Part shown: positions 1-64,000 of the stretch, piece after piece
Layout of the letters: the number at the start of each line of letters is the position of its first letter
How positions within the stretch are numbered: the first letter of the stretch is position 1
NCBI RefSeq assembly: GCF_964355755.1
Contig: NC_092671.1
Location: 39,759,304-39,823,303, forward strand
Source of the DNA: Antedon mediterranea
Taxonomy: Eukaryota > Echinodermata > Crinoidea > Comatulida > Antedonidae
DNA length: 64,000 bases
Direction: 5' to 3'
The notes under the pieces: generated by a model
What the model was told of the DNA's origin: nothing
Database searches by the model: none
The model's input: the letters and a program-made list of their open reading frames with translations, nothing else
Made by a program: the position numbers and the translations under genes

Positions 1-463
1 TGATAACTTAAAACATGATTACGTTAAAACAGTCTTGCAGCGCGCGCCAGCTTGGCTAATGTCTTCAATAGCGTTTTTGATTAATGTGTTGCACATACAA
101 GATTATTGCTACAAGCGACGAATCGTGATGTAAAATTCAGATTTCAAATATCGGCCGATATATTCACTCTAAAACATTACAGTAGCCTAATATATAAATC
201 TTAACAGGTACGGTATCCGATACATTAATTTCTGTTTGATAAGTGTATAGGTTACGGTATATTATATTTACGTGTTGCATTTAAACATTTAACACCAAAT
301 GGCGGGATTTAAAGTAGTTGTTTTTTTTTCTCATTTTACCGCTTCTTTCTTAGACTCGAATATCACAAATTGTTTATTTTTTATTTTATGATTTTCACTT
401 ACTGTACTTAATTGATGATTTTGACTCTTTTTTTAAAATTTAACTGTATGTTATTTTTCAAAG

Positions 464-3178
464 CTTCTAGCTTACCGCGGATGGATACGTTTGGTGGAAG
501 CAGTGACCCGTATGTAAAGTTGATGTTGGAACCATATCCTGATAGGAAAGTAAAAGTATCCACCGTTCAGGTAAGTACTGCAGACAAGCCGATATCTGCA
601 TCATAATTAACTCTATTTTTGTATCAACCATTGCTAAAAACTGAATAGTCTCACCGTGAGTGTATCTCTAATTCACTCCTAGTGGGGTGTGTACAATATT
701 CGTCCAATCTTGAATCCAACCCGAACATTGCATTAAACTTTAAAACTTAATGTTGTTGTGAAAATTAGTTTTACATAGATCATACATATACAATCCTTAA
801 CAAATCGCCATTTCTCAAAATGAATACAAATTAATGATATACTACTAGTAACTATTTTAGCAAGCGTGGTTCCCATTAGCGACGCAACGCAAGGACGTAA
901 TGCAACGCAAGTTATTTGACCAATCACACGCGATGGATTATTCGAACAGTGACTTGTCATTGGTTAACTCGCTTGCGTTGCGCGTGCGTCCTTGCGTTTT
1001 ACGTATCTAGTGGGAACCACGCTTCACACAGGGGGCCCTACCCTTGACGCGTGTCGGGTGTGAGTGGAGTGCAGTGAGTGGGGTTATTCGATAAGCATGC
1101 AGCAACAATCAGGTGTATAAATCTCTAACTTAATTCCCCTCATTTAAAAATCAATATCAATTTTTCACTACGGGTTCCAAGCGGCGAATTAAATGATAAA
1201 TTATTAAACATCAATATAATATGAACATCCATAATCTTGTTTAAAGGTTTTCAGGTTGAAGTAATGCTGCTCGAGGTAACACCACATCTTAGTTAATAGA
1301 ACTTGAACTCACATTTCGGTCAAAGTACTTGGTGACTGTATTGCCAAGACACTTATAATAACTAATTCACTTTTAAATATTGCTAGTAAACATACAAATT
1401 AATATTTGTTAATAAAATATTAATTCCTATATCTATCTGATAATACGTTTGTTTTTGTCGAATTGTTAAATTTCAATCTTTCCTTGGCCAACAATACAAT
1501 TCAAAACATCATATTAATATAAAAAATGTGTTATTCATAGAGAAGCTATAATTCAACGTCGATGGCACGTGACTACGTTGGTTGATGTAGTCCGACCAAA
1601 TTCATTTATTTATTTATTCATTTCGTAAAAATTAATTTCAAAAACAATAATTAAGAAAAAATTACAAAAGTAATTAGAATATTCAAGCAATTACGCTAGA
1701 AATGAGAAGTAATTTGGTGTAAAACTTAAGAAATGAGAGGTAATTTGGTGTAAAACTTAAGAAATGAGAGGTAATTTGGTGTAAAACTTAGGAAATGAGA
1801 AGTAATTTGGTGTAAAACTTAAGAAAAAAAAGCAACAGCTAAATGAAGAAAAAAGAAAAATTACCAAGGGCTGTTGAAATGTGACGATATTAATATGTTT
1901 TATATTCAGTATTTTTTTAAGGTAAACTTTGTAATTCTAATAATCTCTAACACGTTCATTTGCTTAATATTTATTTAGTATAGTACTTACTGTATTGATT
2001 ACTAAATGCATGTTTACTTTTAACATTGACGCAAATTCTCCATCATTGGTAAGGTATTAATATATTTCAAAATGTTCATTATGACAATTTGCAAGAAAAG
2101 GCAAACAGCGAATTAGATACAAACCTTTCTCTTAAAAAACTGGATAATATCTTTAAATGAAAAACGTAGTGACGCGTCGACGTTTTCATAATTCAGAAAT
2201 AAAAGGCCTTTGATATTCGGATGAACATATCTCCAAATTCCATTTTTATTACTTCGAAGTAAGCGCATTTAGGTGATGCCTGAATATAGCACTGCAGGCT
2301 GATATTTTTCCACGTCACAAAAAGTAAATGAAAATATGAATACGCATGCGCACTGATAATATTCAGTTATTTACATTAAATAAAGTTTATAATAGAATCA
2401 TAATGGTGAGTTTTTCAGAGTTTGGTTTATATTATTAATTATATATACAGGTATAGAGAGGAATAGTACAAAGTAAGTACTTAAGTTACTACCCCCGGCT
2501 GGAGTTTTACCCGTTTAATTAAGCACTACACACGTGTAGAGCTCAAGTTTAGTAATTTTTCTACAGAGCTATATACCACTGTTAACTAAACTAACCATTT
2601 ATTACCGTTCAAAATCTAATGTTTTGGGTTTATAATTATTGACAATTGACTAATGGCAATATTGGCTGTTTTTATTATGATATTGGATAGATGGGTTTAC
2701 AATGGCAATTTAACTCTCCCTAGTGTCCCATCGCCGCAGTGTTTCCGGTTGTATTTCAGGCATCAATTATTGAAAACACAGGTCTTCCAACGCTTAATGG
2801 CATAAAAGCCATTACAACTATCTATTTCCGAGTTGGATGTAATGAAGTACGACATTTTTATTGGATCTACAGTACTAGAGTTAATATATGCTAACTTAAC
2901 GTATTTTAGTATTAAAACACTGTGATGAACTCTATATTGTCATATAAAAAGTAAAATTTAAAAAATATTTTGATAACTAAAACGTTTCAGTAGAAGGCCT
3001 ATACCTGCTTCTTATGCCGTGTTTTCGCAGCCAAAACAAAATTATCGGTTAATTTTTAACCAATAAAGTGCGCATGATCAGTCAGTCATTACCAAACAAC
3101 CAGATCACATCGCAACAGTTTGTCCATCAAGTCAACGGTTAAAAATTATCGCATTTATCAGATATTTATCGGATTTTA

Positions 3179-3209
<31 letters not shown>

Positions 3210-6200
3210 TATGTGTTAATTTTTCTCGAGTGGAATCTGTTAAACCACGTTTTCACATGCAGTTTATCGGTTAATTTTCAATCGGTTAATTATCGGTTAA
3301 TTTCTAGACTGCGGAAACACGGCCTTATTTGGTATCGAATTCGAACCTCAATCTTGGTTGTTTGGAGGTATGACTCGAGGTTCTTGTGCGTAGAATTCTA
3401 TCTACACACATAATGTACTTATGCTTCAGGTGATAAGCGTATAATGCTTTTCGTAAAATGCAATGTGGAAAGAAATGGCTCATCGTAAAACTTTATCCTG
3501 TTTGATTATTCGGATCGTTTTGGCCAAAGGCTAAAATTCTTCTGATTGTTTTTTATTCCGAGAAAAAAAAAACAAGCAATATATATATAACACAATTTTT
3601 TTTATGAACCTTTTAATAACCCTACATTACGCATTGCGATAAATTACTATAAGACGATATTCACTAGTCTAGAGACTAGAGAGATAAAATCAATGCTAAA
3701 ATGCTGAAATGAAATGGTTAAAACTTAACAATATGTAAATCTTTGTCTACACTATCAAATTGTATTAGAACTACCATGTTTTAGCATATCACTACCTTTT
3801 TTGAGTTCATCGCACATTTTTGGTCAAACTAGTTTGGTATTGTAGACAGAGCTTAAGACTAGGGCATGACAAATGCCATAATAGAACTATATCCGAGGTG
3901 AATTTCTTTTTAAGTTCATATCAATTCCTAATTTCCATTATATTAAAATGTCCTGCCTCCTGTTTTTATGATTAAAATTAATTTTGATATAATCTTACAA
4001 AGGCGAAGTTCATAATTATAAGCCAAATTATGCATTAAGTACACCATGGGAATACCTAAGTGTGATGACCAAGGTGATGACCTTTATGAAATAACGAAGA
4101 TGATCAATGATAATTAGTGTGTTAATACATAACAAAATCAGGTAATGACAAGCATACAACGTTTAATGTATAACACTGTCAATTCAATTCCATTAATTAT
4201 AGTTTAAATTTAAAATAAGGTCAATTCGACGTTAAATCGTTTGTGTATTCCATATTCGTTTTCGATATTATAACAACCTGCACGCACTGACAATGTATAA
4301 TGTTTTATACATGTTATGATGATAGAGGCATACTTATGTATCAACAACACACTGATGTGTGTCTCCGTTAGGAAGCACCTAGTCTATACAATGACAATTA
4401 AAAATATTTTATCATTTATTCAACATCGTAAAAGCTTTGTCTGCACTATCAAACTAGTTTGACCAACAAAAATTGTGATGTGCACAAATATGGTAGTATG
4501 CCCAAATATGGTAGTGATATGACATCATTATGTCCATATATGGGCACATCACATTTTTTTTGTCACATAAAGTTTGATAGTGTACACAGAGCTGTATAAA
4601 AAATGCTAATAAGTTTAATACATTCTTATTCACCTGCGTTGTCGTTGTTTTTCTAGAAACGTTCATTGAATCCAGTATTTAACGAAACGTTCAAGTTTCC
4701 AGGAACATTTGAAGATCTGAGCAGTCAAACATTAAGACTGAAAGTGTACGACTTTGATAAGATGAAAAGGCATGACATCATAGGAGAAGTGGTGATACCA
4801 CTTGCAGACGTGGACATCTCAAGACAGGTCGAAATTTGGGCAGACTTGGAAATACCATCATTAGTAAGTACACAGACTTCTTCAACAATCTTTCTTTATG
4901 GAAGTTTTTTGTTTTACAAGACGTATCATTTAGGAAAAAGGGTTGTCTTCTAAACTGCTTGTGTTCTATTTACTTTTAGAAACAAGACGATCTTGGTGAC
5001 ATTTTGTTTTCACTGAGCTATCTTCCAACAGCTGAAAGATTAACAATTGTTGTAATAAAAGGTCGTGATCTTAAGCCAATGGATATTGATGGCAGTTCTG
5101 GTAAGTACGCACTTCGGCCTACTCATCATGATAAATAGTAACACATCTCAGAAGATGAGACCTAAGAAGGATATATACTGGAAACCAAAAAGATCAGTGA
5201 GGAAGACCCATAGACGATAACAGGATCTTTTTGTGAAGAAAAACAGGAATGAGCTTGTTTGAAGCAGACGATATTTTCAAGACCGTACCGCTTGGAGACG
5301 ATTTGTTAAAGCTATCCATAAAACCATAAAATGATGGTTTCCTCCGGTGTAATATATTATTCATGTGGCCCTTTAACAACATTAAAAACGTTGATTTTAC
5401 TTTTTACCTTTTAAAAAATGCTACTTTTTAATTTGGTAAACATTAATGAATGAATTACTTTATTTTAGATCCTTTTGTCAAAGTGTCTTTAATGAAAGGT
5501 GGCAAAAAGGTCAGAAAGAAGAAGACGACAGTGAAGCGGTCGACTTGTTCCCCGGTATGGAATGAGGCACTGGCCTTTAACATTCCTTCAGCTGAGTTGA
5601 AAACCAATTATAATTTAGAGGTATATTTACTGTTTTTTTTATTCAATATTTCACCCAGAGGCTCCTCACAAGTCACATCCTTAGTCTCTAGCAGCCTCTG
5701 CAACATATCACAATATGAGCTTAGCGCAACAGAAGTTGGAAACATATAACAACAAAAATCTAAATAGCAAATCTTTTGGCATCAACTAAATATTTCTAAA
5801 CACAATTAAATTAAATGATATTTTGCTTATTTAAAAGAGTATTTGATCCAAAGATAAAAATGCATAACAATCTAGAGTTGACTACAATCTCTTGTTTCTG
5901 AATTAACTATAATTATTATCATCTAAAGTTTACATTATTATGTGTATACTGTAACACACAAGTCGTGCCATGGAGAAAATTGATTATTGTGTGGTGGAGT
6001 CAAAGAAATTAATTTACGTCCTAATTTATTGTCATTAGAAATGCTCCCAGTACTATTCCATAAAGGATAAACCAGTGGCATTTACACTAACGAAACACAA
6101 GAATAATTACGTCTTATGGAAAATGAATTGACTAAATACTTTTTTTCAGATACAAGTGATAGATTATGATTTGGTAGGAAAGAATGACATAGTGGGTTAC

Positions 6201-6311
6201 GTAAAAGTAGGACCTGATTGTGAAGACGTCCTTGGAAAACAACATTGGAATGAGATGGTGCAGTCGGTGAGGAGACCCGTTGAATATTGGCACCCACTAC
6301 AAGATAGATGA
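464..6311 (+). CDS. Synaptotagmin-family protein, C-terminal part (C2A end and full C2B), 5' end outside window
   Basis: Five exons read through in one frame: 464-570, 4657-4863, 4980-5100, 5469-5620, 6150-6311. Each is bounded by AG/GT; donors are GTAAGT except GTATAT after exon 4. The first two exons give most of a C2A domain ([29 protein letters not shown]). The last three give a C2B domain ([41 protein letters not shown], ending EYWHPLQDR). The aspartates that bind calcium in loops 1 and 3 are present in both C2 domains, so calcium-dependent phospholipid binding is predicted. The family places proteins on secretory vesicles or plasma membrane, where they regulate SNARE-driven exocytosis. 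The transmembrane N-terminus and the start of C2A must lie upstream of base 1. The 4-kb intron 571-4656 holds several MITEs. I cannot assign the subtype; the family call is firm. Confidence 0.92.
862..1024. mobile_element. Fold-back MITE, family C
   Basis: The ends form an inverted repeat: AAGCGTGGTTCCCA on the left and TGGGAACCACGCTT on the right. The arms continue with CGCAACGCAAGGACG against CGTCCTTGCG. It lies in the large synaptotagmin intron. A second full copy is at 58941-59080 and shorter related pieces lie near 25127 and 56268. No open frame is present, so it is a non-autonomous element. Confidence 0.7.
1700..1824. repeat. 31-bp tandem repeat, 4 copies
   Basis: Units begin AATGAGAGGTAATTTGGTG at about 1701, 1732, 1763 and 1794. 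The copies differ at only one or two bases. It lies within the synaptotagmin intron; nothing suggests coding. Confidence 0.85.
3013..3329. mobile_element. MITE family B, terminal repeat GCCGTGTTT..AAACACGGC
   Basis: The left end reads GCCGTGTTTTCGCAGCC and the right end GACTGCGGAAACACGGC, an imperfect inverted repeat. The interior is rich in ATCGGTTAATT words. The flanks both read CTTAT, a possible target duplication. A second, larger copy is at 35597-35943. An ATA microsatellite at 3180-3209 lies inside this copy. Synaptotagmin intron. Confidence 0.65.
3736..3855. mobile_element. MITE family A, decayed copy 1
   Basis: The ends CTTTGTCTACACTATCAAA and TATTGTAGACAGAGCTTA are recognisable as family A termini, but the interior is diverged and the 21-bp units are nearly gone. 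See the copy at 60120 for the full description of the family. Confidence 0.7.
4429..4596. mobile_element. MITE family A, copy 2
   Basis: Two CCAAATATGG units and a CCATATATGG box lie between diverged termini, about 60 bp upstream of the acceptor of a synaptotagmin exon at 4657. The branch point and pyrimidine tract of that exon lie just outside the element. Confidence 0.85.
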
Positions 6312-6976
6312 ACAATATCAACAGTATTTAAAAAACAACAACTTTGATTATCAAATCAACACGTATCGACAAACCAAAAGAATGTTTTTATGAAAGATTT
6401 AAAAGCTATCTTGTTGACATGGTACTGTAGTATGAATAGTTTGAGTGGGGATAGTCTGTCAGTATGTTCCAGACCACAAAATATTGCATTTTAGTACTTT
6501 AACTGTATTCAACAATACTGTAGTTGCAATGCAATACTGTGGACGGATAGGGATTTATAGTATTTACGTTTTGCATGCTTTGCAGGTGGACAGTCGATAC
6601 AATAACCAAGACATGGCTTAGCTGCTGTAGGCTTCAATCAGTACTGTACTGTGAACGCTAATATACCACATTGTGTACATATTTCGATATTATACGATTG
6701 TAAAATACATGTACTTTAACATTAATTATATGTTCTGTACTTACTATTTCATTTAAGTCGTAGCTCGCAGTTCCTTATTGTGTCTCACATCTATCTTGAA
6801 AAGGTATTGAAGATTTAGACTCTCCGCATGGGTTTCGTGGGTTTATTACGTTTATAAACTGTCCTGTCTAGTCCAGTCGTCAATGGTTCAAAATACAACT
6901 TCTAGTTTCATTTTTCGTTTTTACCAACAAACAATACAAAATGACAACAATGAAAATATACTTTTAAAAGACAGTG
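6312..6976. other. 3' flank of the synaptotagmin gene, no gene seen
   Basis: AT-rich sequence presumably containing the 3' UTR. I see no convincing AATAAA signal, no open frame with protein character and no repeat of note. Confidence 0.5.
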
Positions 6977-7049
6977 CGCCCAATGTGGGGCTCGAACCCA
7001 CGACCCTGAGATTAAGAGTCTCATGCTCTACCGACTGAGCTAACCGGGC
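6977..7049 (-). tRNA. tRNA-Lys(CTT), copy 1
   Basis: The 73-nt cloverleaf starts GCCCGGTTAGCTCAGTCGG on the minus strand. It has anticodon CTT at 7016-7014, a GTTCGAGCC T-loop (B box) and a TAGCTCAGTCGG A box. The acceptor stem pairs fully, counting G-U pairs. An A-rich stretch on the plus strand just below 6970 gives a T-run terminator. Unit period is 145 bp. Apparent protein frames across this locus are only reverse reads of tRNA. Confidence 0.95.
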
Positions 7050-7121
7050 TTTGTTGAAGAGTGACGAAATTGGGCGATCTTGTGTCTTATTATAAAGAAA
7101 TACAAAATTAAAGAGTGATAG

Positions 7122-7194
7122 CGCCTTATGTGGGGCTCGAATCCACGAGCCTGAGATTAAGAGTCTCATGCTCTACCGACTGAGCTAATCGGGC
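7122..7194 (-). pseudogene. tRNA-Lys(CTT), copy 2, probable pseudogene
   Basis: The anticodon arm and CTT anticodon are kept, but substitutions break two acceptor-stem pairs (positions 4-69 and 5-68) and one T-stem pair. There is also a G-to-C change in the variable region. The other units lack these changes, so this copy is probably non-functional or weakly expressed. Confidence 0.75.
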
Positions 7195-7266
7195 TTTGTT
7201 GAAGAGTGACGAAATTGGGCGATCTTGTGTCTTATTATAAAGAAATACAAAATTAAAAAGTGATAG

Positions 7267-7339
7267 CGCCCAATGTGGGGCTCGAACCCACGACCCTGAG
7301 ATTAAGAGTCTCATGCTCTACCGACTGAGCTAACCGGGC
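7267..7339 (-). tRNA. tRNA-Lys(CTT), copy 3
   Basis: Identical over its 73 nt to copy 1. The spacer to the next unit is about 72 bp and nearly the same as the other spacers, so the whole 145-bp unit was duplicated. Confidence 0.95.
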
Positions 7340-7411
7340 TTTGTTGAAGAGTGACGAAATTGGGCGATCTTGTGTCTTATTATAAAGAAATACAAAATTA
7401 AAAAGTGATAG

Positions 7412-7484
7412 CGCCCAATGTGGGGCTCGAACCCACGACCCTGAGATTAAGAGTCTCATGCTCTACCGACTGAGCTAACCGGGC
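7412..7484 (-). tRNA. tRNA-Lys(CTT), copy 4
   Basis: Identical mature sequence to copy 1. The spacer on its 5' side (7485-7560) differs from the others, giving a 149-bp step to copy 5. Confidence 0.95.
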
Positions 7485-7560
7485 ATTGTTAAAGGGTGAC
7501 GAAATTAGGCGAAATTCCGTCTAATTATTATAAAGAAAAACATATTTTAAATAGAATATT

Positions 7561-7633
7561 CGCCCAATGTGGGGCTCGAACCCACGACCCTGAGATTAAG
7601 AGTCTCATGCTCTACCGACTGAGCTAACCGGGC
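7561..7633 (-). tRNA. tRNA-Lys(CTT), copy 5
   Basis: Identical mature sequence to copy 1, with its own T-run downstream on the minus strand. Confidence 0.95.
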
Positions 7634-7705
7634 TTTGTTGATGAGTGACGAAATTGGGCGATCTTGTGTCTTATTATAAATAAATACAAAATTAAATATT
7701 GATAG

Positions 7706-7767
7706 CGCCCAATGTGGGGCTCGAACCCACGACCCTGAGATTAAGAGTCTCATGCTCTACCGACTGA
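7706..7767 (-). pseudogene. tRNA-Lys(CTT), copy 6, truncated at its 5' end
   Basis: The match stops after 62 nt, inside the D arm. The first 11 nt of the tRNA (5' acceptor strand and start of the D stem) are replaced by unrelated sequence. This marks the edge of the array and cannot fold into a tRNA. Confidence 0.9.
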
Positions 7768-8831
7768 CGTAGGTCAACACATAATTCTCTATATAAGGTG
7801 ACTTGTTTGTTCACAGCCGACATTAAGTTGGTCTACATATTTAACTGAGTCCTTATTTTATTGTAAAGTTATAAATGGATTAATATATTAGACTAAGAAA
7901 ACTACTGTATATTGTCGATAATTATTATCGTGTCATCCAGAATTTAAACATAGATTTTCTATGAAGTTTTCATTTATATGTTTTATGTCAACCTATGGAA
8001 AGTGTCATGAAGAGTGTTTTTGTGTCTAATAAATAAATAATTACAAAAGATAGACGCAAACTTTTGTAGATAATTTTTTTTGTGACGAGTTGAATAATTG
8101 TCAGTATCTGTTGTTGGCGACAAACATGTGTTGTCGATATTAAGTCTTGCTTTGATATCGTAGACAATAGAAAACTTTATTGGTCATTTACGTCAAAATT
8201 GTCTTCCTCGGTAAGATAAGAAATAACACACATATATTTAAAATAACACATTACTTAGATGTATCTACTGTGGGCGGTTACTGCCGCCCCATACATTATA
8301 TATTATATTTTAAAATAATGATGTTTATATATAACATTTTACTACCAATTAGTAAATTATGATATATTTGTATATTAAACGTGTTTTTTTTTAAATAAAA
8401 GTTGTTGGTGTTGCATTTTTTTTGTAGCGCTGTGTCAAAGTTGCAAAATAATGGTTCTCATTGGACCGTAAAACATCAACTAGTGACGAAGTTTACATCA
8501 AATAAAGCAAATCATGAATGTTTATAATATCCAGTGTAAAAATACTATGAAACGCGTTTGGTGCAATAATAAGAGCTGCTGATACAATTTGTAATGATGA
8601 TCATGTGGTGATGTACCTATCATTGAAAAAAATATCAACAAACTTTAAAATATTTAGTGGCAAAAAAGATTTGTTTTAAAATTTATTCTAGCTACATTAA
8701 AAAAATTCTAATAATTTAAAACCACCATTTACATTTCTGCATAACCATTCTTATAATTCAGGAAGTCTATCCCTTGGTATTATTTGTATAATAGCCCTGA
8801 TAAAACAAAAAACCTAAATATGTAATTAACT
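7768..8831. other. AT-rich spacer, no gene seen
   Basis: Between the tRNA array and the sulfotransferase 3' end I see only short chance frames and low-complexity A/T runs. Confidence 0.5.
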
Positions 8832-8986
8832 TAAGCTTTGTCTACACTATTAAACTTTATGCGACAAAAATGAGATGTGCCCATATATGGACATGATGGC
8901 ATATATCACTACCATATTTAGGCATATTACTACCATATTTAGGCACATCACAGTTTTTTTGTGATATTGTTGTAGATAGAGCTTTA
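8832..8986. mobile_element. MITE family A, copy 3
   Basis: Both termini are present (AAGCTTTGTCTACACTAT and GTAGATAGAGCTTTA). Inner units are of the ACCATATTTAGG type, so the CArg match is degraded. It ends 6 bp from the sulfotransferase stop codon and so probably lies in the 3' UTR. Confidence 0.85.
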
Positions 8987-8991
8987 TAACA

Positions 8992-11005
8992 CTATACAGA
9001 AAGCAACAATTCATCAAAATCTACCTGATCATTCGGAATTTTATACCCAAACAATAAGAAATCTTCTCTGTATAAATTGACCAACCTACGAAATAAATCT
9101 TCAGGGAGTTTTTGATAGTATCTTTTTAACAAAATTGACTCTGAGCTTTTCCTTTGCTGTCCTTTGTTGTAAGTAACAACTTTATCAAACCCTAAATGTG
9201 AGTATAAATAAGGAATATCACGATCCACTGTCTCTAACCGACCAATGAAGTCATAATCAAGTTCACACGGGCGCCCTCTATAAACGATCGGTATCCAATG
9301 TCGATCAATAGTTTCTGTTTTATTAACGTCCATGTCCAGTAAAAACATAACGAATTCATTAAATGTGATTTCTGACGCTTTTTTTAGTTCGTTTGCACTA
9401 TATATGTTCCGATATCGTTGTATAATAACCTGGCCCACGTCTGTATATTCCGGTACTGTTTTACCTTCGAATTTATCGCGATATCCAGATACGACGCGAG
9501 TTAATGGATTTCGAACGAATAAAATGTTATAATATTCCATTAAGCGTTTCTTCACTTCATACTTATCTTTCACTAGCGATAAATACTCGCCTTCTACGGT
9601 TGCTTTTGTTCTGCCGCGTAGTCGACTGAAAAGGATTCGCCAATTCTTGGAGCCGATCTTATGTATAATACTAACGGTAAACTTAAACTCGTCACTCCAG
9701 TACACAGTGTCCATACTCACTTTATGGTTGACGGCATTGTTTAAGTCTTCCGTATTGTTCAAATCTAATTTTCTAATTCCTACATTACGGCACCCATTTC
9801 TCAGTTTTAAATGTCGGAATTTCTGGATTTCGTCTATTGTTAGTTTATCTCTGTTTTTAGGATTCTATAAAAGAAAAGAGATTTGGAAAACAATACTATT
9901 AATTATATGCGGCTGGATAAAAATAAAAAAAAAAACGATATATGATCTTATTAAGGACAAATATAAAATACAGTAAATGTATACATTGTGTAAAAAATCG
10001 ATAACATTATTATAGCCCTTATAATAGCAATATAAAAAGTTATTGCGCAAGATACTATTGTTTGTTTTCATGGCGAAATCAATATTTTGAAAGTTACGGA
10101 TATTTATTTTTTTTAAATTGAACCGTTGAGTTTCTCGACGTTTCAACCAAATATACTTTGATCATCCTTTCAGGAGTGAGATATAGATATTATAAAGCTA
10201 TGTTTACACTATCAAATTTTATGTGACAAAAAAGTGTGATGTGACCATATATGGTAGTGATATACCCAAATATGGTAGTGATATGACATCATTAACTATT
10301 GTAACTGTTATGTGTTATGTCATTTATTCATCCCTTCTTTCTTTTCGCTGCCCTTTTGTTATGTGCAGTGATCAAGTTTAATAAATAAATTATGTCAATA
10401 TTTGGGCACATCACATTGTTTTGTCACATAAACTTTGATAGTGTAGACAGAGCTTTATAGGCCAACAGAATAGAATGGCCTAAGATGTTACGGTTCTGAC
10501 GCCATTATTGAATTCGTGTCCAAATTATATTCACGATACTGAGTAAAATATTATTTGGATTGTTACATACGTCATCCATGCCTCTAATCGTATTCTTCTT
10601 CTGCACGATCCTCTCCCTGTTGTTGGCTTCTACTACATCTCGTTTACCAATATCACTCAACTGAAATTTATTTTCACACTGTGCAAGTTGAACACCTTAA
10701 CATTGAACAAATAATGCATTAGCCATTACATTAGAATGGATGCATCCAATGAATTTCATTTTTATGCGAAAATGAATAACAGATATTACTTTCGAGTTAA
10801 AATCAAGATGAGCCATTTGATGAACAGGCAAACTGCCTAATACCGAGACATGTTTCGAGAATACTATTCTCATCATCAGAAATATTACTAAATTAGTTAT
10901 ACAGTACTTACGTGATTCGTTTATTATGTATAATAGAATTACTATTACAACGAGATAGAAAATATTTTGAAATGTTAGCCGCCGACGTCTTTGAAAGATC
11001 TTCAT
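8992..11005 (-). CDS. Carbohydrate sulfotransferase (CHST8-14/HNK-1 type), 4 exons
   Basis: Proposed exons on the minus strand: 11005-10912, 10836-10790, 10678 or 10660 to 10571, and 9864-8992. Phases agree throughout and give 367-373 residues, the usual length of the family. Exon 1 encodes a basic stretch (QRRRRL) then about 20 hydrophobic residues, a type II Golgi signal anchor. Exon 4 carries the catalytic domain: HKIGSKNW is the probable 5'-phosphosulfate loop (usual Cys replaced by Ser) and FVRNPLTRVVSGYRDKF the 3'-phosphate-binding motif. FNEFVMFL, DRHWIP, DYDFIGRLE and DFLLFGY are typical later motifs. The enzyme should move sulfate from PAPS to a glycan in the Golgi lumen; the acceptor sugar cannot be read from sequence. 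Exon 4 is certain, exon 1 is good, exon 2 is tentative because its donor is GTAATA, and the exon 3 acceptor is ambiguous. Confidence 0.85.
10193..10457. mobile_element. MITE family A, copy 4, with internal insertion
   Basis: Family termini flank two CArg-type units. About 100 bp of unrelated T/C-rich sequence is inserted near 10292-10390 within the element. It lies in an intron of the sulfotransferase gene. Confidence 0.8.
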
Positions 11006-12041
11006 AACTCGACGCGTGACCTTCTTCAGCGCTGATGATGCCAATAGTGCTGGTCTGCAGCGGCGAGGCAATTATCATTAATTGGTTCCAATCGATAATA
11101 AAAATTGTCGTTCGACCAAATAAATTATGAGCATACGCCTGGTATGATTTTTTGCTATTGTCCCGTTGTATAGGCCTAGAGGTCGTAAACATCACATAAC
11201 TCAGATTGACTCAACCATGAGATAACTATGATTTGGTTGGGAAGGGGATTTGTTTCGATACGTTGAATAATTCATTGTTGGTGTTCATCTCATCTATACA
11301 AATCGCGCTGTGACCTTCGATTGGTATTAAGATTCAATGGAGAAACTAAGAAGGCCGCTACAGGCTTCCGTCGAATTTAAGTTTAAACGTCGCCCTCTAC
11401 AGATTAAAAACAAACCAAAACAAACGCATCATCAGATTCACAAAATAAATAGCGGCGGCAGGTGTTTGAAATGTTTTACAAAAATTAACCTGGCTTAGAA
11501 CTTGTGTAGAGGTTTGTTATTGCATAATTCTCATAATTAATTGTAAATACTCTATGTTGCTGTTATTTTATTGGCGTAAAAAATAACAGCCTCTAGCATG
11601 AACAGGGTTCGCCCGAAATAGTTAGGTCTAGGCCCGAATAATATTAATTAGTCGGGCAAACAATCAGTGGCATATGGTGGTGGGACGCGGCTGCCTCTCT
11701 GGGTGGGTCTCGGGCCTAGCCTAGAAAATATATAGTGATTTATTACTATTATATCCTAGGAGCTAGAACATTATTTCTACTGATATGATGTAGATCGAGC
11801 TGTGCTTTATCCATTTTATGGCTTAATAATTCAATCATCCATTACTCAGGCCTAGGCCCTATCAGACAGTAGTGTAGAGTGTAGTTTATCAATGGAATGG
11901 TTATTATTATTAATTAATACTGTATTTTTGTATTACTTTGTCTTGTGGAAAACCAGCTGCACATTACATTTACATGCGTGTGGCAATATTATTTGGGCTC
12001 AATCCATGTTTTGTTTACTCTACTCTAATTTATATTTTCAG
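11006..12041. promoter_or_regulatory. Shared upstream region of the sulfotransferase and CCDC34 genes
   Basis: The two start codons lie 1.04 kb apart and point away from each other. An acceptor (TTTTCAG) directly before the CCDC34 start at 12044 implies an upstream untranslated exon here. No TATA box is convincing. The bidirectional role is inferred only from arrangement. Confidence 0.35.
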
Positions 12042-12043
12042 AG

Positions 12044-13582
12044 ATGGACAGTGAACTTGAAAAAAGGCCACATTCTACTCCTAAGCATTCTGCAGACAAG
12101 AAGTATGCAAGTAATGATGAAACATATTCATATTCCTTCAATTCTACTGGCGACTCAACAAGATCTTTGCTGTCTGTGTTATCACATAGCAGCGTTGAAA
12201 GTCTTTCAGAACATGATATATCTGATGATGATGACAAAAAGGAAGACAACAATGAAGACAGGTACTCAAGCAAAATAAGTTACAGTAAATAAAAAAAAAC
12301 ACTATCATTAATCAAAATTGAGTAAATCTGCACACAATCTTATTGGTAGGCATGTGCTTAATTGTGGTGTACCTTAATTGGCCTACAGTTACGCTTGGAT
12401 GGTCACGACTGCTTGTCATCTCTGTAAAATGGCTTCCGTAGCACAAAAATTGTCTATTAATATATTTAAAAAAATTTTCAGTCAATTTTCAAAGAAATCT
12501 GACAGCAAGAACCAAGCTTCCACTTCAGCAGACATTGAAGAAGAACTGGACAGTAAACTGAATGTTTTTGAAAAATGGTTGGTGAAGAAAATCAAAGAAG
12601 AACGGAAAGCAATAAAGACAGAATTAAAAAAAGAGGAAGAGGCTAAAAGAGTGAAAGAGGAAGAGGAGAATAGGAACAGAGAAAGACAAAGTATGATACA
12701 ACATCGCATACAAGCGTGGGTAACGGAACACAAGGCACAAGATATGTATAGAAAGAAAATTAACAAAAGAGAGGAACAGAGAAAACAAGAAATTAAAGAG
12801 GAAGAAAAAGTGAGGACAAAAGAAAGAGAAAAGGTATTATTTTAGTTGAATCAAGAATAGAAATATTACAAAAGCCTTTTAAAAGTGATTTTTCATTCCG
12901 ACAATAGTGTGAATGACAATGTGCCAGGGTGTGAACTTGCTTAAAGCTAATTTCTATTATTTGATATTATGCAAACCTTTGTTACACCTGTCAATTACTT
13001 TCAACAGGACTAAATTAAATAGTGTATTTATTACTAAATTTTTTATTTATATTTCCAGGCTTGTAGAGAAGAATGGCTGGAAAAGAAAAGGCAAGAAAAG
13101 AAGCTTAAAGTTGTTAAAGAAAAGGAAGAAAGAGAAAAGAAAATCAAGGAAGAAAATGAAAAGAAGGAAAAAGCAAAAGAAAAATATGACGAATGGTATA
13201 GGAATTCAATACAAAAGCCACGCAAAGTTAAAAACTCATATGCATACAGTGAAGGAACATTAAAAGGTAGATTAGCTTATAAGAACTTTTTGTCTGTTTC
13301 TGCGATATTCAATTACAACAACTATGCTACTCTATAGTAATATGTTGACATTGTTTCTTTTTTCTTGTAGGCTACTATGATTCGGGCGCTTACCCGTTGC
13401 CTAGTTACTGCAACCCAATTCCATGGAAACCAATCCATGTTCCTCAGAATACTGAAGATGTTTCAGCAACTAAAGGCAGACGACGTACCAAGAAAAAAAT
13501 GTTGCAAGATCCATCTCCACCTTTACTGTTTAAATCCAGAACTGCTAAGGAAAACATTGCAGCATTTGGACGTCCTAGGTGA
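12044..13582 (+). CDS. CCDC34: Coiled-coil domain-containing protein 34
   Basis: Four coding exons, 12044-12261, 12482-12833, 13059-13266 and 13371-13582, join in frame to 329 residues. The N-terminal 75 residues are Ser/Asp-rich and disordered (HDISDDDDKKEDNN). A long Lys/Glu-rich coiled coil follows (about 85-240). The C-terminus has the CCDC34 signature: EEWLEKKRQEKK, KVKNSYAYSEGTLKGYYDSG and NPIPWKPIHVP, ending AAFGRPR. In vertebrates the protein is linked to cilia and sperm flagella; a similar role here is inferred. The start ATG follows two bases after an acceptor, so the first exon is untranslated and upstream. Donors and acceptors are consensus. Confidence 0.9.
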
Positions 13583-14171
13583 TGATGTCACCATTATCAA
13601 AAGGAATGAACAACAATATAATAGAGAGGTTTCGCAACGCTACGAATACGATAACGAAAACAGATATCTTTAGAAATGTGTGACGTATCAGTTATCATAT
13701 TTGTAAGGTTGTGAAACCTCCCTATTGTAACCTTAAAAGCATGGTCTATGCAGCCCTAGCTAAATATGTTGTAAAAGGAAAATGATTAATTTTTGTTTAA
13801 GAACTTTTATTATTTAATAACTACATGTATTTAATAACTACATGTATTTATTTTTATAAACTTTTTTAATAATAATTAATTTTCGTTCAAGAACTTTTAT
13901 TATTTTAGTAACTATTTATTTTTATGAACTTCTAATATAAATTAAGTGCTTTTGTTTTAAAAATAAATGCAAGAAAGACAACCAAGAAAACAACCAGTGT
14001 GTGTATTGTCTGATCTGTTTATTTTATATACAATAAAATACATCCAATTTGATTGGTATGTGACTCGAAAATGTATTATTTTAGACAGAAGATATAACAG
14101 AAGATATATAATAAGACAAAGTAACATTCTGCCAACCTTTTATTCCTGGAGTACAAGACATGTTTGTCAAT
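13583..14171. other. 3' flank of CCDC34, probable 3' UTR
   Basis: AT-rich tail with a locally repeated TTTAATAACTACATGTA word near 13813-13850 and an AATAAA at about 13962. No other gene is seen. Confidence 0.5.
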
Positions 14172-14863
14172 ATTGCCTTACTGCCATCCATCTGCCATTG
14201 CATCAAGACATCGCTGACATGATGCCTTACTCCCATCCATCTGCTATTGCATCAAGACATCGCTGACATATGATGCCTTACTGCCATCCATCTGCCATTG
14301 CATCAAGACATCGCTGACATGATGCCTTAATCCCATCCATCTGCCATTGCATCAAGACATCGCTGACATGATGCCTTACTGCCATCCATCTGCCATTGCA
14401 TCAAGACATCGCTGACATGATGCCTTACTCCCATCCATCTGCCATTGCATCAAGACATCGCTGACATGATGCCTTACTGCATCCATCTGCCATTGCATCT
14501 AGACATCGCTGACATGATGCCTTACTGCCATCCATCTGCCATTGCATCAAGACATCGCTGACACGATGCCTTACTGCCATCCATCTGCCATTGCATCTAG
14601 ACATCGCTGACATGATGCCTTACTGCCATCCATCTGCCATTGCATCAAGACATCGCTGACACGATGCCTTACTGCCATCCATCTGCCATTGCATCAAGAC
14701 ATCGCTGACACGATGCCTTACTGCCATCCATCTGCCATTGCATCAAGACATCGCTGACACGATGCCTTACTGCCATCCATCTGCCATTGCATCAAGACAT
14801 CGCTGACACGATGCCTTACTGCCATCCATCTGCCATTGCATCAAGACATCGCTGACATGGATC
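14172..14863. repeat. 49-bp tandem satellite, 14 copies
   Basis: The unit contains CCATCCATCTGCCATTGCAT and AGACATCGCTGACA; steps are 48-50 bp. Variants shared between neighbours (ACATGATG versus ACACGATG, ATCAAG versus ATCTAG) indicate local duplication. Because 49 is not a multiple of three no long reading frame persists. Confidence 0.95.
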
Positions 14864-15380
14864 ATTTGCTTCCTTTGATGTGTATTTACGGCATCGTCCG
14901 CATTTGTTATGCTCTGCAGGTTGGATTAGAAGACTGACATAGGCCTCGACTGTAATGAACAAGGTAAAATATTGGTGATGTCATATTTGGCAATGACTAC
15001 TTTTATCCAACTGCCATTCGGGCACTGAATGATCGTCAGTATACCGTACGAAAGTGATGCGACACATTCAATTGTCATTTTATTTTGTTAGTTTCTTATT
15101 TATCTGTTTTGTATATTTCATAACAACCATAATTTCTATGTATATTTTCTAAAAAAACAAATGGAAATAATTTTTGTCCACTGATGATGATGAATTAGGC
15201 AAATCCTATACTGAAGCTATATTCACAGAAGACGCCATTTTGTTCTTATATGTAATGGAAAATCGTAATCGAATGTTGTCTTCTACTCCCTGAAGCAAAA
15301 CAACTGTAGCTGAAGGTGTACTATATTATTCACAAATTTGTCATGTACAATGTTTTATGCAACATGGCCCAATTCCATAT
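14864..15380. other. Intergenic, no gene seen
   Basis: Spacer between the satellite and the IARS2 stop codon at 15381. It probably includes the IARS2 3' UTR on the minus strand. No repeat or open frame of interest. Confidence 0.5.
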
Positions 15381-18300
15381 TCAAGTTGGTTTATTTGTAA
15401 CACTCAAACAAATTAGGATCATACCATTATTTAAGACAGGGATGTTTTTTTGGACTACTATAGCAGACAAGTTTTGATTGGTTGATAGGATATCTTGACC
15501 AAGATTGACGGTTGAAGTCATAAATAGCTCACATATATGTGATGTCATTGATGTACTATCCGTCTGCAATGACTAAAAGCAGAAACAAAAAACGCTATAA
15601 TCTACATTAGTAGTACTGTTTCTGAGAGAAACAAGACGCATTAACATCAAACTAGTTTGACACAAAAAATATGGTAGTGCTATGCTCAAATATGATAGTG
15701 TAGATAGAGCTTTACACAATGATACAATGCTATTTAAACAATTCGCATGAGCTTTGTTTTATCTTTATACTGGGTAACCTCTTCAGTCAAAGACTGATCT
15801 CCCAGAGGGCCCAGTTGGTGATCAGTGGCTGTGATGTACTAATACACCGGGGTAACCCCTACTCGTCTCGAAAGATTTACTAGGTTCTTTAAAGTGCACA
15901 CGAGCAAGTTGTGTACACTGGACCTACGGTTTATAGTCCTTATCCGAGAAGACTCGTTCTACCACCAGAACCATGGAGTGAGTGAGCCTCGAACCCCTGC
16001 CGATGTTATGGCTACGCGATTACGGTTCCACTGTCTTAACCGCTCGGCCACTCACTCACTTGTTTATAAACATATAATTATAATATTAAAAACTTTATTG
16101 TTTACTTCACCTTCAGTATTTTCCAAAGTTCTTCATTATCTGTATAAATTGTGACATCATACTCCATAATTTTGGATGCTGATATGTTGGAGTGTAATAC
16201 CTCCCGTAATTTGCATAGCACCTCCCATTCCTCATTTACTGACAAATTCAACCAATCACGATCCAGTGAAAACAATCCTGATTTAAATACTCCATGTTCC
16301 CCTAAAACATTAAAGCAAAACTTTATTAATAAGGAATAAAAAATATATATAATTTCATTTGTTTGGAAGAGGAGTTTATTCTGTTCTCAAAATTGTTTTA
16401 CATTACCCGAGCCTCTGTGTAGAAACACTTCTTCTGCTAGATGAGGCGTGATTGGAGCGATTGCCTTGGCGATGACCTCTAGCATGTAATATAAACAAGT
16501 TTGACACGACCTCCTAGCTTGGCTATTGGCTGGTTCACAATACAACCTGGAAAACGTTTTAAAATACTGTACTGGTAACATTTTATTTTGATGAAAAATT
16601 TCATTCATTCTTCTTCCATCAACTCAATATATACTTTTTGTAATAAAATAAACAGATGTTAATGTAATCACCTGTCCTTCATAGTTTCTAAGTAAAATGC
16701 AGATATCGTATTATAGATGAGATTTGATGTCAATGAAGTAACTTCACTGAAGTTATATTCATCATACGCCTCACCAACCTGAAAGCCACAATACAATATG
16801 ATTCAATTGACACAATATCATTTAATTATTTACATAAACCCAGGTGATGTCATTCCACAGAACACTTTACAGGTGAAATACCAGCAGTATATAAATAATC
16901 CATCTATGGATCTATATTATAGGTCCATGATTAAATCATCTGGTACACTAAGTGATTGTGAACAAGTTAGTTCACAACTTTTACAGTACATGCTAATAAA
17001 ATGAGAAGTCTATTTATTTATTTTCAGTCACAGTCAACAGTGGGAAACCCGCCACTAATGGATTAAAATATGTAAAACAATATAAAATATTGAAAAGAAA
17101 CATTATAACAACTTTAAAACGATATCACATAACTTATTACAAAAACATTGATAACTATAAAAAAAAAAGGGTCAATGGAATAATCTTTCTATAATGTAAT
17201 CGCAATAATATATAAAGTGTTACTCACCCTCTTACCGTATTCAAATAAAAGATGTAACATGTACTTTTCAATTGGATAGAGGGCCTCATATGGCAAAGCA
17301 TCATGGGATAGGTTGAAATCATATAGGTTTCCTAGGAAATACCTCATTGTGTTGCGAATCTATACTCGGATAATAAAAATACAATTTCAAATTTGGGTAA
17401 TTTAATATTTGTTACAAATACAAAATTACAATTAAAAATAATTTTACTTTGGTGATGTTCTTATTGGCCATTGCAAAAAGGTCTTGACTGACGTGAACTC
17501 GGCCGACCCAACCACATTCAGCTATCCGCCATCGCATGACATCTGCACCATATGCTGGTTGTGTCTTCTTGTTCTACAAAAAGAAAGAGATATGATCTTT
17601 GATATTGTAACGTTTTACCTACTATATATTTCCCTTGCATGGGAATCATACTAGATCACCAAACTTGAAATTCAACTTGCTTAAAAGTGCATGTATTCTC
17701 TAAAGCTCTGTGCACACTATTAAACTTTATGTGACAACAAAAATGTGATGTGCCCATATATGGACATGATGATGTCATATCACTACCATATTTGGGTATA
17801 TCACTACCATTTTTTATTTTTTATTTTTTTTATTTTATTCAATTTTCAGGCACAACAATACATGACAACACAGCGGTGCAGCACCCTGAGGATTGCCATG
17901 AGTGCAAAGCACTATCGGGGTTGGCTCTCCATATACTGCACTAGAACATATAAGACAAACATATACACAAGATGCTCTACATAAACAAAGATTATTATTA
18001 AGTCTTTGGGAGTGGAGTTGTAAATTGTCATGAGAAAAAAACCCTGACATATGACAGGACTTGAACCCAGGACCCTTAGATTGGTAGCCAAGCATCATAA
18101 CCACCAAGCCACAGCTCCACTCATACTTGGATACACCACACTTTTTTTGTCAAACTAGTTTGATAGTGTAGACAGAGCTTTACTCTATATTTGTCTATTG
18201 TCTTCCTTATTGTGACGATACAAAAGACTTACATTTCCACCATTGATTATGGTATCTGGATCAACAACATTTCCTAGGGATTTTGACATTTTGCGGCCTT

Positions 18301-21300
18301 CTCCATCCAAAGTAAAACCATGAACTAGAAGATTCCTAAGAAAATACACAGTTACTGAATGAAGAAATGCATGTAATTTGTTGTAAGTTATGAGAAAATG
18401 GCTAAAGAGAGGGGCTCAGTCAACCCAGAAAGTCTCCTATAGTAGCTATGGACTGAATAGCTGAACACCTTTTTTCACATTTACACATGATCTTAAGCTC
18501 TGTCTACACTACCAAACTTTCTGTAAAAACAACAAAGGAATGTGCCCATATATGGAAATGATGATGTCATATCACTACCATATTTGGGCATATCGCTACC
18601 ATATTTGGGCACATCACATTTTTTTGTCACATACAAAACAGAGACAGAGCTTTACTTACTTGAATGGTGCTTTAGCCTGGACAGGAACACTGGTGAGCAA
18701 TGATGTTTGGAACCAGGCCCCATATTGATCTTCACCTTCTAGGTACAAATCAGCCTGGCGACCATCTAGTACATGACTCCATGAGGTACCACTATCAAAC
18801 CATATATCCAAGATGTCTTCACCCTTTGTGTACTCTCTACTGGGGTCAAACCCACTCTATATTCAAATACCAAAAAAGTCATCTTCATTTAGGTTTTAGT
18901 TATTTCGATACTTTCAAAACCCGATGTCTTTAGCCCTTGTTGTTTGGTGGCAACACTCAACTCAAAGGAACCCTTAGGGAAGTAGAAAGTTGTGTTATGT
19001 GTCGTCCACACCTGTGTGCAATTCAGCCCAATAGGCTGCAAGTCGCAGGTTATTCCACCATTTACCCATTTACAAGAAAATTAATTAATGTTGAGACCAG
19101 AGAAAATTTGATTTTTATGTTAATGCATTCACAGGTAATTTCCAAATACATAGTTTTATTTTAATATATATTTCTTTACCTTCTCAATGACAGCTGCTGG
19201 TAGAAGTTCTTGAGTAGGCATGTCCCACCAACAGTCTGATCCATGTTGTGATACCAAACTGACAATATGGTCTATAGACTCTCTGAAGTAGAACAGTATC
19301 ATTATATCAGCATTGATATCACCCGAGTGGCATCCCTCAGACCCAATGGGTGTGTTTACAAAACATAAAGTTCTGGGGTTTTCCAATGATTTTCTGCATT
19401 ATTTAGGAGGCCGGAGTTGACTAAAAAATTTAGGAACTGACAACTAACCTTGAGAGAAGTGGCTGTCCATTGTGTTTATCATAAAACACTGGGATAGGTA
19501 CACCCCATACTCTCTGTCTTGAGATACACCAAAAGGTCCTGTTTGACAATTGCACTTTCATGCTGTTATTCCCATGACTTGGTAAAATATTAACTTCATC
19601 TAAACACTCCTGTATAAACAATGCATATATTGTATTTCAAAGTTTTCATGTTATACAATAACTTGCCAAATAAAGGAAAATGCCAAATTAGAAAAACAAA
19701 TCTATGAGTCACTTAAAACTTGTATAATTTAGTAGGGACACAAGAGAAATATTTTTTCAATAACAGAAGAATTTGAAACCCTGGGAAAGCAGGATGATTT
19801 ACTTTATAAAGGTCAATTTAAGGTCAATTTACACAGACTAGCAGTAATGGTAATACAAATATAGAACCTATGTTACAGTCAGGGGGAAAGGGCAAAATGT
19901 TTTCTACTTTCTAAGAGTTTTATCAGATAATCTATATTGTTTTGACATTTGTCCTTGTTATTCCGTATCACCATTTACACACAACGTGATAGATACACAT
20001 TCTATGTAGGACAAGATATTATGCTTACCGTTACCGGTCCTCTGTGTAAATTGGCCTTAAATCATCTGAAGTAATTTTCTTACCATTGCTTGTTGCCTTA
20101 TTTCTGACGTGTCAATAAACCATTGTTTACTGGCTCTTATAATGATAGGTTTCTTTGTTCTCCAGTCATATGGATAACTGTGTTTATATTCCTCTTGATG
20201 GGCTAATGAACCTGTAGCTGCCAGCATCTTTATCACTGAAAAAATGGAAAATATATTTTGTCCTAAATTTGCCCTATACGTAGGTAGAATATGAACTAGT
20301 TAAAATCAAGAGCTGTATTGTATATTTTGCCATTAAGTCATGTACACACACACACCTGTAGCATTTGCATCCGTCAAAACATTCTTCCCCGCCAAATCTT
20401 CCCCAGCTTCTTTTATAAATGTCCCTTCCTCGTCAACAAGTGATTTCTAAAATAAAGAAAATTCAATTAAAAATAAAAACTCAATGATCATAGAATAAAA
20501 CATAATGAATTTGCATACAAATGATATATACCTAATATATATATATATATATACCTAATCCGAATGATTTTTTGAATAAACACCAACATAATAGTGGAGC
20601 ACTCACCACTGATAAATTGTACTGTACTCCTATCCCATAATCCTCAGGTCCATGAGCAGGTGCTGTGTGCACCAGACCTGTACCAACACTCATCTTAACA
20701 TGGCTAGCAGGAAGAAGGGGTAACGCCCTAGCAGGGGTCAAAGGGTGTTTGTAAAGGCAACCCTCTAAAGATGAACCTATGGACAACAAAAAAAACATGG
20801 AAAATATTAGTTATTTTACAAATATCTGCATCTCAACGAAAATATCATTACATTCAAGATTCAAGCAATTGTATTGGTCCACTTTAAAATGGAAATTTGT
20901 TTTGCTTGGCATAATTAAGACAATAAAACAATAAAGAAAAATACATCAAATTGCAAAATGCAATGTTAAAATACTATTAATATGTAAAATACTGTTACAA
21001 ATACTGTTGTACATTTTATTTATCACCCCTTTTCCACATAATTAACAACAAACACTATTACCCCCCCCCCCCCCACATAATTAACAACAAACACTATTGC
21101 TACAACATTACCATTGAATGTGGTTAACACTTCAAACTCTGTGGAAAGCGTTTGTGCTACATCAACAAGCCTATCAGAAGCCAGAATATAAAGGTCACCA
21201 GAGGTGTGACATCTCACAAGGGTGTAGTCTTTGGCAGCCATATAACATATTGCTTCATTTACTGGTATAGTCCATGGAGTAGTTGTCCACACAAGAAAGT

Positions 21301-23673
21301 TCACATTCATTGAAGAATCTAAACAAAACATTATTTTGTTTAGATCTTATTTTAAAGATAACAAAACTACTTCCATGTAAAGCTCTGTCTACTTTATGTC
21401 ACAAAATAAAGTGATGCCCATACCCTACCATATATGGACATGATGATGTCATATCATTACTATATTTAGGCATATCACTACCATATTTAGGCATATCACC
21501 ATCATATTTGGGCACATCAGACTTTTTTGCCAAACTAGTGTGATAGTGTAGACAGAGCTTTAGAGTAGTATTCTAATTACAGAATAACAATATGCATGAA
21601 TAAACACTTTATATAGTTTATATATAAATAATAATTATTACCAATAAGACCCTGTAATGCCTCTGGAATCACTGCCACGGGAAATTTAACATATATAGAG
21701 GGCGACACATGACTGGCATTGTATTCCAATTCCGCTTCTGCTAGTGCAGTTCTGGACGACGGAGACCAATTAACAGGCTTTAAATCTCGATATATAAGTC
21801 CCTGTGTGTAAGAGGAAGAATAGTTGCTGTATCATAAGATAAATGATACTTTAGTATATCAGATATGGGTGGGTGATAAAGAAAGTTTTTTTTTTAAATG
21901 AGGAAGAACTAACAGAAAAATACAACCTTAAAGGGTAAATGTGCATTTATATTAACAAAACTTCCAGAATATAGCTGCTATAAAGAACACAAGAAAAGTT
22001 ATTTCTGAAGTATAATAGTGGAAAAATTTTTATTAAAATCTCACCTTTTCGTACATTTTATAAAATGTTTCAAGTTGACTTGCTTCATAGTGTTTATCAT
22101 ATGTAAAATAACAACCACCATCACTCCTAAACAAAATGAAAAAAAAAACAATAATTGTCTGTACTTAAACAATATATTTAAAATCTACAATTGTCCAGTT
22201 TTGTAAAACTGAAGATTATTAATTGTTAAATGATAATTCAGTAAAATGATTAATTTTCCACTGTAAGATCAAGTTGGTCATGGCACATCAAATAAATTGA
22301 AAAAACTAGAGAAATATAAATATTGTATACTCCTAATGATATCTAAACACAACATACCAATCTGCCATAACTCCCCAGCGTTTGAAGGCATTCCTCTGTT
22401 TATTAATCGACTTTTCAGCAAATTTCCGAGCTATGTGAAAAAATGAAATCAAATGTTATATAACTGTTATGAATTTGGGCTTAGAAAACATTGTTTGAAA
22501 GAGATATACAGGGTATATACAAGTACTGTATTATATACGTATACAAGACTAGAACAGAAACAAACACATTCACAGCTTAATTCTTAAGTCACCTTTTGCA
22601 CGTATTGCTTTTGGAGAAAGTGTCTTGAAGTCCGAATCTTTTTTTAATGCTTTTAGTTCTATTGGCAGACCATGGCAGTCCCATCCTGGTTTATAGTGGA
22701 TTTTGTAGCCTTGCAGTAACTTGTACCTGTTGATTATGTCTTTTAAAACCTGAAAATAAAAATTTATGTAACTATCAACACAAATGAATAGTGATATGAT
22801 GTTAACCTGGTACCAAAAACGGACCCACGACCAAACCCAGGTCAGGTCAATGAATGTGCTGTCATCTGGACCTAGAAACCATCAAACCTGTGTCAAGGTG
22901 AGGAGCGAGGACACACGTCCCCATTATCTTGCACAACAAATTAACATGACGTAAATCGAAAGGTCTTTATGATTGGCTTTGTGATTGGTATTTGACACTT
23001 GCTTTTCCGCTAACCTTATTTAAAGCATGTCCAACATGTGGATCTCCATTGGCATAGGGTGGACCATCATGCAGACAGAACTCTTTATTCAGTGTATCTT
23101 GACTACGTTGCCATGAATATAAATCTGAAAATTTGCATGCCTGGAAACAAAATTATGACATTAATTTTAAGTCCTGCAATTCTTTAGTAATATTGTAATA
23201 TAATTAAAAGAATAAAAAAAAACAACAACTGAATCGGAGTGCAACACCAAAATGTCACAATACAATAACATACTGTATTGTTCCTTACTGTAATTTTTGT
23301 TTACGACAGGTACTAAACTAGACTCGAGTCTAGCTAACTAAGATTAGAAGTCATTCATATACTATAATGATTATCATAGGCCTACCCAAAAAGGATGTCT
23401 AGCTAGGGCCTAGGCCTACATCCTGTTTAATTCATAACTGGTCACTTTGTACGTTTGACACAGACTTAATACTAACCTAGGCTAGGAATGATGACCACTT
23501 ACTTTTTGAACGTCGGTCTCCCGCTTCCCAGCACCCCACAATTCAAAAGAGGTTTTCGGCAAGTTCAGTGATTTGCTAAACCTTTTTTTGCTTGCTTTGT
23601 CAAAAAATCGCTTCAGGGTGAAAGTAAATGTTTTTGTAGAATTATATTGCACAAATAGTTTAAACCTAAACAT
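15381..23673 (-). CDS. IARS2: Isoleucyl-tRNA synthetase, mitochondrial, 20 exons
   Basis: Twenty exons join in one frame to 946 codons. From the 5' end: 23673-23503, 23140-23015, 22749-22593, 22430-22358, 22126-22045, 21801-21642, 21318-21112, 20776-20607, 20446-20356, 20235-20084, 19609-19449, 19282-19180, 18856-18660, 18335-18233, 17573-17448, 17359-17228, 16778-16672, 16546-16407, 16301-16111, 15572-15381. The first 40 residues are basic and hydroxylated with no acids until later, as in a mitochondrial presequence. Class I motifs: HVGH at 92-95 and KMSKS at 632-636. Other landmarks are [41 protein letters not shown] (editing domain), [27 protein letters not shown] and [12 protein letters not shown] in the anticodon-binding domain. 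It charges mitochondrial tRNA-Ile. The last 64 codons contain no CxxC pair, so a C-terminal zinc motif is not seen. Introns carry MITE copies and a SINE. Confidence 0.96.
15645..15714. mobile_element. MITE family A, copy 5, truncated
   Basis: Only the inner ACTAGTTTGACA, one ATATGGTAGTG unit and the right terminus TAGTGTAGATAGAGCTTTA remain. In the last IARS2 intron. Confidence 0.7.
15768..16060 (-). mobile_element. tRNA-derived SINE
   Basis: Reading the minus strand from 16060, the head has an A box (AGTGGCCGAGCGGTTA) and a B box (GGGTTCGAGGCTC), resembling a tRNA-Ser/Leu head. A body of about 200 bp follows, ending near 15768. No cloverleaf acceptor pairing is complete, so it is a retroposon and not a tRNA gene. 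It sits in the last IARS2 intron, in the same orientation as the gene. Confidence 0.75.
17701..18182. mobile_element. MITE family A, copy 6, split by a SINE
   Basis: The left half (17701 to about 17815) and right half (about 18122-18182) are a normal family A element, TAAAGCTCTG to GACAGAGCTTTA. The halves are separated by the retroposon at 17816-18120. It lies in the IARS2 intron between the exons ending 18233 and starting 17573. Confidence 0.85.
17816..18120 (-). mobile_element. tRNA-derived SINE inserted in a MITE
   Basis: On the minus strand the head reads GAGCTGTGGCTTGGTGGTTA (A box) and then GGGTTCAAGTCC (B box). About 200 bp later the element ends in an A-rich tail of AAAATAAAA type. 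The SINE must be younger than the MITE it interrupts. Confidence 0.75.
18494..18654. mobile_element. MITE family A, copy 7, against the IARS2 exon 13 donor
   Basis: The right terminus GACAGAGCTTTA ends at 18654, five bases before the exon edge at 18660. On the minus strand the donor reads GTAAG followed at once by the TA target site and AAGCTCTG of the element. Confidence 0.9.
21378..21562. mobile_element. MITE family A, copy 8
   Basis: Full termini, two ACCATATTTAGG units, a CATCATATTTGGG unit and a CCATATATGG box, in an IARS2 intron. A 14-C run flanked by two copies of CCACATAATTAACAACAAAC lies nearby at 21036-21098. Confidence 0.85.
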
Positions 23674-24422
23674 AATATCACTAATATTTACAACCTAATA
23701 AAGCTCAAATCATGATTTGCATCTATTTTACTCAGTTTATTTCGTTAACACAAGACTTCGCTGTATATACATGAGCTGTGCTATGGGCGCAGCCATTACA
23801 GTCTCGTCCGAACATTTTGGATTTTATAAAATAATTCTTCCATCAATTATAATAAAGTAAATAATAATCTACTAGTAAACAATATAAATCATTAAAAAAT
23901 ATTTATTTCAATTTTAAACTTATGTGAAAATATTATTAAGTAGATCATTAAATCATTCCAACTTGCTTAAATCTGAATGGAAGAAGATTCCAAGAGAGAG
24001 AGTTATAGCTCGATAATATTATAGAGGGCGGAAGTTCAACAACAATGAATGCTAATCATGGATAAAATAGGGAAGGGAGTTGTAAGGTAAATTAAAACTC
24101 CCTGGATAAAATAAGTATAGTCTATTGTTATCCATGTACTAATTCCTCCATTTTTTAGTGCATTAATAATATCAAGCATTTTCACAGCTCTTCCTTGGAA
24201 TTTTCGAAAGTTCTAACTAACAGAGCATTTATTACTATTTTAAAAAACGAAAATATTACCTCAAAGTTAGAGACTTAACTAGGCAGTTCTCAGAAGTTGT
24301 TGACTTAAGTTTGATATCAGGTGGTAGGCCTATAGATAAGTAGTAATCTTAGGACTTTGATCGGGACAATCTTCTATTCCGGTACATTTTGTCACTTCCA
24401 ACAGAAAGTAAGCCAAATCAAA
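23674..24422. promoter_or_regulatory. Shared upstream region of IARS2 and the TSPO-like gene
   Basis: The start codons at 23673 (minus) and 24423 (plus) are 749 bp apart and divergent. The stretch is AT-rich without a clear TATA box or CpG island. A common promoter is inferred from the geometry. Confidence 0.4.
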
Positions 24423-25593
24423 ATGAACTCTGATTGGCTTTATATAGCTGGTGCAGTTGCACTGCCAAATATTTGTGGAAATCGGGGATATTATATGAGG
24501 AACCCAGAAGTAAAACAATGGACATCGAATTTAAAGTGGCCTCGATGGGCCCCACGCCCAATCTTCCCACTAACAGCAATACCACTGCAGTCTGTTGCAG
24601 GTTACGCTTCATACCTTATATGGAAAGAGGGAGGTAAGGCGATTTATTAAAAAATATATTATATAATATACCGATTTTTTCTTAATTTCTTTCTTTTTAT
24701 ATAAATTGTTCATTTATTAAATCAATTTAGGACTCTCACTTTAAACTGACGAGCAAATTTCTTTAGCTTTACGGACGGATATAAAGAATAGTATTACATT
24801 TATGCTAACTGGAATATCTTAACCATAAGCCTACTTAACATTTAAATTATTATTTTCAGGCGGATTTAACGAAGATACGTTGGTACCATTAGGAGTGTAT
24901 GCTACTGGATTAAGCCTTAATTTCCTCTACACGCCGATCACCTTCGGCTACAGGAAACTTGGTTTAGTAAGTGACTATTCAAACAAGGCTGATCAAGCAT
25001 TTTCAATAAGCGAACATTTGAACCTTCTATTGGTTCTTAGTAAATAAGCATGTTATACAATATTATCGGCATCAATTGACCAATCAATATTTAGTATGCA
25101 CACATCCTTGACACGCGCGCGTTCGGTAATGCTTGGTTCCCGCCCATATATTTGTACGTACGCAACGCAACAAGTAGTAGGCCTACTGGTCAATTTACTT
25201 GCAGATGTGCGCGTATACGTCATAGTGTTTGCGTTTAAAAGTACGAGGCACACACATCATCCATGACCTCCGAGAGCTTTCAAATGAAACATTGTGCTTA
25301 AGTACATTCAAGTAATGTCTGTATACTTAAATAATCATCTAGCAACACGATATTGACACATTGCCTTACCTCTATAATTTTTTACGAATGTTTTGTGTTT
25401 TTCATAGGCAAGTGTGTGCATGATGGCTTACACAGGTGTGCATGCGGTAGCTACCTACCTTTTCTGGAATTTAAATAAAACAGCAGGAAAGTTGATGATT
25501 CCGTTGAACGTCATCCTTGCCTTTTCCACCGCCGTCACTGTACACTTATGGAAAAACAACAAAGAACGTCGCATACACGATGAAGACTACTAA
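24423..25593 (+). CDS. TSPO: Translocator protein (TspO/MBR family)
   Basis: Exons 24423-24633, 24860-24966 and 25408-25593 join in frame to 167 residues, close to the usual 169. Family landmarks are KWPRWAPRP, GYASYLIWKEGGGF, VPLGVYATGLSLNF and TPITFG. Five hydrophobic segments match the five-helix fold. Animal TSPO sits in the outer mitochondrial membrane and binds porphyrins, cholesterol and isoquinoline drugs. This copy is divergent: where other TSPO proteins have tryptophans in the first loop and helix 3 it has TAIPLQS and NFLYTP. The tyrosine of the C-terminal cholesterol motif is replaced (TVHLWKNN). It could be a paralogue with altered ligand binding. The ATG at 24423 is the first in frame after an upstream stop-free stretch lacking ATG. 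Confidence 0.9.
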
Positions 25594-25712
25594 ATCTTTG
25601 TTTTATGTTCAATGAGTTTCTAGTATTGCAAGAATTCATAAATAGCTGATATCGATTTATAAGTTATAACATAGTATTTGTGACTGTTATGGTAATTAAC
25701 AAGATGTAAATG

Positions 25713-25853
25713 TAAAGCTCTGTCTACACTATCAAACTAATTTGACCAAAAACGTGTGATGAGTTCAAATATGGTAGTGATATGCCCCAATATGGTATCA
25801 TCATGTCCATATATGGTCACATCACATTTTTGTTATAGTTAAGACAAGGCTTA
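25713..25853. mobile_element. MITE family A, copy 9
   Basis: The left terminus is perfect and the right one is worn (AAGACAAGGCTTA). Holds CAAATATGG and CCAATATGG units and a CCATATATGG box. Downstream of the TSPO-like gene. Confidence 0.8.
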
Positions 25854-25972
25854 AAACACAAATAGTTTATTACCATTAATTAAAAACACGTTAGCCCCCT
25901 CTCATTACAGACTTTATTCATAAAATAATTAATTCATCCGTGAACGATTATTTACTATGTACCCGGTATCTC

Positions 25973-26121
25973 TAAAGCTCTGTCAAGTCTACACTATCAA
26001 ACTTTATGTGACAAAAAAGGCGAGATACCCATATCTGGACATGATTATGTCATATCACCACCATATTTGGGCCGCATCACACTTTTTTCTCAAACTAGTT
26101 TGACAGTGTAGACAGAACTTA
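25973..26121. mobile_element. MITE family A, copy 10
   Basis: Termini TAAAGCTCTG and GACAGAACTTA; one CCATATTTGGG unit remains. The rest of 25594-26657 is AT-rich spacer without a gene. Confidence 0.8.
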
Positions 26122-26657
26122 CGAATTTTTGAGCTCAAAGTATGTGTCGATAATCTGACTGCATTTAGCAATAGAATCAGATTAGTAGCAGAACACGTTT
26201 GAGAGTATTGTACTCACGTCCAAATATCTTAAATAAAGAAACCAATAAAACGTTCTTTTTTTCTATAATGTTGATTGGTTAGCTTCGATTAGAGCTAATT
26301 GCGACAGATTATGAAACCATAAAAATATAAAATTGCTTTTAAAACATGAAAGTGGAAATCTTGAAGTTTGACAGTATTTAATGTCGAGTTTTACGTGATA
26401 AATAATGAAAGACAATTGAATTATCGCGCCTCAAACAAACAATTGAATTAAAGTAATTTTTATCAATACATCATGACTGATAATACCCAGCAGCCTATAT
26501 TTTATACATGGATAAAAAAACAAATAAAATTCAGGTCAGCAAACTGACAACTGCATAATAGTTTCAACAACCCCACTTTCAATACATATATAAACTAGAA
26601 GGAATAACATCATTACGGTGGTTATGATTAAAAGATAGCCAGTGTTTGTCCTATTAA

Positions 26658-26675
26658 AGATGATATGAAACGATT
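26658..26675 (+). repeat. Left terminal inverted repeat of the Kolobok-type element
   Basis: AGATGATATGAAACGATT directly follows the TTAA at 26654-26657. Confidence 0.9.
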
Positions 26676-27067
26676 TTGAAAATTTAAATAAATTAGTGTT
26701 TATGAATCTGTCTAATGTAAATAACTAACACACCAGAAATTAGGTTTAAATACCTCATAAAACTCGAAAAATAAACAAATTAAGTTTTAAAGAAAATCCT
26801 CCGGAAAATGGCCGACCAACTTGCACGCCATATTGGTTTTCACGATCGCTCTAAACACACGTACGTCCGATCGCTTAGCTGATTTGAAATACCCGCGGTA
26901 GTAGCCACGGCAGCCGTTGTTATGTGATTGGTTACTCTTTTTCAACCCAGCGAATCGTGATTGGTTGATTTCATGCACTTTGACAGAGACACAGAGAGCT
27001 TGACGTTTCATGCATGACGACGAAAACAACATGTGCGACACAATCTCACCATCATTATTTTCGCAAG

Positions 27068-30000
27068 ATGCCGAGTGCTTGTTGTATCGGTGGATGTAAC
27101 CGGACTGGATCAACACACCCAAATGTTTCTTTTTTTTTATTCCCCGACAAGTTAAAACGCAGTGAAACGTTTAATAAATGGACTGAATTTGTTAAGTTAA
27201 CTAGAAAGGGGTATGTGTGGAAGCGGACTAACAGAATATGTAGCGCCCATTTTTTAAACGCGGACATCGACAATTGTTTCCATATTTCTGAAATGAAGAA
27301 GACGGGGGTGGTGGTAAAGCCGAGACTAAAAACGGATGCTTACCCCACCATAAAAGCTCCGGTAAGTGAGGAAGAAGGCCTACCACCCCAACCCAAAAAA
27401 CGGAAAGTGCGGCCTCGGACTGCGGCGTGTCGAAGACGCGAGGTTGAAAGGGTAAGAAATATTTTTATAAATTAAAATCCCCTGCGTGGACGGTTGCCTA
27501 CGTACGTAACGTTGTCGTTCAAATCTAGGCCTAGCCTGATTATACTATCATAATCGTTCGATTTAGTTTATGAAAATAATAATAAAATATTTAAATTAAA
27601 ATATTTCCTTTTAAATCTGTGGGCCCAGAGCCCCAGACTATCTAGTTAACTATTATAGGTCCTCGTTGGTGAACCATTATACATAGGCCTATTATTACTA
27701 TTAGGCCTAGTGTAACCAGGGAGTTGTCCTGGTGTAACACTCTGACCATCAGGTCAACAACCCTTCAATCACTATTTCTCCCTACTCCATCTATTAACAT
27801 TCCTAGTGGTTTCTTCCTATCTCTAAGTACTCTTTTTTCACTGGCCTAAAACCCACATCCTTAATCAATTAGTGTTTCCTCATCATCATCAAGGAATGTT
27901 CCCACAGGCTTGGTATGTTAGTTTTAACAAAAACATTTAAAAGTTTATTTATAAAATTGTATGACAATTTTTTTTAATTCACACCAGTTGATAATTTTAG
28001 TAATTGTTATTGCTAAGAATACCCAGGTAAGCCATGGAGGTACCTCCATGGAAGCTTGGCCTAGTCTAGACCTGGATACTGTGTAGTTCTGTTTTGTTAT
28101 CATCAAGGAGCTTTGTTACCAAACAAAGAATGGAAAGTTTCCAACGTATGTATTCTTACTTTTCATTTTATATTTGATTTCAGATTCTGATTGAAGAAGA
28201 ATTGCCTGGTACATCATCGGTATGTATTTTTTTTTTTATACCTGTCCCAGTTTTAAAATGTGATAACGCATTGAATGCCTTAGTCAAAATTGGTGTAGTC
28301 TACCCTTTATTATTAATTATATGGATGATGAAATATTTTAAATAGTTTAACTGTTAATCTTTTAATCTCTGTGTGTTAAAGCCATTAATTGAAATCATTA
28401 GTTGTCTACTTTGTGTATAAAGTAATTAAATTCAGATGTTGGTGAGTAAAAATAATCTGGTCACTAGATATGTTGTACTTTTAATCCAGGCCCAAGGACA
28501 GTGTCCACAGTCAGCAGGTATAGTATTTAGATGTTGAAAAATAAACAAAGTCATTGTTTTGTTGGTTATGTAATAATACAGAAATATTTAGTCATGTTAA
28601 AATGATTAGTTCTTGTTCATGCATGTTTTTGTGGAGTTAATTATTTTTTTTGAAGCCATGTTCTGATCTGTTTTGCATGATTTTACTGTTAATTTCCATC
28701 TTTTTTTTCATGAATAGCATGCAGTTCAGTAGACGTTTATCATTTCCATATTTCTATTGCAAACTATTTTGCATGATGATTACATCATAACAATTATACA
28801 CAGTACAAACACCATACCATTAACTTATATTTTTATCAAATAATTTGTTTTTTTTTTAGAGCATGTACTTAAGCAAGTTTATTAGGGAACATAAACCCCA
28901 CCGTTACCCCTTTTTTAAAAATTATCTTTTTCATATTTCATGGTACCAAAAACAGACGACGCAGCGGTAACACACAAAATAAATATAAATTTATAATTAT
29001 ATAACTTATTTATTCAGTTTCCTCAAGTTCCGAAGAAACTGGGGGAAGCAGTAATGAAGACGGAGATAAACGTGGCATACATTTATACCAAGAAGCGGAC
29101 AGTGACAGTGACCATGATGATGCGGATCCAAATTACATCCCTCATGAAGGATCATCTGATGAAGAATCACTGTAAGTTGAGCAAACTTCTTGAGTGATGT
29201 TTATAAACCTAATAACCACCTTTTATAGTGGTAGCTTTTTGGATATATATAAATAAATATATACTGTACATTTATATTATTAAACAAACATTTCTTTTTT
29301 GTAGCACTGATAACATAGAATCTGGAGAGACTGTTCGTGGACAGAGGAAATATATTGTAGGTCAGGATGAGCTTCTGACATTGTTCGACAGATGTCGTGA
29401 ATGTGGAAGTCAAGCCGACAAAAAAATTATAAGAGAATGTGGAACGGCAGTGGAGGTGATGGCCACTTGCACAAACAGAGCATGTAGACATGTTTTTGAA
29501 TGGTCAAACCAACCAAAAAGTGCAAATATGTTCCTATTCAACATTTTGTTGTCCGCTGCAATCTTGGTATCGGGTAAGACTTTCAAAAATATTTTTTTGT
29601 AATTCAATCTATTTTGATAATTTTTTTTTATAATCAAAACATACTTCAATCGTATTGACAAAGAATTCTTTTATTTAAAATTTTAGGATGTTGTATTACC
29701 AAATTTTTTAGGGCACTCCGATTTATTAACATCGCTGTTTTTAGTGATCGGACATTTTTTTATCATCAAAAATGGTAAGTTCAACATTTCAATAATGTCT
29801 ATGTAGCAATCTAATTTTGGAAAAAAATGGGTGTCTATTGATGTTAACAAATTATATGTTGCTATCTGAATTTTTATCTTCAAACAAAGTATTTTACTGT
29901 ACAAAAATATTACTGAGTAGTGGTGTATTCTTTTTAAATGTGACATAGTTAACTGAATATTATCTTCAATATATTATTTAGGTATTTGCTGCCAGCCACT

Positions 30001-31930
30001 TCGTGTATATTTGCGGCTCAAAGAGAGAAACACTTTAAAAGTGAAATGAATGTATCTTGCGATATGCGTTGTGACAGCCCCGGTTTCACAGCTAAGTTCG
30101 GTACCTACACAACTATCGATACAGACACTCAGAAAGTTATTCACGTAGAAGTTGTGCAGGTATTTTTTTTTCATTTGTTGTTTATTTATAGCACCTCAAG
30201 GCTATAGGTCCAATTTATAAATTAATAAATTGTAAACAGTTATACAGGTAAAAATAATAATTCAGATATAAAATTCAAAATAAAAATCCTAAATATATCG
30301 CAACATTATATTAACCCTTATCTTTATTAGAATCTATGTTATTTTTGTTCATTATTCAAAATTTTTACCCATAAATTTTTCAGCAATTTCTTACAAATTC
30401 TAAAGTCATTTATATACAAATTTTACTAATACAGTACACCATAAACTAGACATGCTTTGAAAATAAATAATTTATAATTTTTTACTTAAATATTTTTATT
30501 ATAGAAAGACGAATGCCCCAATTCACCAGCTATGGAGTTAGAAGGGCTGAAACGAACGCTGTCTGTTCTGCAAGGCTATGGTGTTACAATCAAGCGTCTT
30601 GTCTCGGATCGCCATAGTAGTATTGCAGCATTTTTAAAATCCACAACCATCATTCATTACTTTGATGCATGGCACATTGCCAAGGGTAAGTAATATGTCT
30701 TAATAGTTATTTTACTCAAATTACCACAAATAAAAGGAATCAATGTATGTCAAATGATGTAAAAAGGTACGACTTTTTTCGTCTTACTGTAATTTTGTTT
30801 TTTTTATATATATTCAGGAATAAAGAAAAAATGCATAAAAGCCAGCAATAACAAAGAATGTGACAAAATTGGCAAATGGATACCATCCATTATCAGGATG
30901 GTATATTGGATCGGAAATACCACACAAGAAACGGAGGACTTGGATGCCGATGGTGAACTGAGGAAGCAAAAATTCCAAAGCATATATAATCACATACGGG
31001 GTATTCATAATCACGAAACCACACTATATCCCAAATGCCTTCATGGAGAGCTGGAACCTCGAGACTACATTCAACCAAGTAAGTTGTAGTATTGATTTTG
31101 GTGAAGATTATCGACAGTTTTTTTTTATTTTGCTAAAATTTATATATTTTTTTTCCAGATTCAAAAGCCGAAGAAGTAGTTTCAAACATCCTGAATTCAC
31201 CTTATTTGTTGAGATCTATTAAGCAGTTGTCACCGACTATCCAGACTTATTCAAATGAATCGTTTCATCAAATTATTAATCATTTTGCGCCAAAAATGCA
31301 CCATTTCCGGTTTAAGGGCATGCTTGCAAGGTATAATTTGATAGAATAGCATATTGTATAATTTAATGATAGAGAACCAATTAAGTAAGGTCTTTATAAT
31401 CTATGATTTACACTAATTAAGCCTGAAGCCTTTAACAATCAATGTAATGTGTTGTAATTCTATATTGTGCATTTACTTCAGAACCTACCTTGCAGCCTTG
31501 CATTGCAATGAGAATGTTGGCAGGCCACAAAGGGTCAACAAAAAAGGGGACACAGAGCACTCTTTGTGGTATTCCCGGGCAAAAAAGGACTGGATGGCCA
31601 AAAAACATCTTGTTGATCCCACATTTGGTAAGGACCAGTTACTATTAATTGTTACTAAGTTATGCCATAATTTAAAGTGTTTGTAAGCAAAATGTGGAAC
31701 TAATTTATAAAATAGTTAAATATCCTATTACATTAAACAGTAATATTTTTGTCTTTGCAGTTTATGCCATCAACACCATTGAAATGGCGATGTATATGGC
31801 CAAAACTAATACAAAAGGATCATATTACACGGCAGAAATGATGTGTGATCCTGGTACAATTACAGAAAAACTGCCAAAACCAGACAAGACAGACTTTGTT
31901 GCAAAGTTAATCTCTAGATTTAAGCATTAA
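27068..31930 (+). CDS. THAP-domain DDE transposase (Kolobok-like), 12 exons
   Basis: Exons: 27068-27451, 28184-28219, 28490-28517, 29018-29171, 29305-29573, 29687-29774, 29982-30159, 30505-30685, 30818-31078, 31159-31330, 31482-31627, 31761-31930. All phases agree, giving 688 residues with no stop. Residues 1-95 are a C2CH THAP zinc finger: C5/C6, C10, W38, C58-x2-H61 and AYPTIK near 91-96. PKKRKV at 109-114 is a nuclear localisation signal. An acidic linker follows, then a Cys cluster (CRECG, CTNRACRHVFEW) near 210-260. The likely catalytic residues are D351 (CDSPG), D414 (SDRHSSI) and E560 (SNESFHQII), with the D433-x2-H436 motif (DAWH). It should bind the terminal repeats and cut at TTAA. 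An alternative ATG at 27014 would add 18 residues. The small exons 2 and 3 are supported by splice sites and frame only. Confidence 0.88.
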
Positions 31931-32214
31931 CTTTACACTGCTTCACAGAACTTGAGTCATAAATTTAGAATATTTTTATTTTATCACTACCTTGATCACT
32001 GATTTTATATCTCGGAGAAAAAGAAATGTTTAGTTGTTAATTTATTCCTTTGTTTTAGTTCATTGTATTTTGACATGCATGCTTCTGTTGTTCACAAAAA
32101 AAAAAACAGGTATTTATTCATAAGGTAACTACTGTACATTTATTTTTATACGGCAGGAACTACTGTACATAGATTTGTATTTATATGGAGTGTTAATTCA
32201 TAAAATAAACTAAA

Positions 32215-33460
32215 CTAGTCTTCATCCAATCGAGGATATGTAAATCCTGTATAATTTTGTTCAGGGTCAGGAAAAGCTTCTCTGATTTTATTTATTACAC
32301 AGGATGTAATTGGGACACGCCTGTCTCGCCCAAGATACCTCCAACACCAACGCACAAACTGTCGATACGCTGTATACCTGTATTTCCTGTGCAAACAAAA
32401 ATAACTTGTAGAAAATGATTTTTTGAATAAAAATAAAGGCAAATCAGTTATAAATTACTATACTGCAAAAACATGGTGTTTACCTTTCTTTTCTTCCTTC
32501 CACAACAAGTTCATCATATTGAGATGCATACTGCCAATACGCAATTTGGAGGGTTGCCGGATTAAGAATGGCAGCTTGGAACCAGGGATGGGTGGTGATA
32601 CATCCATTATGTTCATTTTCCTTATTTTTATCCATTATTTTCTCTACCTGTTTATTTTTTAAAAAAGTGATATTTTCACTAATGGAATTTATTTACAGTA
32701 CTATCAATCATAAAAAATGTATGGTTATGACAGTTTTAATGTGGAGCAATTTTATTTTAATACATAATTTAACACTGCTTACTTCTTGACAACAATATCT
32801 ATTTTCCCACATCTCCTCTACAACACAGTTTCCACACCCACACCTGTAGTAGAAAAAGAAGGAATATGATTATGTTGTTAGAATGTCTCACTTCTTAAAA
32901 TATGAAGGTCTAGGCCTAGCTAGGCTAGTAGACTAGTTAGTAGTACGCCTACTCTACTACTTACTAGCCCTAAAATAAAGCATTTATATATTACTATACT
33001 AGCTAGGCCTACTAGCCTAGGGACTCCCTAGCCTAGTAGTACTCTAGAGTCTAGGCCTAGTACTAGGAGGCCTAGGATATTATTATTAATACTAGCTAGG
33101 CCTACTACTAGCTAGCTAGGCTAGGCCTATATATAGTTTTAGGCCTTATTAATTATACAGTACTTTTATCCCCAAACCTAGACTACCACTTTACTCCCTC
33201 CTTACAAATAAATATACCTACCAATCTCGTCCTTGTCTCAAATGAAGATTTTGTGGTAGGCCCATCGCTGCGAATCCATGTGCTCTAGCCCGATCTCGGT
33301 GGTGTGCAGCATCGCCGTCGAGTAGGCCCACTTCTCCCTCCGCTCCACCAGCGGGCACCCTTGGATCGTTTTCAAACACTCCTCTCCAATTCACTTCAAC
33401 AATATCATGCTCATCTTCGGATGATGCCGAGGACGATAAGGACGACATATCGCTATCCAT
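32215..33460 (-). CDS. P2X7-type ballast-domain protein carried by the transposon, 4 exons
   Basis: Exons on the minus strand, 33460-33222, 32843-32783, 32647-32484 and 32386-32215, join in frame to 211 residues. The first 35 residues are Ser/Asp/Glu-rich. The conserved part starts DWCGCGNC (80-86), then RYCCQE (95-100), C116 and TTHPWF, NPATLQIAYWQY, and RKYRYTAYRQFVRWCWRYLG, CVINKIREAFPDPEQNYTGF. This pattern matches the zinc- and nucleotide-binding ballast domain of the vertebrate P2X7 cytoplasmic tail; no P2X channel segment or transmembrane helix is present. It converges on the transposase gene, with 284 bp between the stop codons. Its function in the element is unknown; DNA or nucleotide binding is a guess. 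Similarity is by recognition of motif order and not by a search. Confidence 0.85.
32906..33150. repeat. Dense TAGGCCTA / CTAGG palindromic words
   Basis: About 245 bp in the first intron of the ballast-domain gene consist largely of permutations of CTAG, TAGGCCTA and ACTAGT. Scattered TAGGCCTA words occur across the window, but this is the densest cluster. Confidence 0.7.
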
Positions 33461-33981
33461 TTAAAATTATTGTAAATATTAGATAGTATATAGTAGAAAT
33501 AAAACGTAAAGCTATCTAGCGATTGAAAAATTAAATGGCGTCCATACACAACAAACGAACGAGTCGAGAAAGTGTATCTGACGCATGCGTATTATCGGTT
33601 CGTGTACCTAGCTTGTGTAGGGTTTGACTGAATGTTTCGGAGAAAATGAGCGTGAAAAACGAAATTAAAAATCAATTTATATAAAAAAATGAAGGAAATA
33701 TTCCATAATTTCAACGATTTACGATGTATTAATCATTTAAGAATGAAACTGTAAAGCGGATAAGTTAATATCGAAATAGTTTTGGCGCAGTGGACGATTA
33801 ACCCAAAAATTCCTATCTCCTCCTGTACAAAAGTTTCCGCTTGTGACGTCACAGGCGGATTTTTTTTCATTTCTTAGGGCTGTTTTCTATGCGTCATCGT
33901 CATCTCTGAAATGTACTCTAACAGTCAGCTGTATGTAACAGTATATACTACGTGTTGAAAACATAAAATCAAACTTTTTGG

Positions 33982-33999
33982 AATCGTTTCATATCATCT
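33982..33999 (-). repeat. Right terminal inverted repeat of the Kolobok-type element
   Basis: Exact reverse complement of the left terminal 18 bp, followed directly by TTAA at 34000-34003. Confidence 0.9.
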
Positions 34000-34003
34000 T
34001 TAA

Positions 34004-34957
34004 CTACTGTTCTTTAATCTAAATGTCACCGTTATGAGTTCGTTTTGTCTTCGTGAACTTCATCAGTAACCTCACAATCGCTTTATTACTGTTTTCATTA
34101 CCTGCTATACGAACTTATTATTATTATTGTGACTTGGATCTTAAACACATCTTAGCATTGCTGTATAATTGCTTCTAGTTTGATGAATGTTCTTATTTGT
34201 TCTATGTGATTCCACTATTTTACTTCTAATGTCTTTCATGGGCTACGCTACTGTTGCTTTCCGCCGTGTGATGCAATGATTTTAAAAACAACTCTGATTT
34301 TTCTAATGCAATTCAATTCAGTTCTACACTGTATTTACACCTCAGTATTACAATGATTTATTAGTCTTCTTGGATTACCAAAACCACACGATGAAAATAG
34401 TTTTAATTTCATTAAAAACAATGTTCTATTAATTATATCCGTTCCTATAATTTATAGTTTCGGAACAGCCAGACATTTTTATACCACAATGTAGGCTAGC
34501 TCGTGATATTTTGCTCAGATATGGGTGAAGGAGAGATCATTTAGAAACCCTTGTCTACCTTGAGCATAAGTTTTGGAATTTATTATTTTAGTTGATTAAT
34601 GAATTATTCGGTAAATTTTGCATTATAAATGACGAAGTATCCATATATGAGTTGATCGGTATTTGTGTGTTATTGTTACGATCATTTCCCATATAATATT
34701 TCACTAAATGTTATTATAATTATGAAAAAAATAGAAGTAGAAATGTGCGCTTAAATGTGCATGAACCGTAAGGTGCTGCGGATGGCCTCCAACAGGATTT
34801 CCTTCTATCACGATTGGATTACAACAGTTAGACAGGCTAAATTATAAAATAGATGAAACATCACACTTAATCATCCTCCATAATAAGTATACATTACAAA
34901 TGTCATAGAAATAATATATAAAATAATCCATTTTCTAGCAACATTAGAACTAACATG
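34004..34957. other. 3' flank of the RERG-like gene, no gene seen
   Basis: AT-rich spacer between the transposon and the GTPase stop codon, probably holding that gene's 3' UTR on the minus strand. Confidence 0.5.
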
Positions 34958-36583
34958 TTATATGATAGAGTCAACGGAATCGTCTTCAATATCGTCCGAT
35001 TGTTCACTGCACGTTTCATCAATGCTTCGTGGTCTACATACACTGAGGCCGGTGCTCAAACTTAAAAAGCTAGTGCCCCGTTGACGTGGTTTTGGTAAGT
35101 CTAAAACACTGTCCTGTTTTGGAACGCTAATCTTCCGTCGCCGTGTAAATATCGGAGGCGTTGTCAATTTTTTCGTTCGCTTATAATCATTGTAAAGTTT
35201 CTCAAACGCGGTGTGAACGTCGTCAAACGAATCACATACCGATAATTCGTAGAATGCACATCCTAAAGCTTTTGCCAACTGTTCGCCTTCACTCTTTTCT
35301 ACCAGTCTATCTCTTTCTAAGTCCTTTTTATTTCCTATTATTAATATCGTTGGATCCTGTGACGTATTCTTTCTGGCGTGAGTAATAAGGAACTTGGATC
35401 GCATCACTTCGTTGAAACTACATCTATCATTTATTGAATATACGATAATGTAAGCGTCTGCCCATTTTATCTTGTCTTCTGTTTTCGTCTCCTTCAATAA
35501 AATTAAAAAAATTAATATGAAGACATTTTTTTCTGGTTATTTTTAGGAGGCCACAATCTCCAAAAGAAGCTACATATTCTGAATTCATTGTGTTTAGGCC
35601 GTGTTTCTGCAGCCAAAACAAAATTATCAAACCAGATGCGCAATCATAACGCAATAATTTGTTCACCAGGTCAAAGGTTAAAAATTATCGCATTTATCTG
35701 ATAATTATCCGATTTTAATTTGAAAATAATCGGTTAATTTTTCTCGAGTGGAATCAGTTTAACCCCGTTTCCACAGGCAGTTTATCGGTTAATTATCGTT
35801 TAATTTTTATCGGTTAATTTTTATCGATTAATTATCTGTTAATTTTTTTCGAGTGGAATCGGTTGAACCCCGTTTCCACATGAAGTTTATCGGTTAATTA
35901 TCTGTTAATTAACGGTTAATTTTTGGCTGCGGAAACACGGCCTTTGTAAACATTGAACATAATAAGCGCGTATCATTAATAAGCACGTTCGATTATGACT
36001 GTTTTAGATTCAGCTGATGATTTTAAGTTAATGACTCTATACTTACTTGGCCTGCGGTATCCAATATTTCAAAATCAACTGGTGACATTTCACTAGCAAA
36101 GAATGTCCTATGTCTGTACGTCATTTCTGTTTAATAGCAATATGAACACTGATTATTCTTCTACAATTATTTAGTGGAACACACGTGGTGCATTTTCTCC
36201 AAAGTATTTATATGAAAAGAAGTATTTAAAAAGAAACGTGCCGTAAAAACACACACAGCATCATAAATTGCTAATGTTATAAAAATCATCAGAATAAAAT
36301 AACAAATAATTACTACAGAACCCTGAGACACCTAGCACAGTTTTAAAGTGGTGTCTCCTGAATTAAATTGAATATGGGTTCATTGAGTGTTTCTCTTATC
36401 TACTGAATTGAATGGTTTATATAAAACATTTCTAAATTTGGAGGTTTTGCATCATCATCATCATTAATAATCACAGAAACATTAACATGTCCAACATGTG
36501 ATGCTTTTACTGTGCCAATGCTTTTGGTCAAACCATGGATATTCATAATACAGATAAATGTATCAGTACCATTATACACAATC

Positions 36584-36615
<32 letters not shown>

Positions 36616-39600
36616 GACCAATAAATGTAGTTCACATTATAAACCTAAGTCACAAACTGACTGATGAATATTAATATGGTCTTACCTAAAGTAGGGTCAT
36701 ACTCCCATATAAACCTCCTGGTTATAAATCGTACTGTCAGAGCTGAAATGAAAAAAAAAATCAAATTTCATACAAACTAAATTGCAACTTGCGGTCAATA
36801 ACCTCATTACAGCAAGGAAGCAGAAATCAAAGGAAAGACAAGAGAACCGACTAGGCCTACTAAACGTACGCTGGAACGATCAAGAAGCTAGAGTTATGTA
36901 CGGAACCGTCTAAGTGCCATCGACTTTTCAAGATAATTTATCTTAACAAGTCGCCAAGTAGTTGATGGCATTAGACGCTTCCGTAGTTATGTGTTGGCAA
37001 GCAAGTAAAAGAGGAACACTGAGCTTATGGGATATATTCTGAGCATGTTTGAGGAATTAAAGCTAACAACATGGTATGACCGGTGCTTCATCATGGTGAA
37101 AACGTTGCGGAATATTTTGAGAAAAGATGGACGAACATCGAAGAGAGTCTGCAATGAAAAGGATAAGGCTAGGCCAACATACATAGATGAACAGGATGCC
37201 TGGGGAAATAGTGTAACCATGACACCTATAAATTAATAGATTAATATAATGGTGTAACAGCAAGAAATGACAATTCGGAAACAATTTTGACATATAGGCC
37301 TACATAACAATACTCATTGTCTTACTTTATTAAAAGTAAACCATAAAAATATTTGCAGGCGGTTTACCTATATCTAATCTGATTTTTTTTTCTGATAACT
37401 TTCATCCCTCAATAGGCCTACATAATATTGAAATATTCACCCAAAACATATGTTTTTAATTTTATAAGACGTAATGCATATTCAACATTCCTGTTTCGAT
37501 TTAAACATTTGAGCATAGATCACATATCGAAAATAAAAGTCATAATCATATAAATAAACGTTTGTTAGTTTTTTGTTGGTATGTTAGACTCTGTTTTTAT
37601 ATTCGACGTATGTGGACATGTTTCTCTGACAACGTAATTTATTTTTCAATACTGTTATAAATACCTATTTATTAAAGAATGATAGTTTTTTTTCGATGAA
37701 ATAAAAGTGGGAAAACCCCACAAAAGACAAAAAAAAAACACGTTTTCCTAGATACCAACCAATTATCTGTATCAACGATTATTATTATTATGAATGTTGA
37801 TATTGATGTTATTGTAGTTTGTAGTAGCTATTAGTATTGTAATAAAGAATTATTTTATTGGCTTACGAACAAAGAAAGTGGGACAATTTGCGGTGAGGAT
37901 GAGGGTATAACAAGAACTAAAATAAAGATATATAACTAAATATGGTGGTGATATGTCTAAATATGGTAGTGATATGACATCATCATGTCCATATAGACAC
38001 ATCACATTTGTGTGTCACATAAAGTTTGATTAGACAGAGCTTAGCGTGACTTTATACGCTGAGATGACATTCGAAACAAAAATGTTATACAATACCTACT
38101 TAGTTTCTAAAAGATAATAAAACAGAATACATTATAATTAAAAGACGCTTATTCCTGAGTACACGCTGTTCGCTTCTAAGAAATACCAATAAGCTATACT
38201 TTACTTATAAGCGTCAGATGGTCTTTTAAGTAGCCGAACGTTTTGCTCGACCGAATAAATGACTGCTTGGCGCGCCATACTCGACCGAATGTTTCGCATC
38301 GACTGAATGGCAGCCAATTATGTTATATTACAATAATGACGTCACACCAATGACTCAATAATGTAAACTGGACATTTAGAATTATTCAAAAGAAGTAAAA
38401 TTGCATAATGTTAAACTGGAAATGTCAGGAAAATCACAAAATATCATGAATACATGAGATGTTTCAGTATAAATCATTGTGTTTTACTTTTATCGTTTTG
38501 ATTTTGCTTTTTGCTTATTTTGTATCTCCATTGAGATCCAGCCACTGATGCCCACAGCATTGTCATTTTTTCAGTGCTTATTTTATTTTGTATCTCCATT
38601 GATATCCAGCCACTGATACCCACAGCATTGTCATTTTTTCAGTGCTTTTTTTTTGTATCTCCATTGAGATCCAGCCACTGATACCCACAGCATTGTTATT
38701 TTTTCAGTGCTTATTTTATTTTGTATCTCCATTGAGATCCAGCCACTGATACCCACCAGCATTGTCATTTTTTCATTTCTAATTTTATTTTGTATCTCCA
38801 TTGAGATCCAGCCACTAATACCCACAGCATTGTCATTTTTTCAGTACTTATTTTATTTGTATCTCCATTGAGATCCAGCCAGTAATACCCACAGCATTGT
38901 CATTTTTTCAGTACTTATTTTATTTGTATCTCCATTGAGATCCAGCCAGTAATACCCACAGCCTTGTTTTCAGTATTTTGCCTTTGGATTAGTATATAAA
39001 TCATTATAAAACATAGACTTGTCATGTTCTATAAATGTTGTGAATATTGAACGTTTGCCATAATAATCTCGAAGCAAAGCAGCTTGTTATGGTAGGCCTA
39101 TGCATATCAATATAATGCATCGTCAACGATAAATATTGAAATTTGGCCAAAAAATGATATTAACATTGCCTCCAAAAGACAACAAAAGCTCCAACATTGA
39201 TTAGCATATACAGTAAAAATGTGTTTGTTGTATATTAAACCACGGAGACATATATATAACATATTTAGGCCTATTCTGGGCGGCGGCTTCGTGTTTCAGA
39301 ATCATCACAAGCCGTTCACCTGCCTGTTTTCTCTCCCATCGGAGAAAGATATCGGGGGCCGTGGGGACAAGGGGTCAGGGTCGCTACTTAAATGGCAAGT
39401 GTGTGGCTAAGATGAAAGATTCATAAGCAATAAAGAGGCCCAGTTATGAGTTTAATAAAATGATAAAAACAAGATGGTAGTAAATTATATAGTATTGATT
39501 TGCAAGTTGTTCAATGGGTACATCCCGTAGAAAAATACTTGATAGAATTTTACACATATTTTCTATAGAGTGTGTTTAGGCCTATAGAGTTCATAGAAAT

Positions 39601-42600
39601 TAGAAAAGGTCTATAGAATTTCTATAGACGTTTTAATCTATAGACATTCTGACGGCCATCGACGTACAATATAATTTATATAAATTTAGTCTATAGAAAT
39701 TTCTATAAATTAAATTGTAATGCGAGTGTGGATATACGATTTATTTAATAGTGATATCTGAAACTGTGATTATAAGTTCAATGATAGATAGAAAATATGT
39801 GTCGTTATAAGTTCAAGTGCATGGTTATATCTGCAAGTGCATGATGGTTAAAATTCAATGATAAATACATATTATTTTACTAAGGCCAATGTGATATATA
39901 AGGAAGATGTGTAAGAGTGTTTATAAGTGAGATTATTATGAGAATGAGTGAGATTATTGTGAGACTGATAAATAAAATTATCATCATTTTAAAACAAATA
40001 CTTATAAGGACAATTTTGTAAGTTCAATTCATAAGCCAGATTTTTATTTTTCAAGTTAAATCCCAAATGACCTAATTATTTCAAGTCTTGTATATTTTTA
40101 TCATGTTTTTCTAAAGCTGTTGATATAACAATCACATTGCATCATCGCAACATATAAATATTGTTATCGTTTGCTTTCATTTTAACAAAAATATTTTATG
40201 AGATTATCATTTTGTTTATTGTTTATAAACGTATGGCACGTAAGCATTCTAGTTTGATTGTATAGCTAAACGGTTTAAAATAATGTATTTATCTCTGTTT
40301 TGGACGCCATTTATAACATTAACTATAGCTTATCAATAAAACACAAGATATTGTTTATGTATATCTTTTTGGTGTAGGCCTATTGTTTCCCGAGTTAAAA
40401 ATGTTAATCTTATTTCTCCTGCACTCGACAACATATTGACTGAATTGAATAAAGCTCTGTCTACACTATCAAACTAGTTTGACAAAAAAGTGTGATGTGC
40501 CTAAATATAGTGGTGATATGCTCAAATATAGTAGTGATATGACATCATCATGTCCATATTTGGGCACATTTTTTTGTCACATAAAGTTTGATAGTGTGGA
40601 CAGAGCTTTAGGTTTATATGTTGATTTGTAACTCTATAACAGTATAATATTATTTAAAACAAACTGTCCTAAATATAACATTTTAAATGACATATCCTTA
40701 GCGGCGTTTGTAAATCCCTGGCTTAACTCAGACACAAACGAGCTTTTCAAGTATTTAGGATTCTTCAAGATTTTATTAAGCTCGTCTTGAGAGGTATTTT
40801 TAACCACTGGGACTCATTTAGCCTTTTCTTATCTTGCCGATTCTATATCAGGTTGGAATCAATTCTCCCTCTTAATTAAAACCTCATCTGTTATCTATGC
40901 TACCCCAAACTGCGATTTTTTTTACACAAAGACCTACTCAGTGAATACATTTAGTATTGTAGTACACCGAATAGAAAGGAAAGAAAACAAAAACTAATAG
41001 TCATATTTTCTTCCTCTCGCTCTCATAAGTTCTAGACGGAATTGTTTACTTAATATTGTTTTCTTTTAAATATATTTTGGCACACATGGCGTTTCATACG
41101 TCTAATATTTCAGCTGGAACGGACAAAAATCAACATAATAATACCAACAACCCCAAGGGGGAAAGTTGAGAAAGGACCGCGTCTAACTTGGCATCATCGT
41201 TCTGTTTTACTTTATTGTTTTGATTTAACTTTTTGCTTATTTTATTTATATCTTAATTGAGATCAAACCACAGATAGCAGTTGTTATATTGTAATTTGCC
41301 TTAATTATTTGCTTATTTTGAGGTTGCGCACACAGTGATACCATAAAGGTTACTCGAGGGTTACTCATTATACTGTACATGAATCCAATCCGATACGACA
41401 TCAATCTGTCTGTCCGCAACTTCAATTATTCTGATCGCAATATTTGAAAGGTAATTAACTATTAAAGGAGAATTGAACATTTAAATTGTTTAAAATAAAT
41501 TTAAAAACAAACGGAATTCTTATCAATGCCACTGTAAATATTTATGTATCCAAGAATCGTTAACATATTGCACACACGTTTATCACACTTCAACCAACTC
41601 GTGCCATTGTAAACATGACAGATTCAGAGCTCGTTCTTAATGTTGTGGTTGCATTATGACCGTTCTTACGCTCTGTCTACACTATTTCTGTTACAATAAA
41701 AATGTGATGTGTCCGTATATGGACATGATGATGTCATATCACTACTATATTTAGCCATATCATTACCATGTTTGGGAACATCACACTTTTTTTGTCAAAC
41801 TAGTTTGATAGTGTAGACAGAACTTTAGTTGGTGGAGCAATTTGTCTGGTTAATTCCATTAAAAACGAAACTGATAATCGATGTACCGTATACAAATTAA
41901 TATTCGGTGGCTTTTCTTTGATCATTTACCAATATAAATAATAAATGCATGCGGACGAATGGAACTAACGTAAGATAAATACACTAATCTCACGAATTCA
42001 AAAACAAAATTTCACGTTTGTTTTCTTTACGACTCCTCCTTCGGAGATATACATGTCATGATCACAAACTGTAGTAGGCCTAGTACTAATTATTTTAGAA
42101 AACATAACGTGATCTCTTTGGATTACATTACATTGAAAACGCACATTGTAATTATTAATTATGAATAATACTAATGAGTAGAGATGTATTCTGTAATCAA
42201 TAAGATAATACAAATTAATCAGTTACGTATGCTAAAGGACACAATCTATTCAAACGTCATTCTTTTAACCCAGAATCTGAAGTCAGCATTCGAATGCCTT
42301 TTTATTTTGATATGTCATGAGGAGGGTGCGTGCGTACAAAAATCATATAAATATTATAAGTTTTTAACGCGTGCGATATGTATGTGCGCGTACAAAATCC
42401 TATAAATATTATCAAGTTTTTAACGCGTGCGACATGTGTGTGTGCGTAAAAAATCATATAAATATTATCAAGTTTTAAACGCGTGCAACATGTGTGTGCG
42501 CGTACAAAATCATATAAATATTATCAAGTTTTTAACGCGTACGACATGTGTGTGTGCGTAAAAAATCATAAATATTATCAAGTTTTTTAACGCGTGCGAC

Positions 42601-45600
42601 ATGATTGTGTGTGTGCGTAAAAAATCATATAAATATTATCAAGTTTTTAACGCATGACACGTTGCGCATATCAAACACTATTTCGTGGGCCCTATTCCAT
42701 TCATTCCCTGATTGAAATTACTGAAAGTTGTCTGCGAAGCGAAGTCAAAGAAATCTATGCCTATAGTCTCTGAATCCATACATAATCATGATGTTCTTAT
42801 TTTCAACATCAGATTACAGCCAGACTGTCATATTAACATCTCCGTGTAATAAATCAGATCAGAATGCGATAGGGTTTGTGTTTCCACAAAATTCAATCAG
42901 TATTTCTTAGAAATATGAGCGTGTTAGACTTTTCTTTGAAATATCACATTGTTACAAGCGTTATCATGCCTGCTAATACGGTACTAAATATCATACTGCA
43001 GTCTTATTAGTTACAAGGATGTTTAAGATTCACTCGCAATTGATAGACTTCGTTCTTAGAAGTTACTCAAAATCACTGGATATTAAATGTCCTAGTTTTT
43101 GCCAAATGACTGAACGGTGAGACACGTTAAAACGCGTTTTTCGACGCAATAAACACGTTTATTATCTGCATTATGAACAGATCGGTTATCGTGACGAGGT
43201 CTCATTAGAAACTCGTTACAGGCAAAAACACTATTTGTTAGGTGAATGTGTAAACACGTGCTACTCACGACCTGAATTATTAAACATTCATTTCACTATA
43301 AATCCATCATAAACAAATGTAGTTCAAATACATACAACATATATTTCATACGTGACATCATAGATTGTAGTTCTATTATAGAAAGTTAATAAAGTAAAAT
43401 AATAAATACAACTATTTCGGATATTAAACCATTATACCCATTTCCCCCATAGTGTATTGATTGCATTATTGAGCTTATGAAACATTTTATTTGAAAAAAA
43501 AATCTGAACCAAATTAAAATTAAAATCACAGAAAACAATTCAATTCAATTTCTCGATTTTTTTGGTAAATCCTTTGGTAAACACTTTTCTTAATAGAACT
43601 TTACAGTGGCAGATCCGTCAAATGATAGGGAGAGAGTGAGCAGCGTTTAGTTCACCTCACCATAAGACAATGAAATTAGGATCCGTGTACGAGTCAATAT
43701 TGATACTGCATTGTAAGTGGGATAATTATATTTATAAACACTGACCAAAACCCAGTGGCAACGTTGCCGTGACGTCATGACACTTACACACTCAACACTA
43801 TATTATATGGGATAGACACACAGTAAGGTTGGTACTTACTTTAAAATATCCAAATATTTTTAAAGCATAATTATTGCCTTTTAATAATAATAATATCCTG
43901 GATTTTTATAGCGCCTCGAAGCGCTGTACATAAACTAATACGAAAAAAAGGGGATTCCAACCATGCCAAAAAAAACTCCAAACTGATAATACGCCTTCGT
44001 CGCTAATCAGGGATCGGTCAAATTGAACCCCGGTCAGCACCAGTTGCGTCTCCGATCATCTCGGACTTAGACACCTCCTGCCCTACTTAAATTAGATCTA
44101 AAACAATCTAGGTGGCATGATGAAGGTGGCATTAGTAATTTGTAATAAATTCAGTTTCAAATTAAGTTTCCATCGATCAACATTGAAGATGAGTCAACAG
44201 ACGTGATTGTAAACAACTGATCGCTGAAAGAACAGAACAGGACACTCTAGCCAGGGCTATAAAAGAATACCCAGAGGACACCTTACACAAAAAGCAACGA
44301 TTAAAGTAAATACATTTACTGATCTAATAGCATTGATTTTCTATAACTATTGTTACTTGTGACAAACTACTTACGAGGCCATCTTTGCCCACTTAATTGT
44401 AGTCTTTCAAAAACGATTTAGTTTTGTAACACAAAAAGTGTTAGAATAAAACCAATTTATCGTATGGATAATTGAAGTATATAACAGCACAGAATGTGTC
44501 AATTGTAGTCATTGCTAAAGTGACACGACGAAGTAAGGCCTAGAGAAAACGATGTTATCAACTACGTTATCAATGTTTGCACGCACACGTTGGCAAGAGA
44601 AAACGCGTATTAAAAGATGCTTGTGATTGGTTAAATTGCTTATGTCGCTGCGTTTACGTCGTTGTAGAAACCAGCCTTAAGAGAAAAACACGTACTAAAA
44701 GAGAAATCATATCGTTTGTACGCGTGCGCGTCAGCAAGAGAAAGCATGTTAAACAATGTCCCATGTTATCAGCGTTTATACGCTCGCGTGTACTATTCGT
44801 GGTATTGAACCGTAACAATGTATAAATTAATATAATATTCAACAGAAAATAAATTGAGATGTCTCGCTATTAAGTAGAATATTTATTTTTGGAAACTAAA
44901 GTGGATTTATAAAAAAAATAAATATCTAAGTGTCTTCATCAGCTGTTGCTACTAATGCAATGTTAAACCGTGAACATTTCTCAATTTTCATATTCAATTC
45001 CCTTAAGACCTATAATAGCTTTAATATATATATAACGTAGGATTGTAATCTACATGTTAAATACAAATCAAATATCAAGTTTTTATATTAAAGTCAAACA
45101 TAAAATCAGAACAAGATTTTAATGCATTTTTTGTTGTGAAATTCAATGGACATAAGTGGTTATGTATTCCTACTAAAATGAAAGACATTGATATTACGGT
45201 AAATCGCCTGACATATTGATTTGTATTGAAGTGTTGTCCGTTTGCAAAGGGAGTCCGAAGATCGGCCAACAAGGATGAAGCCTATTCTAAAATGTATATT
45301 ATAACTTATTATTATCGTAATTGTATTCCTCTACGTACACACAACACCTCTTGTCAGAAGTAATATCAAGCAGAAGGTTCCTGGTTCAAATCTTTTTCTC
45401 ACAGATTTCTTCATTGTATCGTTTCAAAATATATTGTTATAGTTAAATATATACTATTACAGTTAACGATTTGTGTAAAAATATTCAACAATACAATGAT
45501 AAAATAACTGCTATCTCAATATTAGAATTAAAAAAACACTGTTTCAAGTATGGTAATACCTGTATAAGGTGAACCAGGATATCAACAACATTTTCTACGT

Positions 45601-45913
45601 ATAATAAGTAGTGTTTACTATTCTGTGAAATATTAAGTAATGATAAATTGTTTGAAAGGTGAATTACAAGCGACAGACATCACACAGAAAGCGTTAAGGA
45701 ATGTCAAATGAAGGGATATGATACATTGATCATCTGTCTATCTAATATTCAATTACCTGTCTTCACTACACACTTACTTAACAACCAAAGTACCTGCTTA
45801 CGATCGAGCTAAGTCACGTGTGCTAGCTTACCTGTTTTACCAACTGCTGCTTGCCCCAAAATCACCACCTTTAGCGGCTTGCCCGTCTGCACCACCCCAT
45901 GCCTTCGATGCAT
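34958..45913 (-). CDS. RERG/RASL12-like small GTPase, paralogue 1
   Basis: Exons 45913-45832, 36742-36686, 36126-36047 and 35491-34958 join in frame to 250 residues. G1 is GQAAVGKT (20-27), switch I is FIWEYDPTLE with T45, G3 is DTAGQ (69-73) with the catalytic Gln kept, and G4 is NKKD. G5 reads ELSVCDS, with Val where Ala is usual. A basic Ser/Pro-rich tail of about 80 residues ends DSVDSII without a CAAX box, as in RERG, which is not prenylated. FIWEYDPTL favours RERG, while the VCDSFDDVHTAF segment recalls RASL12. The family acts as cytosolic or nuclear GTP-binding regulators of growth. Intron 1 is about 9.1 kb. The exon 1 ATG is preceded by a stop-containing stretch. Confidence 0.88.
35597..35943. 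mobile_element. MITE family B, second copy
   Basis: AGGCCGTGTTTCTGCAGCC at the left and GGCTGCGGAAACACGGCCT at the right form a near-perfect terminal inverted repeat. The interior repeats GTTTATCGGTTAATT and CCCCGTTTCCACA. It lies in an intron of the GTPase gene. Confidence 0.75.
37934..38043. mobile_element. MITE family A, copy 11, left end missing
   Basis: Two AAATATGGTAGTG-type units, GACATCATCATGTCCATAT and the right terminus remain; the left terminal repeat is absent. Confidence 0.75.
38477..39005. repeat. Penelope-type dispersed repeat with internal 67-bp tandem array
   Basis: Seven copies of a unit containing TATCTCCATTGAGATCCAGC and CCCACAGCATTGTCATTTTT lie between flanks (TTATCGTTTTGATTT on the left, TTTGCCTTTGGATT on the right). 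The same flanks surround a single unit at 47500-47620 on the other strand. The array therefore arose by expansion inside a mobile repeat. Confidence 0.75.
40450..40610. mobile_element. MITE family A, copy 12, nearly intact
   Basis: TAAAGCTCTGTCTACACTAT at one end and GTGTGGACAGAGCTTTA at the other, with outer TA. Two worn AAATATAGTGGTG-type units have lost the CArg match. Confidence 0.9.
41205..41300. repeat. Penelope-type repeat, short diverged fragment
   Basis: TTTACTTTATTGTTTTGATT and ATTGAGATCAAACCACAGAT match the repeats at 38477 and 47500 with substitutions. Confidence 0.5.
41667..41827. mobile_element. MITE family A, copy 13
   Basis: Termini TTACGCTCTGTCTACACTAT and GTAGACAGAACTTTA; inner TCACTACTATATTTAGCC units are worn. 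Confidence 0.85.
42329..42660. repeat. About 60-bp tandem repeat, 6 copies
   Basis: The unit contains AATCATATAAATATTATCAA and TTTTTAACGCGTGCGACATG then a TGTGTGCG stretch. CpG-containing positions stay conserved among copies while the TG run varies in length. In the GTPase first intron. Confidence 0.85.
43877..44094 (-). mobile_element. SINE-like dispersed repeat
   Basis: On the minus strand it starts with a possible A box (GGTGTCTAAGTCCGAG) and B box-like GGGGTTCAATTTG. It ends in ACAGCGCTTCGAGGCGCTAT and an ATT microsatellite. A related tail with ATATAGCGC is at 61575-61735. Identification is by pattern only. Confidence 0.5.
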
Positions 45914-47463
45914 TTTTAGTTTAGGCCTCTCTTATACTTTGAGAAAATATCGACGAAATGATTGTACTGCTGGTGCAGTAGCTACTCCTGCTCCGTCACG
46001 ATTGGCTAGGCCTGCTTAAGTGGATTTAGTTTGCGAGTTTCTTCCAATTGGTCAACACTCATGAATACGAAATATTGTTGATATCAAGCGGTAACCATGT
46101 GACGACTGATTTATAGAAACATTGTCGGTGTCGATGTTGCCAGTACATTAAACTATGAATATCAACAACATAAAGAATGTGTTGGAACATTCATTATCCT
46201 TCGTCGTCTCATTCACTTAAATGTTTAATGTTGTAGGCCTAAATTGAATTTGGATTAAAACAGCTGAAGAAGATATTTCATAATAGTTTTACGTCACTGT
46301 TACGTTTTAAATCAATATCATTGCTGAAATTGACAGCTTCCTCTTAGTATTTCAAAGAGCAAAGTCAGTTTTTCATGTTTAAACCAACCACAGCCAAATT
46401 TCACAGCTGCGCATGATATTGTTATAGTTGAGCCAGGACTAGAACCCAAGACCTTCATCAACAGGCAGGCTGATGATCAGTTCCACTATTTATTAGACGT
46501 ATAACATATTTCATTGACATGCATGCCGTTTTCGGTTTGATAGCCGAAGTTAATTGACGAACCATATGCGATGAAAAATATGTGTTAAAAGGACCCCCAA
46601 CGTACCCAAACCCCAAACCCCAAACCCATCCTTATTTGCCTATTTATGAAAATAAGTCCATCAAAAACGTACGGTATCAACTGCAGCAACAATCTTCTCA
46701 ATGGGAGACAATGCACCGTACAGTAACGACAACACACAGCAACTCGTTGACACCTCCATGTGTCTCAATAACAGACTGAATAGGTTCAACATTAATAAAG
46801 AAGTTAGCATTACTGTGTCTTTATTGTAGGGGGTGTGGTGGGAGTGGGGGGATATTTGGTTTAATACATTAGTGTTCAATATTCTAATCACTAGCACTAT
46901 ACACAGATCACATAGGAGTAGGGATAGCCAAGTGGGAATAGCCAAGTGGGAATAGCCATCCTCAAATTCTTCCTTAATTCCCCTTACACCTCCCCCACCC
47001 TCACCCCCACCCACCCACTAAAATTAAAACGGACCAGCGTCCTTGACCAATAAGACAACCTATGTGATATAATTCAACGTTTTCATTTATCTATCTATAC
47101 CTATTACAAAAAGTGGATGATGAATTATGATTATCATACTCTGTTTGTCTGAAGCATCAGTCGTTGAAACTAATGTAAATCAACTACCATTAAATGACTC
47201 AATGTACCAAACAGTCGTAAAAAACGTGGAAAATGAATTAAGATAAATTTCTAGACGCCATTTTGTTATCCTATTATCCGAAAGGATTTAGTATACAAAT
47301 TTGAAATAAGATTTCAGTGGGTTCTTCGATATTGTCAATGTAAATATTGATGCGTCGCAAATCTGAATACATTTTAGATTTGAATTGTAGTCCTTAACTA
47401 TACGTGTCCTCTGTCGATCCTGTCATGGTCTATTCGTCTATTTATTTATTTATTTACAGTATA

Positions 47464-47466
<3 letters not shown>

Positions 47467-47504
<38 letters not shown>
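47467..47504. repeat. (TA)n microsatellite
   Basis: About 19 TA dinucleotides bordering the Penelope-type repeat. Confidence 0.95.
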
Positions 47505-47507
<3 letters not shown>

Positions 47508-47745
47508 CCAAAGGCAAATTACTGAAAAAAATGACAATGCTGTGGGTATCAGTGGCTGGATCTCAATGGAGATACAGAAATAAAAAGCGAAAAGCTAAAT
47601 CAAAACGATAAAGTAAACAGCCAGAAAAGTTAGCAGAGCTTTCGGGCAACACTAGCCCTTCACATCAGTGCAAGTGAAGGAATTTGGATAACGTCATAGT
47701 ATAAAGCTGGCAAGTGCTGCCTGGGTGGACAGGAATAAAAGAAAT
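47500..47745 (-). mobile_element. Penelope-type terminal repeat fragment with hammerhead-like core
   Basis: The minus strand holds CTGATG, a GGGC/GCCC hairpin, CGAAAGC and then the same flank and unit as the 38.5-kb array. The first block, at 47631-47670, resembles the hammerhead ribozyme motif found in terminal repeats of Penelope-like elements. The core reads CTGATGTGA instead of CTGATGA. No reverse transcriptase frame is nearby. Confidence 0.55.
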
Positions 47746-48343
47746 TATATATATATATATAATTTGTTTACGGTATCTTAATTAATGTAACTAGTTTGTA
47801 GTGGGCTTCCTATCACAAGTCTCTTGGGGTTTCCTGGAGGTCCCTTTCATCTTTTTACAATTTTTACTTCTTTTTTTGTTACCATATGTGTTTTTATTTG
47901 TTTATGAGATGAATAAAGAGAAGTTATTTTAATAAATCTATATTATAATTGATTGTAAATACAATACAATGTTTAGTTATCGTAATAATATATTCCTGGT
48001 GCTGGTAATATAGTCCACAACTCGCCGTCGCGTTGAAATCTTGTTAACGTCTGTGGTGCTTAAATAATTAACGGTAGCCTACTGTATGCAAAATAACATG
48101 CAGAGTTTGAGAACAAAACAATCGTAATCCCAGTCTTTAATCCCATTAAAGATAACCCCATCTAGGATCTTATATAAATTGAGTTCATTTAATGAAGGTT
48201 TGATTAAAAGATTAACGGGATGAAATTTAATAAGCACATGCGCTAAGATTTAAGATGCTAGATGTATTGCTGTCTGATGGTAAACAACAACTTCATGCTA
48301 ATTGAGTCTAAAACATAGCAATTACATACTGAAACTCACAACC

Positions 48344-49230
48344 CAGGGACCGTAGACAACATGAGGCAGACGAGGCGCTCACAACCCAGGACCGTAGACA
48401 ACATGAGGCAGACGAGGCGCTCACAAACCAGGACCGTAGACAACATGAGGCAGACGAGGCGCTCACAACCCAGGACCGTAGACAACATGAGGCAGACGAG
48501 GCGCTCACAACCCAGGACCGTAGACAACATGAGGCAGACGAGGCGCTCACAACCCAGGACCGTAGACAACATGAGGCAGACGAGGCGCTCACAACCCAGG
48601 ACCGTAGACAACATGAGGCAGACGAGGCGCTCACAACCCAGGACCGTAGACAACATGAGGCAGACGAGGCGCTCACAACCCAGGACCGTAGACAACATGA
48701 GGCAGACGAGGCGCTCACAACCCAGGACAGTAGACAACATGAGGCAGACGTGGCGCTCACAACCCAGGACCGTAGACAACATGAGGCAGACGAGGCGCTC
48801 ACAACCCAGGACCGTAGACAACATGAGGCAGACGAGGCGCTCACAACCCAGGACCGTAGACAACATGAGGCAGACGTGGCGCTCACAACCCAGGACCATA
48901 GACAACATGAGGCAGACGAGGCGCTCACAACCCGGGACCGTAGACAACATGAGGCAGACGAGGCGCTCACTACCCAGGACCGTAGACAACATGAGGCAGA
49001 CGAGGCGCTCACAACCCAGGACCATAGACAACATGAGGCAGACGAGGCGCTCACAGCCCAGGACCATAGACAACATGAGGCAGACGAGGCGCTCACAACC
49101 CAGGACCGTAGACAACATGAGGCAGACGAGGCGCTCACTACCCAGGACCGTAGACAACATGAGGCAGACGAGGCGCTCACAACCCAGGACCGTAAACAAC
49201 ATGAGGCAGACGAGGCGCTCACTACCCACC
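48344..49230. repeat. 42-bp minisatellite, about 21 copies
   Basis: The unit contains GACAACATGAGGCAGACGAG and GCGCTCACAACCCAGGACCG. As 42 is a multiple of three and the unit has no stop in several frames, long frames of about 300 codons stay open on both strands. The copy-to-copy changes alter amino acids in every frame, so the frames are not under protein constraint. I read it as a non-coding minisatellite. Confidence 0.9.
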
Positions 49231-51329
49231 CCCAATTCCCCAGCACAGATCGTCGTATTTTATATTAATGATTATATTTAAGGCATCTGTTTTTAACCTT
49301 TCGCTACGACACTTTCGGTGAAATCAAGACTCTTCCCTGCTGAAATGAACGAATGTAACATTGCACTATGGTTAACCCCTATTTAGGGGATATCTCGCCA
49401 TGCGTCCCGAATGGGGTTTCTGTATTTGCAGCCGACCCAAGGGGTTTCATATTCCGAATTAAATATCTATTGTTATTTAGGTAGGCCCTTAACTTATAAA
49501 AGATAAAGGAATCTAAATAATACTAGGTGCTAGGTTAATTACGATTTACCAATGGACAAGGATCATGATACGCGGCAGATGATTGTGTGCGCGATATTGA
49601 TTTAGCATTTAATTGACGTTAGGTATTCACATGTCGACGATAAGTCAACGGAGAGCTGATATTAACTTTGCAAATCAACTGAATTTGTATAAAGTGCTTA
49701 CTAATTTAATAAAGGCCTTAAACGGCGAGTTTATTATGTTTTGGATTATTATTATTGTTAAATTAAATTAAACCTCATTTTGGTTGCATACCACCACTTA
49801 ACTTATATTTGAATTTAAAACTTACAACAATAATTTCATAAATTATCATTTTAATACGTACTAACTGTACGTGATATAGCCAAATAAAATGTAGACCTTT
49901 AAATCAAGACAATCTAACATAATTTATTGATTTTCATTCAATTGCGCCCTCATTATAGATAAAACTTTTGTTACTGTTTAGAGGGCGATATAATAATTTA
50001 TTAAGCAGAACATAAAGAGAAATACAAACATTTAAAAAAACCCAAACCAATTAATACTATACCGTATGTTCTCTACAAGCAGGGTTAAATTTGTATTGTA
50101 TTTTGAAATTTCAATAAAGGTATAATACATTACTCATGAATACAAATGTACAGTATATAAACAATGATAAAATAAAGAAATGATTTTGTTTATTAGACAT
50201 TTCTAAAAACTCTACTAGCGCCATCAAACGTCATTGTATTAAAGTCATGGTTTGCTGCCCTCATTCGAATCCAGAAGATCTATTACAAAGATGTATACAG
50301 TAATTCGAGACCCCTCAATATGGATGTCTCCTTAATAGAAGACTCCTTTTCAGGGAAGACCGCAATTGTTTCCTCTTACTAGGGGTTTTTGCGGGAACAA
50401 AAAACAAATCAAATTGAAGAATAATTGATCAGGACTCAAGAAATTGAGAAGAATTGAGACCTTAGCATTCATCAACTGAATAGGGTGTATCCAAAATAAG
50501 GGGGGGGGGGGTGGGGTCTACTGTAGTATGGTATATCCATGTACTATATCACTTGTGTAAGTTGGTTTTTTTTTTCAAATACTATTGAAATTAACACTTT
50601 GAGATGCAAGCCTCATGACAAAAGCTCTTTATTAGTTTTACGTATTTTAGGCAATCCTTCCAATATATAGTATTGGGAAATGTTTTTACATCAACACTGT
50701 GGGTATACTGTAGTGCAAAGACCGTATTGTTAAATGCTGATCGACGAAGCCAATTGCCAATTTCTTCAAAACAAACTGACCAAATCGGTATTATACTTTA
50801 ACTAGGAAATAACATATTATACAAAGGAAAACGCACCCATAATATTCAATACAACAATGCGTCACTAATTGGAAAAAATGCGTCACAAAATTACTCGTTC
50901 GTGACGCGTTAGTAGGTCAGTAAAATGTCAAAGTTCTACCAAATGTCCTTATTGCAATAACAACGCACACTTGGGGTCAGAATATGGACAGAAGACCAAT
51001 ACCATTATGACGTCATACGAAAAGATTTATATCCAATACATCAACCTTTTTTTTAAAAATAAGTGAAATTTTATATAAAAATATGAAATATTTAATCGGC
51101 GGGTTGTTGCAATAGATTGGTCAACCACCTTTAGCAGTGACGCGCGCGTGCAATAACACAGACATTTAATATCTCCCTATGGTAATTCTAATGCGTATAC
51201 ATCTTTGAACGAATTATTACTTCGTGTTATTAGTCTTCAATCTTTGTGTAGCACTTATCTCATTTCATATTATATTGGAAAAGCTACAAACCATGAAAAT
51301 CCAAGAATGATACGAGTTGGGCAGTTTTG

Positions 51330-51412
51330 GACCATGTATACAGGTCATATGCCATGTATACAGGTCATATGCCTCTAGACCATGTATACAGGTCATATGC
51401 CTCTAGAGTTAT
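51330..51412. repeat. Short tandem repeat, 3 copies
   Basis: CCATGTATACAGGTCATATG recurs three times, the last two followed by CCTCTAGA. Confidence 0.85.
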
Positions 51413-52558
51413 TCTGAGAAATCGTAACAACAATATTTCGACACCAGTAAGTCTAGAGAATTATTGTTTGTAAATATTTGACAAGATCAGAAAGACTTTG
51501 ATTAAACTGAAAATTGAAACAGAAAACGGTAAACGCTAAACGATATTGTAAACTAAGATATAGTCTGCAAGTGGTGTGTGTTGGTTTTGTTTTTAATTGG
51601 CGCAGACGACCTTGTTCGTACTCGTGCAGTGAGCCTAGCGCGATCGGTAATCTGCCGGCCATCCGATTTACACGAGTGCTTTTTTTTGCTGCACACTTTT
51701 TGCACTCCAGTGCATATAGTGAAAAAATAAAGAGCGCACACGTGATTCATTTCAACTCGTCTGATTGGCTACATCCTTGAACCCATTGTGAACTATAATG
51801 ATTACGGTTCTATTTCCTATTTCACGACGGTCTCGTTCGGCTGTCAACAGGAAAGTAGAGGTTTAATATCTGTGTTGTTGCAAAAAAACAGAAAATAGAA
51901 CCTGGAGATACCCTTTAAATAATTACCGTATGTGATATACCGGTATACTTTAAACTTACAATGTATTATTCTATACCTCAACAAATGTAAGGAGGACATC
52001 ATTGTGATAGGCCTATATATATGTACGTGTGCACACAGAGATCAAAGTGTGGCATCCATAAAAAATCATGTGCGCGTGCGTCAATTGTAAAATAAGTGAC
52101 TTAATGATATACGTCACACGCACTAAAAGCTTGGTTATTAATTTTTATTTAGCTGCTAATTATTAAAAGCCAGTGGCGAGCTAATGAGTCTTGTCTATAA
52201 CAATTTATCTAATATATAAATATTCATAAATTCCTTATTTCAGTTGCTGCAAGTCGCGTCAGATAAAAAACCGAAAATTAACTTCGACGTTCCGATTAAG
52301 AAAGTTAAGCCGAGGGCCTAGGTTTAATGACAATACATTTATTAAACCTTCTTATTAAAAGCTGGTTTCTTCCTTTACTATACAAGTTAGGCGATAAATT
52401 ACAATCAAACACTTACTTTAAGATGATTAGGTTGGACGGTTATAGGGAGATGGACTTTGTTTGGATCCAGCGCAATTGGTAGCCAGGAAACGTGACGTCA
52501 CACTTTTTCTCCCTATTGGTTGGAAGATCCATCGTGAATACGGGATAGAAATGAACCA

Positions 52559-52722
52559 CGCACATATTCTGCGTATTATATTCTGCGTATTATATTCTAC
52601 TCACATATACTACGCACATATTCTACACACATAATCTACGTATTATATTTTACGCACATATTCAGCGTATTATATTCAGCGTATCATATTCAGCGTATCA
52701 TATTTCACGCACATATTCAGTG
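52559..52722. repeat. Degenerate repeat of GCGTATTATATTC / GCACATATTC words
   Basis: About ten alternating 12-14-bp words with steady decay along the stretch. Confidence 0.8.
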
Positions 52723-53208
52723 TATTTTGCCTCACTTATTAGCTTTATCACTCATCCCCTCCCACCGACGAAATCGAATTTTTTTCAACATTTTGAGAAA
52801 ATACGTTTGCGAAAACAGTAAACCATGTGCACATTGTGTAATGTTATGCAACTAGAACCATATTCGATAATGTCACCTAGAGGCCACAATAATTATAGAT
52901 TCTAAAATCAACATTTATATGTCTAATATTAATATATTGGCTTGAGTTATAACTCATGGTATATTCATTTATGCACGGTAGCTTTATGTTATGCAACTAT
53001 ATCCCCTGGGATTATTCATGTTACACCTTATGTAAGTCGACATTCTATAAATGGATGATGATTTACTGACGATAAATATATTGATTTACGTTGATAATAT
53101 TACCCAAAATGCTATAGTATAAATACATCAATGTATTACCAAGACATTACGACCTCATTGCAAAAATAATTAGAACTCAAATATAATTGATCACCTAGTG
53201 TCATCCCT

Positions 53209-53325
53209 TAAGCCCTGTCTACATTATCAAACGTTATGTGACAAAAAATGTCATATCACTACCATATTTGAGCAAATCACTACCATATTTACATCATTTT
53301 TTTTTGTCAAACTAGTTTGATAGTT
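53209..53325. mobile_element. MITE family A, copy 14, right end lost
   Basis: Starts TAAGCCCTGTCTACATTATC and stops after ACTAGTTTGATAGT; the final GTAGACAGAGCTTTA is missing. Confidence 0.8.
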
Positions 53326-53890
53326 GAAATATCAATATAGAAAATGTATACAGCGGTTACAGGAATATTTTGAATACTTAAAATTAAAATATAAATTTCC
53401 ACAATTTATACTGACATGCAAACATACATAACTAATATAAGACAAGATAATGCATGAGTTATGTATTTAATAATAATATCCGAGAAATTGGTAAAATTGC
53501 AATTTAGCAGCCAAGTTGACGTCATCAAGATATAAAATATATCATATACTAAAAGAAGAACATGAGTTTCATGTTGTCGTCATCTTCCTGCGGGTCGTCA
53601 TACACATTCATGTTAATTTTGTTTAGAATGCGCTTGGAGAGAAACCTAGGGAGTTGTTGTCACTGTGAATGATGGTTTTAGGTTTCAAGATGTTTTACAT
53701 TTACATCTCAACTGGTTTACATTGCCAATAGCACCGTTTGTCATTATGTAGAACAGAACCCCGTGTTTACTTTATGTTTGGGGTACCGTATGTGTCACTC
53801 AAAATTAGAAGTCCTTCAAAAATGATACCGATTGTATATACAATACTGTCAACAAAACCGTACCGTATGAGGATTTGAACGCACTATTCT

Positions 53891-54065
53891 TAGGCTCTAT
53901 CTATACTATACTATCAAACTAGTTGGAAAAAAAAGTGTGATGTACCCAAATATGGTGGTGATATGCCTAAATATGGTAGTGATATGCCTAAATATGGTAG
54001 TGATATGACATCATCTTCATATTTGGGCACATCACATTTTTTGTCACATTAAGTTTGATAGTGTA
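53891..54065. mobile_element. MITE family A, copy 15
   Basis: Three 21-bp units (one CCAAATATGG and two CTAAATATGG). A CTATA duplication lies in the left terminus and the right terminus ends at AGTTTGATAGTGTA. Confidence 0.85.
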
Positions 54066-54654
54066 AGTTGACTGTGCACTACGTGATGGAGATTAATTTT
54101 TTTTTAAACTTCATATCGAGAATAAACATCATAATGTTAAGTCTACTACATCTGAGTAGTTTAAAGCATATTTAGGGCATCAACTATGTCATTCTCGTGT
54201 TGAAAATTTAATCGTCCATTTGTTGACGGATTTTTCTAAATAAATCAATTATAGCAAAGTTATTCTATAACGAGATTTTAAAAGTGCACAGTGTGACCTC
54301 AAATACATTCACGGATATAATTTTTCCCCACCCAAGATTTCTGTGCTGAACTCGTGAATTCAGCTATGTGCTTACTTCTTCATAATTTAATCATAACTTG
54401 TGGTGAGTCAAAATATTGCCTAATATTAACTGACACCCTCTCAGTGCTGTCCTCATTGTTGGTCCTGTTAGGGTTTAGGACACCACAGCTAGTATCTAGG
54501 TCCAAAACAACGTACGTACACGGGTTACGGATTGTACCTTGCTTAAAAGGATTTATCAGCCGATTTATCACAGGTAAGGGAAGACTAGGAACAAATTGTA
54601 TTTTAGTATTTTTAGTCGCGACTTTACAGCTCACTATGTCGCTCACTATGTCGG

Positions 54655-54722
54655 TCGGTCGGTTGGTTGGTTGGTTGGTTGGTCGGTCGGTCGGTGGGTT
54701 GATCGGTCGGTTGGTCGGTCGG
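54655..54722. repeat. GGTC/GGTT tetranucleotide microsatellite
   Basis: About 17 units of GGTY with few interruptions. Confidence 0.9.
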
Positions 54723-55858
54723 CAAATACTAACTAAACTTTGAGCACGCGACTGCAGCCATGTATATGTCCTTGTTTGGAAATAAAGAGAATATATAACT
54801 GTACTATATTTTAAGTATAGTTAAAATGGTGGCATGCATAAGAGGTATAATATAGTGTAGTAGCAAAAATAACCAAAATTGTACGGAATAACGATTATGG
54901 AAACGCAATGTATTAGTACAAACTTGAGCACTGGAGCTGCAGCTTGTTTTCCTGTCAAGTCAATACGGGATATACCTGCAATTAAATCGCTGTATAATAT
55001 GTGGCCATCGCCCAATGACAAGATCACAGCAGAAGTACCCAGCAACAATTAGAATTAATTAACGTGTAATCTTAGGTACCGTTTAATCAAAGTGTTTGAT
55101 TAAAAGCTATTCAAATTTCGACGTGACTAGAGTATTATTATTATTAAGTATAACCTTCATGGTGTAAGTTACTTATCGAGATTAATAAAAACCAAATGGG
55201 TTTCTGAAATAATCAACCTGTATACAATTTCAAATCTTCCACGAATAATGAAATTTAACCTTCATTTTTTATTAAACTACCCGTTCCATAATAAATCTCA
55301 TAATGTTCTCGAGTTTGATAATTGGCTATTTCATTAATTTAAAGCATAGTAAAGTAGGCCTACATTATGTTGTTTTTGTTGAACTCGGAACAGCTTTTCA
55401 AAGTTGTTTTAATTGGCATTAAAGAAAATAATAACACATGGTATTTATAGTCCTAATATGGCCACTCGTTGCCTTCAATGTCGACACAAACTCTTCCGAA
55501 AGACCACGGATGATTGGTCCAGCCTTTTTTACATCTCTCTTTTCATCAGCTGTGTTGATTGTTCCCACGGTTTCATATACTAGTTTTTGTGTATCTAGTA
55601 AAACAAATTGACAAATTAGAAGAGTATTTGATGATCGGGTCAAACCACTGGAACGTCAATCTTTAATTGAAAGTATACTTAAATTAATATAAAAACTAAT
55701 CACTCGAACGTCTTTCTAGATAGGCGTAAGTGAGTGACGTCAAAATGCAAATGATCGAGGCACAGATTGCAGGAGGGCTTAATCAGGATTTATGGCGGTC
55801 AAATACGTACCCATACTGGTTTAATGAACAATACAATGTCGAAATAAGTAACATATAT

Positions 55859-55915
55859 ATAAAGCTCTGTCTACACTCATGTGTCACATAAAATATGATA
55901 GTGTAGACAAGGATT
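55859..55915. mobile_element. MITE family A, copy 16, internally deleted
   Basis: Only 57 bp: the left terminus AAAGCTCTGTCTACACT is joined to TGTCACATAAAATATGATAG and TGTAGACA. All CArg units are deleted. Confidence 0.8.
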
Positions 55916-56063
55916 TGGTTTTTTATCGATGCAGCATCAATGACGAAAATAATACTAAAACGTCAAAAATAATTTTGCGGTCAAATTATAAATAAAAATT
56001 ATAATCTTGATTTTGTTATGATTAGTCAAATTCATTCGCAATATAAAATGTCGAAAGGAACGT

Positions 56064-56229
56064 TAAGCTCTGTCTAAACTATCAAACTTTATGGGACAAC
56101 AAAATGTGATGTGCCCATATATGGACATGATGATGTCATATCACTACCATATTTGGGCACATCACTACCATATTTGGACACATTAAACTTGTTTTGTCTA
56201 ACTTGTTTGATAGTGTAGACAGAGCCTTA
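56064..56229. mobile_element. MITE family A, copy 17
   Basis: Both termini are present. The interior has one CCATATATGG box and two ACCATATTTGG units, in the opposite orientation to copy 18. Confidence 0.9.
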
Positions 56230-57179
56230 GAATACTGTAGTGATTTCCAAAGCTAGGTTTATACCGAGACTTCGCGCGCAATTGCCCGTGCGTCCTTACA
56301 TTGCTCGTGCGTCCTTGCGTTGCGTCCAAACGTAAATGGAAAATGATTATAAAGCTGATGCCTGGAGAGCCAGCAGGTGTTTTGTTTTTAGAATGGGAAG
56401 GATGCAATTGATTGAATCACGGCATGTAACATACTGATGATCGCTCTCTTGTTTCATTTGTACAATTACAGGATCACTGTCGGGAAGCCTTATGCCTGAC
56501 AGGATCAATATCATGGTGTCATTTTAATAATTTAATAAAACGATAATAAATATCATTCGTATAAAGAAAAAACATCGGGCTTGGATTTCATCTTTCAACT
56601 TGTATCGTTAAATCAACATTAAGGTAGCCATATTCACCTTTACAAACACAATACCCTGAGATAAAATATCGCACTACTACTTATATACCATTCTGCCATA
56701 TTAAGATACAGGTTCATATACTGTAATGATCCAACCTACTTTATCTATCTATCTTTATGTATCTATTGTGGTTTGGTTTGAAATTATATAGGATACATGG
56801 AGAGTAGTAGAGTCTGAATGATGTAGGAACATTTGAGATTTAGACATCTGCGCAGGTGTAAATTGCTTATTGCATGACATAATGCATTTAAATATATAGG
56901 TATAATGCATATATTTATACGTGATACATGGCTACCAGTAGGTAAGCGACTAAAAAATTTATCAATCGGAGTTCAATACAGTATAGGCCTATTTCTTTGT
57001 TTTTGCATAACAACATTGTATATTCGATCGTGACAATATTCAAATAATTTGCGTTAAATGAAATCACATTGGTTACCAGCCTACGTTAGTTCAGTAGATC
57101 TCAACAAGCTGAATTGACGCGGCGTAAAGTATGTGTTGTGTTTATACTTTATACTTGTGACAACACTACTAAACCCAAG

Positions 57180-57419
57180 ATGGCGGAAAAAGATGTTTAT
57201 AAGTCGCGTTTAATGGAACTTATTAAAATAGTTTGATCAATAACAATTCTAAGAATCCTCTTAAATATTTCGACAAGCCTCATTCCGCCTACGTTGTTTT
57301 AATAGTAGGCCTACTGAGCTCCATTTGCTGGCATAACGAGTATTTATGGGTTTTTTCCAAACCCATACAGTTAGGTCTACCTGGTGTTTTGCATCAAATA
57401 GGTGCAAGGGCCTCTCAGT
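57180..57419 (+). pseudogene. Possible first exon of a membrane protein, broken by a frameshift
   Basis: ATGGCGGAAAAAGATG opens an 18-codon frame (MAEKDVYKSRLMELIKIV) that stops at TGA near 57232. Another frame starts at 57233 and continues for 62 codons with a hydrophobic segment (AYVVLIVGLLSSICW), up to a GTAGGT that could be a donor. A single-base indel would join the two. I do not recognise the protein; it may also be chance. Confidence 0.25.
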
Positions 57420-58296
57420 AGGTCGTTAGGTTTAGACATCATAATTGCATGTTTATTACATTCATAGCATAGTTTCATTTAATATTATTTTCCCGATACC
57501 CGTGACGTTTTAATTTTTCAAGGTTGTATCTACGTTCAAAATCACGCGCGGTGGTACAATGCTTTTGTGGTCACGTGCGCAGCTTATACAGTGCGCTTTC
57601 CTATTATGAATGCGCGCGTATATAACCAGATAAAACCGGTCGTCCAACACATCTACTAAACACGTAGCTCTTTTGTTATAGTTCCAATATATCATGTTCC
57701 AATTTTTTTTAAGTAGGTCTGTTTACCCTCCAGCTACTGTTTAATCGAACATTATTCGCAGAAAGCTATTGACGTTTTGCTGATGGTAATTTATCTGCAA
57801 CCTCGGGTGGAACGACTCTGAACTTGTTACGTGTCTTCTCTAGATGTTTGAGGGCGTCTCATAATATTGGAAGGCCGAATAAACGAAACGAATTCATTCG
57901 GTGACTTGCCGGTGACTTTAGTACAACTACAGTATTTAATTTTCACTAATATTTTGTTCACCACAAGTTATAGAAAATTGAGATTCAAAACAAGGTACCA
58001 TCTATCATTGAGTATAGTAGGCGTGGTTACCGCGTTAATTATCTGACGTCATTTCAACTACTGTTCACTTTTCATTTGTTTTTGAGTGGCGCTTCTTCTC
58101 ACAGAGATGATTGGACATTATCACGTGGTAGTCATTTACTAAATTGGATCCCTTTTTACGTTTATAAATTGAGTGCGAGACACTTTACGTATACGTAGTC
58201 TTCCTTCACGAGGAATACACCACCTCGACATTTTGATCCGATCTCAGTGAAGTGAACAACAATTGATGTGGTTGTTGTCGCTGATATAGAGGACTT

Positions 58297-61200
58297 ATGA
58301 AACACAAGGGACGTGACATGGCAAACTCCAGGAAGACGTATTCACGAGAAATGCTGTTTATGATCGTAGGACAAGACGGTGTCGGCAAATCAGGTAAGAT
58401 AATAATTTGTTATTAAATTACTTTTGCTTTAAACCTGGCCAGTGGGTTCTTTTTACCTCAAAAGGGCACTTTTTTTTCCACAAAAATTGGCGACAATTAT
58501 AAACGCTATATTGATGCATATTTATCATCACTGTTGGCTTCTTTGGAAAATGGGATTTCAGAAAGGGGTTCCTTCAAACCCTTCCCCCGGGCAACTGAAT
58601 TGTTTAAACTGTGTTATTTGATCGGATGTTCGTAACATTACGGTTGATCATTGTGCTAATGTGCTACGCATCGATCATCTCTGACATACACCAAGTAATT
58701 AAAGTCTTGCTCGTCGTGAGCATCGTTTACAATCAACTTAATTGTTAACGATGTTCGTTGGTGATGTGATGACAAGGGTTTCGGTGATTAAATACCAAAT
58801 GACGACGATGATGATGACGATGATGAGAATGAAAATGGTCCCAAAATGTCGTTGATGAGAATGACAATGTTAATGATGAAGAAGTTGATGAATCGATGGT
58901 AATGGTGAATACTGCACTTGTGCTTATTTTGTATCCAGTTTGGTTCCCACTAGCGTCGCAGCGCAAGCACGTTACGCAACGTAAGTGATTTGACCAATCA
59001 CAAGCGATGGACAATGGCTTGTTATTGGTCAACTCGATTGCCTTGCGCGTACGTCCTTGCGTTGCGTCTCTGGTGGGAATGTATGTTTTATTTTGATCTT
59101 GGAATAACAATATTGACGAATGAATGATGAATGAACAAACGCATGAACGAATGAATGAACGAACGCATGAACGAATGGATGAATGAAGGAACGAACAAAC
59201 GATTGAATAAACAAAAGAAAAAACGACTGAATGAACGAACGAACGAACGAATCAATGCTGATGGTGGATGAGATAATAATGTATTCCTGTTATTAAACTA
59301 CAGAACACAACATAACGTGTATGCCTTGGGGGGTTGGGGATGCCCCTAAATCTAGAAATGCAATTACTACAGTACGAGTCCCAAGTGGTCGGTGATAAGA
59401 ATTGCTTGTTTTCAGGAAATAACATGTTGTATACATTGTACACTCGAGAGTGAAGTGCCTTACTTGATTTATAACTTTAATTTTTAAGACCTTTCTCCTG
59501 AGAGCGTTTGAAGCATACTTGTCAATCATTAATAGATAACGTAGTAATAATTGAGTTACGGTATTAAAAGCGGATAAGGGTGAAATTGTAAGGGGTCATT
59601 AGGTAATATAGTAATAATGAGTTACGGTATTAAGAGCAGATAAGGGTGAATACTAAGGGGTCATTAGGTAGAATCATTATTGGAAAAAAACTAATCTCAA
59701 TTGGATGACTTTTATTAACTTGACTATAACATTCACATTTTAGACAAATTGGCTATAAGACTATTTTTTAGAAGGCCTAATGTATAGCATACACATTTAA
59801 ATAAAGAGAATACATTTAGTATTACATCTAACGAAATACTACAGTATTAAATCTAACGAAATACTACAGTATTACATCTAACGAAATACTACAGTATTAC
59901 ATCTAACGAAATACTACAGTATTACATCTAACGAAATACTACAGTATTACATCTAACGAAATACTACAGTATTACATCTAACGAAATACTACAGTATTAC
60001 ATCTAACGAAATACTACAGTATTTTTCTCATTGTTTCATAATACCATTTTCGAAAATTAACATACTTAATGATGATGCTTTAATTTTCCTATAAATAACA
60101 AAGCTCAACCACTAAACTATAAAGCTCTGTCTACACTATCAAACAAATGTGTGATGTGCCCAAATATGGTAGTGATATGCCCAAATATGGTAGTGATATG
60201 CCCAAATATGGTAGTGATATGCCCAAATATGGTAGTGATATGCCCAACTATGGTAGTGATGACATCATCATGTTCATAAGGACACATCACATTTTTTGTC
60301 ACATAAAGTATGGTAGTGTAGACAGAGCTTAACGCGCTATTATTAAGTCTTATGCTTCAATGCTGTGCGGTATTCATTTGTGAAAAGAAACAGTACTTAT
60401 ACTGAGGTTCTGTTTATGTGAACGTTTCATTGATTTAATATTTGAACTTCATAAGGAGATTGCACAGGTTTCTACAAGAGCAATAATATGATTAAGAAAC
60501 GTCTGATGATCAAGTATCCAATAATATTCGACGAGAGCACAAATATAGCACTTAGACGTCTTCAAATTGCATCTGATACAAAAGTTCAATAATCATTTTA
60601 ATTATAGACTAGTTTAAACGAAGTGTCCAGCAGAACTTTAAAAATGAAAAATGCTGCTCACTCGATGTCATGTGTTAGGAACTACGTACGCAGTGTTGCC
60701 AATGTACAAATTCATTCACCCCGATCGTTAATATTGACATTTTTACAAATGCACAATATCTAATATGTGGATTGAACCGCAACAAGGGGGACATAACCTC
60801 GACAATCATTACACAAACACAGTACAATCGTTACACAAGAAACAACGGCAAGATATTATTAGGCCTATTTTATATAAAAGTGGAATAGAAATATATCGAG
60901 GTGCAATTAAATGTAAATATTTTCGGTCACATGTCAAGAAATGTATCAATTCAAGTGCCAATCTAGCACGTACTTACATTTCTACCACTGTTAAGTAATT
61001 TGACAACGACAGGTGAAGGCACATTTTTTTCATTAAATTATTAAGACCAAACAGAGACACAGCAAAAGAACAGTATCAACTCACAGCTGCATCTTTACCA
61101 TTCAAAACCGTTTAAAATAACATTATCTATTTTAGTGCCAAAGCGTAATAAACTCGCAATTAAAACTAATTCTCGACAAACTGTTAAGTGAATTGGAATC

Positions 61201-63387
61201 AATCAAAACCCCACACACTCACATCTATGACGTGACAGTTTGTTATTTAATAATATAATGAAACTACTGTTTCCTTGCAGTGAACAGTGTTACAATTTGT
61301 ATAAAATCTGAATGCCACCACCCCCTTGTAAATTTCCTTGAAACCTTCACACATATCAAAATCAACCACGAAACAATTGCACATCAATTATTACTTGCAA
61401 ATAAATATACTGTACTACAACATTTAGTCTGGCGGAGTTTTGACTTAATAATACTGTAGTAAAAAGATATAGTAGTAGTTTAGCGTATGTGGCGTTTCAT
61501 ACGTATAATACATGAGCTTGTAAACTCTTTTCAGACAAAAATTGAAACGTCGGCGTGTGAACAAATATTAATAATAATTATTAATAGATAGATAGATTTA
61601 TATAGCGCAAATACACGATGCGCTCGACAAAAAAAGAAAGCATGGAAAACAAAAGAAAGAGAACAAAAAGACAAAATCACCATGCTAGCACCCAAAGCGG
61701 AGTATGGGGATTCACCATCACTCTAACATCGAAAAAGAAAATAAATACAGACTTGGGCCAGCTATACAAAATTCTTCTCTCACATTTTATTGACTGATGA
61801 CGTGATTTCTAAACACGTGATCAGTATTGTAATTTGCAGACCACTGTAAATCATACTGTCGACATTTTTATGTATACTTTGGGTATATGGGGCGCCACTT
61901 AACATGCCTTGCATAAATAATGTCCTAAACTGCGTCCCATAGGACAAATATATGTATGAAGAATAAATTCAATTTAGCTCACATGCAGGTATAAATATTA
62001 TTAACCGTATAATAATGTAGAGAAACATTCCGGAACTTTACTAATATAAGATTACTGACTAGTCTTCGTGACGACAAATTGCAAAAATGTGTTGATATTA
62101 AAGCACATGGGTATAGGGTAATTTGATTATAAACATTCAATATTTCGTAGAGTATTTGTCGCCAGTCAACAATATGCACGTGGTCTTCCTCTAACGCGAA
62201 CGCAGCGAACGCAGCGAACGCGAACACAGCAAACGCGAACGCAACGAACGCGAACGCAATGAACGCACCTAATTTACCAATCAAGCAACAGTTCGTGATT
62301 GGTCCAGCAATATTGGGCTCAAGATTAATAAAATCTTTTTCTCTTTTCAGCGATTGTTGTGAGATATTTGACTCATAGATTTATTGGTGATTATGATCCA
62401 CAACTAGGTAAGCATCATGGATATGGATGGATGGATCAATTGAAATATGATATTATAAATTGATTATGTTGGAAATCAACCGTGCTGAACGATTGTAAAT
62501 CATTTATCCACAAAACGTCAGGAGTAATACCTTTGCCACTAAATAATTATTTAGTAATGAGAGTTCATGTTCCACTATGCGCCTGGTGATGTTTAAGTAT
62601 AAATTACATTCTAATCCCGTGACGTCATAGTAATCGAGTTGAAATGATCGTAATTGTCTAATGAAGCTATAGAGGCTAATAATGATATTTGATGCAAGTA
62701 TAAAATGCACCGTTGGGTAGGTACGTCTCCCGATAGGTCTGAACCTCTAGATAGACAGTTGAAGATGATTGATTGATCAAGGGTTAGGATATAAATTATA
62801 GGAGTTAGAACCTATCCTTTGGAACACCTCTATTTAGGGGACACTTTATTAGTATTCTAAAGCTCTGTCTACACTATCAAACAAGTTTGACGAAAGAAAG
62901 TGTGCTTATATGGCAGTCATTTTCCCAAATATGGTCCTACATCATGTACATTGGGCAGTTTGATAGTGTAGACAGAGCATAATATTTGTTACACTTTTGT
63001 GTTGGTTGCGTATAACCTTAGCCTACGTGTATTCTTACTGGTGTCAATATATAATATCGAGCACAATTGCAAGTATTGTACGTTGAATCTTCTTTCAATT
63101 TGAGAGGCAGATTTCATGGATTACTGTAATAGGTAATTGACGCAAACCAGCGGAAGTCCACTATCTACCTATATTCCCGCCTGTCTTACGCACCGGATCA
63201 TCCTCACGGATATGTGTACACTATTTAATTGATTTAGAGCAGAAACAACGTTACTACGATATTAAATGCATTACTGTATAGTTCACGTACGTTCAATGGT
63301 ATCTTTACAGAATCTGTTTATAGCCATATGACCAAGATTGATGATCAGTCGATACTACTTAAACTATGGGATACTGCAGGTGAAAAC
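58297..63387 (+). CDS. RERG/RASL12-like small GTPase, paralogue 2, 3' part outside window
   Basis: Three exons, 58297-58393, 62351-62407 and 63311-63387, give the first 77 residues in frame. G1 is GQDGVGKS (25-32), switch I is FIGDYDPQLE and G3 is DTAGE. Exon 2 is 57 bp with phase 1 on both sides, as in paralogue 1. Exon 1 in both genes ends one base after the P-loop Ser/Thr codon, and exon 3 in both ends just after DTAG, so the two genes descend from one duplication. The invariant switch I Thr is replaced by Gln (Q50) and the catalytic Gln by Glu (E76). These changes predict altered GTP hydrolysis and effector binding. G4 and G5 lie beyond base 64000. Introns of 3.96 kb and 0.9 kb contain repeats only. 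Confidence 0.85.
58941..59080. mobile_element. MITE family C, second copy
   Basis: TGGTTCCCACTAGCGTCGCA at the left pairs with TGCGTCTCTGGTGGGAA at the right. The interior has GATTTGACCAATCAC, shared with the 862-1024 copy. Confidence 0.7.
59105..59260. repeat. GAAT/GAAC tetranucleotide repeat
   Basis: Long run of AACGAATGAATGAACG-type words. Confidence 0.9.
59818..60021. repeat. 25-bp tandem repeat, 8 copies
   Basis: Unit ATCTAACGAAATACTACAGT plus ATTAC. Copies from 59826 to 60020 are almost identical, so expansion is recent. Confidence 0.95.
60120..60331. mobile_element. MITE family A, copy 18, with five 21-bp units
   Basis: Best view of the family. Outer TA, termini close to AAGCTCTGTCTACACTATCA and its reverse complement, then tandem 21-bp units. 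Four units have a perfect CCAAATATGG and the fifth CCAACTATGG; the common left-arm motif ACTAGTTTGAC is missing here. GACATCATCATG follows, then CACATCACA and GTCACATAAAGT before the right terminus. TA sites and fold-back structure suggest a Tc1/mariner-type non-autonomous element; no matching transposase is in the window. Elements with 0-5 units are scattered on both orientations. Confidence 0.9.
61558..61735 (-). mobile_element. SINE-like repeat fragment
   Basis: ATTTATATAGCGC and a GCGCTCGAC word with A-rich filler and GGGGATTC resemble the repeat at 43877-44094. Confidence 0.4.
62190..62272. repeat. GCGAAC hexanucleotide-type microsatellite
   Basis: Repeated CGCGAACGCAGCGAACG words with A/G variants; about 80 bp upstream of an acceptor of GTPase paralogue 2. 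Confidence 0.85.
62868..62981. mobile_element. MITE family A, copy 19, internally shortened
   Basis: Intact left terminus TAAAGCTCTGTCTACACTAT and right terminus TTTGATAGTGTAGACAGAGC. One CCAAATATGG unit is left. Confidence 0.85.
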
Positions 63388-64000
63388 GTAAGTCCAGTGT
63401 CAACTCCAAAAGAGGGTTCGAATAGAGATCCAGGGGCGTCATTCAGATCCAGGGGCGTCATTCAGATCCCAGGGGCACCATTCAGATCCAGGGACGTCAT
63501 TCAGCTCTAGGGGCGTTATTTAGCGCCAGGCACGTCATTCAGCCCCAGGGGCGTCATTCAGCCCTAAGGGCGTCATTTAGCGCCTAGCACGTTATTCATC
63601 CCCAGGGGCGTCATTCAGTTTCATGGGTGTTATTCAGCTCTAATGGCGTTATTAAATTCCAAATGAATCATTTTACTCGCATTAAATTTCAAAGAAACTA
63701 GATTTCAAATGTTCTATCAGCCCAAGGAATATTAAACTCAAAGAAATACCGCTAATGGAATTTTTTTTTAAATAAAAATATCTGAAAGTACACCTTGTAA
63801 AATAGTTTAAATGATACACGTGATGAATTAAGTTCTTTCGCATATAATGGGTTTCCTCTTCTTGATAATGACAATAATACATTTAAGCGCATTCAACAAC
63901 ATGTTTAACTTTTGTCTACCAACACAGTACCACTGACATTAACTCACGAATTCCTCATTGAACACAAATTACAAAAATGACGTCAATTATGTGATTTGCG
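63388..64000. other. Intron of GTPase paralogue 2 with a degenerate 18-20-bp repeat
   Basis: From 63420 to about 63660 the word CAGGGGCGTCATTCAG recurs about 13 times with increasing divergence. The rest to the window end is AT-rich without an exon that I can identify. Confidence 0.7.

What the first reader, a model, noticed from the sequence alone, without database searches (positions are those of the whole stretch)
26654..34003. A complete TTAA-flanked Kolobok-type transposon with two intact genes
Seen: an 18-bp perfect inverted repeat (AGATGATATGAAACGATT) at 26658 and 33999, each directly next to TTAA, and exactly two intact genes between. Known: Kolobok elements use TTAA sites and THAP-domain transposases. 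Inferred: this is a full-length, perhaps active, autonomous element. Finding such precise ends independently of the gene content makes the unit convincing.
Basis: partly seen in the sequence, partly recalled or inferred. Interest (0 to 1): 0.9.

Follow-up and report, generated by a model that had tools for sequence, protein, structure and literature searches.

The report
Complete Kolobok transposon in feather star
This is a complete-looking two-gene jumping gene of a known type in a feather-star genome; its second gene belongs to the family held to have given rise to the tail of our P2X7 immune receptor, a link already in print.

Summary
An 18-bp perfect inverted repeat, TTAA directly outside each end, bounds 7,342 bp (26658-33999). 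It is the window's only TTAA-flanked inverted pair within 20 kb matching over 12 bp or more. Inside lie two convergent spliced gene models without stops or frameshifts: a 688-aa transposase (12 exons, + strand; THAP domain, DDE triad, DxxH and H2CH motifs present) and a 211-aa protein (4 exons, - strand) whose core is the P2X7 "ballast" domain. TTAA target, 5'-AG ends, THAP-DDE transposase and ballast-domain second protein match the published Kol0 lineage of Kolobok, where the second protein is called KolX (PMC9587614). A flanking gene identical to an Antedon mediterranea protein places the window in that species. KolX copies 95-100% identical over their aligned parts lie on three other contigs, so the family has spread. 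The ends could not be searched genome-wide: that service did not complete (12 tries). Novelty: new member of a known kind; I found no paper on it in crinoids. What KolX does in transposition stays open.

The parts
26654..26657 (.). left TTAA target-site duplication
   Evidence: sequence
26658..26675 (+). left terminal inverted repeat, 18 bp perfect (imperfect match on to 26685)
27068..27451 (+). transposase exon 1 (ATG; THAP domain)
28184..28219 (+). transposase exon 2
   Evidence: splice signals and frame only, short
28490..28517 (+). transposase exon 3
   Evidence: splice signals and frame only, short
29018..29171 (+). transposase exon 4 (acidic linker)
   Evidence: splice signals and frame only
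29305..29573 (+). transposase exon 5
   Evidence: Pfam match from residue 236
29687..29774 (+). transposase exon 6
   Evidence: for 29713 on
29982..30159 (+). transposase exon 7 (first catalytic Asp, D347)
30505..30685 (+). transposase exon 8 (second Asp D414; DAWH motif 433-436)
30818..31078 (+). transposase exon 9 (H2CH: H498, H503, C513, H515)
31159..31330 (+). transposase exon 10 (catalytic Glu E560)
31482..31627 (+). transposase exon 11
31761..31930 (+). transposase exon 12, stop TAA 31928-31930
33222..33460 (-). KolX exon 1 (ATG at 33460; acidic Ser-rich N-terminus)
32783..32843 (-). KolX exon 2 (five of seven cysteines)
32484..32647 (-). KolX exon 3
32215..32386 (-). KolX exon 4, stop TAG
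33982..33999 (-). right terminal inverted repeat, 18 bp perfect
34000..34003 (.). right TTAA target-site duplication
   Evidence: sequence

Best explanation
A full-length, potentially autonomous cut-and-paste DNA transposon of the Kolobok superfamily, Kol0 lineage, inserted at a TTAA between two convergent host genes of the feather star Antedon mediterranea. Shown by sequence: the ends, the TTAA duplication, both open gene models, and the catalytic and zinc motifs. Inferred: the THAP domain recognises DNA near the ends, the RNase H-fold DDE domain cuts out the element and inserts it at a new TTAA, and KolX, a probable zinc-binding ballast-fold protein, is an accessory factor in trans (end pairing, target or host contact). 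The confidence given is for the identity and anatomy; for KolX as an accessory factor in trans I would say 0.6.
Against: No search of the genome for the ends could be made. No empty site, transcript or activity data. Splicing is predicted; exons 2-4 of the transposase rest only on splice signals and frame. The deposited model P0019 covers only the last 57% of the protein, and its first 16 residues read exon 5 in another frame. Foldseek TM-scores are low for both models (0.17-0.35 by query length among the top 14 rows of each), and the P0004 model has mean pLDDT 64.9. The P-element match is not among the 50 rows shown by VIA-align. No tree was built to place the transposase inside Kol0.
Confidence: 0.95

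Rival explanations
1. A domesticated pair of host genes that happens to keep transposon ends.
For: Both gene models are intact. Kolobok transposases are reported as domesticated many times in Xenopus (PMC6004289, passages), and KolX in P2X7 and perhaps nanor (PMC9587614, passages).
Against: Ends and TTAA are perfect, which a domesticated locus need not keep. Closely similar KolX copies sit on three other contigs; two look damaged in their deposited models (P0002 changes frame near its end; P0003 lacks internal stretches including five cysteines) and P0001's model stops at the end of exon 3. That is what a recent transposon family would look like, though annotation errors could give part of it.
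Confidence: 0.03
2. An element of another TTAA-using superfamily (piggyBac) or of the P superfamily.
For: TTAA is shared with piggyBac; THAP is shared with P. [quoted passage not shown]
Against: Pfam lists no piggyBac transposase up to E 1. Termini are AG..CT, the Kolobok form. P elements make 8-bp duplications; here the flanks agree only in TTAA. KolX here keeps all seven cysteines, most of which the piggyBac-borne versions lack.
Confidence: 0.02

Closest known systems
Kolobok superfamily, Kol0 lineage (Kolobok-1_XT type; PMC9587614, Kojima & Bao 2022)
   Same: TTAA duplication, 5'-RR/YY-3' ends, DDE transposase with DxxH and H2CH, separate KolX protein with ballast domain; THAP domain as in Xenopus Kolobok transposases
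   Different: Host is a crinoid. [quoted passage not shown] it places KolobokP, another lineage, in three other echinoderm classes. Ballast proteins were already known from a sea urchin (PMC7016195), so Kol0 in echinoderms is not unexpected. Not compared letter by letter with Repbase entries (not available here).
P2X7 receptor C-terminal ballast domain (PDB 6u9v, 8tr5) and nanor
   Same: KolX residues 75-207 align with rat P2X7 471-595. R546, Y550 and R578 of P2X7 face the same residues in KolX (R158, Y162, R190).
   Different: KolX has no channel part. Its QFVRW stretch reads SYA..TW in the alignment with rat P2X7. Three of five named GDP-contact residues differ: H547 to Y159, R574 to I186, K583 to D195. 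Nanor was not compared here; its kinship is from PMC9587614.
KolobokP / KolobokD / KolobokE / KolobokH
   Same: Kolobok transposase
   Different: No long terminal direct repeats (longest of the 20 families shown of 27: 35 nt at 71%) and no Pfam match to a His-Me, DEDDh, PD-D/ExK or RecQ domain in either protein.

Membership tests
Kolobok superfamily | 4-bp TTAA target-site duplication | tested here: met
Kolobok superfamily | termini 5'-RR ... YY-3' | tested here: met
   AG...CT; rule
Kolobok superfamily | DDE triad with C/DxxH between second D and E | tested here: met
   D347, D414, D433-A-W-H436, E560
Kolobok superfamily | THAP domain (C2CH, P/W/F, AVPTIF box) | tested here: met
   PF05485 1.1e-11, 45.7 bits against cut-off 23.9; the box reads AYPTI, a variant; criteria
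Kolobok superfamily | H2CH zinc finger between DxxH and E | tested here: met
   H498, H503, C513, H515; each 11 of 12 rows, the odd row an E or a gap
Kolobok superfamily | transposase groups with Kolobok in a tree | not tested
   no Repbase Kolobok set at hand
Kolobok superfamily | several copies of the same ends in the genome | tested here: inconclusive
   genome search unanswered 12 times; protein-level copies only
Kol0 lineage | second protein KolX with ballast domain and seven cysteines | tested here: met
   P2RX7_C 3.2e-16; C81, C83, C86, C97, C98, C116, C184
Kol0 lineage | no second CCHC finger after the first D (that finger marks P, E, D, Kolobok5) | tested here: met
   by eye: two cysteines and one further histidine between D347 and D414 (protein; rule)
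KolobokP | long terminal direct repeats of about 450 or 660 bp | tested here: not met
   26600-34060 searched; longest direct repeat among the 20 of 27 families shown is 35 nt at 71%
piggyBac | piggyBac transposase domain | tested here: not met
   one search lists only THAP and Mutator-like transposase for this protein, up to E 1
P element | 8-bp target-site duplication | tested here: not met
   flanks agree only in TTAA; rule

The most novel reading that the evidence does not exclude
KolX binds a guanine nucleotide and supplies in trans what the GTP-binding insertion domain supplies inside the P-element transposase: ordering the transposon ends for synapsis and strand transfer. P2X7's nucleotide site would then be a relic of a transposition cofactor. 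Support is thin: KolX keeps R546 and R578 of the P2X7 site (R158 in 14 of 14 rows; R190 in 10 of 13 rows with a letter, Lys in 3) but not H547, R574 or K583. Rump et al. [quoted passage not shown]
Probability: 0.06. Interest if true: 0.75.

Novelty: new member of a known kind. Interest (0 to 1): 0.3.

Why it matters
It gives a crinoid Kol0 element with both gene models open and both ends perfect, so it could serve in a transposition assay of a lineage for whose accessory protein I found no stated job (PMC9587614, passages). Because KolX is held to be the source of the P2X7 ballast domain (PMC9587614), an assay of KolX in this element would bear on what that domain did before it became part of an immune receptor.

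Tried and rejected
Genome-wide search for the ends: the genome search 'own' was sent 12 times unchanged and never answered. Viral contigs: 21 stretches matched the KolX patterns and 53 the transposase patterns; none was confirmed by tblastn. tblastn of the 34 proteins found here against the window gave no hit outside the element at E 1e-3, the three Ras-gene proteins aside, so no further piece of such elements was seen there. Considered and rejected: piggyBac, P element, KolobokP, domesticated pair (see rivals).

Other TTAA-flanked inverted pairs in the window at 10 bp were looked at. Two of the three do not extend. The third (56063/60332) does extend, but its ends belong to a numerous short repeat family (17 copies of the end), and I read it as the outer ends of two separate short copies, not one element.

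Structure of the KolX relative P0004: mean pLDDT is only 64.9 and the cysteine-rich part is poorly modelled, so zinc-site geometry was not judged. In the pairwise alignment of KolX with rat P2X7 the adjacent Cys pair was put out of register (C498/C499 opposite M105/D106). The pair exists in KolX as C97-C98, so its match is by family alignment and spacing, not by that pairwise alignment. The P2X7 cysteine positions used there are recalled. VIA-align rows only re-rank Foldseek's own matches; families not listed there are not excluded.

Full report
Observation. The 18-bp inverted repeat and its TTAA neighbours are exactly where stated. Over 32 bp, TTAA included, the two ends match at 88%. Among 681 TTAA sites in the window, a scan of pairs 100 bp to 20 kb apart gives one pair matching over 12 bp or more, this one. 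The element is 7,342 bp, GC 34.0% against 34.5% for the window.

Genes. On the + strand, 12 exons (27068-31930) encode 688 aa with 11 of 11 introns GT..AG. On the - strand, 4 exons (33460-32215) encode 211 aa, 3 of 3 introns GT..AG. The two genes converge; 284 bp lie between their stop codons. Pfam gives THAP (1.1e-11) and Mutator-like transposase PF20700 (1e-9, residues 236-504) for the first, and P2RX7_C (3.2e-16) for the second. The last seven exons of the transposase, the first of them in part, are backed by deposited protein P0019, identical at 389 of 389 aligned residues, most likely this same locus (below). P0019's first 16 residues come from exon 5 read in another frame, a difference of gene models. 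Exons 1 and 5 are backed by the Pfam matches; exons 2-4 by splice signals and frame only.

Where it sits. The RERG-like Ras gene beside the element is 100% identical over the 168-aa query to P0032 of Antedon mediterranea, on a contig of 40,927,303 bp, the same length as the contig of P0019. So I take the window to be from that contig and P0019 to be this element. The RERG-like gene runs from 45913 to about 34958 on the - strand, so its stop codon lies about 955 bp from the element. On the other side a gene that I read by eye as TSPO-like ends near 25.6 kb (name recalled, no search made). The element is therefore between coding regions.

Copies. Other A. mediterranea KolX proteins lie on contigs of other lengths: P0001 (26,055,566 bp; 148/151 identical, model ends with exon 3), P0002 (31,698,884 bp; 134/134, then another frame), P0003 (36,192,472 bp; 140/147 in four blocks, five cysteines missing) and P0004 (41,379,608 bp; 130/201, another subfamily). 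Contigs are told apart by length only, and the damage is seen only in deposited gene models. This fits recent spread with some copies decaying. It is not a search for the ends, which could not be run.

What is known. Kojima & Bao 2022 (PMC9587614; [quoted passage not shown] Rump et al. 2020 (PMC7016195; passages) found ballast proteins across animals, a sea urchin included; the word stem 'transpos' does not occur in its main text. The Xenopus Kolobok paper (PMC6004289; passages) gives the THAP, DDE and H2CH criteria used here. A full-text search for Kolobok with crinoid found no paper, one for KolX found only PMC9587614, one for Kolobok, THAP and TTAA found only PMC6004289, one for P2X7, ballast domain and transpos- found only PMC9587614, and one for Antedon, genome assembly and transposable found 3 papers, none on this by title. 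These searches cover only the open-licence library, and Repbase was not at hand.

How it likely works. THAP-guided binding near the ends, DDE cleavage and insertion at TTAA follow from the family; none was tested. KolX most likely acts in trans as a zinc-dependent partner. Its conserved core RxxAYRQFVRW (R158, Y162, Q164, W168 in 14 of 14 rows; R163, F165, V166, R167 in 13 of 14) is only partly kept in rat P2X7. That suggests a transposon-specific contact which the receptor no longer needs; this is inference. The bolder guanine-nucleotide reading is given as the novel case: P-element transposase needs GTP to pair and place its ends (PMC7776569; passages), and P2X7's ballast binds GTP/GDP (passages), but only two of five named contact residues are kept here.

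Verdict.

Noticed in passing
3852, 10453, 18178, 18497, 21382-21558, 25717, 38040, 40454, 41670, 55864, 56067-56225, 60124-60328, 62862-62978: A short repeat family with ends GCTCTGTCTA (17 exact copies in the window, 0.07 expected). Outside the end stands TAAA in 9 and TTAA in 4 of 17. Three of the four copies printed carry a 21-bp unit CATATCACTACCATATTTGGG in varying number (24 matches to the unit in the window with up to 2 mismatches). Looks like a non-autonomous element with an internal minisatellite, perhaps of a TA-target kind (a guess); its ends are unlike those of the Kolobok element.
   Followed up: partly
6976-7768: Tandem array of tRNA-Lys(CTT) genes with a 145-bp period: 5 called by ARAGORN, and a sixth, weaker match by Rfam.
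   Followed up: no
48335-49228: 42-bp tandem array of about 21 copies, open in several frames on both strands, so the long ORFs there are probably artefacts of the repeat.
   Followed up: no
P0006 (Haliotis), P0009 (Lineus), P0010 (Notothenia), P0011 and P0012 (Lytechinus): Proteins of 196-255 aa deposited as 'P2X purinoceptor 7-like' (first three) or uncharacterized (last two) hold the ballast domain and are too short for a P2X channel; they are probably KolX, so the receptor name misleads. Their genomic surroundings were not seen.
   Followed up: partly
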